Shown here one piece after another: positions 1-64,000 of a stretch of 64,000 nt of DNA. This DNA comes from Alloalcanivorax mobilis (lineage in GTDB: Bacteria; Pseudomonadota; Gammaproteobacteria; Pseudomonadales; Alcanivoracaceae): positions 62,001 to 126,000 of the forward strand of contig NZ_NMQZ01000015.1 of the NCBI RefSeq assembly GCF_002864685.1. The letters are read 5' to 3'. The position numbers and the translations under genes were made by a program. Position 1 is the first letter of the stretch. The number at the start of each line of letters is the position of its first letter. The notes under the pieces were generated by a model, which saw only the letters and a list, made by a program, of their open reading frames with translations, did not search any database and was not told the DNA's origin.

Positions 1-36
1 ACCCGGAACGGTTCCGCTACCTCGAAGCGGAGCTGT

Positions 37-123
37 GTGGGTGCCTTCCGGGACCCTTTTTGGCAGGGATGCCAAAACCGGGAGCGCCCATGGACGGCTT
101 GAGCGATCCCGGAAGGCACCCAC
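37..123. repeat. Inverted repeat with 17-nt perfect arms
   Basis: The arms at 37-53 (GTGGGTGCCTTCCGGGA) and 107-123 are perfect reverse complements around a 53-nt loop. No convincing coding sequence covers them. The shape suggests a REP/BIME-like extragenic palindrome. No other copy was noticed in the window, so its repeat status is inferred from form only. Confidence 0.6.
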
Positions 124-184
124 GCAGATTCGCGTCCCGGATAGAAACCTCCCGCATAGATTTCCCGCTAATCCGCGATGAACC

Positions 185-207
185 AAAAAAAAGCCCCCGA
201 AGGGGCC
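185..207 (-). terminator. Rho-independent terminator of the leftward DUF6351 gene
   Basis: Read on the minus strand this is a GCCCC/GGGGC stem with a four-base loop followed by eight consecutive T. It lies about 70 bp beyond the stop codon of the gene ending at 276. This is a textbook intrinsic terminator shape. Confidence 0.85.
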
Positions 208-275
208 ACAGCGGTGAGCGCTGAATAAGGGCTCTCCCGAGCCAGGGGCCGGCGATGGCCGGCCCGAAGGGGTGC

Positions 276-2615
276 TCAGAGGTCGGCGGGGCGGCCTTGG
301 TCGGGCTGGCTGTAGTCACAGACGCCGTCGGGGAAGATGCCCTTGAGGCGGGTGACCTGGGACGGGTTCGGGTTCCAGTCGCCGTAGCTGCCGTCGGTGA
401 GGGCGGTGTCCACCGGTTTCAGGGCGCACTTGAAGACGTCGCCCTGGGTCGGCGCGCCGGCGACGATGCGCGAGGTACTGTACATGGGGAAATAGTCGGT
501 GCAGGCCCCGTTGGGCTGATCGTCGAGCACGCCATTCCAGACGTCGTCGCCGCGCGCCACCAGGGTGCCGTCGGTGGCGAAGCAGGCGTCCTGGGCGGCG
601 GCGGGTTTGTTGCCGGCGACGCCGCCTTCCGGGTTGTCGCGGATGTTGGCCATCCAGTCGTCGATCACTTTCAGCGCCATCGGCACATTGTCGAACTCCT
701 CGTCCGGGCGCGCGTCGGTGAACCAGATCACCTGGTTGTCCGCGTTGCCGGCGAAATCGATGAGGCGCTGGCGGGTGACGAAGGACTGATGCACGTTGTG
801 CATGTCCAACTGTTCTTCCAGATAGGGGCGCCAGTCGATGATCGGAATCGGCGCGTCGCCCCGGAACACCATGCCGGAGGTGTAGGCGCCGTTCATCGCC
901 TGCAGGCTGCCTTCGGTGCGCGGCGCCGGCACGGCCGGATCGCTGCTCAGGGTCATGTTGCGGCTGCTCCAGGGGTCGAAGATCGACGGGTCCGCCAGCA
1001 CGTCCGCCGGTTCACCCAGGAACGGGAAGCCCTCTTGGACCATGTCTTTCTGATCTTTCCAGCCGCCTACCCTGGCGTTCAGGTCGAGGAATTCATCGCC
1101 GTCGATGTGGCCATCGAGCAGCGCTTGCAGACCGTATTGCACGCCGACGTTATCGAACAGGGTGTTGGGGTAGCCGTCTTCGTCGAGGCCATAGATGTTG
1201 CGCAGGTCGTCGTAGTGGCTCCAGTTGACCGTGGCCATGATGCCCGCCGGGCGCATCATTTCCTGGTTCGGCGCCTCGCCATAATAAGGGTTCATGGTCA
1301 GCGGCGTGAGACCGCGCCAGGATTCCACGCACTCGGTGGAACCGGGCGCGCCGCCGTAGCCGAGATCCTGCTTGGCGTCGTAGAGCGGATCGGGCACCGC
1401 GTCGGTGGCGTGCAGGCCGACCAGCCAGATGCGGTTGTCGGTGACCGCCCACTTGGGGTTGTCGCGGTCGCTGGCGTCCATGTAGTACTCAAGCAGTTCG
1501 CAATCGCCGATGTGGATGGTCTGGGTGACCATGTCCGGGTAGCTCTGCTGGGGAATCGCCGCGTCGATCAGGCCGGGATGATTCTGTGCGTACACGTATT
1601 GCTGAATGGCGCCACCGGAGGTGCCCAGGCCCACGGTGTAAAGCGGCGTGCCGTATTCTTCGACGAAACGCTCCTTGACCATCAGCGCGGTCTCGCCGCC
1701 CACCTGCATGTTGTAGTGCTCGCCCATGCGGTTGCCGGTGGAATAGATGATCGCGTAGCCCTGGCCAAGAATGTCCGGGCGCAAGGCGCGTTTTTCCGCG
1801 TCCATGCGGCCCTGGGTATGGCCGATGCCAACGCCGCCCTGGAAGCGGTACATCAGGCGCTTGTTCCACAACCCGGTGTCCAGCGAGCCCGGTTCTTCGC
1901 CGGCTTCGGCAAGCATGGCGATGGAGTAGATAAAGCGGTTGATGGTGCCGCGCTCCCAACGCACCACGAAGTCCACGTCGCGGCCGTCGGTAAGCGTGGT
2001 GGTGGCCATGTCCGCCGGCCGCGAGCCGTCGCCGGGCAGGGGTTTATAGCTGCCCTCGGTGCTGCGATACACGTAGGTGGTGTAGGTGTCGATGGCGCAA
2101 TCGCGGCTGTAACCGATGGCGTTGCCGTCGCCGTCCTGGACCTCGAAACCGGGTGAGGTGTCGCTGTCCACTTTGGGCTGCAGGCCCAGTTCCGAGGTGG
2201 TGGTGCAGACGAACGGGTACTGATGCGGGCCGGAGAACATGGGCCCGTCAATCGGATAATTAATCAGCGTGATGCGCCCCAGTTCAGCGTCATCGGCGCC
2301 ATTCACGGTGACCGTGTTGTCGCCTTCGGCCAGGCCGCTGACCAGACCTTCGAGATGACCGTCGATGGTTTGAAAATCCTGCAGATCCCGCGGCTCGCCG
2401 TTGACCATCAACCGCGCGCCTTGCAAATCCTCGGCGTCACCGCTCAAGACCACCCGGGCGTCGCCGCCGCTGACCTGATCCGGCGCACTGGAGATCACTT
2501 CGATGGCCACTTTCGGGGTCGCCTCGCCTCTATCGGAGTGGGAATCACCACCACAACCGCTGAGCAATACGGCGGTCGCCATGACAAGCGGACCACTCCA
2601 CGCACGTACAGACAT
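276..2615 (-). CDS. DUF6351-like secreted lipoprotein, putative alpha/beta hydrolase (paralogue 1)
   Basis: This 779-residue protein starts with a lipoprotein signal peptide (lipobox LLSGC, predicted lipidated Cys21), so it is probably anchored outside the cytoplasm. A G-x-S-G-G motif (GLGTSGGAIQQ, nucleophile candidate Ser333) points to a serine hydrolase of alpha/beta-hydrolase type. The C-terminus carries FPDGVCDYSQP, shared by two other proteins in the window (minus-strand genes at 11079 and 37957), so these are paralogues. I assign them to the DUF6351 group from memory of the family. The substrate is unknown; esters or polyesters are a guess. The start has a strong GAGGAG ribosome site. 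It diverges from a second lipoprotein hydrolase at 2896, and the 280 bp between them carry two inverted copies of a shared upstream element. Confidence 0.75.
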   Translation of the reverse strand: MSVRAWSGPLVMATAVLLSGCGGDSHSDRGEATPKVAIEVISSAPDQVSGGDARVVLSGDAEDLQGARLMVNGEPRDLQDFQTIDGHLEGLVSGLAEGDNTVTVNGADDAELGRITLINYPIDGPMFSGPHQYPFVCTTTSELGLQPKVDSDTSPGFEVQDGDGNAIGYSRDCAIDTYTTYVYRSTEGSYKPLPGDGSRPADMATTTLTDGRDVDFVVRWERGTINRFIYSIAMLAEAGEEPGSLDTGLWNKRLMYRFQGGVGIGHTQGRMDAEKRALRPDILGQGYAIIYSTGNRMGEHYNMQVGGETALMVKERFVEEYGTPLYTVGLGTSGGAIQQYVYAQNHPGLIDAAIPQQSYPDMVTQTIHIGDCELLEYYMDASDRDNPKWAVTDNRIWLVGLHATDAVPDPLYDAKQDLGYGGAPGSTECVESWRGLTPLTMNPYYGEAPNQEMMRPAGIMATVNWSHYDDLRNIYGLDEDGYPNTLFDNVGVQYGLQALLDGHIDGDEFLDLNARVGGWKDQKDMVQEGFPFLGEPADVLADPSIFDPWSSRNMTLSSDPAVPAPRTEGSLQAMNGAYTSGMVFRGDAPIPIIDWRPYLEEQLDMHNVHQSFVTRQRLIDFAGNADNQVIWFTDARPDEEFDNVPMALKVIDDWMANIRDNPEGGVAGNKPAAAQDACFATDGTLVARGDDVWNGVLDDQPNGACTDYFPMYSTSRIVAGAPTQGDVFKCALKPVDTALTDGSYGDWNPNPSQVTRLKGIFPDGVCDYSQPDQGRPADL

Positions 2616-2710
2616 GTTTTTCTCCTCGATGTTGTTGTTATCGCCAAACGCAAAAGTCCGGGCTGCATCGATATCCGCCGGAAAGTAGTTCGATTAAACC
2701 CAGCCTCCGC

Positions 2711-2731
2711 GGGGCAAAACAGGCACAGTTT
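2711..2731 (-). promoter_or_regulatory. Shared upstream element, copy for the leftward hydrolase
   Basis: On the minus strand this reads AAACTGTGCCTGTTTTGCCC, about 100 nt upstream of the start at 2615. Very similar strings lie upstream of the gene at 2896 (2805-2823) and of the third DUF6351 gene (40265-40283), each in the transcription direction of its gene. It may be an operator or activator site; the factor is unknown. Confidence 0.45.
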
Positions 2732-2804
2732 TTCCAAAAGCACTGCAACAGTGCGGCGCCCGGCGCGCTCACTGTTTGGGCCACTGTTGGAGAGAAACCC
2801 GGCG

Positions 2805-2823
2805 AAACTGTGCCTGTCGCCCC
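2805..2823 (+). promoter_or_regulatory. Shared upstream element, copy for the rightward hydrolase
   Basis: AAACTGTGCCTGTCGCCCC lies 73-91 nt upstream of the start at 2896, facing the copy at 2711-2731. Just upstream, 2786-2797 reads GTTGGAGAGAAA. The same 12 bases recur at 40281-40292, next to the third copy. Confidence 0.45.
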
Positions 2824-2895
2824 GGCCGGGCCCATGGCAAGGTCTGAACAGGCCGGCGAATCGGCCACATAACAACAACACCCGGGAGAAGCACC

Positions 2896-5082
2896 ATGAC
2901 TGTATACCGACCCTTGCCGGCCCTCGCCGGTGCCCTGCTGGCGGGCCTGCTCGCCGGTTGCGGTGGCGATTCCAGCCACCACGGCGCACCGGCCAGCGTG
3001 GATCTGAGCGGCCTTGATCTGGAGCGCGCCGGGTACTGTGATCTGAGCGTGCCCGAGCAGTGCCTGTATCCGTTCCCCAATGACTACTTCACCCGCGCCG
3101 ACGCCAGCGCCGACACCGGCCTGCGGGTTCACTTCGACCCTGCCGCCATGCCGGTGGCGCAGCCGGTGTCGGTGCCTGCCAGCGAACTCGCTCCCCAGGG
3201 CGTGCAAACCTCCGGCACCACGCCGGTGGCCCCTGGCGAGTGGAATCGCAACGATGGTTTCTCGCCGGGGGCGATGATCCAGACCCATGTAGCGGGCCTG
3301 GATCTGGCGCAAACCGGCGCGGTGGGAATTGGCGATATTTCCGCGTCCCTGGATCAAGACGCACCGATTCTGGTGATCGATGCGGACAGCGGCGAACGCC
3401 AGTTGATCTGGGCCGAACTGGACGCCAACGCCAGCGACCCGGCCCGCCAGGCGCTGATCATCCGGCCGGCCAGGAATCTGCTGGAGGGGCACCGTTATAT
3501 CGTCGCCCTGCGCGCGCTGCGCGACGGCGACGGCGAGCTGGTCGCTCCCAGCGAGGTGTTTCGCGCCTATCGCGACGGTATCGATACCGGTGAAGAGAGC
3601 CTGGAAGCGCGCCGTGAACGGATGGAATCGCTGCTCCAGAACCTGGAAGACCACGGCGTGGCCCGCGATAACCTGGTGCAGGCCTGGGATTTCACCGTGG
3701 CCAGCCAGCGCAATCTTACCGAACGGCTGCTGCACATCCGCGATCAGGCGTTCGCCAGCCTGGGCGGCGGCGCGCCGGCGTTCACCATCACCGAGTCCGG
3801 GCCGCAAATCGAGGGCTCGGTACGCGGCGGCATCAGCCGTGGCATCACCGGCACCTTCGAAGTGCCCAACTATCTGAATCAGGCCGGCGGGCCGCCGGGA
3901 TCGCGCTTCAACTACGACGGTGATACTGGCGTGGACGCCCTGCCGGCGCGTCTCAACGGCAACGATACGATGACCGCCCGCTTCCGTTGCCAGGTGCCGG
4001 ACACCGCGGTGGCCAACTTCGACGACAACGGCGCCACGGTGACGCCGGCGCGCGCCGCGCTGTACGGCCACGGTCTGTTCGGCGAGGGCCCTGGCGGCGA
4101 GTTCCGCTCCGGCAATGTGCGCGCCATGCAGACCGAGCACAACGTGATGTTCTGCGCCACCGATTGGATCGGCATGGCCGAGGAGGATTACATCGCCGGG
4201 GTGATTCACAACATCCTGGCGGACATCTCCCTGATTCCCGAGCAGCTCGACCGCAGCCAGCAGGGCCTGCTCAATGCCATGTACCTGGCGGAGCTGCTGC
4301 AAAACCCGGCGGGCTTCGCCTCGGCGCCGGAGTTTCATGCCGCCAACGGCGATCTGGTTTATGACCCTTCCGAGGTGTTCTACGACGGCAACAGCCAGGG
4401 CGGCATTCTCGGCGGCGCGCTGGTGGCCACCGCGCCCAATATCGACCGTGGCGTGCTGGGCGTGCCGGGCAGCAACTACAGTTTGTTATTGCGCCGCTTC
4501 GGGCCGTTCCCGGAGCGCTTCGGCTTTATTCTTTACCAGGCCTACCCGGACGGTCTCGACCAGAGCCTGGTGCTGGGGCTGATGCAGATGCTCTGGGACC
4601 GCGCCGAGAACAACGGCTACCTGAGCCACCTGGCCGGGCATTTTCTGCCCAACACGCCCACCGACAAGCGTATTCTGCTGCACGTGGCGCTGGGCGATCA
4701 TCAGGTGACCAACTGGAGTGCGGAGATCATGGCGCGCACCATCGGCGCGGCGATCCACGAGCCCACCGCGCGCCTCGGCGAGCACCCCGACGCCAACCCC
4801 TATTTCGCCATTGACCGCATTGAGCAATACCCCTATCACGGCAACGCCCTGATGGTGTGGGACTCGGGAGATTATGATCCGGTCAGCGGCCACGGCACGC
4901 CGTTCGCGCCGAGCAACAACACCGGCCCCACCGAGGGCGCCGACCCCCACGAGTCGCCGCGCAACACGGTGGCGGCGCGCCAGCAGAAGTCTGACTTTCT
5001 GAAAAGCGATGGCGTGGTCACCGACGTGTGCGCGGATCAACCCTGCCTCACCGACGACTACTCTGGCTTGTCGCGGCAGTAG
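2896..5082 (+). CDS. Secreted lipoprotein, putative alpha/beta hydrolase (lipase-like)
   Basis: This 728-residue protein has a lipoprotein signal peptide (LLAGC, predicted lipid on Cys22) followed by a Gly/Ser/His-rich linker. The N-terminal half (CDLSVPEQCLYPFPNDYF onward) resembles the N-terminal region of large bacterial lipases. A classical nucleophile elbow, GNSQGG (Ser500), is followed by a small-residue helix. This supports a serine esterase or lipase at the cell surface or in the periplasm; the substrate is not evident. It differs from the DUF6351 proteins in sequence but shares their upstream element and gene neighbourhood, so co-regulation is plausible. Its 3' end overlaps the convergent MocR gene by 25 bp. 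Confidence 0.7.
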   Translation: MTVYRPLPALAGALLAGLLAGCGGDSSHHGAPASVDLSGLDLERAGYCDLSVPEQCLYPFPNDYFTRADASADTGLRVHFDPAAMPVAQPVSVPASELAPQGVQTSGTTPVAPGEWNRNDGFSPGAMIQTHVAGLDLAQTGAVGIGDISASLDQDAPILVIDADSGERQLIWAELDANASDPARQALIIRPARNLLEGHRYIVALRALRDGDGELVAPSEVFRAYRDGIDTGEESLEARRERMESLLQNLEDHGVARDNLVQAWDFTVASQRNLTERLLHIRDQAFASLGGGAPAFTITESGPQIEGSVRGGISRGITGTFEVPNYLNQAGGPPGSRFNYDGDTGVDALPARLNGNDTMTARFRCQVPDTAVANFDDNGATVTPARAALYGHGLFGEGPGGEFRSGNVRAMQTEHNVMFCATDWIGMAEEDYIAGVIHNILADISLIPEQLDRSQQGLLNAMYLAELLQNPAGFASAPEFHAANGDLVYDPSEVFYDGNSQGGILGGALVATAPNIDRGVLGVPGSNYSLLLRRFGPFPERFGFILYQAYPDGLDQSLVLGLMQMLWDRAENNGYLSHLAGHFLPNTPTDKRILLHVALGDHQVTNWSAEIMARTIGAAIHEPTARLGEHPDANPYFAIDRIEQYPYHGNALMVWDSGDYDPVSGHGTPFAPSNNTGPTEGADPHESPRNTVAARQQKSDFLKSDGVVTDVCADQPCLTDDYSGLSRQ

Positions 5083-6515
5083 CAGGAGGGCGAGGCGGCC
5101 ATTTCGGTGGCCGTTTCGCCCAGCCAGGCGAGCGCCCGGCGGAGCCGCGCGGTGACCGGGCTGCCGGCGTTGATGCGCAAGTAGTCCGCGTGCTTGCCAT
5201 CCAAAGAGAAGACGCCACCGGGAAACACATGAATGCCCTCGGCCGCGGCGCGGCGAAACAGCGCCACCGAATCCACTTGGCCGGGCAGCCGCAGCCACAG
5301 CACGCAGCCACCGGTTGGGCGGGTCAATCGGGTACCGGCGGGAAAATGCCGCACGATCTCGGCGGCGGTTTCGTTCACCTGCTCACGCAGATGCAGACGC
5401 AGCTCGCGCAGGTGCTGAGTGTAGAAACCGCTCTCCAAAAGCCGCCCCATCACGATCTGGCCCATTGATGTGGCGGTAATCGTGCTCAACTGCCTCAACT
5501 CGCGAAAGCGTTTCTGAAACCGCCCCGCCGCGGCCCAACCGATGCGCAAACCGGGCATCAGCGACTTGGAAAACGAGTTGCAGTAGATCACCAGCCCGGC
5601 GCGATCGAACGCTTTGGCCGGCACGGCACCCTCCTCGTAGACGGTGTCGCCCCAGACGTCGTTCTCGATCAGGGGAATCCCGTATTTTTCCGACAACACC
5701 ACCAAGGCACGCTTGCGCTCCAGACTCATGGTAAAACCGAGCGGGTTTTGCGCGTTGGTGGCCACCATGCACGCGGACACCTCGCCCTTGGCGAACACCT
5801 GCTCCAGGGCTGAGAGGCTGATGCCGTGGCGCGGATGGGTGGGAATCTCCACCACCCGGCGCTGGTGCGTCTCGAGCAGCAGCAAGGCACCGTAGTAGGT
5901 AGGCGACTCCACCGCCACCGCGTCGCCAGGTTTGCTGACGCAACGCAGCGCCAGCGAGAGCCCTTCCATTGCGCCGCCGGTGACGATGATGTCGTCCGGC
6001 GTTATTGGCACTTCGTAGTTGAGGCTGCGGCGGGCCAGGTGGTGGGTGATCAGCGGGTGGCCGTTGGGGTGCATGTAGTCCCAAGCTTCCAGCGCGTGGT
6101 GGCGGGTGACGTCGCGAATCGTCTGCATCACCCGGTCCACCGGCTGCACCTCCGGGCCGGGCAGCGCGATGCCCAGGCGCATCATTTGCGGGTCGGCGTG
6201 CAACTCCATGTAGTGGAGTACCTCTTCGCTCAGCGACAGCTCCACTGGCAGCAGAGGGTAGCGTGAGCCGTCCGGCTCGGGAATGCCGTGGATGTCCGCG
6301 CTGCGCACATAGACGCCGCTCTGTGGACGGATTTCCAGATAGCCTTCCGCCTCAAGATGGCGGTAGCTCTGCATCACCGTGTTCACGCTCACCTGGAACA
6401 AGCCGCTCATGCGGCGCACCGAGGGCAGTTTCTGGCCCACGGCGAAGCTTCCTGCACCGATCTGTTCCAGCAGGCGCCGGCTGATGCGCTCATAAAGAAA
6501 GCGATCGTCGTTCAC
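5058..6515 (-). CDS. MocR-type GntR regulator with aminotransferase-like domain
   Basis: This 485-residue protein has an N-terminal GntR winged helix (LPSVRRMSGLFQVSVNTVMQ) and a C-terminal fold-type I aminotransferase domain. The PLP lysine is in SFSKSLMPGLRIGW (Lys317 from the chosen start). MocR proteins use PLP or an amino-acid adduct as effector and usually control a neighbouring or divergent gene. I chose the GTG at 6515 (VNDDRFLYERIS), where family alignment should begin. The frame stays open to a GTG at 6596, but that would translate the upstream region. Upstream, 6540-6610 contains repeated TGTGC-type words that may be its operator. The target could be yrfG or itself; nothing proves this. 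Confidence 0.85.
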   Translation of the reverse strand: MNDDRFLYERISRRLLEQIGAGSFAVGQKLPSVRRMSGLFQVSVNTVMQSYRHLEAEGYLEIRPQSGVYVRSADIHGIPEPDGSRYPLLPVELSLSEEVLHYMELHADPQMMRLGIALPGPEVQPVDRVMQTIRDVTRHHALEAWDYMHPNGHPLITHHLARRSLNYEVPITPDDIIVTGGAMEGLSLALRCVSKPGDAVAVESPTYYGALLLLETHQRRVVEIPTHPRHGISLSALEQVFAKGEVSACMVATNAQNPLGFTMSLERKRALVVLSEKYGIPLIENDVWGDTVYEEGAVPAKAFDRAGLVIYCNSFSKSLMPGLRIGWAAAGRFQKRFRELRQLSTITATSMGQIVMGRLLESGFYTQHLRELRLHLREQVNETAAEIVRHFPAGTRLTRPTGGCVLWLRLPGQVDSVALFRRAAAEGIHVFPGGVFSLDGKHADYLRINAGSPVTARLRRALAWLGETATEMAASPSCYCRDKPE

Positions 6516-6670
6516 CGGATACACCCCGGGCCCCGCTCCGGGTGGCCCTTGTCTGGTTGTTATTCTGTGCCATTGCATTGTGCACCACCCTGGCACCAGG
6601 GTGCCCGGTGATTTGTAACATCCGCCCCGCCGGCCGGCGCCACAGGGGGTTTCTATTTAAGGCGCCGGCC

Positions 6671-6732
6671 TAGGGCTTGTTCACACTACTTGCATCCCGC
6701 CTGCGGGATGCAAGTAGTGTGAACAAGCCCTA
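6671..6732. repeat. 62-bp perfect palindrome, MITE-like end sequence
   Basis: Thirty-nucleotide arms, perfectly complementary, flank a 2-nt centre. The outer sequence TAGGGCTTGTTCACACTA matches, with one substitution, the terminal inverted repeat of the 265-bp element at 28636-28900. It may be a solo pair of element ends, an internally deleted copy, or a strong bidirectional hairpin between the MocR gene and yrfG. Confidence 0.8.
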
Positions 6733-6758
6733 ATATCGGATACTGTGCCGCGACCACG

Positions 6759-6793
6759 GGCACTGGCACTGGCACTGGCACCGGCACTGGCAC
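6759..6793. repeat. Hexanucleotide microsatellite (GGCACT)n upstream of yrfG
   Basis: Five and five-sixths copies of GGCACT, with one C variant, lie 17 bp upstream of the chosen yrfG start. If translation began at 6745 the array would encode an Ala-Leu repeat. I consider it non-coding. Length variation could alter the yrfG leader. Confidence 0.7.
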
Positions 6794-6810
6794 GGCGAAC
6801 AGGCGAGACA

Positions 6811-7460
6811 ATGATCAACTGGAACGGCATCGACACCGTATTGCTGGACATGGACGGCACCCTGCTGGATCTGCAGTTCGATAACTGGTTCTGGCAGCGC
6901 CATGTGCCCGAGCAATACGCGCGCATCAAAGGCCTGGACTACGCCGAAGCCGAGCGCGTGCTGCACGACTGGATCGGCAGCCACATGGGCACCCTGAACT
7001 GGTATTGCCTGGATTTCTGGACCCGCGAGCTGGGCATCGATGTCGCCGGCCTGAAACGCGCCGCCGCCGAACGCATCGCCGTGCGCCCCGGCGCCGAGAC
7101 CTTTCTGCGCAGCCTGGCCGGCGGGCCGCGCCGGGTGATCATGGTCACCAACGCGCACCGCGACGCCCTTGATCTGAAATTGGAGCGCACCGGCATCGAC
7201 CGCTACTTCGACGCCCTGGTGTCCAGCCACGATTACGGCCACGCCAAGGAAGCCCAGGCGTTCTGGCAAGCGCTGCTCGAACAGCACCCGTTCGACCCGG
7301 AGCGTGCTCTGCTGGTGGACGATTCCCTGCCGGTGCTGCACGCCGGGCGGCTGTTCGGCCTGGGCCACCTGGCCAGCATCCTTCAGCCGGATTCCAGCCT
7401 GCCCTGCCGCGCTCACACCGATCCGTTCCCGGCGATCGACGATTTCCACCGGGTGCTGCC

Positions 7461-7464
<4 letters not shown>
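6811..7464 (+). CDS. yrfG: GMP/IMP nucleotidase YrfG-like HAD phosphatase
   Basis: This 217-residue haloacid-dehalogenase phosphatase has motif I DMDGT (Asp13, Asp15), motif II VTNAH and motif IV VDDSL. Its length is close to E. coli YrfG (about 222), which dephosphorylates purine monophosphates. The order yrfG-hslR-hslO-pckA is the same as in Enterobacteria and supports the name. I chose the ATG at 6811; an in-frame start at 6745 would add a low-complexity tail encoded by a microsatellite. The stop overlaps the hslR start by 4 bp (GTGA), indicating translational coupling. Confidence 0.87.
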
Positions 7465-7852
<388 letters not shown>

Positions 7853-7856
<4 letters not shown>

Positions 7857-8725
7857 GCAACGCCGATTTCAAACAACGTTTTCTGTTTCCCGATTCCGAC
7901 GTGCGCGGTGAACTGGTGCGCCTGGAAGACAGCCTGGCGGCGATTCTCGGCGCCCATCAGTACCCGATGGCGGTGCAAGGCCTGGTCGGCGAGGCGGTGG
8001 CCGCCGTTGCCCTGCTTACCGGCACCCTCAAATTCCAGGGCCGGCTGAGCCTGCAGGCCCAGGGCCAGGGCCCGGTGTCGCTGCTGCTCGCCGAATGCAC
8101 CCACGACGGCCAACTGCGCGCCCTGGCCCGGCACCGGGACGCCTCGGAGTTCGACAGCGCCGACCTCACCCGCCTGATTGGCGACGGCACCATGGTGATT
8201 ACCATCACCCCGGACCAGGGCCGCCAATACCAGGGCATCGTGCCCCTGGAAGGCGACACCCTGGCCGCTTGTCTGGAGGCCTATTTCCGCCAGTCCGAAC
8301 AGCTCGACACGCGCCTGTGGCTGGCCGCCGGCAACGGCCGCGCCGCCGGTTTGCTGCTGCAACGGCTGCCCGAACAGATCGCCGACAGCGAACACAACAA
8401 GGCCACCTGGCAGCACCTGGATGCCCTGGCCGGCACCCTGAAAATGGAAGAGCTGCTGGACCTGGACGCACAAACCGTGCTGCGCAGGCTGTTCCACGAA
8501 ACCCCGCCGCGCCTGCCCGACGCGCAACCGCTGCGCTTAGGCTGCACCTGCTCACGCGAGCGCACCCGCAACGCGCTCTACTCGCTGGGCGCCGAGGAAC
8601 TGCAAAATCTGCTCGACGAAGACGGCGGCGCCACCCTGACCTGCGATTTCTGCCTCTCCAGTGAACGCTTCGACGCCGTTGATCTGGCGGAGCTGATTCG
8701 GGAACGGCGGGACGCGGGGCGCTAG
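7853..8725 (+). CDS. hslO: Redox-regulated chaperone Hsp33
   Basis: This is a 290-residue Hsp33. The C-terminal redox switch has the four zinc cysteines in CxC (Cys231, Cys233) and CxxC (Cys264, Cys267). On oxidation zinc leaves, disulfides form and the holdase becomes active in the cytoplasm. The start is TTG, overlapping the hslR stop in the string TTGA; a GAAGGTG stretch upstream can serve as ribosome site. The last codons (RDAGR) and the stop codon lie inside the first units of a heptanucleotide tandem array, so the C-terminus may have been shaped by that repeat. Confidence 0.95.
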
Positions 8726-8868
8726 ACGCTGGACGCTGGACGCTGGACGCCGGACGCTAAACCCTGGCTCGGAAAGGTTTGGCGTGTTTGCTGCCATGCC
8801 TTGGCAGAAAACACGCCAGGGGTAGCAGAACCGGGTTAAAGCGTCCGGCGTCAGGCGTCTAGCGTCAG
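8711..8868. repeat. Heptanucleotide array pair A (GACGCTG / GCGTCNN)
   Basis: Seven consecutive 7-nt units run from 8711 to 8759 (GACGCGG, GGCGCTA, then GACGCTG three times, GACGCCG, GACGCTA). Four opposite-sense units follow at 8841-8868 (GCGTCCG, GCGTCAG, GCGTCTA, GCGTCAG). The arms are roughly complementary around an 81-nt loop, which has its own hairpin near 8780-8817 (GGCGTGTTT pairing with AAACACGCC). The left array contains the hslO stop codon (8723-8725). Confidence 0.85.
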
Positions 8869-9133
8869 GCGCCCCATGACCACCCAGTCACGCCCGCGTC
8901 GCCAGCGGCGCGCTTTTCTGTCATAATCGCGCGCCAGTCAGGGCCTCATGTGAGCGTCAACGAAGCCCTGAGGTGGGAAGCCACCGGCCCGGGACCACTC
9001 CCGGGAGTCGTCGCCCACAGCGCGCACGCCACCGGCAGTTATCCGCATCGCGAAACGCGAACTTCCGCAGGCCCGAGTGGCCCTACCAGAATGAGGAAGC
9101 TTCGTAGCTCGGCCACAAGCCCAGGAAGAACCA
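8726..9133. other. hslO-pckA intergenic region
   Basis: The first 140 bp are heptad array A and its loop. The remainder is the probable pckA leader: CATAAT at 8922-8927 could be a -10 box, without a clear -35. AGGAAG about 6 nt before 9134 is the ribosome site. No small gene was recognised. Confidence 0.5.
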
Positions 9134-10681
9134 ATGACCAGTCCCATGAATTACAACGACCTTAGCCCGGCCCAGCTTGTGGAGCTGGCCGTGCAACGCA
9201 ACGAAGGCCGCCTGGCCGCCAATGGCTCCCTGGTGGTGGAAACCGGTCACCGCACCGGTCGCTCTCCGATGGATCGTTACGTCGTTGATGAGCCCAGCAC
9301 CAGCGAGCATATCCATTGGGGCGCCATCAACCGCCCCATCGCTCCGGAAAAATTCGACGCCCTTTGGGATCGGGTCGCCGCGTTCGTCACCGACAGCGAC
9401 ACCTTTGTTTCCCACCTTCACGTGGGTGCCGACACCGATCATTACCTGCCGGTGAAAGTGACCGCCCAGACCGCCTGGCACAATCTGTTCGCCAACACCC
9501 TGTTTATCCGCCCGGAGAAGTACAACCCGCGCGACAAACAGGAATGGCAGATTCTGCACGCGGTCAACTTCCAGTGTGATCCGGAGCGCGACGGCACCAA
9601 CTCCGACGGCTGCGTGATGCTCAACTTCGCCCAGCGTAAGGTGCTGATCGCCGGCATGCGCTACGCCGGCGAAATGAAGAAAGGCATGTTCTCGGTGCAG
9701 AACTTCCTGCTGCCCGAAAAAGACGTGCTGCCCATGCACTGCTCCGCCAATGTCGGCGAAGACGGCGACGTGGCCCTGTTCTTCGGCCTCTCCGGCACCG
9801 GCAAAACCACCCTCTCCGCCGACCCGGACCGTTACCTGATTGGTGACGACGAGCACGGCTGGGGCAAGGACGTGGTGTTCAACATCGAAGGCGGTTGCTA
9901 CGCCAAGTGCATCGACCTGAGCCAGAAAAACGAGCCGATCATCTGGGACGCCATCCGTTTCGGCGCGGTGCTGGAAAACGTCATCATTAATGACGAAAGC
10001 CGCCTGCCCGATTACGCCGACGTGTCCCTGACCGAGAACACCCGCGCCGCCTACCCGCTGGAGAACATCGACAAGCGGGTGATGGAAAACCGTGCCGGCG
10101 AGCCCAAGCATGTGATCTTCCTGACCTGCGATCTGACCGGCGTGCTGCCGCCGGTGTCGCGGCTCACCCACGAAGGCGCGGCTTACCACTTTCTGAGCGG
10201 CTACACCGCTTTGGTGGGCTCCACCGAGGTGGGCGCCGGCAAAGGCATCAAAAGCACTTTCTCCACCTGCTTCGGCGCACCGTTCTTCCCACGCCGCGCC
10301 GGCGAATACGCCGAGCTGCTGATCAAGCGGGTCAAGGAATTCGGCTCCAAGGTCTATCTGGTCAATACCGGCTGGACCGGTGGCCCGTATGGCGAAGGCG
10401 AACGCTTCAGCATTCCCACCACCCGTTCGGTGATTGATGCGATCCTCAGCGGTGAGCTGGACGACGCGGAAACCGAGCATCTGGCCATCATTAACCTGGA
10501 TGTGCCCAAGGCCGTTCCCGGCGTTGACAGCACCCTGCTGCGGCCCAAGAACACCTGGGCCAACCCAGAGAACTACGAAGCCAGCGCCCGCAGCCTGGCC
10601 GAACAATTCGAGAAAAACTTCGCCGAGAAATACGCGGACGTCTCCGACGACATCCGCGCGGCCGGGCCGACCTCGGCCTGA
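9134..10681 (+). CDS. pckA: Phosphoenolpyruvate carboxykinase (ATP)
   Basis: This is a 515-residue ATP-type PEPCK, converting oxaloacetate plus ATP to phosphoenolpyruvate, CO2 and ADP, the entry step of gluconeogenesis. The P-loop GLSGTGKTT (Gly218-Thr226, Lys224) is followed by the metal-binding DDEHGW. The [14 protein letters not shown] and [17 protein letters not shown] signatures are intact. The enzyme suits an organism growing on acetate, fatty acids or alkanes. It sits downstream of yrfG-hslR-hslO as in Enterobacteria but is separated by 400 bp, so it has its own promoter. A strong intrinsic terminator follows. Confidence 0.97.
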
Positions 10682-10696
10682 GCCGGCAACGGCTGC

Positions 10697-10725
10697 AAAA
10701 AAACCGCCTTCGGGCGGTTTTTTTT
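10697..10725 (+). terminator. pckA rho-independent terminator
   Basis: An A7 run, the stem ACCGCC-TTCG-GGCGGT and a T8 run lie 15-44 bp after the pckA stop. The symmetric A and T tracts would let it work in both directions. Confidence 0.93.
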
Positions 10726-10740
10726 GGCTTGCATGCTGGC

Positions 10741-10885
10741 ATCCCCCCTCTCCCCAACCCCTCTCCCGCCAGGGGAGAGGGGCTAAAACACATACCGCCC
10801 GGAAACGCCCCTTTTCTTCTCCACACCGCCTTTCTGGAGCGTCCCCTCTCCCCTTGCGGGAGAGGGGCAGGGAGAGGGGCGTGCA
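10741..10885. repeat. CCTCTCCC/GGGAGAGG extragenic palindromes
   Basis: Two hairpins built on CCCCTCTCCC...GGGAGAGGGG words lie at about 10747-10783 and 10842-10880. The same type recurs near 11025-11062 and 53697-53802. This C/T-rich extragenic palindrome is common in proteobacterial genomes. Confidence 0.75.
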
Positions 10886-11142
10886 AGCATCCCAGTCATC
10901 TGCCCACTTGAAACGCGGGCGCGGCCCAGACGGTGCGGGAGTGGCCGCCATCGTCGGCGAGGGGCTAAAACACACACCGCCCGGAAACGCCCCCTTTTCT
11001 CCTCCACACCGCCTTTCTGGAGCGTCCCCTCTCCCCTTGCGGGAGAGGGACAGGGAGAGGGGCGGGCAAGCATCCCAGTCATCTGCCCACCTGAAACGCG
11101 GCCGCGGCCCAGCCGGTGCGGGAGTGGCCGCCATCGTCGGCG
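10777..11142. repeat. Tandem duplication of a 182-183-bp unit
   Basis: Copy 1 (about 10777-10959) and copy 2 (about 10959-11142) align almost throughout, with a few substitutions and a 1-bp indel. The unit contains a CCTCTCCC palindrome and the last about 20 codons plus stop of the leftward DUF6351 gene. Copy 2 is the functional 3' end (stop at 11079). Copy 1 is a detached, non-translated duplicate of that end. Confidence 0.9.
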
Positions 11143-13685
11143 AGCGGTTGCCCGCCGGTGATGACCCGGTCGGCGCTGCCGTATTGCAGCCAGGTTTGCG
11201 TCGGCACCCGGTGGGCCGGCGGTTTGCTGTAGTCGCAGACGCCGTCGGGGAACACCTCCGCTACCTGGGCGGCGAAGCCTTCCGGGTTAAGGATGCCGGT
11301 GAGCAGGTTGACCGGGTAATCGGTCGGGTCCACCGGCCTGAGCTGACACTTATTGGTGAGCGTGGTGATGGCGTCGCCGGCGATGGTGCGTGGGGTGCCG
11401 AAGCGGGTTTGCACCAGGGTCTGTTGCAGGCGGGCGACCGCGTCGGTGAGCGGCGTCAGCAGGTCGCCGATCTGGCCGGGCAGGCCGAGGGCGGCGAGAT
11501 CCAGGCCACACACCTGGCTGGTGAGCGCGTCCACCACCACGCCGGCTTGCGGGGGCGGCGGCGGCAACAGGGAAAGATCAAGCCCGGGAAGAATCGGGTC
11601 GGGGTAAAGCAGGTTGCCGGTGAACGGCACGATGGGGCCATCCGCGCCCAGCAGGGACGACACCGACAGGCACCGGTCGCGGGCTTGGATCGGCTTGTTG
11701 GTGAGCACCTTTTCAGCAATCGGGGCGTCGCTCTGGTCGGCTTCGATGTCCGCCAGCCAGCGGTCCATTACCAGCAGCGCCTCGGTGGTGTAGACGGTGT
11801 CGCCGGCCAGGGGAAAAGCGCCGAACCAGATCACCTGGTTGTCGGAATAGCCCTGGGTCTGCTCCAGCCGCGCGCGCATTTGCCAGGAGTGGTAGGCGTC
11901 GTGGGCGATGCCCGGGTCCGGCCCGCGCAGGTCGATGATGGCCAGGTTGGCGAGGTGCTCGGCGGTGTTGATGGCGCCGGAGCGGTAGGCATTTTCCAGA
12001 GCCTGAGGGTCGGCCCGGGTGCGCTCGGGCTGATAGTCGATGTCCACGTTAAAGCCGCCGATCTCGCGGTTCACCCTGAGGAACTGCTGCCCGCTGATGG
12101 CGCCGTCTTGCAGCGCTTTCAGGCCGTATTGCACGCCTTCGTTGTCCAGCGGAATGCCGGTGAAACCGCGCCCCAGCGTCTGTTCGTTGAGCGACCACAC
12201 CGACTGCTCCCGAGTACCGAACTGATTGACCATGTAATCGATCAAGCCACAGCGCAGCCCGTCCGGCCGGGTCACCGGGTCATACACGTCAATGCCTTCA
12301 GCCAGCCCGGGGCATTCCGCCTGGTCCGGGTAGGCGGAGGGGAAGAACGCCAGGTCCGAGACAATCGGGTTGAGCGGCAGGTGGCCATAAAACGCGGTCC
12401 ACTGGGCCACGGGGATCACCCCGGAGGTGAGCAGAGAAGTGATCACCGAAAGGAAATCCTGCGGCCCGGTGGGGATCTGGTTACCAAAGTATTGGCTGAG
12501 CAGATTGTAATCGGCGAACTGGGTGGCGGTGGTCCAGGCGTCCGGGTAGGAGCACTGCACGATGATGCCCTGGTAGATGCCCGGGTAAGCGTTGGCGATG
12601 TGCTGCTGGGCAATGGCGCCACCGGAGCAGCCGGTGCCGATGGTGTAGCGCAGCTCGCCGTATTGCTCGACGATGCGCTCCTTGGCCATCATCAGCGATT
12701 CGGCGGCGGTCACCAGATTGACGTTGTGGCCCAGGTTGGCCTGGGCGGAGGAGAGGGTGATAAAGCCGCGCCCCAGGGCCACCGTGATGCTGTCGCCAAG
12801 CAGCAGCTCGGCGCCTTCCGGGGCGGTGCCGGCGATGTCGCCATTGGGCGGCTCACCGGGGCCGTAGCTGACGCCCACGTTGCCGCCGTGATGAATCAGC
12901 AGCTTGTGGTTCCACTGCGGCTGCGGATGCAGCGCGTTCCATTCCTGATCCGGTTGATACAGCGCCATGATCTGGTAGCGGTCGCGGTTCTGCACGCCGG
13001 TTTCCACGCGCACGATGAACGGCACCTCCACGCCCTGGTCGGTGGTGACCCGGGCGATCACGTCGGCGGCGGGAGGGTTGGCCGGGTCGTAGGGCAACAG
13101 GGCGCCGGGCAGGCCCGGGTTGATCGGGTCGAAATTGGTGATCAGCGCTTGCAGCTTGTTGGCCGGCACATACTTGAAGCTGTACTCCGGGCTCTGGTTG
13201 CACTGGGCGTCCACGGCGGCGGCGTTGGTGCAGGTCCAGGGCTGGATCTGCGGGCCGGAGAACACCGGGCCGCCGTTGGGGTGGTTGATCACGGTGCGGC
13301 GCAGCACGGAGCGGTCCGCCAGCTGCACGGCGAGGGTATTCTCGCCCAGCGCCAGGCCGTCGATCAGACCTTTCAGGGAGCCTTCGCCGGTGGCCGACAG
13401 CCGCGCCGAAACGTCGCGCTCACCCACGGTCATCGAGGCACCGTCCAGCAGCGCCGGATCGTCGGCCACCACTTCCACCAGAACATCGCCACCGCTGATC
13501 AGGTCGGCGCGGTTGGAGAGCACACGAATCTCGCCGTCGCCGGCCACCGGATCGGTGGGGGTCGGTTCCGAGGGGTCCGGATCGCGCGGGCCCGGGTCGC
13601 CGCCGGAGGACGATCCACCGCCGCCGCCGCAAGCGCCCAGTAACACGGCCAGAGAAACAACAGCACAAGCATGAACCAGCTTCAT
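11079..13685 (-). CDS. DUF6351-like secreted lipoprotein, putative alpha/beta hydrolase (paralogue 2)
   Basis: This 868-residue protein is the longest of three paralogues. A lipoprotein signal peptide (LLGAC, lipid Cys19) is followed by a Gly/Ser stretch and a Pro/Asp linker. The domain shared with paralogues 1 and 3 carries the nucleophile motif GTGCSGGAIAQQ (candidate Ser354) and the C-terminal FPDGVCDYSKP. About 60-80 extra residues near the C-terminal third (LPPPPPQAGVVVDALTSQVC and surroundings) are absent from the others. The ribosome site GGGAG precedes the ATG. The last 20 codons lie in a tandem duplication that left a copy of the gene end downstream. It does not share the upstream element of paralogues 1 and 3. 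Catalysis is inferred; the substrate is unknown. Confidence 0.75.
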   Translation of the reverse strand: MKLVHACAVVSLAVLLGACGGGGGSSSGGDPGPRDPDPSEPTPTDPVAGDGEIRVLSNRADLISGGDVLVEVVADDPALLDGASMTVGERDVSARLSATGEGSLKGLIDGLALGENTLAVQLADRSVLRRTVINHPNGGPVFSGPQIQPWTCTNAAAVDAQCNQSPEYSFKYVPANKLQALITNFDPINPGLPGALLPYDPANPPAADVIARVTTDQGVEVPFIVRVETGVQNRDRYQIMALYQPDQEWNALHPQPQWNHKLLIHHGGNVGVSYGPGEPPNGDIAGTAPEGAELLLGDSITVALGRGFITLSSAQANLGHNVNLVTAAESLMMAKERIVEQYGELRYTIGTGCSGGAIAQQHIANAYPGIYQGIIVQCSYPDAWTTATQFADYNLLSQYFGNQIPTGPQDFLSVITSLLTSGVIPVAQWTAFYGHLPLNPIVSDLAFFPSAYPDQAECPGLAEGIDVYDPVTRPDGLRCGLIDYMVNQFGTREQSVWSLNEQTLGRGFTGIPLDNEGVQYGLKALQDGAISGQQFLRVNREIGGFNVDIDYQPERTRADPQALENAYRSGAINTAEHLANLAIIDLRGPDPGIAHDAYHSWQMRARLEQTQGYSDNQVIWFGAFPLAGDTVYTTEALLVMDRWLADIEADQSDAPIAEKVLTNKPIQARDRCLSVSSLLGADGPIVPFTGNLLYPDPILPGLDLSLLPPPPPQAGVVVDALTSQVCGLDLAALGLPGQIGDLLTPLTDAVARLQQTLVQTRFGTPRTIAGDAITTLTNKCQLRPVDPTDYPVNLLTGILNPEGFAAQVAEVFPDGVCDYSKPPAHRVPTQTWLQYGSADRVITGGQPLADDGGHSRTGWAAAAFQVGR

Positions 13686-13748
13686 TATTATTCTCCCGTC
13701 GCCGGGCGGGGACGGCCCCGGCGGTTGGCAAACGACAAAGGGGCGTTA

Positions 13749-13780
13749 CATAACCGCCGGGCCAGTGGCGGGAGGTTATG
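13749..13780. promoter_or_regulatory. Dyad upstream of DUF6351 paralogue 2
   Basis: CATAACC at 13749-13755 and GGTTATG at 13774-13780 form a dyad 64-95 nt upstream of the start codon. A second small dyad, GTTTG-TAC-CAAAC, lies at 13868-13880. Either could be an operator; no known consensus is matched. Confidence 0.3.
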
Positions 13781-13911
13781 CACACTATTGATTGTCGTCG
13801 CCGCCGCCGGTAACCGCTGTTAGCGACTGGTTGTCGGCTGGTGTCCTGTGTAATACCAATATTGAACGTTTGTACCAAACTGACCGGGTTCTGTAACCGC
13901 TCGCCCCGGGC

Positions 13912-15534
13912 TCAGCCTTGCTGGCGCAGGATAAAGCGCTGGATCTTGCCGCTCGGGGTTTTCGGCAACGCCTCGACGAACGCCACCTCACGGGGGTAGG
14001 CATGGGCCGAGAGCCGCTCGCGCACGTGCTGCTGAAGCTCCCGAGCCAGCTCCTCGCTGGCGCTGAAGCGCTCGCCGAGCACCACGAACGCCTTCACCAA
14101 TTCGGTGCGCTCCGGGTCCGGCTTGCCGACCACCGCCGCTTCCACCACCGAGGGGTGTTCGATCAACGCGCTTTCCACATCGAACGGGCCAACCCGGTAA
14201 CCGGAAGTGGTGATCACGTCGTCGCTGCGGCCGACGAAACTGATGCTGCCGTCGGTGTTCAGTTCCACCGTGTCGCCACTTAAATAGTAGTCGCCCTGGA
14301 AGGCCTTCTGCGGCGCCGCCGGATAGCCGGGAAACCAGAACAATGGCGAGCGTGGGCAGTCCACCGCCAGAATGCCCGGGGTCTCGGCGGGCAGTTCCTG
14401 GCCCTGTTCATCCACCACCACCACCCGGTGGCCGGGCACCGCGTAGTCGGCGGCGCCGATGCGCACCGGGTGCTCCAGCTCGTGGTGATTGCACAGCACC
14501 ATGCCCAGTTCGGTCTGGCCGTAGTGATCGTGAATGGTCACGCCCAGCGCGCGGTCGAACCAGCGGATCACTTCCGGGGTGAGCGGTTCACCGGCGCTGC
14601 TGACCGCGCGCAGGCGGCCTTTGAGCGCGTTTTCCACCCGCTCGCCCCCGGCCATCAGCAGGCGGAACGCGGTGGGCGAGCCGGCCAGATTGGTGATCCG
14701 GTAGCGCTCGACCACCCGGCAGGTGCTTTCCACGGTGAAGGGGCCGTCGTAGAAGGTGGTCGGGCAACCCAGCGACAACGGCCCGGTGACCGCGTAATAG
14801 AGCCCGTAGGCCCAGCCCGGATCGGCCAGATTCCAGAACGCGTCCTGCCGCCGCAACCCCACCGCCTCGGTCATGTAACCCTTGAACGCGAGAATCGCCT
14901 TGAGCGGCACCGGCACCGCCTTGGGCAGGCCGGTGGTGCCGGAGGTGAACATCATCAGAAACGGGTCCTCGGCGCCGCGCATCACCGGCTCGAAGGTGTC
15001 CGCCGCCTGCTCCAGCTCCGCCCAGAAACTGAAATCACCACGCCGCACGCCTTCGCCCTTCGGGCCGGCCACGGTAAGCACCGCCGGCACCGTGTCCAGG
15101 CCGTCCAGTTTGGCGCGGTTGGCGCCGTCGGTGACCACCACCTTGCTGCCGGCGATGTCCAGACGGTGGCCAATGGCCTTGGGCCCGAAGGCGGTGAACA
15201 ACGGCTGATACACGGCGCCCAGGCGCCAGGTGCCGAGGATGGTAATCAGCAGTTCCACGCGGCGCGGCAGCAGCCCGGACACGCAATCGCCGGCGCGCAC
15301 GCCTTGGCCGTGCAGAAAGTCGGCGAAGCGTGCCGACCAGCGTTGCAGTTCATCGAAGGTATAGCGCTCGCGAGCGCCGCTCTCGCCTTCCCAGAACAGC
15401 GCGATGCGCCCGGGCAACGCGTGTCGGTCGCAACATTCCACGCAGGCGTTCAGGCTGTGCAGGGAGCCGGCCAGGTTGGCGTCGGCGAACGTCTGGTAAT
15501 CGAAGCCGTCGGCGGCCTGTTGATAGTCACGCAT
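13912..15534 (-). CDS. Acyl-CoA synthetase, AMP-binding (AcsA/ACSM-like)
   Basis: This is a 540-residue member of the adenylate-forming superfamily. It has the phosphate loop TSGTTGLPK and a C-terminal TPSGKIQRF catalytic lysine. It activates a carboxylic acid to acyl-AMP and then acyl-CoA. The sequence resembles acetyl/medium-chain acyl-CoA synthetases (ACSM type) more than long-chain FadD. The ATG at 15534 has GGAGAG 5-7 nt upstream; the frame extends to a TTG at 15552 that lacks a site. It lies 42 bp after a second acyl-CoA synthetase on the same strand, so the two likely form an operon. Acid chain length cannot be read from the sequence. Confidence 0.85.
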   Translation of the reverse strand: MRDYQQAADGFDYQTFADANLAGSLHSLNACVECCDRHALPGRIALFWEGESGARERYTFDELQRWSARFADFLHGQGVRAGDCVSGLLPRRVELLITILGTWRLGAVYQPLFTAFGPKAIGHRLDIAGSKVVVTDGANRAKLDGLDTVPAVLTVAGPKGEGVRRGDFSFWAELEQAADTFEPVMRGAEDPFLMMFTSGTTGLPKAVPVPLKAILAFKGYMTEAVGLRRQDAFWNLADPGWAYGLYYAVTGPLSLGCPTTFYDGPFTVESTCRVVERYRITNLAGSPTAFRLLMAGGERVENALKGRLRAVSSAGEPLTPEVIRWFDRALGVTIHDHYGQTELGMVLCNHHELEHPVRIGAADYAVPGHRVVVVDEQGQELPAETPGILAVDCPRSPLFWFPGYPAAPQKAFQGDYYLSGDTVELNTDGSISFVGRSDDVITTSGYRVGPFDVESALIEHPSVVEAAVVGKPDPERTELVKAFVVLGERFSASEELARELQQHVRERLSAHAYPREVAFVEALPKTPSGKIQRFILRQQG

Positions 15535-15576
15535 AAAAACTCTCCATGGCAATTCACGGCGGTGAATTGCCGTTTG

Positions 15577-17250
<1,674 letters not shown>

Positions 17251-17302
17251 GGACATGCTCCTGTGTTTGTTATCGGTATCGGCGCTGGCACCGGCCTCCA
17301 TG

Positions 17303-17324
17303 TTGACGTTAACGTAAAGGTCAA
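17303..17324. promoter_or_regulatory. LiuR-like MerR-family operator between acyl-CoA synthetase and ndh
   Basis: TTGACGTTAACGTAAA at 17303-17318 is a 16-bp dyad with one mismatched pair, extended to GGTCAA at 17324. It resembles the recalled LiuR consensus (TTTACGTTAACGTAAA-like). It sits 53-74 nt upstream of the acyl-CoA synthetase ATG on the minus strand, with TTGACC as possible -35. No liuR gene is present in the window. Confidence 0.55.
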
Positions 17325-17444
17325 TTCAAGCACCGGGCTCTCAGACTTAGGTCTACAATACGCCCACACGCCGTGGCGCGCCGAGCACTGCACGAATCGG
17401 CGTGAACCACTACACTGCGCGCTTTACCTGAAAGGAGTCTCCCG

Positions 17445-18734
17445 ATGAGCAAACCCAGGATTGTGGTGGTCGGCGGCGGCGCCGGCGGGCTGCCTCTGGT
17501 CACCCAGCTTGGCCGCAAACTGGGCAAGTACGGACGGGCGGACATTACCCTGGTGGACCCCAGCAACATGCACGTCTGGAAGCCGCGCTTCCATGAGGTG
17601 GCCACCGGCGCCATCGACGCCGACCTGGACGCGGTGGACTACCGTGCCCACGCGCGCCTCAACCATTACCGGTTCGAACCCGGCACCATGACGCGCCTGG
17701 ACGAAACCGAACAAGAGGTCGTGCTGGCGCCGTATTGCGACAAGCACGGCGAACAGGTGCTGCCGGAGCGCCGCCTGCCCTACGATTACCTGGTGATCGC
17801 GGTGGGCAGCCAGAGCAACGATTTCGGCACCCCGGGGGTGCGCGAGCATTGTCTGTTCATGGACACACGGGTGCAGGCGGAACGCTTTCGCGAGCGCTTT
17901 CTGAACACCTGCCTGCACGCCAACTACCGCGACGAGCCGGTGTCGGTGGCGATTGTCGGCGGCGGCGCCACCGGCGTGGAACTGGCCGCGGAAATCCACC
18001 ATGCGGTGTCCATGCTCAAGCTCTATGGCCACGACCAACTGGATCGCAAACAGCTTAACGTCACCGTGGTGGAAGCGATGTCACGCATTTTGCCGGGTCT
18101 GCCGGAGCGCGTGTCCGAAGGCGCCCGCAAGCGCCTGGAAGCACTCGGCGTAAAAGTGCGCACCGATGTGATGGTCGGCGAAGCCACCGCCCACGCCCTG
18201 GTCACCAAAGACGGCGAGACCCTGGCGGCGGATCTGCTGGTGTGGGCGGCTGGCGTTAAAGCCCCGGCCTTTCTCGGTGAACTGGGCCTGCCGGTGAACC
18301 GCATCAACCAGATCGAGGTGGAACCGACCCTGCTGGCCCGGGGCCGTGACAACATTTTCGTGATCGGCGACTGCGCCTTTTTCAAACCCGAAGGCGAGGA
18401 CAAACCGATTCCCCCCCGCGCCCAATCCGCCCAGCAGATGGCCCACCAGACCGCCCGCAATCTCAACCGCCTGCTGATGCACCGCGAGGCGAAGCCGTTC
18501 GAGTACAAGGACCGGGGCTCGCTGGTGTCGCTGTCCGGTTACAGTTCGGTGGGCATGCTGATGGGCAACCTCAAAGGCGGCAACTTCTTCGTCGAAGGCT
18601 GGCTCGCCCGCCTCATGTACGTGGGCCTGTACCGCATGCACCAGGCCGCGCTCTACGGCTGGCCGCGCACCATTTTGTTGCTCACCGCCGGCCGCTTCAG
18701 CCGCCTGGTGCGGCCGAGGTTGAAGTTGCATTGA
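17445..18734 (+). CDS. ndh: Type II NADH:quinone dehydrogenase (NDH-2)
   Basis: This 429-residue FAD flavoprotein has two Rossmann motifs, VVVGGGAGGLPL near the N-terminus and VAIVGGGATGVELAAE in the middle, plus IFVIGDCAFF for the flavin. NDH-2 oxidises NADH and reduces quinone without pumping protons, bound peripherally to the inner membrane by its C-terminal amphipathic region. The length matches E. coli Ndh (434). AAAGGAG lies 8 nt upstream of the ATG. It diverges from the acyl-CoA synthetase operon, consistent with disposal of NADH from beta-oxidation. A heptad inverted array begins just after its stop codon. Confidence 0.93.
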   Translation: MSKPRIVVVGGGAGGLPLVTQLGRKLGKYGRADITLVDPSNMHVWKPRFHEVATGAIDADLDAVDYRAHARLNHYRFEPGTMTRLDETEQEVVLAPYCDKHGEQVLPERRLPYDYLVIAVGSQSNDFGTPGVREHCLFMDTRVQAERFRERFLNTCLHANYRDEPVSVAIVGGGATGVELAAEIHHAVSMLKLYGHDQLDRKQLNVTVVEAMSRILPGLPERVSEGARKRLEALGVKVRTDVMVGEATAHALVTKDGETLAADLLVWAAGVKAPAFLGELGLPVNRINQIEVEPTLLARGRDNIFVIGDCAFFKPEGEDKPIPPRAQSAQQMAHQTARNLNRLLMHREAKPFEYKDRGSLVSLSGYSSVGMLMGNLKGGNFFVEGWLARLMYVGLYRMHQAALYGWPRTILLLTAGRFSRLVRPRLKLH

Positions 18735-18742
18735 ATCAGAGA

Positions 18743-18814
18743 GTTGAAAGTTGAAGGTTAAAAGTTAAAAAGCGGCGTCAGTTCCCTTTTAACTTTTAAC
18801 TTTTAACTTTCAAC
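18743..18814. repeat. Heptanucleotide inverted array B (GTTNAAA / TTTNAAC)
   Basis: Four 7-nt units (GTTGAAA, GTTGAAG, GTTAAAA, GTTAAAA; 18743-18770) face four complementary units (TTTTAAC three times, TTTCAAC; 18787-18814). The 16-nt loop is at 18771-18786. The arms pair at 26 of 28 positions. It lies between convergent genes (ndh stop 18734, synthase stop 18880) and may work as a bidirectional terminator. Confidence 0.92.
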
Positions 18815-18879
18815 TCAACCACTCTCGACCACTCTCAACCTGGCCTCTTCGCACCGCCTTCCCCGTCCTCGTAACCGCC

Positions 18880-20100
18880 TCAAACCTCCCCCCGATTATC
18901 CAGTTCCACCGCTTCGTGCATGCGTTCTAGCAGGTCGGGGACGGCGGCTTGGACGCGGTTCCAGCTGGGAATGAAGGGTTTGTCGCTGGGTGATTCCAGG
19001 AAGGTGCGGCCGGCTTCCATCAGGTTGCTGGCGAACAGCTCCACCGCTTGCTCCTCGCTGTGCCGGTCCAGGGTCAGGCCGTTCATCATGGCGTCGTTGT
19101 AGTAGGTTTCGATCAGGTCCAGGGCCATGCGGTAGTAGGTGGCCTTGATGGTGCGGAAGCTTTCGCTGCTGATCTGCACGCCCAGGGTGGCGAGCTTGCG
19201 GTAAAGCGCCTTGGCGATGTCCAGGCTCATGCGGTTGAGGCCGGCGGCCGGGTCTTCCTCGGAGACCGGCTGGTGCTTGTGGTCGTAGACGTCGGCGATG
19301 TCGACCTGGCACAGGCGCTTGGTGGAGTAATTGCGGTGCACCTCGGAAAGCACGCCGATCTCCAGCCCCCAGTCACTGGGAATGCGAATGCCATCGAGCA
19401 CGTCGGTGCGCATGGAGAATTCCCCCGACAGCGGATAACGGAAGCTGTCCAGGTAATCCAGATAGGGCAGCGGCCCGAAAATCTGTTTCAGGGCGCGCAG
19501 CAGCGGCGTCACCATCAACCGGGCCACGCGACCGTTGAGCTTACCGTCGGCGATGCGCGGGTAATAACCCTTGCAGAATTCATAATTGAAGTGCGGGTTG
19601 GCGACCGGGTAGATCAGCCGCGCCAGCAGGCCGCGCTCGTAGGTGACGATGTCGCAATCGTGCAAGGCCACCGCCTCGGTGCGCCGCGAGGCTTGCACGT
19701 AGCCGCTGCAGTACCACACGTTGCGCCCCTTGCCGGGCTCCTGCGGGGAAATGTCTTCCGCTTCCAGTTCCGCGTGCAGCGCTTGCAGGCGGGGGCCGTC
19801 GTTCCAGAGAATCCGGTGGTGCTGGGGCAGACGGGAAAAGAAGTCGCGGGCAAACAGAAACTGCTCCCGATCGGCGCGATCCAGACCGATCACGATCTCA
19901 TTGAGGTAAGGCACGCGCGCCAGTTCATCGACGATGTGCGACAACGCCGGGCCTTCCAACTCGGAGAACAACGACGGCAGAATCAGGCCCATGGGCCGGC
20001 GCCGGGCGAAGCGCACCAGGTCCTGTTCCAGTTCCTCCACGCTGCGCTGATTGAGATTGTGAAAGTTGGTGATGATGCCGTTCTGGTAAAAGTCGCTCAT
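18880..20100 (-). CDS. Glucosyl/mannosyl-3-phosphoglycerate synthase-like glycosyltransferase
   Basis: This 406-residue GT-A glycosyltransferase contains a DxD metal motif in ALHDCDIV (Asp148, Asp150) and long stretches typical of GpgS (family GT81). GpgS enzymes transfer glucose from an NDP-sugar to 3-phosphoglycerate. The neighbour upstream in the same operon is a HAD phosphatase of the mannosyl-3-phosphoglycerate phosphatase family, the expected next step. The ATG at 20100 overlaps that gene's stop (ATGA), so they are translationally coupled. The product pair would make glucosylglycerate or mannosylglycerate, an osmolyte and thermal- or nitrogen-stress solute. The donor sugar cannot be decided from sequence. 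Confidence 0.8.
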   Translation of the reverse strand: MSDFYQNGIITNFHNLNQRSVEELEQDLVRFARRRPMGLILPSLFSELEGPALSHIVDELARVPYLNEIVIGLDRADREQFLFARDFFSRLPQHHRILWNDGPRLQALHAELEAEDISPQEPGKGRNVWYCSGYVQASRRTEAVALHDCDIVTYERGLLARLIYPVANPHFNYEFCKGYYPRIADGKLNGRVARLMVTPLLRALKQIFGPLPYLDYLDSFRYPLSGEFSMRTDVLDGIRIPSDWGLEIGVLSEVHRNYSTKRLCQVDIADVYDHKHQPVSEEDPAAGLNRMSLDIAKALYRKLATLGVQISSESFRTIKATYYRMALDLIETYYNDAMMNGLTLDRHSEEQAVELFASNLMEAGRTFLESPSDKPFIPSWNRVQAAVPDLLERMHEAVELDNRGEV

Positions 20101-20927
20101 AGCGGCGTCTCCGCAAGCCAGTGATCCAGCCCCTCGGCCCATCCCCGTGGGCCGGGCAACCGGGTTCGATACAAAGCCGGGTTGTTGATCGTGACCGGGT
20201 GCGAATGCTCGCCGCGAATCAGCACCGCCTGGTCTACCACGTCGAGAAAGGGCTGGTCGTTGGGGCCGTCGCCCAGGCCCAGGGTCAGCGGCGCCCGGCC
20301 GTGCAGGGCGGTAAAGCGCTCGGTCAGCCAGTGCACGGCGCGGCCTTTATCGACCTGCCCCATCACATGCCAGAAACGCCCGCCCCGGGTCAGCGTCAGG
20401 CCCTGCCCGGCCAGCGCCTCGCGGAAGTCCGCCAGCGCCGGGTCGCGGTCTTCCCAAATCAGCGGTTCGCTGCCTTCACGGGCACGGGCACGTTCCGCCG
20501 CGGCGCGCGGCAGGCCGGTCAAGGCCATCACCTCGCCCATCGGCAATTCGCCGAAGCGGCGGAATTTCACGGCCAGGCGACGGCGCACCTGATCCAGACG
20601 CTGGCGCAGGGTGGCCACATCCAGCCCCGGCGTTCGTATCCATAATCCACTGTCGGCGGCGGCCACTTCGCCCAGCGCCGCATCGCACCAGGCTGCGGGC
20701 AACCCGATCACGGCACCGTTCTCAGCCACGAACGGCGACGCCTGTAACGCCAGGGCGGCGCGCAGATCCAACAGCTCGGCGCGGGTTGTGCTGGTCACCG
20801 GAATCACCGCCACGCCGGCGGCGGCGAGCCGCGCCAGCCACGGCTCCGCCGTTGACCAGTTGTAGTCATAATGGTCGAGCAGCGAGCCATCCAGGTCGGT
20901 AAAAACCAAACGCGGCGTGATACTCAT
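20097..20927 (-). CDS. Mannosyl/glucosyl-3-phosphoglycerate phosphatase (HAD, MPGP family)
   Basis: This 276-residue HAD-IIB phosphatase has motif I VFTDLDGSLLD (nucleophile Asp in DLD), the cap domain, and motif IV GLGDGPNDQPFLD. It belongs to the mannosyl-3-phosphoglycerate phosphatase/YedP family and should remove the phosphate from the product of the adjacent synthase. I chose the ATG at 20927 (MSITPRLVF) with AAGGATC upstream. The frame is open a further 216 bp, but those residues look like translated leader. It is the first gene of the two-gene operon. Confidence 0.85.
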   Translation of the reverse strand: MSITPRLVFTDLDGSLLDHYDYNWSTAEPWLARLAAAGVAVIPVTSTTRAELLDLRAALALQASPFVAENGAVIGLPAAWCDAALGEVAAADSGLWIRTPGLDVATLRQRLDQVRRRLAVKFRRFGELPMGEVMALTGLPRAAAERARAREGSEPLIWEDRDPALADFREALAGQGLTLTRGGRFWHVMGQVDKGRAVHWLTERFTALHGRAPLTLGLGDGPNDQPFLDVVDQAVLIRGEHSHPVTINNPALYRTRLPGPRGWAEGLDHWLAETPL

Positions 20928-21212
20928 GGTGATCCTTAACGTGGCGGCCCTCGGGCCGGAAAGGCGCGCAGTGTTTTTATATAGCCAACAACGGCGAGAG
21001 AAAGAGAAGCATCCACCGCCATCGTTAACAAAATTTTGCGCACCTGGTGTCGCCAACGCTTCATCATGCGCGCCCCACCTTCGCTTGCAAGAACGGCGCC
21101 ACGGCCCTTGAACCGGACCGCGCTCGGAGCGAAGCTGGTCCACGCATCCACCAACGCAACGGGCGACACCGCCCGGTACGCGGGCGACTCACACACGGAA
21201 GGGAGAGGGAAG

Positions 21213-23621
21213 ATGGCGGTGTTTACCGGTTGGATTCTGGTATTGATCGGCCTGGTATTGGGGGTTGGCGGCATCTGGCTGGCCAGCCTGGGCGGCAGCC
21301 TTTATTACATCGCCGCGGCGATCGGTTTCCTGCTCAGCGGGGCGCTGCTGGCGATGCGCCGCCCCGGCGCCCTGTGGATTTACGCCCTGCTGATTCTCGG
21401 CACCGGCGTGTGGGCCTACTGGGAAGTGGGCCTGGATTGGTGGGCCCTGGTACCGCGTGGCGTGGTGATCGTGGCGATCGGCATCTGGCTGCTGATGCCC
21501 TGGATCACCCGCGGGGTGAACGCCCGCCGCCGCCAGCCGGTGCCCTGGGGCATCGCCGCCGGCCCGCTGGCTCTGATGGTGGTAGCGGCGGCGGTGATGG
21601 CACTGCTGTCGCTGCGCGCCGACCCCCACGATCTGGCCGGTGAACTGCCGGCCGCCGCCGGCGACGCCTCCGTGCAGGACAGCGTGCCCGCCGGTGAATG
21701 GCACGCCTACGGGCGCACCGGCCACGGCCAGCGCTACTCGCCCCTGGATCAGATCACCCCCGACAACGTCGACCAACTCAAGCAGGCCTGGGTCTATCAC
21801 ACCGGTGACGTGCGTGGCGACGGCGACCCGGTGGAAACCACCTATGAAGTGACGCCGCTGAAGATCGACGACACCGTCTACCTGTGCACCCCGCACCATC
21901 AGGTGATTGCCCTGAACGCGGACAGCGGTGAACAGCGCTGGAAATTCGACCCTGAGATCGATAAAGACATCAGCCGCCAGCACCAGACCTGCCGGGGTGT
22001 CTCGTATTTTCCCGGCCATGACCAGCCCGGCGTCGTCACCCGCAGCGGCGACATCAGCCATGAAGGCGAAGCGATGGTGGCCGCCACCGGCGAAGCGGAC
22101 AGCGCCGCCGATCACGGCGGCGCCTTCTGCCAGCGGCGGCTGTACCTGCCCACCGCCGACGCCCGCCTGATCGCCCTGGACCTGAACACCGGCAAACGCT
22201 GCGCCGACTTCGGCGACCACGGCGAAGTGAATCTGTGGGCCAACATGCCCAATCAGAAAGACGGCTTTTATTACTCCACCTCGCCGCCGGTGATCACCGA
22301 AAACCTGATCGTGATCGGCGGCGCGGTGAACGACAACGTCTCCACCCATGAGCCCTCCGGCGTGGTGCGCGCCTACGACGTGGACACCGGCGAGCTGGTC
22401 TGGAACTGGGATTCGGGCAACCCGGACCAGACCGCGCCGATCGCCGAGGGCGACACCTACACCGCCAGCACGCCCAACAGCTGGTCAATCTCCAGCGTCG
22501 ATGAAGAGCTGGGCATGGTGTACGTGCCGATGGGCAACGAAGTGCCTGATCAGTGGGGCGAGAATCGCAACCCGGCGGGCACCCGTTTTTCCTCCTCGGT
22601 GGTGGCGCTGGATCTGAAAACCGGCCAGGTGCGCTGGGTATTCCAGACCGTGCACCATGACCTGTGGGACATGGACGTGCCGGCCCAGCCGACCCTGATC
22701 GACCTGGACACCGAGCAGGGCAAGGTCCCGGCGCTGGTGCAGCCCACCAAACAGGGCGACCTGTACGTGCTCGACCGCCGCACCGGCAAGCCGATCGTGC
22801 CGGTCACCGAGGAGCCGGCGCCCAAGAGTCAGGGCTACCAGGGCAAACTCAGCGCCACCCAACCGACCTCGGCATTGACCTTCAACCCGCCGCCGTTGCG
22901 GGAAAAAGACATGTGGGGCGGCACCCTGTTCGACCAGTTGATCTGCCGCATCCAGTTCCACAACCTCAACTACCAGGGCCGCTTCACGCCTCCCTCCGAA
23001 AGAGGCAGCCTGATTTATCCGGGCAACTTCGGCGTCTTCAACTGGGGCGGCGTGGCGGTGGACCCGGTGCGCCAGGTGGCCTTCAACACGCCGGCGTACC
23101 TGGCGTTCGTTTCCACCCTGGTGCCCCGCGAAGACGACAGCACGCATTACGTATCCAAAGGGAAACCCGGGCTCAATGAAAACTTCGGCGCGCCCTACGC
23201 GGTGGAACTGAAACCGTTCCTATCGCCGCTCGGCCTGCCCTGCCAGCAACCGCCCTGGGGCTATGTGGCCGGCGCCAACCTGCGCACCGGCGAAGTGGTG
23301 TGGCGGCACCGCAACGGCACCGTGCGCGACCGTTCGCCGATCCCCCTGCCCTTTAAAATGGGTGTGCCAGATCTCGGCGGGCCGCTGATGACCGCCGGCG
23401 GCGTCGCCTTTATCAGCGGCACCATCGATTACTTCGTGCGCGCCTACGACGTCACCAGCGGCGAACAACTCTGGGAAAGCCGCCTCCCCGCCGGCGGCCA
23501 GGCCACCCCAATGACCTACCAGAACAGCGACGGCGACCAGATGCTGCTGGTGGTCGCCGGCGGCCACGGCTCGCTGGGCACCCAGGCCGGTGACGCGGTG
23601 ATTGCGTATAAGCTGAAATAG
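21213..23621 (+). CDS. Membrane-bound PQQ-dependent dehydrogenase, glucose/quinate/shikimate family (paralogue 1)
   Basis: This 802-residue enzyme has an N-terminal membrane domain with about five transmembrane helices (residues 1-140). A periplasmic beta-propeller follows, carrying PQQ-binding words such as YSPLDQITPDNV, WANMP and LWDMDVPAQP. Such enzymes oxidise sugars or cyclic polyols in the periplasm and pass electrons to ubiquinone. The length matches E. coli Gcd (796). The ribosome site GGGAGAGG precedes the ATG at 21213. A paralogue sits 5.3 kb downstream and an OprB-type porin lies between them. No PQQ biosynthesis genes are in the window. The substrate (glucose, quinate or other) is undetermined. 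Confidence 0.9.
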   Translation: MAVFTGWILVLIGLVLGVGGIWLASLGGSLYYIAAAIGFLLSGALLAMRRPGALWIYALLILGTGVWAYWEVGLDWWALVPRGVVIVAIGIWLLMPWITRGVNARRRQPVPWGIAAGPLALMVVAAAVMALLSLRADPHDLAGELPAAAGDASVQDSVPAGEWHAYGRTGHGQRYSPLDQITPDNVDQLKQAWVYHTGDVRGDGDPVETTYEVTPLKIDDTVYLCTPHHQVIALNADSGEQRWKFDPEIDKDISRQHQTCRGVSYFPGHDQPGVVTRSGDISHEGEAMVAATGEADSAADHGGAFCQRRLYLPTADARLIALDLNTGKRCADFGDHGEVNLWANMPNQKDGFYYSTSPPVITENLIVIGGAVNDNVSTHEPSGVVRAYDVDTGELVWNWDSGNPDQTAPIAEGDTYTASTPNSWSISSVDEELGMVYVPMGNEVPDQWGENRNPAGTRFSSSVVALDLKTGQVRWVFQTVHHDLWDMDVPAQPTLIDLDTEQGKVPALVQPTKQGDLYVLDRRTGKPIVPVTEEPAPKSQGYQGKLSATQPTSALTFNPPPLREKDMWGGTLFDQLICRIQFHNLNYQGRFTPPSERGSLIYPGNFGVFNWGGVAVDPVRQVAFNTPAYLAFVSTLVPREDDSTHYVSKGKPGLNENFGAPYAVELKPFLSPLGLPCQQPPWGYVAGANLRTGEVVWRHRNGTVRDRSPIPLPFKMGVPDLGGPLMTAGGVAFISGTIDYFVRAYDVTSGEQLWESRLPAGGQATPMTYQNSDGDQMLLVVAGGHGSLGTQAGDAVIAYKLK

Positions 23622-23625
23622 AAAG

Positions 23626-23695
23626 CGCTGGCGCGCGGCACGCCTTGCGCTGCGCGCAACACGCAGCACGTACCTAGCGTGAAGCGTGCCAGCGC
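23626..23695. repeat. Inverted repeat C with degenerate heptads
   Basis: Nineteen-nucleotide arms (23626-23644 and 23677-23695) starting GCGCTGGC are complementary with about three mismatches. They enclose three heptad-like units (GCGCGCA, ACACGCA, GCACGTA; 23652-23672). It begins 4 bp after the dehydrogenase stop, like the other arrays at gene ends. Confidence 0.6.
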
Positions 23696-23709
23696 CGTTG
23701 TCTTTCATA

Positions 23710-23721
23710 TAGACTGGTCCA
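23710..23721. promoter_or_regulatory. Imperfect TetR operator, autoregulatory
   Basis: TAGACTGGTCCA lies 24-35 nt before the tetR ATG. It differs at two positions from the perfect palindrome TAGACCGGTCTA at 24369-24380. A TetR dimer would be expected to bind both sites. Confidence 0.7.
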
Positions 23722-23744
23722 CTTATTTCCCACCGGAGAGAACC

Positions 23745-24329
23745 ATGGGCGCGGCTCCCAAACATCGCGATGGCATTGTGCGAGCGGCGGTGACGCTGTT
23801 TCGCAAGCGCGGCTACGCCGCCACCGGGGTGAACGACATTCTCGCCGCCAGTGGCGCGCCGAAGGGGTCGTTTTACCACTACTTTCCCCAGGGCAAGGAA
23901 CAACTGGGGGAAGAGGCGGTGCGCAGGGCCAGCGAGACAGTGATTTCCACGCTGCGCCAGCTCAGCGGCGAGGTGAAGGGCAGTGCCGCGGTGGTGCGCG
24001 CCTACGGCAGGCTGCTCGGCGACTGGATGGAGCAATCCGCGTTCAGCGATGGCTGCCCAATTACCACCACCCTGCTGGAGACCACGCCGCAATCGCCACG
24101 GCTCAGTGCCGCCGGCAAGAGCGCCTTCCACGGTTGGCGCGGCGAGCTGGAAGCGTTACTCGGCGCCGATGGCATCGCCCCGCCGCACCGCGCCGGGCTC
24201 GCTTCGCTGGTGGTGTCGGCCTGGGAAGGCGCGCTGATCCAGGCCCGGGTGGAGGGCCATCGTGGCCCGCTGGATGACGCCAGCGATTATCTGGCCGATC
24301 TGATTGAACATCACCGCAGCGGTTCCTGA
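23745..24329 (+). CDS. TetR/AcrR family repressor (LmrA/YxaF-like)
   Basis: This 194-residue protein has an N-terminal helix-turn-helix (GYAATGVNDILAASGAPKGSFYHYF) typical of TetR repressors, and a C-terminal ligand domain like the LmrA/YxaF subgroup (GCPITTTLLET). The ATG at 23745 has GGAGAG upstream; an earlier in-frame start at 23679 would translate the operator. The matching palindromes in front of this gene and the next one suggest it represses itself and the thioesterase. The inducer is unknown. Confidence 0.9.
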   Translation: MGAAPKHRDGIVRAAVTLFRKRGYAATGVNDILAASGAPKGSFYHYFPQGKEQLGEEAVRRASETVISTLRQLSGEVKGSAAVVRAYGRLLGDWMEQSAFSDGCPITTTLLETTPQSPRLSAAGKSAFHGWRGELEALLGADGIAPPHRAGLASLVVSAWEGALIQARVEGHRGPLDDASDYLADLIEHHRSGS

Positions 24330-24368
24330 GCCGGTGCATGGAAGGAACGGTCTTGAGTTTAAATTATA

Positions 24369-24380
24369 TAGACCGGTCTA
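24369..24380. promoter_or_regulatory. Perfect TetR operator TAGACCGGTCTA
   Basis: A 12-bp perfect palindrome lies 50-61 nt upstream of the thioesterase ATG, abutting a TATATA stretch that could be the -10 box. The related imperfect copy is in front of tetR at 23710. Confidence 0.8.
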
Positions 24381-24429
24381 CATCAACATGAGATGCTCAA
24401 TCGACCCGATCACCGTTGAGGACCTTCCC

Positions 24430-24849
24430 ATGACCGATGCCCACCTTCCCGAGGGGTTCCACCCCCACACCCGCCACAGCGGTTTGACCGCCCCCTGGGA
24501 ACCGATTTATGCCCGCCATGACGCGCCGGGTTTGACCCTGGCGATCCGCGCCGGCGGCGCCCACACCAACAGCCGTGGCTTCGTCCACGGCGGTCTGATT
24601 TCGGCGCTGGCGGACAACGCCATGGGGCTGAGTTGCATTGATGGCGAGCGGCCGCCCGCCGGGCTGGTGACGGTGAGCCTGAGTGTGGATTTCGTGGGTA
24701 CCGCGCGCACCGGCCAGTGGCTGGAAGTGCGCGCCAGCGCCATCAAAAGTGGCCGCTCGCTGAGCTTCGCCCAAGCGCTGGTAGTCAGCGATGGTCAGGT
24801 CTGCGCCCGCGCCAGCGGCGTGTTCAAAGCCCTGGCCCCGCCAGCCTGA
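24430..24849 (+). CDS. PaaI-family hotdog thioesterase
   Basis: This 139-residue hotdog-fold protein has the PaaI/YbdB signature HTNSRGFVHGGLISALADNAMG, where the HGG stretch lies at the central helix. These enzymes hydrolyse acyl-CoA or aryl-CoA thioesters in the cytoplasm, often as proofreading or detoxification. The ATG at 24430 has GAGGA eight nt upstream. It lies about 100 bp after tetR, with its own operator, so it is probably de-repressed with it. Substrate unknown. Confidence 0.85.
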   Translation: MTDAHLPEGFHPHTRHSGLTAPWEPIYARHDAPGLTLAIRAGGAHTNSRGFVHGGLISALADNAMGLSCIDGERPPAGLVTVSLSVDFVGTARTGQWLEVRASAIKSGRSLSFAQALVVSDGQVCARASGVFKALAPPA

Positions 24850-24869
24850 TACCGCGGGAGACCGACCAC

Positions 24870-24982
24870 ACTTCGCGCTACGCGCAACACGCTGCACGCT
24901 GCACGCTAAAACAGGTGCCAGCGGACCCAGCCTGTTGCATGAAGCGTGAAGCGTGTTGCGTGTTGCGTGTTGCGTGTACTCA
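24870..24982. repeat. Heptanucleotide array pair D (GCTGCAC / GTTGCGT)
   Basis: Left units ACTTCGC, GCTACGC, GCAACAC, GCTGCAC, GCTGCAC, GCTAAAA (24870-24911) face right units GAAGCGT twice and GTTGCGT three times, then GTACTCA (24941-24982). The last unit contains the oprB stop codon (minus strand, 24980-24982). The two arms are roughly complementary across a 29-nt loop between convergent genes. Confidence 0.85.
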
Positions 24983-26284
24983 AAGGGTCACATTGAGCAT
25001 CGCCCCGGCCACCCAGGCGTCGTCGATCCGGTTGTTGGCGCCGGGGTGGACGATGTATTGCAGGTTGGGGCGCACCGCCAGCCACGGCGTGAGCTGAAAG
25101 CCGTAATAGAGTTCCGCGTTCCATTCCTCGCCCTGGGGCGGCACGTACCCTGGCGCGCCGGGGCCGGGCAGGCCAATGTTGCCGGCGGTGGCCTGGTCCA
25201 CATAGGGCTCGCCGACGCGCGCATAGGCCAAGCCAATGCCGGCGTCGTCGTGGGGGCGGGCGTCGAACGGCCCGCTCCAGGTGGCACCGGTGGAGACGTA
25301 GCGCTCCACGTAGGCGGTGCGTTCGTCGTTCCAGGTGCCCTGCACGAACAGCGACAGGCCGCGATCACGGTCACCGGCACGCCGGGTCACCTGCTGCTGG
25401 ATCACGAACCAGGCGCCGTACCGCCGGCCGCCATCGCGGTAGTCTGGCGTGTCGGCGCTGCTGTAATAGGCGCCGATTTTGTATTTGCCGGGCAGGCCGC
25501 CGAGGCCGTGTTCGGGCTCCCAGCCCAATTCCAGCGGCGCGATCACCCCCTGGCTGCCGTGGTTGTACAGGTCCAGGCCGTTGTCCGGGTCCAGGTTTTC
25601 CGGGTTCAGATCAAACACCCCCGCGAGCAGATAAGTCTCATTGGCGCCGGCCAGCCGCGCCTGGGCCGCCCACTGGGACACTGGCCAGTTGTACCAGATT
25701 TCCCCGGCCTGATTGCCCGGCTGGCTGGCGCCCAGAAACAGGTTCTGGAAGCCGGTGTCGAGGGTGGCGAAGTCGTCGCTCAGCGGAATCCGCCCGACCT
25801 TCACGGTCAGCCCGCCGTCGAGGAACCGCTGTTGGTACCAGAACTGGGTGAGGCGGGTAACGTTGCCCCGCCCGTAGACCTCCTGCACCGAGGAGACCTG
25901 ACCACTGGCCGGGTCCACCAGGCGCTCGGCGGTGAGGTCCTCGCCGTTGCGGTTGGTGAGGGTGATCTGCAACAGGGCGTCGCGGAGACCAAACAGTTTG
26001 TCCAGGTCGAGGGTGGCGCCCAGGGCGAACTGATCGGCGTAGGCCAGTTTGTGATCGCGGTCGAATCCGCCATCCAGGTTGTAGGCCGATTCCGAGGTGT
26101 AACCCAGATCCACGGCAACGCCGTCGCGTTTGAGATCGTCACGCAGCCCGCCCCAGTCGCCCAGCAGGTAATCGCCTTGCGGGTCCAGCGGCGCGGCGGC
26201 ATGGACGCTGCCGGCCAGGGCCGCCAACAGCAGGGCCAAAGCGGGGGCGCGATCAATCGGCGAAGACGAGCGGGTCCGTTCCAT
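24980..26284 (-). CDS. oprB: OprB-type carbohydrate-selective porin
   Basis: This is a 434-residue outer-membrane beta-barrel protein. A signal peptide ends near SVHAAAP, the mature start YLLGDWGGLRDDLKRDGV is the OprB signature, and alternating hydrophobic strands follow to the end (AMLNVTL). OprB porins admit glucose and other sugars. Between two PQQ sugar dehydrogenases the logical role is supply of periplasmic substrate. The ATG at 26284 is preceded by GGAGG. The stop codon lies in a heptanucleotide array. Confidence 0.85.
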   Translation of the reverse strand: MERTRSSSPIDRAPALALLLAALAGSVHAAAPLDPQGDYLLGDWGGLRDDLKRDGVAVDLGYTSESAYNLDGGFDRDHKLAYADQFALGATLDLDKLFGLRDALLQITLTNRNGEDLTAERLVDPASGQVSSVQEVYGRGNVTRLTQFWYQQRFLDGGLTVKVGRIPLSDDFATLDTGFQNLFLGASQPGNQAGEIWYNWPVSQWAAQARLAGANETYLLAGVFDLNPENLDPDNGLDLYNHGSQGVIAPLELGWEPEHGLGGLPGKYKIGAYYSSADTPDYRDGGRRYGAWFVIQQQVTRRAGDRDRGLSLFVQGTWNDERTAYVERYVSTGATWSGPFDARPHDDAGIGLAYARVGEPYVDQATAGNIGLPGPGAPGYVPPQGEEWNAELYYGFQLTPWLAVRPNLQYIVHPGANNRIDDAWVAGAMLNVTL

Positions 26285-26420
26285 GGGGTAATCCTCCTGA
26301 CCGATAAGACTCCGCCCGGATGAAGAGCACGTCAACCATGGCGGTGGGCGCGATGGCACGGAGCCGATACACTGCCAGGGGAATCCACACGAGGCACAAA
26401 GGAATGCGAGGATCACAGGG

Positions 26421-27323
26421 ATGAAAGAGAAGGCGCTGTACTGGTTCGGGGTGGTGAAGACGGCGATCACTCTGTGGCTGGACCGCAGCGCCATCATCTA
26501 CGCCGGCGCGCTGGCCTTCTTCACCCTGTTTTCGATCGCGCCGGTGGTGATTCTGGCGGTGCAGGTGATCGGCCTGGTGATCAGCACCGACACCGCCATG
26601 ACCCAAATCATGGAGCAGCTCACCGCCACCGTCGGCCCGGACGCCGCCCGCGCGGTGGCCGAAGCGGTGCAACGCACTCAGCTTGATCGCAGCGGCATCG
26701 TGCCCACCCTGATCGGCCTGGGCGCCATGATCGTCGGCGCCACCACCGTGTTCGCGCAGATGCAGCGCTCGCTGAACAACATCTGGGACATCGCCCCCAA
26801 GCCCACCCGCAATACCATCCTGGCGCTGCTAAAGAGCCGGCTGACCTCGTTGACGGTAGTGCTCTCAATCGGCTTCGTGCTTCTTGTGTCGTTGTTCCTG
26901 AGCGTGGTGCTGCAGTCGATCATGGTGTTCGCCCAGGACTGGCTGCCGGTGCCCGGCGGCCTGGCGGTGGCGCTGGAAACCCTGATTTCGGTGGCGGTGG
27001 TGACCTTGCTGTTCGCCACCATTTTCCGGGTGCTGCCCGACGCCCGGCTCAGCTTCCGGGATGTGTTCTCCGGCGCGCTGGTCACCGCCTTGCTGTTTAT
27101 TGTCGGCCGTTTCCTGATCGCGCTGTATTTGTCGCACACCGCCACCGCCTCCACCTACGGCGCCGCCGGGTCGCTGGTGCTGTTGCTGCTGTGGGTGTAC
27201 TACTCGTCGCTGATTCTGCTGTTCGGCGCCGCCTTCACCCGCGCCCACACCGAGGCGCGCGGCATTCACATTCGCCCCAATCGCACCGCCGTGCGGGTGC
27301 ACAAAAGCCTGATGGAAGACTGA
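26421..27323 (+). CDS. YihY/virulence factor BrkB family membrane protein
   Basis: This 300-residue inner-membrane protein has about six transmembrane segments and the YihY/BrkB signature (IIYAGALAFFTLFSIAPVVILA near residue 25, TYGAAGSLVLLLLWVYYSSLILLFGAAF near 255). The molecular function of the family is not settled. It diverges from oprB with 136 bp between starts and is followed 79 bp later by the transglycosylase gene. Confidence 0.9.
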   Translation: MKEKALYWFGVVKTAITLWLDRSAIIYAGALAFFTLFSIAPVVILAVQVIGLVISTDTAMTQIMEQLTATVGPDAARAVAEAVQRTQLDRSGIVPTLIGLGAMIVGATTVFAQMQRSLNNIWDIAPKPTRNTILALLKSRLTSLTVVLSIGFVLLVSLFLSVVLQSIMVFAQDWLPVPGGLAVALETLISVAVVTLLFATIFRVLPDARLSFRDVFSGALVTALLFIVGRFLIALYLSHTATASTYGAAGSLVLLLLWVYYSSLILLFGAAFTRAHTEARGIHIRPNRTAVRVHKSLMED

Positions 27324-27402
27324 ACCGCGAACAGCGCAGGGCGGAACCGGCCTCGCCCTCGCCGCTCCAACCCTTATTGCCGACAACCCTGGCGGAGTTT
27401 TA

Positions 27403-28635
27403 ATGGTGTCACGGAAAGTTGCGATTCATGGCCTCGCCGCCCTGCTGCTGGGCGCCGCCTCCCCGGCTCTGGCGCTCACCCCGGAAGCCTTTGCCCAGTG
27501 TCTGAATGGCCTTGGCCAGCAGGCCCGCGAGCAGGGCCTGGACCCACGGGTGGTGGAGCGCGCGCTGGGCCAGGCAAAGCTGGACGAAAAAGTCATGGAG
27601 CTGGATCAGCGGCAGCCGGAGTTCACCTCCAGCTTCGCCGATTACTACACCGTGCGCGTCAACGATCAGCGCATTCTGCAGGGCCGCAAACTGCAGGATA
27701 CCCACCGCGACCTGCTGGCCGGGGTGGAAAAGGAATACGGCGTGCCGGCCCGCTATCTACTGGCGTTCTGGGGGCTGGAAACCAATTACGGCGGCTTTTA
27801 CGGCAACACCCCGGTGCTCGATGCCCTGGCCACCCTGGCCTGCGAAGGCCGGCGTGGCGAATATTTTTCCCGCGAGCTGATCAACGCCCTGCGCATTGTT
27901 CAGGAAGGCGCCATCGACACCGAGCGCATGCGTGGCTCCTGGGCCGGCGCCATGGGGCAGGTGCAGTTCATGCCCTCGATCTTTCTCGCCCACGCGGTGG
28001 ACGCCGACGGCGACGGCCGGCGCGATTTGTGGAACAGCCTGCCGGACGCACTCTCTTCGGCGGCCAATTTCCTGCGCGACCTGGGCTGGCACCCCGGCGA
28101 GCGCTGGGGCCGCGAGGTGACCCTGCCGGCGGACTTCGACTTCCGCCACGCCGGGCTGGCGGAAACGCGCCCGCTGTCGGCCTGGCGCGAGCTGGGCGTG
28201 CGCCTGCCCGAGGGCGACCCGTTACCGGATGAACAATTGCAGGCCGCGCTGCTGGTGCCCAGCGGCCACCAGGGGCCGGCGTTTCTGGTCTATCACAATT
28301 TTCGCGTGATCCTCGGCTGGAACCGCTCCGAAGCCTACGCCCTGGCGGTGGGGCGGCTGGCGGACCGGATCGCCGGCGCCGCGCCGTTAAGCCGCGCGCC
28401 GGTGCCGGCGCCGCGCCTGCGCCGCGATCAGGTGGTGGAGTTGCAACACCGGCTTAACGAGCGCGGCTTCGACGCCGGCGAACCGGACGGCATTCTGGGC
28501 CCGGGCACGCGCGCCGCCCTGGGCCGCTTCCAGCACGCCCAGAAGATGATCGCCGACGGCTTTCCGGACGCGCAAACCCTGCGCCGCACCGGCCTGATCA
28601 GTGATGACGCCGCCGCCGATGCGCCGTCGCGCTAA
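27403..28635 (+). CDS. Lytic murein transglycosylase, MltB-like, with peptidoglycan-binding domain
   Basis: This 410-residue periplasmic enzyme has a signal peptide (to about ALALTPEAF), then an SLT_2/MltB catalytic domain with the glutamate in LAFWGLETNYGGFYG and the GAMGQVQFMPS motif. A C-terminal PG_binding_1 domain (LQHRLNERGFDAGEPDGILGPGTRAAL) follows. It cleaves peptidoglycan glycan strands with 1,6-anhydro formation. There is no lipobox, so it is probably soluble, unlike E. coli MltB. A 265-bp MITE follows its stop codon directly. Confidence 0.92.
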   Translation: MVSRKVAIHGLAALLLGAASPALALTPEAFAQCLNGLGQQAREQGLDPRVVERALGQAKLDEKVMELDQRQPEFTSSFADYYTVRVNDQRILQGRKLQDTHRDLLAGVEKEYGVPARYLLAFWGLETNYGGFYGNTPVLDALATLACEGRRGEYFSRELINALRIVQEGAIDTERMRGSWAGAMGQVQFMPSIFLAHAVDADGDGRRDLWNSLPDALSSAANFLRDLGWHPGERWGREVTLPADFDFRHAGLAETRPLSAWRELGVRLPEGDPLPDEQLQAALLVPSGHQGPAFLVYHNFRVILGWNRSEAYALAVGRLADRIAGAAPLSRAPVPAPRLRRDQVVELQHRLNERGFDAGEPDGILGPGTRAALGRFQHAQKMIADGFPDAQTLRRTGLISDDAAADAPSR

Positions 28636-28900
28636 GGGCCTGTTCACACTAATTTTGATGGCCGCGTTGCTGCCCCAAAGCGGGCCAGGCAAGGCGCGAG
28701 GAGAGAGGTTTAGTATGCTAAATGACCGACGAGCAACACCGCCTGGCCCGCTTTGGGGCGCAACCCGAAGGGCCGGGGCCGTTTTCGCGCAATCCCGCGT
28801 TGCGGTTCGCTTATGTGGCGGGCCACATCGCGCTCACCGCGCCTTGGCTTGCGCGAAAACGGCCTCCGGCGCGACCATCAAAATTAGTGTGAACAGGCCC
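28636..28900. mobile_element. 265-bp MITE-like palindromic element
   Basis: The terminal inverted repeats are about 31 bp with one mismatch (GGGCCTGTTCACACTA outward end). Inside is a second inverted repeat (28666-28690 with 28741-28764, core CCCAAAGCGGGCCAGGC) around TTTAGTATGCTAAA (28709-28722). A third follows (GGCCGTTTTCGCGCAA 28777-28792 with 28849-28864) around TGTGGCGGGCCACA. There is no transposase. It lies directly after the transglycosylase stop and 14 bp before the next start codon. A solo palindrome with the same end is at 6671-6732. Confidence 0.85.
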
Positions 28901-28914
28901 TAGGGCCGCGCCCG

Positions 28915-31224
28915 ATGAGCGCGATCATCATCGGAGTGCTGCTCGGCCTGCTGGCGCTGGCGATGATCGGTGGCGGCGCCTGGCTGGCGCTGCTCGGCGG
29001 TAGCCTCTATTACCTGCTCGCCGGCCTGGCCCTGCTGATCAGCGCGGCGCTGCTGATCGCGCGGCGCCGCGCCGGCCTGCACCTGTACGCCTTAACGCTG
29101 CTCGCCACGCTGCTGTGGAGCCTCGCCGAGGCCGGCTTGAACGGCTGGGCGCTGGCGCCACGGCTGGGCCTGTGGCTGTTGTTGGGCCTGTGGCTGCTGT
29201 GCCCGTGGCCGGTGCGGGCGCTGGCCGGCGCCCGCTGGCCGGCCAGCGCGGTGCCGCTGGCGGTGACGGTGGCGGTGAGTGGCGTGCTGTTGCTGGCCGG
29301 CCTGCCCCGCGACCCGGTGCGCCTGGACGGCGAGCTGGACCTGAGCGCCGTGGGCAGCGCCGCCGGCAGCAGCCCGCAGTGGCCCGCCTATGGCCACGAC
29401 GGCCACGGCCAGCGCTACTCGCCGCTGACCGGCATCACCGCCGATAACGTGCACCGCCTCGAGCCGCTGTGGCGCTACGACGCCGGGCCACTGCGCGATC
29501 CACAACGCCGCCACGGCGGCGCCTTCGAGGCCACCCCCCTGAAAATCGGCGACAGCCTCTATTTCTGCACCCCGGACCACCGCGCGGTGGCCCTGGACGC
29601 GGACACCGGCGCGCTGCGCTGGCACTTCGACCCGCGCACTCCGCCGGCGCGCAGCCAGGGCGTCACCTGCCGTGGGCTCACCTACGTGCCCGCCGGCGAC
29701 GACCACCCGGCACGGCTGGTCCTGCCCACCAGCGACGCCCGCCTGATCGCCCTGGACGCCGCCACCGGAAAGCCCAGCAAAGGGTTCGGCCGCAACGGCG
29801 AGATCGACCTGTGGGCGAACATGCCGGGCCGCGCCAATGGCACCTACTACGCCACCTCACCGCCGGCGCTGGCGCGCGGCAAGCTGATCGTCGGCGGCTT
29901 GGTCAACGGCCCGCCCACCCGGGTGCTGCCCGCCGGCGTGGTGCGCGCCTACGACGCCGCCAGTGGCCGGCTGGTGTGGAACTGGGACCCGGCCCGCCCC
30001 GAACACACCGCGCCCATCGCGGACCGGCGCTTCTACCAGCCCAACACGCCCAACCACTGGTCGGTGGCCAGCGTCGACGACCGCTTGGGGCTGGTGTATC
30101 TGCCAATGGGCACCTCGGTGCCCGACGAGTGGGGCGGCAATCGGCCCGCCGCCAGCGAACCCTACTCCTCGGCCATCGTGGCGCTGGACGCCGACACCGG
30201 CCGGGTGCGCTGGAGCTTCCAGGGCGTGCACCACGATCTCTGGGACATGGACATGCCGGCCCAGCCCAGCCTGCTCGACCTGAACATCGGCGGCCACCGG
30301 GTGCCGGCACTGGTGGCGCCCACCAAGCAGGGCGACCTGTATGTGCTGGATCGCCGCAGCGGCCGGCCGCTGTTGCCGGTGCGCGAGCTGGCCGCGCCGA
30401 TTGGCGCCCCCGGGCAACGGGTGGCGCCCAGCCAGCCCGCCTCCGGGCTCAGCTTCAACCCGCCGTTGCTGCGCGAAGCGGACATGTGGGGCGCCACGCC
30501 TCTGGATCAGCTTTATTGCCGGCTGCGCTTCCGGCAACTCGATTACCGTGGTCGTTATACACCACCCGGGGAACGGGGCACGCTGGTCTACCCGGGCTAT
30601 TTCGGCGTGTTCAACTGGGGCGGCATCGCCGTTGATCCGATCCACCAGGTGGCCTTCACCACTCCCAGCCGGCTCGCCTTTGTGTCACGCCTGGCGCCAG
30701 CCAGCGCCAATCCGCTCGACGGCGCCTCCCGCGCCATTCCCCTGACCGTGGAGAAGGGCCCGTTCCTGTCGCCGCTGGGATTGCCCTGCCAGGCGCCGCC
30801 GTGGGGGCTGGTGGCGGGCGTTGATCTGCGCAGCGGCGAGACCGTCTGGCAACGCCGCAACGGCACCGTGCGCGACAGCTCGCCGCTGCCCCTGGCGCTG
30901 CCCCTGGGCGTGCCGGATCTGGGCGGGCCGATCATTACCGCCGGCGGCGTCGCCTTTATGAGCGGCACGCTGGATCAGTATCTGCGCGCCATTGATCTGG
31001 AGACCGGCGCGGAACTGGGCCGCTGGCGCCTGCCCGCCGGCGGCCAGGCCACGCCGATCACCTACCTAGACAGCCACGGCCGGCAAATCGTGCTGGTGGT
31101 GGCCGGCGGCAACCAACCCCTGGGCAGCCGCACCGGCAACACCCTGATCGCCTTCGCCCTGCCCGGCCAGGACCGCGACGCCTTCACGGACGCCAACACC
31201 CCGGCGGAGGATGCTGGTCACTGA
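28915..31224 (+). CDS. Membrane-bound PQQ-dependent dehydrogenase, glucose/quinate/shikimate family (paralogue 2)
   Basis: This 769-residue paralogue of the enzyme at 21213 is very alike across the propeller (WANMPGRANGTYYATSPP, LWDMDMPAQP). It has a five-helix N-terminal membrane domain and a somewhat shorter segment between propeller blades 1 and 2. It should oxidise a sugar or polyol with PQQ and reduce ubiquinone. The start codon lies only 14 bp past a MITE, with just a weak AGGG ribosome site, so its promoter may lie within the element or upstream of mltB. It is followed by a DUF255 protein 25 bp later. Confidence 0.88.
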   Translation: MSAIIIGVLLGLLALAMIGGGAWLALLGGSLYYLLAGLALLISAALLIARRRAGLHLYALTLLATLLWSLAEAGLNGWALAPRLGLWLLLGLWLLCPWPVRALAGARWPASAVPLAVTVAVSGVLLLAGLPRDPVRLDGELDLSAVGSAAGSSPQWPAYGHDGHGQRYSPLTGITADNVHRLEPLWRYDAGPLRDPQRRHGGAFEATPLKIGDSLYFCTPDHRAVALDADTGALRWHFDPRTPPARSQGVTCRGLTYVPAGDDHPARLVLPTSDARLIALDAATGKPSKGFGRNGEIDLWANMPGRANGTYYATSPPALARGKLIVGGLVNGPPTRVLPAGVVRAYDAASGRLVWNWDPARPEHTAPIADRRFYQPNTPNHWSVASVDDRLGLVYLPMGTSVPDEWGGNRPAASEPYSSAIVALDADTGRVRWSFQGVHHDLWDMDMPAQPSLLDLNIGGHRVPALVAPTKQGDLYVLDRRSGRPLLPVRELAAPIGAPGQRVAPSQPASGLSFNPPLLREADMWGATPLDQLYCRLRFRQLDYRGRYTPPGERGTLVYPGYFGVFNWGGIAVDPIHQVAFTTPSRLAFVSRLAPASANPLDGASRAIPLTVEKGPFLSPLGLPCQAPPWGLVAGVDLRSGETVWQRRNGTVRDSSPLPLALPLGVPDLGGPIITAGGVAFMSGTLDQYLRAIDLETGAELGRWRLPAGGQATPITYLDSHGRQIVLVVAGGNQPLGSRTGNTLIAFALPGQDRDAFTDANTPAEDAGH

Positions 31225-31249
31225 CCGTTCATTGACCCAGGGTGTTTTT

Positions 31250-33067
31250 ATGTCCGTGTTACTGCGCCTGTCGCTGATCATCAGTGTGTTGCCGGGCCTG
31301 GCGCTCGCCGCCAACCCCGGCCCGGTGGCCTGGCGCGACTGGTCACCGGCGGTGTTCGAACAGGCCCGCCAGGAGCACAAGCTGGTGCTGCTGGACATGG
31401 AAGCAGTGTGGTGCCACTGGTGCCATGTGATGGATCAGCAGACCTACGCCAACGCCGACGTGGCCGCCTGGCTCGAGCAGCACTACATCGCCGTCAAGGT
31501 GGATCAGGATGCCCGCCCGGATCTCGCCAACCGCTACCGGGACTACGGCTGGCCGGCCACCATTTTGTTCGCCGCCGACGGCACCGAGCTGGTGAAGCGG
31601 GCCGGTTACATCCCGCCGCAACCGTTTCTTCAATTGCTCACCGCCACCGTCAACGACCCCACCCCGGAAGCCCGCGCCGCCCACCCCACGGTGAGCACCT
31701 TCGCCGGCTCGCCGCAACTGGACAAACGCCTGCGTGACGAACTCAAAGCCATGCATCAGCGCAGCTACGATGCGCGCCTCGGCGGCCTGCGGCTGCAACA
31801 GAAATTCCTCGACCGCGACAGCGTTGAATACATGCTGGTGCGCGCCCGCCAGGGCGACCAGGACGAAGCCGCCAGGGCGCGGCAGACCCTGGACGCGGCC
31901 CGCGCATTGATCGATCCGGTGTGGGGCGGTGTCTACCAATACTCCACCGGCGGCGACTGGCAACACCCGCACTTCGAGAAAATCATGGAAGTGCAGGCCG
32001 GCTATTTGCGTCTCTACGCCCTCGCCTACGCGCAATGGGGCCGCGATGCGGATCTGCAATCCGCGCGCGCCATCCGCGATTATCTGAACGCTTTTCTGAG
32101 CGCGCCGGACGGCGCCTTCTACACCAGCCAGGACGCCGACGTGAACCCGGGCGAACACAGCGGCGAGTACTTCGCACTGGATGACAAAGCGCGCCGCGCC
32201 GAGGGCATCCCCCGGGTCGATCAGCACCGCTACGCGCGGGAAAACGGCTGGGCCATCGAAGCCCTGGTGAGCCTGTACGCCGCCAGTGGCGACCAGGCCG
32301 CGCTCACCCGCGCCGAAAAAGCCGCCCGCTGGACCTTGCAACACCGCGCCCTGGACGGCGGCGGCTTCCGCCACGACCAGCAAGACAGCGCCGGCCCTTA
32401 CCTGGGCGATACCCTGGCCATGGGCCGCGCCTGCCTGGCGCTGCACCAGGCCACCGGCGAGCGCGACTGGCTCGATTGCGCGCGCGGCGCGGCGGATTTT
32501 ATCGGCGGCCACTTCAAACAGGACAAAGCCGGCTTTCTGACCAGCGCGCCTTCAAGCAACGACGCGGTGCCGCCGGTGCCGCACATTGACGAGAACATCG
32601 CCCTCACCCGCTTCGCCAACCTGCTGTTCCATTACACCGACGACGCCCGCTACCAGGCCCTGGCCCAGCACGGCATGCGCTATCTGGCCACGCCGGACGT
32701 GGCCACCGCCCGCATCGAGGAAGCCGGCGTGCTGCTCGCCGACCAGGAGCTGGCCACGCCACCCCGACATTTCGCCGTGGTCGCCCGCCACGATGACGAC
32801 ACCGCCGCCGCCCTGTACACGGTGGCGCTGCGTCAACCCGGCGCCTACAAACGCCTGGAATGGTGGGACCGCCGCCAGGGCCCGCTGCCCAACGCGGACG
32901 TGCCCTACCCGGAAACCGACCGGCCCGCCGCCTACGTGTGCACCGAAAACCGCTGCTCAACGCCGTCGTTCACCGCCGCCCGCTACCAGCAAACCATACA
33001 AAGACTCACCGCCCCCGACCCACGGACGCCAGACGCCGGCCGCCGGCCGCCGGCCGCCGGCCGCTGA
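31250..33067 (+). CDS. DUF255 thioredoxin-fold / glycan epimerase-like exported protein
   Basis: This 605-residue protein has a signal peptide (LSLIISVLPGLALAANPG) and an N-terminal thioredoxin-like domain with a CxxC in EAVWCHWCHVMDQQTY. A long helical region resembles six-hairpin (N-acylglucosamine epimerase-like) folds, as in YyaL/DUF255 proteins. Its function is not established. The export signal and its place after a PQQ dehydrogenase suggest a periplasmic redox or maturation role; that is inference. I chose the ATG at 31250 rather than 31211 because the signal peptide starts there. The last codons (DAGRRPPAAGR) and stop lie inside a heptad array. Confidence 0.8.
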   Translation: MSVLLRLSLIISVLPGLALAANPGPVAWRDWSPAVFEQARQEHKLVLLDMEAVWCHWCHVMDQQTYANADVAAWLEQHYIAVKVDQDARPDLANRYRDYGWPATILFAADGTELVKRAGYIPPQPFLQLLTATVNDPTPEARAAHPTVSTFAGSPQLDKRLRDELKAMHQRSYDARLGGLRLQQKFLDRDSVEYMLVRARQGDQDEAARARQTLDAARALIDPVWGGVYQYSTGGDWQHPHFEKIMEVQAGYLRLYALAYAQWGRDADLQSARAIRDYLNAFLSAPDGAFYTSQDADVNPGEHSGEYFALDDKARRAEGIPRVDQHRYARENGWAIEALVSLYAASGDQAALTRAEKAARWTLQHRALDGGGFRHDQQDSAGPYLGDTLAMGRACLALHQATGERDWLDCARGAADFIGGHFKQDKAGFLTSAPSSNDAVPPVPHIDENIALTRFANLLFHYTDDARYQALAQHGMRYLATPDVATARIEEAGVLLADQELATPPRHFAVVARHDDDTAAALYTVALRQPGAYKRLEWWDRRQGPLPNADVPYPETDRPAAYVCTENRCSTPSFTAARYQQTIQRLTAPDPRTPDAGRRPPAAGR

Positions 33068-33115
33068 AAACTGAAAACTGAAAACTGAAAACTGAAAACT
33101 GAAAACAGTATTCAG
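33025..33115. repeat. Heptanucleotide array E, thirteen units in one phase
   Basis: Thirteen consecutive 7-nt units run without a phase break: GACGCCA, GACGCCG, GCCGCCG three times, GCCGCTG, AAAACTG five times, AAAACAG, TATTCAG. Unit sequence changes from GC-rich to AT-rich while the 7-nt register holds. The array contains the DUF255 stop codon (33065-33067) and the convergent TetR stop (33112-33114). Confidence 0.93.
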
Positions 33116-33717
33116 TTCAAACTGGCGCGAACCCGCCGAGCCAGCGCCGGCTGCAAAACGGCAGAAAGAAACCGTGGTCGTGGCAGCGACAACTGATCCA
33201 CCACCAGCCCGCTGATCAGCGCGGTGATCTCGGCGGCGTCCTCGCGGGGCGAAGCCGCGCCCAGACGCTGCAACGCGGCCGCCACCCGCAGGGTGTAGCC
33301 GCGCCCCCACTCACGCACCAGCGGCCGCAACTCGGCGTTGCGCGCCGCCGCCAGGCGCAGCTCCATCAGCGCCAGCCCCATGTCGCGATTTTTAACCAGG
33401 CGCCGCTCGGCGTTGCGGGTCAGCACCGCCACCAGTTGCTCGGCGCTGGTGGCCGCGTCGAGCTGCGGAAAATAGCGTTCCTGATCGGCCAGATTGGCGG
33501 CGCCCACATACTCCATGGTGGCACGCAGCAGGCCCTCGATGGCGCCAAAGTGATAGGTGACCAGACCATGGCTGGTGCCGGACTCCCGCGCCACCGCCCG
33601 GTGGCTGATGCCCGCCACGCCCTGCTCGGCGATGATCCGGAAAGCGGCCTCGATCAGCCCTCGCCGCACCCGCTCGCCGCGGCTCGAGCTTTCGTCGTTC
33701 ACCCCAGCTACTGTCAT
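33112..33717 (-). CDS. TetR/AcrR family transcriptional regulator
   Basis: This 201-residue repressor has an N-terminal helix-turn-helix (EQGVAGISHRAVARESGTSHGLVTYHFG). The C-terminal ligand domain is not assignable to a known subgroup. It diverges from an SDR gene with 98 bp between starts, and a TTCTACA-AA-TGTAGAA dyad lies there. It probably represses the SDR (and perhaps the GST) and itself. Its stop codon is in the terminal unit of a heptad array. Confidence 0.88.
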   Translation of the reverse strand: MTVAGVNDESSSRGERVRRGLIEAAFRIIAEQGVAGISHRAVARESGTSHGLVTYHFGAIEGLLRATMEYVGAANLADQERYFPQLDAATSAEQLVAVLTRNAERRLVKNRDMGLALMELRLAAARNAELRPLVREWGRGYTLRVAAALQRLGAASPREDAAEITALISGLVVDQLSLPRPRFLSAVLQPALARRVRASLN

Positions 33718-33768
33718 TCGCGCCCCTCTGGACCTGATGCTGATTTGCTTCTAAGCTCTTGATTCATT

Positions 33769-33784
33769 TTCTACAAATGTAGAA
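33769..33784. promoter_or_regulatory. Putative TetR operator TTCTACA-N2-TGTAGAA
   Basis: A 16-bp dyad with perfect 7-nt arms lies 32-47 nt upstream of the SDR start and 52-67 nt upstream of the divergent tetR start. Location and shape fit the operator of the adjacent TetR regulator. Confidence 0.7.
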
Positions 33785-33815
33785 CTATTGCAACCAACCG
33801 CACGGGAGCCGTGGC

Positions 33816-34613
33816 ATGGCGGATCGGCAATTCGACCCATTCGACAATAAAGTGGCGCTGGTAACCGGCGCCGGCGGCGGCATCGGCCGCCAGGTGGCAC
33901 TCGCCTTCGCCGCCCAGGGCGCGCGCGTGATGGCCACCGACATCAACGGCGACGCCGCCGACGCCACCGCCGAGGCGATCCGCGCCGCCGGCGGTGACGC
34001 CCGGGCGCTGGCGGTGGACGTCACCGATAACAGCCAGGTCGCCGCCATGGTGCGCGCCACCGTGGACGCCTTCGGCGCGCTGCACTGCGCCTTCAACAAC
34101 GCCGGTGTGGAAGAAGAGAACGACAAGATCGCCGACGTGGACGAAGTGCTGTTCGACCGGGTCATGGCGATCAACGTCAAAGGCGTGTGGCTGTGCATGA
34201 AGCATCAGATCCCGGCGCTGCTGGCCGCCGGCGGCGGCAGCATCGTCAACACCGCTTCGGTGGCCGGCCTGATCGGCGCCCCCAAACGCGCCGCCTACGC
34301 CGCCAGTAAGCACGCCGTTGTCGGCATGACCAAAAGCGTGGCCGCCGAATACGCGCGCAAGAACGTGCGCGTCAATACCGTTTGCCCAGGCATCATCCGC
34401 ACCGCCATGATGGAGCGCGCCATCCAACTGGTGGCCCGCGCCGGCGGCGCCAGCGAAGAGAAACAACGCCAGTTCCACGCCGCCATGCACCCGATGGGCC
34501 GGGTCGGCGAAGCGGACGAAGTGGCCAACGCGGTGCTGTGGCTGGCCAGCGACGCCAGCTCCTTTGTCACCGGCCACCAACTGGCGGTGGACGGCGGCCT
34601 GACCGCGCTTTAA
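33816..34613 (+). CDS. Short-chain dehydrogenase/reductase
   Basis: This 265-residue classical SDR has the NAD(P) motif TGAGGGIG, an NNAG equivalent (FNNAGV), the catalytic serine in NTASVAGLIG, and the YAASK Tyr/Lys pair. Members reduce or oxidise ketones, alcohols or steroids; no specific substrate is visible. It is first of a likely two-gene unit with a glutathione S-transferase and lies opposite a TetR regulator. Confidence 0.9.
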   Translation: MADRQFDPFDNKVALVTGAGGGIGRQVALAFAAQGARVMATDINGDAADATAEAIRAAGGDARALAVDVTDNSQVAAMVRATVDAFGALHCAFNNAGVEEENDKIADVDEVLFDRVMAINVKGVWLCMKHQIPALLAAGGGSIVNTASVAGLIGAPKRAAYAASKHAVVGMTKSVAAEYARKNVRVNTVCPGIIRTAMMERAIQLVARAGGASEEKQRQFHAAMHPMGRVGEADEVANAVLWLASDASSFVTGHQLAVDGGLTAL

Positions 34614-34646
34614 CCGCCCCGCAATGATTCAAAAAACAGGAAAACA

Positions 34647-35309
34647 ATGATGTTAAAACTGCATGGCTTTGGTGCCAGCAACTACGTGAACATGGTGAAA
34701 CTGGCGCTGCTGGAAAAAGGCACCGAATTCGAGTTCGTGGTCGATTACCCCACCCAGGAAGAGGATTTTCTCGCCATCAATCCGATCGGCAAGGTGCCGG
34801 TGCTGGAAACCGAACACGGTTTTCTTTCCGAAACCGCCATGATCCTGGAGTACATCGACCGGGTCAGCGACGGCCCGGCGCTGTTCCCTTCCGAGCCGTT
34901 CGCCAACGCGCACCTCAAACAGATCATGCACATGATCGAGCTGTACATTGAGCTGCCGGCGCGGCGCTGCTACGCGGAGGTGTTTTTCGGCGGCTCGGTC
35001 AGCGACGAGACCAAAGAGCAAGTGAAGGCCGCGTTGATCAAAGGCAGCCGAGCGCTGGCGCGCATCACCGACTTCAGCCCCTACGTTGCCGGCGATTCGT
35101 TCAGCGCCGCCGACGCCATGTTTCTGTACAGCTTCGATCTGGCCAGCGCGGTGGCACGCAAGCTGTTTGATCTGGACCTGCGCGCCGAGGCACCCGGCGC
35201 CGCCGACCTGATCGACCGGCTCAACCAGCGTGACACCGCCAAACAGGTGGCCGCCGAGCGCGACGCGGCGATGGAAAAGTTCTTGAAGTACGCTCGGGGT
35301 GGGAAATAA
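34647..35309 (+). CDS. Glutathione S-transferase
   Basis: This 220-residue protein has an N-terminal thioredoxin-fold GST domain (LHGFGASNYVNMVKLALLEKG, then KVPVLETEHGFLSETAMILEYID, the cis-Pro and Ser of the glutathione site). An all-helical C-terminal domain follows. It probably conjugates or reduces electrophiles with glutathione. AGGA lies 7 nt before the ATG pair at 34647/34650; either could start. It follows the SDR by 33 bp, so co-transcription is likely and detoxification is a reasonable theme. Confidence 0.88.
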   Translation: MMLKLHGFGASNYVNMVKLALLEKGTEFEFVVDYPTQEEDFLAINPIGKVPVLETEHGFLSETAMILEYIDRVSDGPALFPSEPFANAHLKQIMHMIELYIELPARRCYAEVFFGGSVSDETKEQVKAALIKGSRALARITDFSPYVAGDSFSAADAMFLYSFDLASAVARKLFDLDLRAEAPGAADLIDRLNQRDTAKQVAAERDAAMEKFLKYARGGK

Positions 35310-35531
35310 AGCTGTCGTTTGTGGGATGCTAATGACCAGGGTGGCCACTGCAGCGCCGTCCGGCTGACGCCGGTTCGCGGTCAAGGACCGCTCCCACAGC
35401 GGCGCTGTAGAAGGGTCTGTGTGGTTTGTAGACGCCGCTCTGTCTACAAGGCCGCGCGGGAGCGATCCCTGATCGCGAAATTTTTTGGCCGGCTGGCACG
35501 GCGCTTTTGCCGCGAACCTGATGGTTTTTGC

Positions 35532-35566
35532 GTCGGACGTCGGACGTCGGACGTCGGACGTCGGAC
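35532..35566. repeat. Heptanucleotide array F1, five GTCGGAC units
   Basis: Five perfect GTCGGAC units lie in tandem, followed by GCAAAAG. Unlike most arrays in the window, it is inside an intergenic region rather than at a stop codon. Confidence 0.95.
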
Positions 35567-35644
35567 GCAAAAGATTAAAATCGGAACCGTCGCTGGCTGG
35601 GCCTGCTCCTACAATAAAACAGCGCAACAACGTACCCCCCCTTT

Positions 35645-35669
35645 CACTGAAAACTGAAAACTGAAAACC
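35645..35669. repeat. Heptanucleotide array F2, three AAAACTG units
   Basis: About three CACTGAA/AACTGAA units match the AAAACTG units of array E, 2.5 kb away. The array ends 17 bp before the DUF5062 start codon. Confidence 0.85.
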
Positions 35670-35686
35670 AAATTCCCGGAGCGCCG

Positions 35687-35926
35687 ATGAAAAAGCTCAA
35701 GAACGAGAAAGAATTGGTCAAGAAAGCCATCGCGTTGGGCATGGCCTATGGGGAAAAGCGCGGCGTGGTGGAGTTCGAGGCCACCGATTCGGCGGCGGAG
35801 AAAGTCGAGTATATCTATCGGCTGCTGGTGCACGATGAGGTGATACAGGCGCTGCCGGAAGACCAGGTTTCCCAACCATCGATGCAGCATAAGCTGGCGA
35901 TCTGGGCGTCCAAACAAAAAGGGTGA
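35687..35926 (+). CDS. DUF5062 family protein
   Basis: This 79-residue acidic/basic helical protein (MKKLKNEKELVKKAIALGMAYGEKRG) is recognised as DUF5062, a small cytoplasmic family known mainly from gammaproteobacteria such as Vibrio. No function is known. CCCGGAG upstream may be the ribosome site. The stop lies 34 bp from the convergent MocR gene end. Confidence 0.75.
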   Translation: MKKLKNEKELVKKAIALGMAYGEKRGVVEFEATDSAAEKVEYIYRLLVHDEVIQALPEDQVSQPSMQHKLAIWASKQKG

Positions 35927-35960
35927 TGGTGGCCGTCGGGGGCATCAATGGCTCACCCGT

Positions 35961-37376
35961 TTATTCGCGAGCCGGTTCGCCACAGGCCCGCGCCAGCACC
36001 GCCACCGCCGCGTCGATGTCCTCGTCGTCCAGGGCGCCGAATCCGAGCAACAGACCGGTGCGCGCGGGTGTGTTCTGGTAGAACGCCTCAATCGGCTCGG
36101 CACTGATCGAGGCCGCCGCCAGCCGGCCGCGCACATCGGGCACTGCCCTGTTGAAAGTCAGCGCCAGGTGGATGCCCGCCACTTGCGGGAGCACCGTCCA
36201 CAAATCCTGATGGCGCGCCAGCGCCGCCAGCAACCGCTGGCGGCGCTGTTCATAGAGCCGCTGCATGCGCCGCAAATGGCGAGCGAAGTGGCCGTCATGG
36301 ATGAAATGCGCCAGGGCGATCTGGGTGAGCCCGGTGCTGGCGCCGTCGCTGAGAGCCCGGGCCTGCAGCAGCGCACCCCGCAAGCCGGCGGGCATCACCA
36401 GGTAGCCGAGCCGGAGATCCGCATTCCAGACTTTCGAGAAGGTGCCCAGGTAGGCCACCTGGCCGTGGCGGTCGAGGCTTTTCAGGGCGTCCAGGGCGCG
36501 GCCCTGGAAACGGAACTCGCCGTCGTAGTCGTCCTCGACGATCAGCAGGTCGCGCTGGCGGGCGAATTCCAGCAGTGCCAAACGCCGCTCCAGACTCAGC
36601 GGCATGCCCAGGGGAAACTGATGAGAAGGGGTCAGGTACAGCAAGCGGGCGTCCGGCGGAACCCGGTCCACGCGCACGCCCCGTTCGTCCACCGGCACCT
36701 CCACAAGGCGCGCCCCGCGCGCGGCGAACACGGCGCGGGCGGGCGGATAGCCCGGTTCTTCCAGCGCCACCACATCGCCGGGGGCGACCCGCACCCGGGC
36801 CAGCAGATCCAAGCCTTGCTGGGCTCCCTGGGTGACCAGAATGTCCGCCGGCCGGCAGCTCAGGCCGCGACTGTAGCCAAGATAATCGGCGATGCCACCG
36901 CGCAGCGGCCCGTGCCCTTGCGGGTCGGCGTACGGAGCGCGGTCGTGGGCCTGATCGCGCAGCGCCCGTTGCACGGCGGCGCGCCATGGCGGCCAGGGCA
37001 ACAATCGGCGGTCGGTGACACCGCCGGCGAAGTTGAAGCGCCGCCGCTCACCGCCGCCCCACGCCGGCAAGGGCGGCCAGTGACGGCCGGGGCCGATGGC
37101 GGCGGGCGTGGCATCGGCAGCGTGATCAAGCCCGGCCAGGGAGGCACTGACAAAAGTGCCACTGCCGCGCCGGGCCTCGAAGAAGCCCTCGGCGATCAAC
37201 CGCTCGTAGGCGTCCACCACGGTCTGCCGCCCCAGGCCCAGCTCCGCCGCCAGCCCGCGGCTGGGCGGCAGCGCCTCGCCGGGGGCCAGACGCCCATCCA
37301 TCAGCGCCGCGCGCAACGCTTCATAAAGGCGGGTACGCAACGGGCCCGTGCCTTCCAGGGGCAGGTAAAGTCTCAT
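35961..37376 (-). CDS. MocR/PdxR-type GntR regulator with aminotransferase-like domain
   Basis: This 471-residue protein has an N-terminal GntR helix-turn-helix (LPPSRGLAAELGLGRQTVVDAYERLIAEG) and a C-terminal aminotransferase fold with the PLP lysine in LGTFSKVWNADLRLGYL (Lys315). PdxR-like regulators sense PLP and activate a divergent gene. Here the divergent gene encodes an AhpD-like protein, with 91 bp between the starts. An ATTGG-N14-CCAAT dyad occurs in that gap. Confidence 0.9.
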   Translation of the reverse strand: MRLYLPLEGTGPLRTRLYEALRAALMDGRLAPGEALPPSRGLAAELGLGRQTVVDAYERLIAEGFFEARRGSGTFVSASLAGLDHAADATPAAIGPGRHWPPLPAWGGGERRRFNFAGGVTDRRLLPWPPWRAAVQRALRDQAHDRAPYADPQGHGPLRGGIADYLGYSRGLSCRPADILVTQGAQQGLDLLARVRVAPGDVVALEEPGYPPARAVFAARGARLVEVPVDERGVRVDRVPPDARLLYLTPSHQFPLGMPLSLERRLALLEFARQRDLLIVEDDYDGEFRFQGRALDALKSLDRHGQVAYLGTFSKVWNADLRLGYLVMPAGLRGALLQARALSDGASTGLTQIALAHFIHDGHFARHLRRMQRLYEQRRQRLLAALARHQDLWTVLPQVAGIHLALTFNRAVPDVRGRLAAASISAEPIEAFYQNTPARTGLLLGFGALDDEDIDAAVAVLARACGEPARE

Positions 37377-37467
37377 GATTGGTCTCGAAATTCAGACGAA
37401 ATTGGTTCTGTCGAACGCTCCAATCTTGCCCTAAATTGACGCTCCAGCCCACACAAAGGAAACCACC

Positions 37468-37905
37468 ATGAGCGCCCGACTCGACGCCTACCGCGCCTCC
37501 CCCGAGACCATGCGGGCGGCGATCAGCACCCAGAAAGTGATCCAGGCCAGCGGCCTTGAGCATCGCCTGCTTGAGCTGGTGAAGATCCGTGCTTCGCAGA
37601 TCAACGGCTGTGCCTTCTGCATGCACATGCACGCCGCCGACGCGCGCAAGAGCGGCATCCCCGACGGCGTTATCGACACCATTGCCGGCTGGCGCGAAAC
37701 CTCCTGGTTCAGCCCGCGTGAGCAAGCCGCGCTGGCCTGGACCGAGCGGCTCACGCGACTCAGCGAGCACGCCGACGACAGCGCCGAATACCAAGAACTG
37801 GAGACCCATTTCAGCGAGAAGGAACGGGTCGATCTGACCTACGCCATCGCCGTGATCAATATGTGGAACCGCTTCGGCGTGGGTTTCCGGCGCGAGCCGG
37901 AGTGA
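37468..37905 (+). CDS. Carboxymuconolactone decarboxylase/AhpD-like protein
   Basis: This 145-residue helical protein has the AhpD redox motif CAFCMHMH (Cys48, Cys51, His55). Such proteins act as alkylhydroperoxidases or thiol-disulfide carriers; true decarboxylase members lack the CxxC. AAAGGA is at the ribosome site. The gene diverges from a MocR regulator and is probably its target. Substrate unknown. Confidence 0.88.
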   Translation: MSARLDAYRASPETMRAAISTQKVIQASGLEHRLLELVKIRASQINGCAFCMHMHAADARKSGIPDGVIDTIAGWRETSWFSPREQAALAWTERLTRLSEHADDSAEYQELETHFSEKERVDLTYAIAVINMWNRFGVGFRREPE

Positions 37906-37910
37906 CGTCA

Positions 37911-37953
37911 CCAGCAACGCGCCACGGGCCTTGCACCCGTGTCGCGTTGCTGG
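37911..37953. terminator. Stem-loop between convergent genes
   Basis: CCAGCAACGCG at 37911-37921 pairs with CGCGTTGCTGG at 37943-37953. The inner CACGGG and CCCGTG extend the stem. It lies between the AhpD-like gene and DUF6351 paralogue 3. There is no T tract, so it is a weaker terminator call. Confidence 0.5.
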
Positions 37954-37956
37954 CGT

Positions 37957-40194
37957 TCAGCCGGCCGGCGCGGCGTCGCTGTAATCCAGCCACACGCCTT
38001 CGACGGCGCTTTGCCCAACGCCGGGCTTGCTGTAATCGCAGACGCCGTCGGCGAACACCGTTTGCAGACGAGCCCATTGGTCTTCGGAAAAGTAGATGTC
38101 GCCGTAGTCGAAATCGTCCACCGGCTGCCGCTGGCATTTGATGATGTCGTCCACCAGCGGGCCACCGGCGGCGATGCGCGGGGTCGGGGTTTTCGGGTAC
38201 AGCTGGTTGCACACGCCCGGGCCATCGAAGGTGGCGGTTTCGTTGACGCGGGCGCCGTTGTCCGCCCGCCAGCAGGCGTCCACCGCGTCGGCGGGTTTGT
38301 GCGCCACCACTTTGTCGGCGCTGAGCAGCGCCGGATCGGCGACCAGGTCGTCCAGCCATTGGCTCATCATCTGGAATTGCTCGGCGGATACCTGCTCGCT
38401 GAGCGCGGCCAGGGCTTCGCGTTGCTCCGTGCCATAACCGCCCAGCAGCGCCAGGTCCGGGTGCGGGAACAGCCAGATCACCTGGTTATCGGCACGGCCG
38501 TTTTCGCGCAGCAGCTTTTCGCGAATCTGAATGTCGTTGTAAATGGTGTGGATGTCACCGGCCGGCTCGGTGTAGAAGCGACGGTGAAAAATCGGCACGG
38601 TGGCCAGGCCACCGCCGCCGGAGCCAACCCGGCCGCGCTGGTAGGCAAGCTCCAGAGCCTGGCGGTCGGTGCGGGTGCGCGTGGCCACCACGTTGCCATC
38701 GGCGTCGTAGCCGCCCACGCCCTGGTTCACGTCGAGGAATTCGTCCACCGAGATGTCGCCTTCGCGCAACGCGTCGAGGCCATACTGAATGCCCACGTTA
38801 TCCAGCGGGCGGCGCACGAGGCCGGTGTCCGGATCGACCCCCAGGGTGTTGATGTTGATGTCGTACACCGAGCAGCGCACGCCGTCCGGGTTGGTGAGCG
38901 GATCGTACACCAGGCTGGCGTTTTGCAGGCCGCAGGCCGGCGAGGCCGAGCCGTCGTAGGCGACGATGGCGTCGCCGTTGCCACGATCCCAGTTATTGCA
39001 GGTGCCGGCCAGATGCCCTTCAAAGGCCTGGCGGGTGTCGTCGTCCGCCGGGTGGTCGATAAAGTAGCGGTTCAGCAACCGGCAATCGGAGACCGCCTGG
39101 GCGGTGCCGAACACATCCGGGAACGCGGCGCCGGGCAGCAGGCCGTCCATCAGGCCCGGGTAATTCTGCGCGATCAGCATCTGTTGAATCGCGCCGCCGG
39201 AACCGCCCAGGCCGACCATCCACAGCGGCACGCCGTAATGCTCAATGAAGCGCTCCTTCACCATCATCATGGTTTCGGCGGCGACCACATCGTTCACATT
39301 GACCTTGTTCACGTTCAGCGAAGAGATCAGGTACGCGTAGCCCGAGGAAATCGCGCGCAGGCTCGACGAATCCTTGAACACCTCGTCGAAATCGTTCTGC
39401 CCCTGGTTGTACTGGGCGGCGGTGGATTCACCCAGCCGGAACACCATGCGGCGGTTCCAGCCGTCGGCGTTGTCGTCATCGGTGGCCGGATCATCGAGCA
39501 CCGCGATGCGATAGATCGAGCGGTTCAGGGTGCCCGATTCCACCCGCACGATGTAGGGCACGGTGTCGCCCTCTACCGTGGTGGTACTGGCGAGATCATC
39601 CGGGCGCTGCCCGTAAGGCATGGGCAGCGCGGCCCGTTCGCCGTTGTTGTTGAAGTAAAAATAATCGACCCGGGTTTCCACCGAGCAATCGTCGTCCAGG
39701 GGCTGGCCAAGATCGGATTCCACCGTGCGGCATTCAAACGGCATCAACGGCGGGCCGGAAAACACCGGGCCGGTGGCGGGGTGATTGACCACGGTGAGCG
39801 CCGCCTCCAGCGTCTCGCCGCTGGCGGTGCGCGCTTGCACCACCACGGTGTTTTCGCCCTCGCTGAGCCCGGAAATCAGACCGGACAAACCGTCGCCATC
39901 CTGCTCCAGCACCAACGCCTCATCGAGCACCGTATCATTGCTGAGCACCCGCACTCGCGGCTCCAGCGCCGCGCCGCCGGACGCGCTCACCGACACCAGC
40001 ATGTCGCCGTCGGTGACTCGTTGCGGGGCGGTGGAGAGCACCGTCACGTTGAGGGTGTCCGCGGCGTCGTTGTGGTGGTCGCTGTCGCCGCCACAGGCGC
40101 TCAGAGACACCGCCATAGACAGAGCCAGGCTTGCGTACACCGTTGCGGCCGCGCGCTGGAGCGGCGGGCGCCGTAAACCGATTCTGAATGTCAT
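37957..40194 (-). CDS. DUF6351-like secreted lipoprotein, putative alpha/beta hydrolase (paralogue 3)
   Basis: This 745-residue protein begins with a long signal peptide ending in a lipobox (SLSAC, lipid Cys34). The hydrolase motif GLGGSGGAIQQ places the candidate nucleophile at Ser332, equivalent to Ser333 in paralogue 1. The terminal FADGVCDYSKP matches the other two. I chose the ATG at 40194 (MTFRIGLRRP), which gives a clean signal peptide; upstream residues of the open frame are translated REP sequence. The shared upstream element (40265-40283) links its control to paralogue 1 and the hydrolase at 2896. Function is inferred from motif only. Confidence 0.75.
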   Translation of the reverse strand: MTFRIGLRRPPLQRAAATVYASLALSMAVSLSACGGDSDHHNDAADTLNVTVLSTAPQRVTDGDMLVSVSASGGAALEPRVRVLSNDTVLDEALVLEQDGDGLSGLISGLSEGENTVVVQARTASGETLEAALTVVNHPATGPVFSGPPLMPFECRTVESDLGQPLDDDCSVETRVDYFYFNNNGERAALPMPYGQRPDDLASTTTVEGDTVPYIVRVESGTLNRSIYRIAVLDDPATDDDNADGWNRRMVFRLGESTAAQYNQGQNDFDEVFKDSSSLRAISSGYAYLISSLNVNKVNVNDVVAAETMMMVKERFIEHYGVPLWMVGLGGSGGAIQQMLIAQNYPGLMDGLLPGAAFPDVFGTAQAVSDCRLLNRYFIDHPADDDTRQAFEGHLAGTCNNWDRGNGDAIVAYDGSASPACGLQNASLVYDPLTNPDGVRCSVYDININTLGVDPDTGLVRRPLDNVGIQYGLDALREGDISVDEFLDVNQGVGGYDADGNVVATRTRTDRQALELAYQRGRVGSGGGGLATVPIFHRRFYTEPAGDIHTIYNDIQIREKLLRENGRADNQVIWLFPHPDLALLGGYGTEQREALAALSEQVSAEQFQMMSQWLDDLVADPALLSADKVVAHKPADAVDACWRADNGARVNETATFDGPGVCNQLYPKTPTPRIAAGGPLVDDIIKCQRQPVDDFDYGDIYFSEDQWARLQTVFADGVCDYSKPGVGQSAVEGVWLDYSDAAPAG

Positions 40195-40676
40195 CGCAGA
40201 TCTCACTGTTTTTTTGGAATTCGTACCCGGATTGTTTTGATTCAGGCTAGGCCGGTTCCAGGTGGGGAAAACAGACACAGTTGGAGAGAAAGCAATGGAA
40301 CAGCGGGTGAAGGGAGCGCGAACAGGCCCAAGGTTAAGGGGAACAGCCGGACTGGCGCAGGTGTTGGATTCCAATGTGGAAACTATCCCCAACCGCGAAC
40401 GGGCTCTGCCAGGCCGTCCTCGCCTTTCAGGCTCGGGTCGCGATCGAGGATCGCTCCCACAGCGGCGTTGTAGAGGGCCGAACAGGGAACAGGTTGAAGG
40501 GAACAGCAGGCCTGCGCCGGGTTTGGATTCTGATGTGGGAGCGGTCCTTGACCGCGAATCGGCGTTGCCAGGCCCGGGCTCGCCTTCGGCTCGGTTCGCG
40601 ATCAAGGATCGCTCCCACAGCGGCGTGGTGTGGTGAGAGGCCGTGCCCGGGTTGCGGCCCCGCGGGTACCGCCCTC
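40195..40676. repeat. REP cluster and diverged tandem duplication upstream of DUF6351 paralogue 3
   Basis: After the promoter segment (element at 40265-40283), two related segments lie at about 40317-40465 and 40475-40625. Each contains a GGTTGAAGGGAACAGC-like word, GGATTC and a REP palindrome ending GATCGCTCCCACAGCGGCG. They are tandem copies of a REP-bearing unit with considerable divergence. No gene was recognised. Confidence 0.75.
40265..40283 (-). promoter_or_regulatory. Shared upstream element, copy for DUF6351 paralogue 3
   Basis: On the minus strand this reads AACTGTGTCTGTTTTCCCC, 71-89 nt upstream of the start at 40194. It differs at a few bases from the copies at 2711-2731 and 2805-2823. 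GTTGGAGAGAAA at 40281-40292 is identical to 2786-2797. Confidence 0.45.
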
Positions 40677-42353
<1,677 letters not shown>

Positions 42354-42668
42354 CACCTTTCTCCATGGCCTTGCGTTGACGGGCAGCATAACAGGGCACG
42401 CCTGCACGCGGCACGCCGGCACGCTAAAACCGTGCCGCCTGCCGCGCCCGCAGATTCGCAAACCTTTTTTGCGTACCCGCCCACGCGGCGCAATCGGGTT
42501 TTGACTGAGCGTGCTGCGTGCTGCGTGCTGCGTGCTGCGTGTCGCTTGCCACCCATCACCCCGATAGACAAAACCCACTTCGTTTGTTCACCCTGCTCTG
42601 CGACAATGCGCGCTTTCCGGCTTACCGGCCGTTTTTTTCTCCCCGTTACCCCGGTCTGGAGCGCGCGC
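42354..42668. other. ilvD-MFS divergent region
   Basis: The region holds heptad array G and its facing partner. Outside the repeat only the ribosome sites of the flanking genes are visible. No small gene was recognised. Confidence 0.5.
42396..42550. repeat. Heptanucleotide array pair G (GCACGCN / GCGTGCT)
   Basis: Right side: GCGTGCT four times, GCGTGTC, then GCTTGCC (42509-42550). Left side: four degenerate GCACGC words at 42396-42424, spaced 7-8 nt. The two sides are complementary in sense. The right part is a clean array. Confidence 0.8.
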
Positions 42669-43868
42669 ATGTCCGTTTCTTCCGGCACGGAGCGATCCTC
42701 CGTTGCCGCCCATCCCCGCCTTGCCGAGCTTGCTCTGGCGCTGGGCGGGTTCGCCATCGGCACCACCGAATTCGTGATCATGGGTCTGATGAACCGCATC
42801 GCCGGCGATTTGTCGGTGGACCCACAGCATGTCGGCTATGCGATCAGCAGCTATGCGCTGGGCGTGGTGGTGGGCGCGCCTCTGATTTCCTGTCTGGCGG
42901 CGCGGGTGCCCAAGCGCACCTTGTTGATCGCGCTGATGCTGGTGTTCGCCCTGGGCAACGTGGCCAGCGCGCTGGCGCCGGGGTTCTGGTCGTTCGTGGC
43001 GTTGCGCTTTATCGCCGGTTTGCCGCACGGCGCTTACTTTGGCGTGGCGGCGCTGGTGGCGGCGGCGGCGGTGCCACTGAACCAAAGGGCGCGCGCGGTG
43101 GGCCGGGTAATGATGGGTCTGACCGTGGCGATTCTGCTGGGCGCGCCGTTGGGCACCTGGGCCGGCAATCAATTCGGCTGGCCGGTGGCGTTCGCGGCGG
43201 TGGGCGGCATCGCGCTGACCACCGCGCTGATGGTGCGGATTTTCGTGCCGTTCGTGGCCAGCGATCCGCACGCCAGCCCGCTGCGCGAGCTGGGTGCGCT
43301 GGTCAATCAGCAGGTGCTGTTTACCCTGGGCATCGCCAGCATCGGCTTTGGCGGCATGTTCGCGGTGTTCAGCTATGTGATGCCGACGCTCACCCAGCAG
43401 GCCGGCATGGCGGAATCCCTGGGGCCACTGGTGTTGGCGATTTTCGGCGTCGGCACCATTCTCGGCACCCTGGTGGGCGCGCGGCTGGCGGATTGGAACC
43501 TGGTCAAGGCGATTCCCTTGATTCTGCTGTGGTGCATGGCGATTCAGATTCTGTTCTTCTTCGCCGCCAACTGGGTCGCTTCCGGGCTGCTGTTCGTGGG
43601 CCTGGTGGGCACCAGCATGGCGCTCGGGCCGACCATTCAAACGCGCCTGATGGACGTGGCCGGCGACGCCCAGACCATGGCCGCGTCACTCAATCACGCC
43701 GCCTTCAATCTGGCCAATGCCTTGGGCGCGGCGCTGGCCGGCATCGCCGTGGAGTTCGCGCCCTGGTCCAGCACCGGGCTGGTGGGCGCGGCGATGGCGG
43801 TGGGCGGTTTGCTGATTTTTCTGGCCGGGCGCGCCGCCGAGCGCGCTCCCGGCACCCTGGCGCCCTAA
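42669..43868 (+). CDS. MFS transporter, DHA1 (AraJ/YdhP-like) exporter
   Basis: This 399-residue inner-membrane protein has twelve predicted transmembrane helices. The DHA1 signature includes GGFAIGTTEFVIMGLM at helix 1 and RFIAGLPHGAYFGVAAL at helix 4. Relatives export sugars, purines or drugs; the substrate here is unknown. I chose the ATG at 42669 (GGAG upstream); an in-frame ATG at 42606 is possible. The stop overlaps the convergent envZ end by 4 bp. Confidence 0.87.
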   Translation: MSVSSGTERSSVAAHPRLAELALALGGFAIGTTEFVIMGLMNRIAGDLSVDPQHVGYAISSYALGVVVGAPLISCLAARVPKRTLLIALMLVFALGNVASALAPGFWSFVALRFIAGLPHGAYFGVAALVAAAAVPLNQRARAVGRVMMGLTVAILLGAPLGTWAGNQFGWPVAFAAVGGIALTTALMVRIFVPFVASDPHASPLRELGALVNQQVLFTLGIASIGFGGMFAVFSYVMPTLTQQAGMAESLGPLVLAIFGVGTILGTLVGARLADWNLVKAIPLILLWCMAIQILFFFAANWVASGLLFVGLVGTSMALGPTIQTRLMDVAGDAQTMAASLNHAAFNLANALGAALAGIAVEFAPWSSTGLVGAAMAVGGLLIFLAGRAAERAPGTLAP

Positions 43869-45190
43869 CGCACCCCGGCGGACAGCGTCTCCGGCTGCAC
43901 CAGTTGCCCGGTGACCGGGAAACGGATGCGCACGCGCAGGCCGCCGTCCGGGTGATTGCCCAGGGCCATCTCGCCGTGGTGCATGTCGACGATGCGTTTG
44001 ACGATCGCCAGGCCCAGCCCGCTGCCGCTCAGGGTGCGCGCTTTCTCGCCCCGGGAAAACGGCTGCAGCAGCATGGGAATGTCTTCTTCGCGCACGCCCT
44101 TGCCGTGATCACGCACGGTCAACAGCAGGGCGTTGTCGGCCACTTCGGTGTCCAGTTCCACCGGCGCGGCGCCGTATTTGAGGGCGTTGGTGATCAGGTT
44201 GGAGAGCATGCGCTTCACGGTCAGCCGTTTCAGCATCAGCCGGGGCACCTGGCCGGGGCGCAGGCGCAGCTGTTCCGGTGGATACTTGGCGGCCACCTCG
44301 TCGATCAGCGCATTGAGGTTTTCGTATTCCGGCTGCTCGTCGGCGCCGTCACGAATGAACGCAATGAACTGTTCGAGGATGGCGTCCATGTCCTCGATGT
44401 CCTCGATGATGCCCTGAGAGAGTTCCTCATCGTTGAGAAACTCCGCCGACAGACGCAGCCGGGTGAGCGGCGTGCGCAGGTCGTGGGAGACCCCGGCCAG
44501 CAGCAGGGCGCGGTCGCGCTGGGCCTGTTGCAGGTCCCGAGTCATGCGGTTAAAGGCGCGGTTGACCGCCTGAATCTCGATCGGGCCGACGGTGTCGTCG
44601 AGCACCGGCACGGCATCGCCACGGCCGACCTTGAGCGCCACCCGAGCCAAACGGCGCAGCGGCCGGTTCAGGCTGCGCGCGATCAGCAGGCCGCCAATCA
44701 CCGCCAACAGCGGCACGGTCACGCCCCAGCCGAGCAGCAGATAGCGGTCGTAATCGCGGAAAAACGCCATCGGCACCCGCAGCCAGCGCCCCTCGAAGGA
44801 CGGCGCGGTGACCCACAAAATCGGCTGGCGGGCCTCTTCAAGACGCACCTGGGCGGGCTCATCGAGCAGCCGCGACACCTCGTCACGGAACTGCTCCACC
44901 ACCGGGCGCGACAGAATCACGCTGTCCGGTTCGCGCAGGTTGGCGGGTTGGCCGGTACTGATGCCGGTGGTTTCTCCCAAGCGTCGCGCCAGGCTGGCGT
45001 CACCGTCGCTTTGGAATACCAGCTCCGCCTGCAGGGCGGTCAGGCGGGCGTACTCGCGGATGCCCGGCAAGTAAGCGTTGCGCGCGAAGAACCACAGCGT
45101 GATGCCCTGGCTGAGGCCGATCACCAGCCCCACGATCAACGCGGCGCGGACAAAGGCGGATTTGGGCAACAGGGAGACCATGGAGGGCAT
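43865..45190 (-). CDS. envZ: Osmolarity-type sensor histidine kinase EnvZ
   Basis: This 441-residue sensor has transmembrane helix 1 (residues 13-34), a periplasmic loop, helix 2 around 150-170 and a HAMP domain. The phosphoacceptor is in LAGVSHDLRTPLTRLRL (His236), with HATPase motifs N (LITNALKYG) and G (GSGLGLAIVKR). It phosphorylates OmpR to control outer-membrane porins and osmotic adaptation. It lies 50 bp after ompR on the same strand, as in Enterobacteria. Confidence 0.92.
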   Translation of the reverse strand: MPSMVSLLPKSAFVRAALIVGLVIGLSQGITLWFFARNAYLPGIREYARLTALQAELVFQSDGDASLARRLGETTGISTGQPANLREPDSVILSRPVVEQFRDEVSRLLDEPAQVRLEEARQPILWVTAPSFEGRWLRVPMAFFRDYDRYLLLGWGVTVPLLAVIGGLLIARSLNRPLRRLARVALKVGRGDAVPVLDDTVGPIEIQAVNRAFNRMTRDLQQAQRDRALLLAGVSHDLRTPLTRLRLSAEFLNDEELSQGIIEDIEDMDAILEQFIAFIRDGADEQPEYENLNALIDEVAAKYPPEQLRLRPGQVPRLMLKRLTVKRMLSNLITNALKYGAAPVELDTEVADNALLLTVRDHGKGVREEDIPMLLQPFSRGEKARTLSGSGLGLAIVKRIVDMHHGEMALGNHPDGGLRVRIRFPVTGQLVQPETLSAGVR

Positions 45191-45240
45191 TCTAACCCAC
45201 CTTCGGGCGCGGCACGGCGCGGCGAAGAAAGACCACCCTG

Positions 45241-45951
45241 TTAATCGGGCACGAACACATAGCCGACGCCCCAGACGGTCTGGATGTAGCGCGGCTTGGA
45301 GGGGTCGTCCTCAAGCAGACGGCGCAGCCGGGAGACCTGCACATCGATGGAGCGTTCCATCGCCGACCACTCGCGGCCCCGCGCCAGGCTCATCAGTTTG
45401 TCCCGGGTGAGCGGCTCGCGGGCGTGTTGCACCAGCGCCTTGAGCACCGCGAATTCGCCGGTGGTGAGCGGCTGCGGGTCGCCGTCGCGGGCCAGGGTGC
45501 GGCTGGCCAGATCCAGGGACCAGGGGCCGAATTGCACCTGGGCGTCTTCCTTGCTGGGGGCACCGGGCACCTCGCGCACGTGCCGGCGCAATACGGCGCG
45601 GATGCGGGCGTTGAGCTCCTTGGGGTTGAACGGCTTGGGCAGGTAATCGTCGGCGCCGGCGTCCAGCCCTTCGATGCGCTCGGCGTCGTCGCCCTTGGCG
45701 GTGAGCATGATGATCGGCAGGTTGTTGTCGTTGTCGCGCAGCCGCCGGCAGATCGACAGGCCGTCTTCGCCGGGCAGCATCAGGTCCAGCACCATCAGCG
45801 AGTAAATCTCCCGGGACAGAGCCCGGTCCATCTGCTCGGCGTCGGCCACCGCCTTGACGGCATAACCCTGCTCTTCCAGAAACCGTTGCAGCAGGCCGCG
45901 CAGGCGGGCGTCGTCGTCCACCACCAGGATCTTGTCCACTTGGTCGTTCAT
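45241..45951 (-). CDS. ompR: OmpR family response regulator
   Basis: This 236-residue protein has a receiver domain with the phosphorylated Asp56 (MVLDLMLPGEDG) and switch residues TAKGDD and KPFNPKEL. A C-terminal winged helix binds DNA (RSIDVQVSRLRRLLEDDP). The ATG at 45951 has GAGGAG upstream; an earlier in-frame start at 45969 is less likely. It is the first gene of the ompR-envZ operon, divergent from pilH with 215 bp between. Confidence 0.94.
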   Translation of the reverse strand: MNDQVDKILVVDDDARLRGLLQRFLEEQGYAVKAVADAEQMDRALSREIYSLMVLDLMLPGEDGLSICRRLRDNDNNLPIIMLTAKGDDAERIEGLDAGADDYLPKPFNPKELNARIRAVLRRHVREVPGAPSKEDAQVQFGPWSLDLASRTLARDGDPQPLTTGEFAVLKALVQHAREPLTRDKLMSLARGREWSAMERSIDVQVSRLRRLLEDDPSKPRYIQTVWGVGYVFVPD

Positions 45952-46166
45952 GGTGCTCCTCGAATTCATTCCGCCCGTCCCGTTTACCCTTGCCGGCGGG
46001 CCACGGCAAGCGCCCGGCCCAGCTAGATTGTATAGAAAGATTGCCAGCTCCGGAGACCGGCCCGGTGAAACCGCGTCATGACTGGCTTACCCGGCCGGCC
46101 GGGGCTGGTATGATTGCGGCGCCAAAACCAAAACGGGGCGCCGCTGACGGCGACGAGGAGAAGAAG

Positions 46167-46529
46167 ATGGCGAAGATACTTGTGGTGGACGACTCCCCGA
46201 CCCAGCTCACCAATCTGGTGAGGATCGTCGAGGGTCAGGGGCACCAGGTGATGACCGCCAATAACGGCATGGAAGGCATCGAGCGAGCGCGGGCGGATCG
46301 CCCCGACCTGATTCTCATGGACGTGGTGATGCCGGAGCTGAACGGCTTCCAGGCCACCCGCAAAATCACCCGGGATGAACAGCTGGGGGGCATTCCGGTG
46401 ATTCTGGTCACCACCAAGGACCAGGAGACCGATAAGGTCTGGGGCCAGCGCCAGGGCGCGGTGGGCTATATCGTCAAGCCGCCCCAGGAAGCGGAGCTGG
46501 TCGCCGAGATCAATCGGGTGCTCGGTTGA
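46167..46529 (+). CDS. pilH: PilH-type single-domain response regulator
   Basis: This 120-residue CheY-like receiver has Asp52 in LILMDVVMPELNGFQATR, a Thr in VTTKDQETDKVWGQRQGA and the KPP lysine. The sequence is close to PilH of pseudomonads, which modulates twitching motility through the Chp system. The usual pilGHIJK partners are not here, so the gene stands alone. The ribosome site is GAGGAGAAG. It may serve PilH function in trans or another kinase. Confidence 0.8.
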   Translation: MAKILVVDDSPTQLTNLVRIVEGQGHQVMTANNGMEGIERARADRPDLILMDVVMPELNGFQATRKITRDEQLGGIPVILVTTKDQETDKVWGQRQGAVGYIVKPPQEAELVAEINRVLG

Positions 46530-46666
46530 AGAATCTTTAATCAGCCGCAATCACAGGCGAAAGGGTCAAGTCAATCTATCAACGGCCGGGGTCATTCCTT
46601 ATGATTCCGGTCGTTTCGTTTAAAGACGCCGGCCCGACACCGCGCCGCGTGCAAGCCAGGACAGCC

Positions 46667-49009
46667 ATGCAAAGCATCGAACAGATCATCGCCCAGGAAC
46701 TCAACGCCCGCCCTGAACAGGTCCGCGCCGCCGTGGCGCTGCTGGACGAAGGCGCCACCGTGCCGTTTATCGCCCGCTACCGGAAGGAAGCCACCGGCGG
46801 CCTGGACGACACCCAGCTGCGCAATCTGGAAGAGCGGCTGCGTTACCTGCGCGAACTGGAAGAGCGCCGCGAGGCGATTCTCAAGAGCGTTGCCGAGCAG
46901 GACAAGCTCAGCCCGGCGCTGGAAAAGGCACTGCGCGAAGCCGACACCAAGACCCGCCTGGAAGACCTTTACCTGCCCTACAAGCCAAAGCGCCGCACGC
47001 GCGCGCAGATGGCCCGCGAGGCCGGCCTGGAGCCGCTCGCCGACGCCCTGCTGGACAACCCGGCGCTGGACCCGCAGCAGCAAGCCGCCGGCTATCTGAA
47101 CGAAGAGCACAAGATCGCCACCGCCAAGGACGCCCTGGACGGCGCCAAACAGATCCTGATGGAGCGCTTCGCGGAGAACGCCGAGCTGCTGACGCGGCTG
47201 CGCACCCTGCTCTGGGACAAAGCCGAGATCCAGGCCCGGGTGGCGGAAGGCAAGGAAGAAGAAGGCGCCAAGTTCCGCGACTACTTCGAGCACCACGAAC
47301 GCCTCAAGGATATCCCCAGCCACCGCGCGCTGGCGTTGTTCCGAGGCCGTAACGAAAGCGTGCTGCACGTTTCCATGGCGCTGCCCGATGAGCTTGAAAA
47401 TGCCCAGCCGCACCCGTGCGAAGCGCAGGTGGTGGAGCTGGCCGGCTGGCGCCACCAGGGCCGCGCCGCCGACGACTGGCTCGGCGAGGTGATGCGCTGG
47501 ACCTGGAAGATCAAACTCAACACCCACCTGGAAACCGAACTGCTGGGCCGGGTGCGCGAGCTGGCCGAGGAAGAGGCGATCCAGGTGTTCGCCCGTAATC
47601 TGAAAAGCCTGCTGATGGCCTCCCCGGCCGGCCCCAAATGCACCATGGGACTGGACCCGGGGCTGCGCACCGGCGTTAAAGTGGTGGTGGTGGACGCCAC
47701 CGGCAAACTGCTGGAGCACACCACCGTCTTCCCCCACCAGCCGCGTAACCAATGGGACAAATCCCTGGCCACGCTGGTGGCCCTGAGCAAGAAACACGGC
47801 GTGCAACTGATCGCCATTGGCAACGGCACCGCCAGCCGCGAAACCGACAAGCTGGCCGGCGAGGTGGTCAAGGCGCTGAGCGAGCAGAGCCCGCAGAAAA
47901 TCATGGTCTCCGAAGCGGGCGCCTCGGTGTATTCCGCTTCGGAACTGGCGGCACGGGAGTTCCCCGATCTGGATGTGTCGTTCCGGGGCGCGGTGTCGAT
48001 TGCCCGCCGCCTGCAGGACCCGCTCGCCGAGCTGGTCAAGATCGACCCCAAATCCATCGGCGTGGGCCAATATCAGCACGACGTCAGCCAGGTGAAGATG
48101 TCGCGCTCGCTGGACGCGGTGGTGGAGGATTGCGTGAACGCCGTGGGCGTGGACGTGAACACCGCCAGCGCGCCGCTGCTGGCGCGCATCGCCGGCCTTA
48201 ACGGCACCATCGCCGGCAACATCGTCAGCTTCCGCGAAAAGAACGGCGCCTTTGCCTGCCGCGATGCGCTCAAGCAGGTGCCGCGCCTGGGCGACAAGAC
48301 CTTCGAGCAGGCCGCCGGCTTTCTGCGCATCATGAACGGCGACAACCCGCTGGACGGCTCCTCGGTGCACCCGGAGGCCTACCCGGTGGTCAAGCGCATC
48401 GCCGAGAAACACGGCCGCCCGATCAAGGATCTGATCGGCGATGTGCCCTTCCTGAAAAGCGTCAGCGCCGGTGAATTCACCGACGATCACTTCGGCCTGC
48501 CCACCGTCACCGACATTCTCAGCGAGCTGGAAAAGCCCGGCCGCGACCCGCGCCCGGAATTCAAGGCCGCCGAGTTCAAGGAAGGCGTGGAAACCCTGGC
48601 CGACCTGAAGCCGGGCATGATCCTGGAAGGCGCCGTCACCAACGTCACCAACTTCGGTGCGTTCGTCGACATCGGCGTGCATCAGGACGGTCTGGTGCAC
48701 GTGTCCGCTCTCGCCGACAAGTTCGTGCAAGACCCCCATGAGGTGGTCAAGCCCGGCGACATCGTCAAAGTGAAGGTGCTGGAGGTGGATCAGCCGCGCA
48801 AGCGCATCAGCCTGACCATGCGCCTGGACGAACGCCACCAGGACAAACCCGCCGCCACGGCGCCGGGCGGCGGCGGCAAACCCCGCGGTAAGGGCGCCCG
48901 CTCCCAGCCGCCGCGCGGCGGCGGCCGTGGCCAGGCCCAGAACGCCCCCCAGGGCGCGCTGGGCGCGGCCTTCGCCAAGGCTCTGGAACAGAAGAAAAAA
49001 GGCGGTTGA
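46667..49009 (+). CDS. tex: Tex family RNA-binding transcription accessory protein
   Basis: This 780-residue cytoplasmic protein has a helical Tex N-domain, a YqgF-like RNase H fold, HhH motifs ([19 protein letters not shown] region) and an S1 RNA-binding domain (residues about 646-715, [22 protein letters not shown]). A Gly/Arg-rich tail ([16 protein letters not shown]) probably adds RNA affinity. Tex influences transcription and stress tolerance; its biochemical role is poorly defined. The ATG at 46667 follows AGGA. The enterobacterial order ompR-greB-tex is partly kept: greB lies 10 kb away. Confidence 0.94.
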
Positions 49010-49122
49010 ACCGGCACGGCGATGAGCGCCGTGCTTGAAAGCAGCAAGGTCAGGCCACATAACCGGTGGCCACAATGACAATCCTGGCGGCGTGCGCGTC
49101 GCCGGCCAGCCCGGACAGGCCC

Positions 49123-50706
49123 ATGACCGACACGCTTCGCCAACGCATCCAGGCCCTGCTGGATTCGGACGCCGCCAGCACGCTCACCGAGATTCGCCGC
49201 GGCATCGAGAAGGAAAGCCTGCGCATCAGTCCCCAGGGCGGCATCGCGCAAACGCCGCATCCGCAAGAGCTGGGCTCGGCGCTGACCCATCCGTACATCA
49301 CCACCGATTATTCGGAAGCGCTGCTGGAGTTCATCACCCCGCCCAGCACCGAACTGCATCATCCGATTGAGTTTCTGGAAGATCTGCACCGTTACACTTA
49401 CCGCCACATCGGCGACGAACTGCTGTGGGTCAATTCCATGCCGTGCCGGATCGGCGAGGACCGCAACGTGCCGGTGGCGGATTACGGCAGCTCCAACGTG
49501 GGCCGCATGAAAAGCATCTACCGGGTCGGCCTGGGCCATCGTTACGGCCGCAAGATGCAGACCATCGCCGGCATTCACTATAATTTTTCGTTCCCCGAGG
49601 CGTTCTGGCGCCTGCACCAGGAACAGGAAGGCGTGGGCGGCGCGCTGCAGGATTTTATTTCCCAGCGCTACTTCGATTTGACCCGCAACTTCCAGCGTTA
49701 CTCCTGGCTGCTGGTGTATCTGTTCGGCGCCTCGCCGGCGCTGTGCGCCTCGTTCCTGGCCGGCCGCGAACATCAACTGCTGGAAAGCTTTGACCACAGC
49801 CTTTACCGGCCCAAGGCCACCAGCCTGCGAATGAGCGACCTGGGTTACCAGAACAACGCCCAGTCGTCGTTGCAGGTGTGCTACAACAGCCTGGATGAGT
49901 ACGTGCGCACCCTCACCCACGCGATCAAAACGCCGGACCCGACCTATCAGAAGATGGGCATCCGCGACGCCAATGGCGAGTATCTGCAGCTCAACACCAA
50001 CATTCTGCAAATCGAGAATGAGTACTACTCGTCGATCCGCCCCAAGCGCACCATCAATAAAGGCGAGCGCCCGACCCTGGCGCTGACCCGTCGTGGCGTG
50101 GAATACATCGAGATCCGCGCCCTTGATCTGAACCCGTTCGAGCCGGTGGGCATCAGCCAGACCGAGATCCGCTTTCTCGACCTGTTCGCCACCTATTGCC
50201 TGCTGCGCGAATCGCCGCGTCTGGAAAACTGTGACTTCAGCGCCGCCAAGGAAAACCTGCGACGGGTGGTCTACGACGGCCGCAACGTGGACCTGAAGCT
50301 GGATAACTGGGGGCGCGAAGTGACAATCCAGCAATGGGGCCTGGAGAAGCTGGAACAGATGGCGCCGATCGCCGAACTGTTTGACCGCTGCCACGCCGAC
50401 GACGTCGAGGGCAGCAACCTGTACGCCGATGCCCTGGCCCAACAACGCGCCAAATTACTGGACCCGGACAGCACCCCCTCGGGGCGCATTCTGGAACGCT
50501 TGGAAAGCCGCGATCAGAGCTTCTTCCAGTTCGCCATGGATCAGGCGCTGGAGCATCGCGATCATTTTATCGGCGAACCGCTCAGCGCCGAGGTGGACAG
50601 CCGGCTGAGCCAGCAGGCCCGGCAAAGCCTCGCCGAGCAGCGCGCCTGCGAAGCGCAACAGGAGCCGCCGCTGGAAGAGTACCTGCGTGACTACTTCCGC
50701 GGCTGA
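49123..50706 (+). CDS. gshA: Glutamate-cysteine ligase
   Basis: This 527-residue enzyme joins glutamate and cysteine with ATP, the first and limiting step of glutathione synthesis. The sequence has the GshA N-terminus (RRGIEKESLRI) and the conserved IAGIHYNFSFP and YIEIRALDLNPF stretches. Length is near E. coli GshA (518). I chose the ATG at 49123 (MTDTLRQR); the ORF also starts at 49066 with a weakly signal-like tail that I discount. Glutathione also serves the GST at 34647. Confidence 0.92.
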   Translation: MTDTLRQRIQALLDSDAASTLTEIRRGIEKESLRISPQGGIAQTPHPQELGSALTHPYITTDYSEALLEFITPPSTELHHPIEFLEDLHRYTYRHIGDELLWVNSMPCRIGEDRNVPVADYGSSNVGRMKSIYRVGLGHRYGRKMQTIAGIHYNFSFPEAFWRLHQEQEGVGGALQDFISQRYFDLTRNFQRYSWLLVYLFGASPALCASFLAGREHQLLESFDHSLYRPKATSLRMSDLGYQNNAQSSLQVCYNSLDEYVRTLTHAIKTPDPTYQKMGIRDANGEYLQLNTNILQIENEYYSSIRPKRTINKGERPTLALTRRGVEYIEIRALDLNPFEPVGISQTEIRFLDLFATYCLLRESPRLENCDFSAAKENLRRVVYDGRNVDLKLDNWGREVTIQQWGLEKLEQMAPIAELFDRCHADDVEGSNLYADALAQQRAKLLDPDSTPSGRILERLESRDQSFFQFAMDQALEHRDHFIGEPLSAEVDSRLSQQARQSLAEQRACEAQQEPPLEEYLRDYFRG

Positions 50707-50872
50707 ACCAGCCGCTTAGCCTTTTGCCCCGCCAGGCCAATGAGCGCTGGCTCACAAAATCCGCCGCTGATCGGATAAGCGGTGTCGTGGCCCCCCTTAA
50801 CGGCCGCCGGCACACTCCTCGCCGGTGCTAATCTCGAGGCTACCGAGTGGATGGAGGGAGAGAGGGGGCGCC

Positions 50873-51064
50873 ATGCAAGAGTTGTCATCCGACCCGTTTG
50901 AAAAAGCGTACAACCGTGGCTGCATGTGGGGCATGGCCGGTGGCGCCCTGGACCAGTGCCCGTATTTGAATGAGGCGCTGGCGGAATGGTGGCACCAGGG
51001 CTGGGAGGCCGGCGCGGCGGCCTGGCATGATCGTCAGGAACCGGTGGAGCCGCGTGGCGTCTGA
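50873..51064 (+). CDS. rmf: Ribosome modulation factor
   Basis: This 63-residue protein aligns with RMF: FEKAYNRGCMWGMAGGALDQCPY and the later WWHQGWEAG match the RMF pattern RGxxAGxxG...CPY...WxxGW. RMF binds 30S/50S in stationary phase and dimerises ribosomes to hibernating 100S particles. The ATG at 50873 follows a purine-rich AGAGGGGG. It is shorter than most annotated genes and easy to miss. It lies between gshA and dsbB on the same strand but with gaps, so it is probably monocistronic. Confidence 0.85.
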   Translation: MQELSSDPFEKAYNRGCMWGMAGGALDQCPYLNEALAEWWHQGWEAGAAAWHDRQEPVEPRGV

Positions 51065-51200
51065 ACAGACGGGGCGGATCGTCCGGCGCTTGCCGGCCAC
51101 CGTACTTTTGCATAGGGTTTGGCGATGACGGTGGCCGGCGACACGACGCGGAGCCGATCAAACGGACCCTGATCTGGCGGATGCTCAAGGAAAAACAATC

Positions 51201-51707
51201 ATGCAAGGTTCTTTGCTTCCTTCCCCCCGGGCGGTTTTTGCCCTGGGCTTTCTCGGTTGTCTGGCCGCCATGGGCGGCGCTCTGTACCTGCAACACGTGG
51301 TGGGCCTGGAGCCCTGCCCGTTGTGTATTTTTCAACGGGTGGCGGTGATCGCCGCCGCCGTGGTGCTGCTGATCGCCACTCTGCATGGCCCGCGAGGAGC
51401 GGGCATGCGGGTGTACGCCGGCCTGACCCTGCTGGCCTGCCTGGCCGGTGCCGGCATCGCCATCCGCCACCTGTGGCTGCAAAGCCTGCCCGCCGATCAG
51501 GTGCCCACCTGCGGCCCGGGCCTGGACTATATGCTCGACGTGTTTCCCCTCAAGGAGGTACTGGCGGAAGTGCTGTCCGGCTCCGGCGAATGCGCCGAGG
51601 TGAGCTGGCGCTTCCTCGGCCTGACCCTGCCGGGCTGGTCGCTGGTGGTGTTCGCCGGCCTTGGCGCGCTCTCTCTGGTACAATTGCTGCGCCCGCGCCG
51701 GGACTGA
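51201..51707 (+). CDS. dsbB: Disulfide bond formation protein DsbB
   Basis: This 168-residue inner-membrane protein has four helices and two periplasmic cysteine pairs: CPLC (Cys39, Cys42) and Cys104/Cys131. It reoxidises DsbA and passes electrons to ubiquinone. The length and cysteine spacing are typical. A long bidirectional hairpin follows its stop. Confidence 0.95.
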
Positions 51708-51737
51708 CCGGCGGCGGGCCACCGCCATAGCAATAAC

Positions 51738-51798
51738 AAATCGCGGTTGACCCCGCTCACCTGGATTCCCGGTGAGCGGGGTCAACCGCGATTTTTTT
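51738..51798. terminator. Bidirectional terminator hairpin with 24-nt arms
   Basis: Arms of 24 nt (AAATCGCGGTTGACCCCGCT, then CACC) pair perfectly across a 13-nt loop. The right arm ends in a run of T on the plus strand and the left starts with A, so it can terminate in both directions. It lies between dsbB and lrgA. Confidence 0.9.
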
Positions 51799-51842
51799 GC
51801 GTGTCGCCATTTCATTTTTCCGGCTTGCGGAGCCCCCCGGCC

Positions 51843-52205
51843 ATGCTCGATGGTTTGCTGATCCTGTTGCTGTTCCAGTTTCTGGGTGAAGTGCTGATTC
51901 ACTTCACCGGCCTGCCCTTGCCCGCCTCGGTGGTGGGCATGGTGCTGCTGTTGCTGGCGTTGATGTTCAACACACCGCTCACCGACCGGGTGGCGGAGGC
52001 GTCGGGCATGTTGATCCGTCATATCAGTTTGCTGATCTTCCCGCTCGGCGTTGGCATCGTGCTGCAATGGCACCGTTATCAGGACTACGCCCTGGCCCTG
52101 GCCATGGCGGTGGTGCTGGGCACCATCGTCACCCTGGTGCTGGTGACCCTGCTGCTCAAGGTGCTGCTGCGTGATCGCGGCGCGGTGAAGGGGAAACAGC
52201 CGTGA
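51843..52205 (+). CDS. lrgA: CidA/LrgA family holin-like protein
   Basis: This 120-residue membrane protein has four transmembrane helices and the family signature LPLPASVVGMVLLLLAL. LrgA-type proteins act with LrgB, originally as holin/antiholin partners in murein hydrolase and cell-death control, more recently as pyruvate or weak-acid transport factors. The ATG at 51843 (MLDGLLIL) is the natural start; the open frame upstream is the terminator hairpin. The stop overlaps the lrgB GTG start by 4 bp. Confidence 0.9.
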   Translation: MLDGLLILLLFQFLGEVLIHFTGLPLPASVVGMVLLLLALMFNTPLTDRVAEASGMLIRHISLLIFPLGVGIVLQWHRYQDYALALAMAVVLGTIVTLVLVTLLLKVLLRDRGAVKGKQP

Positions 52206-52918
52206 GCGGGCTGCTGCACACGCCGCTGTTCGGCCTGTTGCTGACCCTGGCGAGCTACCGGGTCGCACTGCTGATCTACGGCAAGGTCAACAATCTGCCG
52301 TTGTTTCACCCCTTTATCGTCGCCGCCATTCCGGTGATCGTGGTGCTGCCGCTGGCCGGCGTTTCCTATTCCGAGTATCGCCAGCAAACCGAGGTGCTGT
52401 CGTTTCTGCTCGGCCCGGCCACGGTGGCGTTGGCCTGGCCGCTGTATCGCCAGTTGCACACCGTGCGCAGCGTCTGGAAGCCGGTCATCGCCACCACCGT
52501 GATCGGCGCCGCGCTTGCCGCGGGCATCTCGGTGGGCCTGGCCTGGTGGCTGGGCGCGCCGGAACAGGTGGTGGGCTCCCTGGCGCCGAAATCGATCACC
52601 ACGCCGATCGCCGTGGAGGTGGCCAAATCCACCGATGGCCTGGTGTCCCTGACGGCCGGCGCGGTGGCCATTACCGGCATTGTCGGCGCCCTGCTGGGCG
52701 GCCTGATCTTCAGGCTTTTGCGGGTGCACGACGATCGCATTCGCGGTTTCGCTCTGGGCCTGGTGGCCCACGCCATTGGCACCGCGCGCGCCTTTGAGTA
52801 CGGCGAAAAGGCCGGTGCTTTCGCCAGTCTGGCGCTGGGCCTGACCGGCCTGCTCACCGCTCTGGCCCTGCCCTGGCTGTGGCCCTGGGTCAGCCAGTGG
52901 TTGTTCGCCGGCGGCTGA
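52202..52918 (+). CDS. lrgB: LrgB/CidB family membrane protein
   Basis: This 238-residue protein has about six transmembrane helices. It has the family stretch SVGLAWWLGAPEQVVGSLAPKSITTPIAVEV and HAIGTARAFE. It is the partner of LrgA and shares its unclear function in autolysis, pyruvate or organic-acid movement. GTG start, coupled to lrgA by a 4-bp overlap. Confidence 0.92.
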   Translation: MSGLLHTPLFGLLLTLASYRVALLIYGKVNNLPLFHPFIVAAIPVIVVLPLAGVSYSEYRQQTEVLSFLLGPATVALAWPLYRQLHTVRSVWKPVIATTVIGAALAAGISVGLAWWLGAPEQVVGSLAPKSITTPIAVEVAKSTDGLVSLTAGAVAITGIVGALLGGLIFRLLRVHDDRIRGFALGLVAHAIGTARAFEYGEKAGAFASLALGLTGLLTALALPWLWPWVSQWLFAGG

Positions 52919-53169
52919 GCGCCGGGCGATTTAAACGCCGGTTGTTATGAAGAATTCGTCTTTACCGGCAACCCTCTGTTCGCAAAGCGGTTTTTCATCG
53001 ATTACGTAAAACCTGGCGGCGCGACGACGGTTTCCCATTGCCGCGCCGCCCGGCCTGGGGCTAGCCTCATTGACCCGGCCTTGAGCACGGCTCCGGTTAT
53101 CGGGCAGAGGCATCAGCGCTCAATCAGGCCACGTTCAAGGATTGACACAGCGATCTAAGAGGGCACGCC

Positions 53170-53664
53170 ATGGCTACGGCTCACTCGACCACCCTGGCGC
53201 GGTGGCAGCGCATAGAAGCACTGGTGCACGGCTGGCTTGAGCAGCGCCAGAGAATCATCGTTCTGTTGTGCAAGATTCAGGGGCTGCGGGGCTTTGAAGA
53301 AACCCGCCCGCGCTCGATCCAGATTCAGGTGCAGGAATTCTGCCAGTTACTGATGGACTACATCAGCGCCGGCTATTTCGAGATTTACCAGGAGTTGGTG
53401 CGCGAGGCTCGCCAGTTCAGCCAGGGTCAGCCGGTGATCGCCCAGCACCTGCTCAGCCAGATGGACGACTCCACCGCGGAAGCGCTCGCCTTCAACGAAG
53501 ACTTCGATACCCGCGACCACTGCATCAGCCAGTTGGCGCAATTGCCCGAGCGCCTTACCCTGCTCACCGAGATGCTTGAGGAGCGGTTCGCGCTGGAAGA
53601 CCAGCTTATTCTCAGTGTTCATCAGCAGCCGGCGCCCCGGCAGCGGGCGGTGATGACGCATTGA
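53170..53664 (+). CDS. rsd: Rsd/AlgQ anti-sigma70 factor
   Basis: This 164-residue helical protein belongs to the Rsd/AlgQ family (RPRSIQIQVQEFCQLLMDYISAGYFEIY). It sequesters RpoD on entry to stationary phase and so favours alternative sigma factors. In pseudomonads AlgQ affects alginate and virulence genes. The ATG at 53170 has GAGGG upstream. It lies alone after a 250-bp gap downstream of lrgB. Confidence 0.88.
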   Translation: MATAHSTTLARWQRIEALVHGWLEQRQRIIVLLCKIQGLRGFEETRPRSIQIQVQEFCQLLMDYISAGYFEIYQELVREARQFSQGQPVIAQHLLSQMDDSTAEALAFNEDFDTRDHCISQLAQLPERLTLLTEMLEERFALEDQLILSVHQQPAPRQRAVMTH

Positions 53665-53696
53665 ATAGCACTTGTTGTTCAAGCGCTTCAGACAGG

Positions 53697-53805
53697 TCCC
53701 CTCTCCCCTTGCGGGAGAGGGACAGGGAGAGGGGGCGACGAGGTTTCACGCCTTCCCGCCGGGATCTCCCTCTCCCCAACCCCTCTCCCGCGAGGGGAGA
53801 GGGGC
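53697..53805. repeat. CCTCTCCC/GGGAGAGG extragenic palindrome pair
   Basis: Two copies of the C/T-rich palindrome (TCCCCTCTCCCCTTGCGGGA at 53697-53716 and CCCAACCCCTCTCCCGCGAG later) lie between rsd and the convergent FKBP gene. They are the same family as 10747-10880, pointing to a dispersed repeat. Confidence 0.75.
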
Positions 53806-53829
53806 TTTACAGCCAGTGAGCGGGCACCG

Positions 53830-54609
53830 TTACTCGGTGTCTGCTTCGGCGGCGTCGCCGCTGTCATCGGCGGGGGCGGCTTTCTCGGCCTCGTCACCCT
53901 TGCCTTTCACATCCAGCAGTTCCACTTCGAACACCAGCACTTCGTTGGGGCCGATGTCGCCACCGGCGCCTTGCTCGCCATAGCCCAGCTCCGGCGGCAG
54001 GTAGATCTTCCACTTGTCACCGACTTTCATCATCGGCAGCGCTTCCTGCCAGCCGGGGATGATGTGCTTGAGCCCGAAGGTGGCGGGCTTGCCGCGCTCC
54101 ACGGAGCTGTCGAACACGGTGCCGTCCATCAGCGAACCGGTGTAGTGCACTTCCACGGTGTCGTCGAGGGTCGGTGACTCAGCGCCTTCTTCACCGGATT
54201 TCAGCACTTCGTACTGCATGCCGCTGTCGGTGGTTTTGATGCCGTCTTTTTTGGCGTTCTCTTCGAGGAATTTCTTGCCCTCGTCGAGATTGGTCTTCGC
54301 CTCTTCCTTCATCTTGGCCTGCTTTTTCTCCATCATACGCATCTGGTAATCACGGATAAGCTGGTCAAGATCCTCGTCGCCAAGGCGCGATTCCGGCTTG
54401 TCTTTGAAACCATCACGCAGGCCGGCCACCAGGGCATCCACACTCAGGCCTTCCATCGCACTCATTTGCTCAGCGCTACGGAAACCCAGAGCGTAAGACG
54501 CTTTCTGGTCGTCATTTTTGATTTCCACGTCACTGCCGGCGTCATCTTTCGGTCCGCCACAGGCCGCCAGCAACACGGTACCGGCAAGCACGATTCCCAA
54601 CTTCTTCAT
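53830..54609 (-). CDS. FKBP-type peptidyl-prolyl isomerase lipoprotein (Mip/FkpA-like)
   Basis: This 259-residue protein has a lipobox (LLAAC, Cys17) and a helical dimerisation N-domain (residues about 30-125, FKBP_N). A C-terminal FKBP catalytic domain follows (VEVHYTGSLMDGTVFDSS ... PGWQEALPMMKVGDKW). It catalyses proline isomerisation and helps fold envelope proteins. The acidic tail EAEKAAPADDSGDAAEADTE is unusual and likely disordered. Confidence 0.9.
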   Translation of the reverse strand: MKKLGIVLAGTVLLAACGGPKDDAGSDVEIKNDDQKASYALGFRSAEQMSAMEGLSVDALVAGLRDGFKDKPESRLGDEDLDQLIRDYQMRMMEKKQAKMKEEAKTNLDEGKKFLEENAKKDGIKTTDSGMQYEVLKSGEEGAESPTLDDTVEVHYTGSLMDGTVFDSSVERGKPATFGLKHIIPGWQEALPMMKVGDKWKIYLPPELGYGEQGAGGDIGPNEVLVFEVELLDVKGKGDEAEKAAPADDSGDAAEADTE

Positions 54610-55114
54610 TCTGCCTCCATTGGCTATGGTTGTTTTTCCTGCACCGGAGATCCCTCCCCGCGCATGTTTTCCGCGGTGACTGCGGTCGGCGCTTCGATGG
54701 TTAACGGTTCACGCGGCCACCCCCGGCAGCGGAACCTGACCATACTGCCAGCTTCCCCGGGAGTCACGCCAGCGATGAGCCGCTTTTCACTGCCTCGCCG
54801 ATGCGCCGGCCATGAGCGGCCCAGAAACATCGACATCCGATAACGCCTGACCCCGCTTTCCCCCAATTGGTTCCCCGGCCTACACCGATACCCCGCGCAT
54901 TGTGCCCCTAAGGAGCCCGTGAATCACGCCTTGAGCACTCTAGCATTCCGACAGGCTCGCTCGGATGCCCGGGCTGTGAAAACGACAATCGCCGCCGAAG
55001 CCTTCACGATACCCGCCAAACCCGGGTTATAGTGTGTCCTGACAGCTCAAGGAAAAAGTGAGATCCCGATCACGGACATCACGGCTTCCAGGGGTTTGTC
55101 AGGGGGAACAAACG
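54610..55114. other. FKBP-parA divergent region, 505 bp
   Basis: No coding frame here looks real. Near parA, TATAGT at 55028-55033 with TTCACG about 19 bp upstream could be a promoter, and AGGGGG lies just before the parA ATG. The rest shows no repeat or known RNA motif I can name; an uncharacterised leader or small RNA remains possible. Confidence 0.4.
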
Positions 55115-55861
55115 ATGTCCAATAACACAATGGATCCCACCATGGCGCCGCCTTCGGCACGACGTGTCGGCCGCCACGATGAGCAACGCCTGGTGATTCT
55201 GGTATCCAACAGTAAAGGTGGCTGCGGCAAGACCACCCTGGCCACCAATCTGGCCGCCTATTTCGCCCATCAGGGCCAGAGCGTGACCCTGCTGGATCTT
55301 GATCCACAGCAATCCGCCACCCAGTGGGTGCGCCTGCGCGCCGATCCACGGGTGGAATCGCTGGGCTGGCCCCATGACGAGCCGGTGTCGCTGGGGCGGC
55401 TGCGCGAACAACTCGGCCGTGCCCAGGATATCGTGGTGATCGATTCACCCGCCGGCATGGATCGCCATACCCTGGATCACGTGCTGCGCATCTCCCAGGT
55501 GGTGCTGGTGCCGGTGCTGCCCAGCCCGATTGATATCCGCGCCACCACCCGCTTCGTGCAGACCGTGATGCTGGCGCCCAGCTACCAGCGCCGGCCGCGC
55601 CGGCTGGCGGTGATCGCCAACCGCGCGCGCACCCGCACCTTGATGTACGAAGCACTGCGGCAGTTTCTCAGCAGCTTGAAGATTCCCTATCTGGTGACCC
55701 TGCGCGACACCCAGCAGTACGTGCAGTCGATGTCCTCGGGGGCCAGCATGCTCGACATGAACGACGCCCGCTTTCAGGAAGACCGCCAGAGCTGGCAGCG
55801 GATCGGCGAGTGGTTACAGGTGCAACGGCATCTTATCCGCTCAATGCCGGGTTTTCACTGA
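55115..55861 (+). CDS. ParA-family ATPase, orphan
   Basis: This 248-residue deviant Walker protein has KGGCGKTT (Lys34 signature, Lys39) and the VTLLDLDPQQSA Walker A' motif. It has a 25-residue Ser/Pro/Arg-rich N-tail. There is no ParB gene beside it, so it is more likely an orphan positioning ATPase (MinD/McdA-like) than a chromosome-partition ParA. The ATG at 55115 has AGGGGG upstream. Its 3' end overlaps the convergent TIGR02444 gene by 29 bp. Confidence 0.8.
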   Translation: MSNNTMDPTMAPPSARRVGRHDEQRLVILVSNSKGGCGKTTLATNLAAYFAHQGQSVTLLDLDPQQSATQWVRLRADPRVESLGWPHDEPVSLGRLREQLGRAQDIVVIDSPAGMDRHTLDHVLRISQVVLVPVLPSPIDIRATTRFVQTVMLAPSYQRRPRRLAVIANRARTRTLMYEALRQFLSSLKIPYLVTLRDTQQYVQSMSSGASMLDMNDARFQEDRQSWQRIGEWLQVQRHLIRSMPGFH

Positions 55862-56303
55862 GCTCGTTGAGCAACGCCTGCAACGCTTCGCAACGCGCCG
55901 CGTCGGGCACCACCACCAACAGCCAGCCCAGAGTGGACTGCGCTTCGCCGCTGGCCGGCGCGGCGCCGGCCAGGGCACCAAGTTGCTGCAGCAGCAGCCG
56001 CTCGCCCTCCAGTTCCGCCTCCTGGATCTGCCGTTTCAGCTCGCCGGTGCCCTGTCCGGCGGCGGCCCTGCGCCGCACCTCGCGCAACGGCCGCAGATAC
56101 TCGCCCTCGAACTGCTCCGCGGTGATCAGAATACGCCGCCCCAGGGCCGCATCCGGACGGCGGCCACTGGTGGCCGCCCACAGCGCCACCAGCACCGCCG
56201 CCACCGGCACCGCGAACTCATCCTGCAGCCGCAAACAGGCGCGTTCGATGCCGCGATCGCGCCACAGAGTTACCGCGAAGCGCCACAACTGTGTCTGTTG
56301 CAT
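55833..56303 (-). CDS. TIGR02444 family protein
   Basis: This is a 156-residue cytoplasmic protein of unknown function. The N-terminus QLWRFAVTLWRDRGIERACLRLQDEFAVPV matches the TIGR02444 pattern. It lies next to the ABC-F gene, a neighbourhood seen in pseudomonads. The 29-bp overlap with parA is at the 3' ends only. Confidence 0.8.
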   Translation of the reverse strand: MQQTQLWRFAVTLWRDRGIERACLRLQDEFAVPVAAVLVALWAATSGRRPDAALGRRILITAEQFEGEYLRPLREVRRRAAAGQGTGELKRQIQEAELEGERLLLQQLGALAGAAPASGEAQSTLGWLLVVVPDAARCEALQALLNELSENPALSG

Positions 56304-56481
56304 TATCGATCTCCCACTGCCCCGGCGCCGGCCCTTCTGTTGCGCGCGCCGATCCCATACACTGCGCCGGTCCTGATTCTCGCGCTGTCACCGGCTCCAA
56401 GAGCCGGTTCACCACACAGCCAGCAGGCCCTATTCCTGCGATCACTCAGCGACGTAAAGATCATCAACAGGCTCTTATACC

Positions 56482-58386
56482 ATGCTGTCCCTGGAACACA
56501 TCAATCTGCGTCGCGGCCCCGAGCTGTTGCTCGAGGATGCCAGCTTTACCTTGCACCTGGGTACCCGCGTGGGCCTGGTGGGCAAAAACGGCAGCGGTAA
56601 AAGCTCCCTGTTCAAACTGATCATCGGCGAACTGGAAAGCGACGGCGGCACCCTGAACCGGCCGGCGGACTGGCGCGTGGCGATGATGGCCCAGGAAGTA
56701 CCGGCGCTGGCGTGCCCGGCGATCAGCTACGTGCTCGACGGCAACCAGGCCCTGCGCCGCGCCGAAGCGGATCTGGACGCCGCCCAGCAACACGCCGACA
56801 GCGACGCCATTGCCCGCGCCCACGCCGAACTGGACGGCCTGCGCGCCTGGGAGCAACCGGCCCGCGCCGCCATCCTGCTGGCCGGCCTGGGGTTCAGCGA
56901 GGCTCAACAGCAACAGCCGGTGAGCGCCTTCTCCGGCGGCTGGCGCATGCGCCTGAATCTGGCCCAGGTGCTGATCAGCGACGCCGACCTGATGCTGCTT
57001 GATGAGCCCACCAACCATTTGGATCTGGACGCCATCCTGTGGCTGCAGCAATGGTTGGTGCAGCACCCCGGCGCACTGATGCTGATCTCCCACGACCGCG
57101 CCTTCCTGGACGCCACCGTGTCGGAGATTCTGCACATCGAGCGCAACGCCCTGAAGCGCTACAGCGGCAATTACTCGGATTTCGAGCGCCAGCGCGCCGA
57201 GCAGCTTGCCCAGCAGCAGAAAATGCACGAGAAGCAGCAGGCCCAGGTGGCGCACCTGCAAAAATTCATTGATCGCTTCAAGGCCAAAGCGACCAAGGCG
57301 AAACAGGCGCAGAGCCGCGTCAAGGCGCTCGAAAGGCTGGAGCTGATCGGCCCGGCGCATGTGGATTCCGGGTTCTCGTTCCACTTCCTGACGCCGCAAA
57401 AGCTGCCCAACCCGATGATCGTGCTCGACCAGGCCGATTGCGGTTACCCGGGCGCCCCAATTCTGCGCGCGGTGAGCCTGAGCCTGCGTCCGGAATCCCG
57501 GGTCGGGCTGCTGGGGCCCAACGGTGCCGGCAAATCCACTCTGATCCGCACCCTGGTGGGCGAACTGGCCGCGCTCGGCGGCCATCTGGAGCGCAACCCG
57601 GACCTGAAAGTCGGCTACTTTCATCAGCAGCAGGTGGACCGGCTCGCGGCCGATGACACCCCGTATCAGCTCATCAACCGCCAACACCCGGGCTGGAGCG
57701 AGCAGCAGATTCGCAATCAGCTGGGCGGTTTTGGTTTTCATGGCGACGCCATTTTCGACCTGATCGGCCGCTTTTCCGGCGGCGAGAAAGCCCGCCTGGC
57801 GCTGGCGCTGATCGTTCAGCAAAAGCCGGCGTTGCTGCTGCTCGACGAACCCGCCAATCACCTGGACCTGGAAATGCGCGAGGCGCTGACCCTGGCCCTG
57901 CAGGAATTCGAAGGCGCCGTGCTGCTGGTGTCCCACGACCGGCATCTGCTGGAGACCACGGTGGACGAATTCCAACTGGTCGCCGAGGGCACCGTGCGCC
58001 CCTTCGATGGCGACCTGGACGATTACGCCCGCTGGCTGCAGCAGGCGCGCCGGGACGCCGCCCGGGCTTCCGGCTCGGACACCGGCCGCATCGCCGGCAA
58101 GGACGACGCCAAACAGCGGCGCCAGGACGCCGCCCGCCGTCGTGAGCAATTGCGCCCGCTGAAAAAAGAGATGGAAAAACTGGAACGGGCCCTGGAAAAA
58201 GAGAGCGCCGCCCTGACCGAGGTGGAAACCGCGTTGGGCGATGAAACGCTCTACACCGACAATGGCCGCAAAGCCGAGCTCAACGATCTGCTGACCCGCC
58301 AGGGCCAGCTCAAAAGCCGCCATGAAGAGTTGGAGGTGGCGTTACTGGAGGCGATGGAAAAACTGGAAGACGCCGAAAACACCTGA
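56482..58386 (+). CDS. ABC-F family ATPase (YheS-like)
   Basis: This 634-residue protein has two ABC domains. Walker A motifs are GLVGKNGSGKSS and GLLGPNGAGKST. The signatures are FSGGWRMRL and FSGGEKARL, with an inter-domain linker rich in charged residues (QKMHEKQQAQVAHLQKF) and a coiled-coil C-terminus. ABC-F proteins rescue or regulate stalled ribosomes rather than transport. Length and pattern match E. coli YheS (637). Confidence 0.92.
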   Translation: MLSLEHINLRRGPELLLEDASFTLHLGTRVGLVGKNGSGKSSLFKLIIGELESDGGTLNRPADWRVAMMAQEVPALACPAISYVLDGNQALRRAEADLDAAQQHADSDAIARAHAELDGLRAWEQPARAAILLAGLGFSEAQQQQPVSAFSGGWRMRLNLAQVLISDADLMLLDEPTNHLDLDAILWLQQWLVQHPGALMLISHDRAFLDATVSEILHIERNALKRYSGNYSDFERQRAEQLAQQQKMHEKQQAQVAHLQKFIDRFKAKATKAKQAQSRVKALERLELIGPAHVDSGFSFHFLTPQKLPNPMIVLDQADCGYPGAPILRAVSLSLRPESRVGLLGPNGAGKSTLIRTLVGELAALGGHLERNPDLKVGYFHQQQVDRLAADDTPYQLINRQHPGWSEQQIRNQLGGFGFHGDAIFDLIGRFSGGEKARLALALIVQQKPALLLLDEPANHLDLEMREALTLALQEFEGAVLLVSHDRHLLETTVDEFQLVAEGTVRPFDGDLDDYARWLQQARRDAARASGSDTGRIAGKDDAKQRRQDAARRREQLRPLKKEMEKLERALEKESAALTEVETALGDETLYTDNGRKAELNDLLTRQGQLKSRHEELEVALLEAMEKLEDAENT

Positions 58387-58408
58387 TCACGGCAAGCCGC
58401 TTTAACTT

Positions 58409-60711
<2,303 letters not shown>

Positions 60712-60728
60712 GACAACCGGCCTGATGC

Positions 60729-60857
60729 CTTTTTTTGTAGGAGCAGGCCGTGCCAGCGACGTGTTTTGGCCGAATCATATGGCGCCGTTGCCGCGAATTG
60801 TTTTTGGCCTCGCAGGCAAAAGATCAACATCGTCGCTGGCATGGCCTGCCCCTACAA
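60729..60857. repeat. REP-like inverted pair after hemB
   Basis: TTTTGTAGGAGCAGGCCGTG at the left matches the reverse complement of GCATGGCCTGCCCCTACAAAA at the right, with both arms continuing into GCCAGCGACG/CGTCGCTGGC. The unit resembles the GTAGGAGC REP type and lies between hemB and the convergent receptor gene. Confidence 0.75.
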
Positions 60858-60915
60858 AATGCACCGCCCAACCACAGGTCGTGCCAACGACGTTTTTGAG
60901 ATTGGCCCGCGCCGC

Positions 60916-63027
60916 TCAGAACCGGTAACGCACGTTGCCGTTGATCACCCGGCGTTCGCCGTAGCCACAGTCAAAGCCCTCACCCCGGCACCAGGACACA
61001 TACTCCTCGTCACCCAGGTTCTGGGCGTTGACGCTGAAATCCCAGGGGCCGGTGGTGTAGCCCACCAGAGCGTCCACCAACGTCACCGACGGCACCGTCG
61101 GGCCACCGCCACTGCCAACGTTATCGCCCACGTAACGCACCCCGGCGCCGAAGCGCAGGCCATTTTCCATTTCGTATCTGGCCCAGCCGGAGGCGGTTTC
61201 TTCCGCCACATAGGGCAGGCGGACGCCAGTGCTGTCGTCCTTGGCGTCCAGGCGGGTGTAGTTGGCCAGCAGTTCCACGTTGCCAAGGCGCTTTTTCACC
61301 TGCAGTTCCCAGCCGTCCACCACCGCGCCGGTCTGGGTCTGGGTCAGCGGACTCTGCGGGTCCGGGAACACCTGATTCTCTTGCTCGATGTCGAACCAGG
61401 CGGCGGTCACTTCCAGGCTGCCTTCCGGCGACAGGTATTTGACCCCGGCTTCCTTTTGCTTGCCGGTGGTGGGATCGAGCCCTTCGCCAGCGGTGTTGGT
61501 ACCCAGGTTGGGCACGAACGCTTCCGAATAACTGATGTACGGCGCAATGCCGGAATCGAACCGGTACATCAGGCCCAGCCGGCCGGTGGTGGCGGTGTCG
61601 TCCTTGCGGGTGTCGGCGACACCGTTGGCGCCCAGGGTGCGGCTGGAGGAATCGTCGTAACGCAGCGCGCCGGACACCACCATCCGGCCGATTTCCATGT
61701 GATCGATCAGGTAAACGCCGGTCTGTTTGATCTCGTTGTCGTTGGCGTCCTGGGGGTCCAGTTCCGCGTAGTTCACGTCGCCGTAGACCGGGTTATAGAC
61801 GTTGATATCGGTGCCGGCGCCGGAGAAGACATTGTCCTGTTCCCAGAGGGCATCCTGGCGGTCCACCCCCAGGGCCAGGGTGTGGCGGGTGGCGCCGATG
61901 GCGATGTTGCCCTTAAGACGTACGTCGACGTTTTTCACTTCCGTGTTCTTGTCGTCCATATAAATGGTGCGCGCCATGTTGCCATCGGCATCGAGGGTCG
62001 CGCCCACCTGGGTCCAGTGCTCACGGGTCTCGGTTTCGGATTTGGAGTAGCGGGCGGTGGTGGCCACGCCCCAGTGGTCGTTGAACCGGTGATCCACGAA
62101 CAAGGTGACTTCGTTCTTTTTGCGGTCGTAGCGGTCCCAGCCTGGCTCGCCGACGAAGGTGCTGGTGGGAATGTGGCCCTTGGGGCCGTCGTAGAGAGTG
62201 CCCACCGAGGGCAGGAACTGGGCGGACACGCCGCCGTCGTTTTGCTGGCTGTTGAACAGCAGGCTGACGGTGGTGTTGTCGGTGGGCAGCCAGGTCAGCG
62301 ACGGCGCGAACAGATAGCCGTTGTCGTCGACGTGGTCCACCTGGGTGCCGCTTTCGCGCTTGAGCGCCACCAGCCGGTAGAGCAGTTTGCCGTCTTCGGA
62401 GAGCGGCCCGGTGACATCCCCGGCCAGCTGCTTGCGGCCAAACGAGCCCCCCTGGGCCCACAGCTCGCCCTGCTTGACCGGCTTGGGCAGCTTGGACACC
62501 GCATTGATGATGCCACCCAACTCCGCCTGACCGTACAGCGTGGAAGAGGGCCCCTTCAGCACTTCCACGCGCTCCAGACCGTACACTTCCGGCCGCACAT
62601 TGTTGTAGGAGCCATAAAGATTGCGCAGCCCGTCCAGATAGGAAGACGGATTGAGACCGCGCACCTTGGCCGAGTCACCGCGGGTATCCAGGCCAAAATT
62701 GCCGGCGTAAACGCCGGAGGTATAGGTCAGGGTGTCCTGAATGTTCTTGGCGCCGGTGTCCTCGATGAATTCCCGGCCCACCACGCTGATCGAAAAGGGG
62801 GTGTCCTGCAGCGGCACGTCCAGCTTGCCGGTGGACGCCGCCTCGCCGGCATTGATGTAATCACTTTCGGCTGGCGCCTGGGCCTCCACATCCACCGCCG
62901 GCAGGGCGTTGGCCTGTGGGACGTCAGCGGCGAAGACGGGCGCGGTGAGCAACGCCAACATCGAAAACGCGGGGACGGCGGGTACGCGAACGCGGGCCTC
63001 GCCCGGCAGCCAGGGTCGGTACGGCAT
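60916..63027 (-). CDS. TonB-dependent siderophore receptor
   Basis: This 703-residue outer-membrane receptor has a signal peptide (cut near PVFA-ADVPQ) and a plug domain (DTPFSISVVGREFIEDTGAKNIQ, VEVLKGPSSTLYGQAELGG). A 22-strand barrel ends in the typical F (VNGNVRYRF-like tail). The sequence places it with ferric-siderophore receptors (FhuE/FpvA type); the ligand is unknown. The ATG at 63027 has TGGAG upstream. A Fur-like box lies about 37 nt before it, so iron repression is likely. Confidence 0.92.
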   Translation of the reverse strand: MPYRPWLPGEARVRVPAVPAFSMLALLTAPVFAADVPQANALPAVDVEAQAPAESDYINAGEAASTGKLDVPLQDTPFSISVVGREFIEDTGAKNIQDTLTYTSGVYAGNFGLDTRGDSAKVRGLNPSSYLDGLRNLYGSYNNVRPEVYGLERVEVLKGPSSTLYGQAELGGIINAVSKLPKPVKQGELWAQGGSFGRKQLAGDVTGPLSEDGKLLYRLVALKRESGTQVDHVDDNGYLFAPSLTWLPTDNTTVSLLFNSQQNDGGVSAQFLPSVGTLYDGPKGHIPTSTFVGEPGWDRYDRKKNEVTLFVDHRFNDHWGVATTARYSKSETETREHWTQVGATLDADGNMARTIYMDDKNTEVKNVDVRLKGNIAIGATRHTLALGVDRQDALWEQDNVFSGAGTDINVYNPVYGDVNYAELDPQDANDNEIKQTGVYLIDHMEIGRMVVSGALRYDDSSSRTLGANGVADTRKDDTATTGRLGLMYRFDSGIAPYISYSEAFVPNLGTNTAGEGLDPTTGKQKEAGVKYLSPEGSLEVTAAWFDIEQENQVFPDPQSPLTQTQTGAVVDGWELQVKKRLGNVELLANYTRLDAKDDSTGVRLPYVAEETASGWARYEMENGLRFGAGVRYVGDNVGSGGGPTVPSVTLVDALVGYTTGPWDFSVNAQNLGDEEYVSWCRGEGFDCGYGERRVINGNVRYRF

Positions 63028-63063
63028 GGTATCTCCAGGGGGAAGAAGGCAAAAGCAAACAAA

Positions 63064-63082
63064 AATGATAACGGTTCTCATT
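63064..63082. promoter_or_regulatory. Fur-box-like dyad
   Basis: AATGATAACGGTTCTCATT is a 19-bp dyad (three off positions) matching the Fur consensus GATAATGATAATCATTATC in its core. It lies 37-55 nt upstream of the receptor ATG. Confidence 0.75.
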
Positions 63083-63123
63083 ATACATTGCGGAAGACCG
63101 TTGTGAAGCCCGCTTTTGCCCGG

Positions 63124-63152
63124 CTGTCATTGCCTTGTCATGTTAATGTCAT
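63124..63152 (+). promoter_or_regulatory. Pho box with three direct repeats upstream of ppk
   Basis: CTGTCAT (63124), TTGTCAT (63135) and ATGTCAT (63146) repeat every 11 bp, the spacing of PhoB-bound half-sites. They lie 40-68 nt upstream of the ppk ATG; CAATAG near 63155 could be the -10 box. The usual Pho box has two units; here there are three. Confidence 0.82.
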
Positions 63153-63191
63153 GCAATAGGACGCTCCGCTGTTAAGGGTCAGGGTGCGAGC

Positions 63192-64000
63192 ATGAACGCC
63201 AACGCCGACATCGAGGCTATCGATCTGAGCAATCCGGATTACTACATCAATCGGGAACTGAGCCTGCTGCAGTTCAATCTGCGCGTGCTCGAACAGGCCA
63301 TGGACGACACCCATCCGTTGATGGAGCGTCTTAATTTCCTGCTGATCTTCTCGTCCAACATGGACGAATTCTTCGAGATCCGCGTGGCCGGTTTGCGCAA
63401 TCGGGTGGAAACCGGCACCGGTGAGCCCGGCCCGGACGGCATGCTGGCGCAGGAAATGCTCGATCAGATCAGCCGCATTACCCATGAGGCGGTGCACCGC
63501 CAATACCACATTCTGCAGAACATTCTGCTGCCGGCTCTGGCCGGGGAGGGCGTGCACTTTCTGCGCCGGGAACATTGGAATGCGAAACAAACCGAGTGGG
63601 TGAAAAAGTACTTCCGCGACCAGGTGTATCCGGTGTTGACGCCGATCGCTCTGGACCCGGCCCACCCGTTTCCGAGGCTGGTCAACAAGAGCCTGAATTT
63701 CATCGTCTCTCTGGATGGCAAAGACGCGTTCGGCCGCTCCACCGGCCTGGCCATCGTGCCCGCGCCGCGCTCGCTGCCGCGCCTGATCCGCTTGCCCGCC
63801 AGCGTCTGCGAGAATGGCGACGATAACTTTATTTTCCTGTCGTCGATGATTCACGCCCACGTCAGCGATCTGTTTCCGGGCATGCGCGCCACCGGCTGCT
63901 ACCAGTTCCGGGTCACCCGTAACGCCGACCTGGAAGTGGACGAGGACGCCGAGGATCTGGCCAGTGCTCTGAAGGGCGAGCTGCTTTCGCGCCGCTATGG
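63192..64000 (+). CDS. ppk: Polyphosphate kinase, N-terminal part (runs off the window)
   Basis: The first 269 codons of a PPK1 are seen. [20 protein letters not shown] is followed by [16 protein letters not shown], the PPK N-terminal signature, and [16 protein letters not shown] polymerises ATP gamma-phosphate to polyphosphate at the membrane. The catalytic histidines lie beyond the window. The Pho box upstream suggests induction on phosphate starvation. The ATG at 63192 follows AGGGTG. The gene is partial only because the window ends. Confidence 0.92.

Follow-up and report, generated by a model that had tools for sequence, protein, structure and literature searches.

We find that the thirteen consecutive 7-nt units at positions 33025-33115 of the window (the whole 64,000-nt stretch of DNA analysed here), which we call array E, are probably two separate short heptad arrays that touch within a tight convergent gene junction and that would have grown by slippage; we put the probability of this reading at roughly 60%. 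The units run in a single phase in the order GACGCCA, GACGCCG, GCCGCCG (three copies), GCCGCTG, AAAACTG (five copies), AAAACAG and TATTCAG, and there is no gap where GACGCC/GCCGCC-type units give way to AAAACTG.

Two touching heptad arrays between convergent genes

The first-pass annotation had reported thirteen in-phase heptads with a change of unit at this place and a recurrence of AAAACTG further downstream. Both are seen directly in the letters, the recurrence at 35646-35668; the earlier list of units omits GACGCCA, which comes first. A TRF run on the window assigns period 7 to 33023-33064 and to 33064-33106, the second with 100% matches, and the two perfect arrays within array E, 33034-33064 and 33064-33106, have base 33064 in common. 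The features of the region are as follows.

31211-33067, + strand: coding sequence, 618 aa, Thioredox_DsbH/DUF255-type; its stop TGA, 33065-33067, lies inside the AAAACTG array
33025-33063, + strand: left array, GACGCCA, GACGCCG, GCCGCCG x3 and the start of GCCGCTG; coding, at the end of the upstream coding sequence; perfect period-7 run 33034-33064
33060-33066, + strand: hinge unit GCCGCTG, whose CTG (33064-33066) doubles as the start of the right array
33064-33106, + strand: right array, CTGAAAA x6.1, AAAACTG family, perfect; TGA in all three frames
33107-33115, + strand: decayed end of the right array, the rest of AAAACAG and then TATTCAG; contains the stop of the TetR-type gene, 33112-33114
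33112-33717, - strand: coding sequence, 201 aa, TetR-type regulator, convergent to the Thioredox_DsbH/DUF255-type coding sequence
35646-35668, + strand: the window's second AAAACTG array; 18 nt separate its 3' end from the called start codon of a DUF5062 gene (35687-35926)

The two convergent coding sequences end 44 nt apart, and the gap between them is almost all AAAACTG copies. The left array encodes, heptad by heptad, the last 13 residues of the 618-aa protein (the tail reads TPDAGRRPPAAGR), and the first TGA in the AAAACTG array serves as the stop of that gene. Array E is in this respect half coding, unlike the mostly intergenic AAAACTG-type arrays. Among 37 other genomes there are two clear orthologues of the 618-aa gene (67% and 59% identity), both with a stop codon that no heptads follow, one stop being 126 nt from the end of its contig; judged from these sequences, the heptads at array E do not appear to be old at the depth of the two orthologues. 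A phase-variation repeat was considered and rejected, since array E sits where both genes end, between their stop codons, and occupies no promoter or early coding position.

Perfect period-7 runs that reach 21 nt number 8 in the window and 0 in 20 order-5 Markov sequences, so array E and the other heptad runs of the window are not the product of chance. Every other period from 1 to 20 gives at most one run, except period 14, at which these arrays simply show up a second time. The AAAACTG array at 35646-35668 scores under the TRF cut-off. In the same gap, 78 nt upstream of it, stands a perfect GACGTCG array (35531-35567, 5.3 copies) that adjoins REP-like GCGGTCAAGGACCGCTCCCAC sequence. The window also holds two tandem duplications of about 2 copies each, at 10777-11144 (unit 183 nt) and 40331-40626 (unit 159 nt).

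Distribution and orientation of heptad arrays

CTGAAAA x3 has 62 overlapping matches in the genome that carries array E (0 for the reversed control) and 0 matches in 56 relatives, 12 of them of the same genus. Our sample of this genome is 434 kb, made up of the window and 20 further stretches, 16 of which were picked for bearing AAAACTG. In it, perfect runs 21 nt or longer number 60 at period 7, followed by 6 at period 14 and 3 at each of periods 6, 21 and 28. When the length threshold is set at 19 nt there are 74 runs, of which 30 are AAAACTG, 10 ACGCCGG (equivalent to GACGCCG), 9 AACACTG and 4 AAAAGTT, the rest being rarer; AAAACTG is thus the commonest heptad of the sampled part of the genome. 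GACGCC-type units are present and AAAACTG is absent in 375 kb of the relatives. Beyond the relatives, CTGAAAA x4 occurs in at least 115 stretches from at least 80 genomes of many phyla, although the phylum make-up of the matches listed is not usable as a frequency; viral contigs carry it in 19 stretches (L262-L280). The first gene call places 43 of 44 AAAACTG-type arrays of this genome between genes and the second places 0 of 45-46 inside genes, both calls being made with custom codon-usage scripts. The heptads of this genome share traits of the bacterial heptad repeats already described (GGGAATC, TAACTGA, STRR), namely a tandem 7-nt excess over other periods and, for AAAACTG-type arrays, a dispersed, mostly intergenic position.

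AAAACTG arrays of this genome do not begin at random points of the unit: A4, C or A3 is the first letter in 19 of the 20 that reach 27 nt; with lengths made phase-neutral, the start phase is non-uniform here (n=20, p 6e-7), and both start and end phase are weakly so across phyla (n=49, p 0.02 each, among the matches listed). Array length modulo 7 was dropped as a signal, dominated as it is by the length threshold. We also rejected a universal ACTG core: ACTGNNN x4 is found in 23 of 299 Pseudomonadota genomes, this one included, against 19 for the reversed control, some of whose matches stem from ACTGAC-type units, and the core is therefore not special in Pseudomonadota. A 17-mer that runs across variant units occurs 8 times, which hints at copying between sites. 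In Chloracidobacterium sp. UBA7656 a compound of GTCAGAA...TAAAA followed by ACTG(AAAACTG)n stands at several gaps (L045, L090, L150) and looks like copying rather than independent slippage. Arrays within one genome may have common descent.

AAAACTG arrays mostly have their 3' ends toward gene edges. By the first gene call the 3' end is the one nearer a gene edge in 36 of the 44 AAAACTG-type arrays of this genome (median 17.5 vs 87 nt); by the second, AAAACTG and AACACTG arrays taken together are outward in 35/45, or 34/44, and AAAACTG alone in 22/30. Counting one vote per gap gives 21 against 7 with 3 ties. The matches listed across phyla include 125 arrays, of which 7 lie in called genes and 23 are without a called neighbour; among the 95 kept, the 3' end is nearer in 78 (19 vs 117 nt), the vote per gap is 71 against 15 with 2 ties, and in 52 of 67 genomes the majority is outward, with 13 reverse and 2 ties. 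The edges faced are start and stop codons alike.

The same arrays come in inverted pairs. When two AAAACTG-type arrays lie at most 300 nt apart they stand head-to-head in 12 pairs in this genome and in 18 across phyla, tail-to-tail in none of either, and in the same direction in 1 and 3, respectively (the cross-phylum counts being among the matches listed). An inverted arm is present within 150 nt upstream of 25 of 45 arrays of this genome, compared with 4.5% of random 150-mers, and TTCAGT-N(1-90)-ACTGAA has 73 overlapping matches in the whole genome, the reversed control having 0. Two head-to-head heptad gaps (G000:C4:86359-86459 and G000:C24:54912-55005) have a near-identical spacer with a GCGGGYACCGCC...GGCGGYACCCGC hairpin.

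Several causes of the polarity were tried and rejected. Composition does not produce it: the outward strand of array-free gaps has a purine content of 0.48-0.51, and counts of AAAACTG-cycle 5-mers stand at 133:135 outward to inward in this genome and at 375:290 across phyla, a slight bias among the matches listed. Nor is a general rule for the purine-rich strand supported, as other heptads give 60/106 across phyla (among the matches listed), 8/29 in this genome and 1/16 in the relatives. Pairing does not seem to be the whole cause, solo arrays being biased across phyla as well (31/42 among the matches listed); the 10/14 in this genome is not significant. The pair class in this split was defined by a one-mismatch 8-mer, with which we estimate that about a quarter of the partners may be false. 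The minor families AAAAGTT, AACACGC, GACGTC, CAAGCT, CACGC and AATCCTG have few arrays each, and three of them lean inward on the strand as written.

GACGCC arrays show the mirror polarity: YGGCGTC is outward in 15 of the 16 decided cases of this genome and in 9/9 in the relatives, cases that are not independent because both arms of one element are counted. Most GACGCYR arrays in this genome flank a GGCGTGTTTCCTG...CAGGAAACACGCC core as the outer arms of an inverted element, and the strict core is found in 5 of 38 genomes, namely this one and 4 of 12 congeners. One such palindromic element lies at 8710-8840 of the window and others at L159, L161, L162, L164 and L165; besides its GACGCYR outer arms it has AAACCC/GGGTTT, the GGCGTGTTTCCTG...CAGGAAACACGCC core and a pair of inner stretches, each about 15 nt long and unlike the other. 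Array E has neither the core nor the AAACCC motif. Given the mirror polarities of the two families, array E fits the left arm of one family set against the right arm of the other, and as a whole it is consistent with the polarity and the inverted-pair rule.

Register across a change of unit

The phase of array E is continuous over all 13 units, and to this extent the single register claimed for it in the first-pass annotation holds. The letters themselves are less decisive: GCCGCCG and AAAACTG agree at 2/7 letters in the actual register, which ties with two other registers, so that the letters single out no shared register at the junction. Against AAAACTG the hinge unit GCCGCTG scores highest in the actual register (3/7), yet its CTG is already inside the perfect CTGAAAA array.

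Other adjacent arrays tell more about how register behaves. Taking as adjacent any two unlike heptad arrays separated by no more than 14 nt, we obtain 7 pairs from this genome, 7 from the relatives and 58 across phyla (among the matches listed). No other register beats the actual one in 6/7, 7/7 and 50/58 of these, or 63/72 in total, and the actual one is uniquely best in 4, 7 and 44, or 55/72, where chance would give about 1/7 (the cross-phylum pairs again being those among the matches listed). From the 63/72 it follows that keeping register through a change of unit is a general property of heptad arrays. We simulated arrays under slippage and point mutation with 8 parameter sets, whose values were picked by hand, and found the actual register best or tied in 78-97% of the simulated adjacent pairs. 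The earlier argument that slippage cannot alter the unit without a phase break is therefore wrong, since in simulation slippage with mutation does exactly this, at rates comparable with the 63/72 among the matches listed. Gain and loss of whole heptads is still the natural reading, and the sister repeat TAACTGA offers a precedent in the 7-nt indels reported for Cyanothece.

Abrupt changes, which we define as at most 4/7 letters in common, make up 16 of the 72 pairs among the matches listed (18 when two head-to-head pairs, otherwise left out, are included), compared with 10-38% in the simulations. Of the 16, 11 abut without a gap (among the matches listed) where the simulations give 18-50%, a difference with Fisher p from 0.0005 to 0.41 and below 0.05 in 5 of the 8 parameter sets. 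This mild excess suggests that new units begin at the edges of older arrays. It also lends mild support to in-register recombination, the other route proposed at first pass, although at array E itself the register is ambiguous. The closest parallel to array E among the matches listed is in Wenzhouxiangella sp. XN79A (L117 946-1087), where about 9 TAACCCT units are followed directly by about 10 AAAACTG units.

Origin of array E and comparison with known repeats

In the reading that we favour, the left arm of array E would be a member of the GACGCC family, whose plus-strand form is usual at the left edge of intergenic gaps in this genome, and the right arm a member of the AAAACTG family, whose plus-strand form is usual at the right edge, with its 3' end near a gene. 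Each array would have grown in place by gaining 7-nt units through replication slippage, with units altered through point mutation and through fresh arrays arising at the margins of older ones, and the space between the two arms may then have been lost, bringing the arrays together. If the arms were joined by loss of a spacer, their common phase across the hinge would be chance. Against the two-arm reading, array E has neither a spacer nor the palindromic core of GACGCYR elements, and the pairing of GACGCC with AAAACTG in one gap has no established parallel elsewhere. As to why arrays face gene edges, most likely they form the arms of dispersed intergenic inverted repeats, which persist only where there is no gene. 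No new mechanism is needed for the junction, which is ordinary in itself. Slippage alone nevertheless leaves unexplained the start phases, the polarity and the presence of one unit at many sites here but in 0/56 relatives.

If instead a single array had shifted its unit stepwise, or had recombined in register with another array, the phase at the hinge would be inherited. The register counts speak for such inheritance in general (63/72 pairs in register and 55 uniquely, among the matches listed, against about 1/7 by chance), as do in-register series from AACACTG to AAAACTG (L173 9639 and L175 2567) and from AAAACTG to AAAGCTG (L163 15491) in this genome and the excess of abutting abrupt changes over 5 of the 8 simulated parameter sets; at array E, however, the agreement is 2/7 with two tied registers and no intermediates stand between GCCGCTG and AAAACTG, and we consider this origin unlikely here. 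It is more doubtful still that array E is the remnant of a GACGCYR-type palindromic MITE/REP-like element in which one arm was replaced by AAAACTG. The element exists in this genome and in 4/12 congeners and most GACGCYR arrays here are its outer arms, but its core and its AAACCC motif are both missing from array E.

Two further possibilities concern function and the source of the repeats. The heptads might serve as a structured 3' end common to the two convergent transcripts, as their position between two stop codons would allow and as a predicted fold of plus-strand 33015-33125 that is better than 200 shuffles (z -4.9, owing mainly to the GC-rich left array) might suggest. Low-order structure is expected from any GC-rich self-complementary repeat, though, and no U-run follows the GC hairpin on either strand, so array E is not a classical terminator; we regard the whole proposal as quite improbable. 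Writing of the heptads by a telomerase- or DRT-like reverse transcriptase would account for a single unit at many sites in one species only, but RVT_1 (PF00078) has no match in this genome (99.97% complete) and matches 7/12 congeners, all of them without CTGAAAA x3, so that this origin is largely refuted and has a negligible share of our expectation.

Touching arrays of two families, as we read array E, can be set beside repeats already described. Two earlier papers already cover the surplus of 7-nt repeats, the suspicion that slippage causes it and the dispersal between genes (PMC4692102, PMC4679880). The GGGAATC and GGGGA(C/T)T heptads of Xanthomonas and Nostoc are dispersed and intergenic with varied units (Rehm et al. 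2015, PMC4692102). GGGAATC arrays are there nearly always nearer the ORF at their own 5' side, whatever the ORF direction, at distances that average 28 vs 160 nt in xanthomonads, and their convergent inverted pairs number 70 in one Xanthomonas genome and 75 in another, with few between divergent ORFs. AAAACTG has the same polarity and pairing, read on the opposite strand. GGGAATC, as that account presents it, is G-rich and capable of forming G-quadruplexes, with a rule drawn from three genomes, while AAAACTG is another unit and has no G-run, from which it follows that the polarity is independent of quadruplexes. STRR heptanucleotides of Calothrix and other cyanobacteria, likened here by their description in the same source, also have a 7-nt unit and several units per genome (PMC4692102).

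The nearest relative by sequence is the TAACTGA direct repeat of Beggiatoaceae, cyanobacteria and Bacteroidetes (MacGregor 2015, PMC4679880); read as ATAACTG it is one letter from AAAACTG, and both are intergenic with stop codons in three frames. That report describes TAACTGA arrays as likewise split by related 7-mers, with strains differing in 7-nt steps: the differences between two Cyanothece strains are small and "mostly indels in 7 nt increments". It also gives TAACTGA as mostly forward toward the start codon in one genome, with one inverted case in the main genome, and, for 22 intergenic sets sampled in Microcystis, 6 forward, 8 reverse to the start and 8 between stops. In the system as described there, related heptamers are rarely tandem and the polarity is not general, unlike AAAACTG (PMC4679880).

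REP/BIME and MITE-type intergenic palindromes are inverted repeats that lie in short gaps and have many copies. The GACGCYR element fits this outline and array E, without a palindromic core, does not; AAAACTG pairs, unlike such palindromes, show no common spacer on inspection.

A literature search, with most subscription journals outside its reach, found no paper on CTGAAAA/AAAACTG arrays. What is new here is the edge-facing rule in a non-quadruplex repeat across many phyla, together with a junction of two families. Tentatively, and at clearly less than even odds, some bacterial heptad families, among them AAAACTG, GACGCC (on the other strand) and GGGAATC, may face coding edges as a general rule that does not depend on the unit, with direction set by a process or a selection that reads strand and edge, and not by quadruplexes or plain slippage; array E would then be a collapsed gap with arms of different families. 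Slippage is blind to where genes start and end, yet AAAACTG arrays follow the GGGAATC placement rule without quadruplexes. The polarity of AAAACTG thus separates the placement rule from the sequence, and with it the long-standing question of what lies behind the bacterial preference for 7-nt repeats becomes testable.
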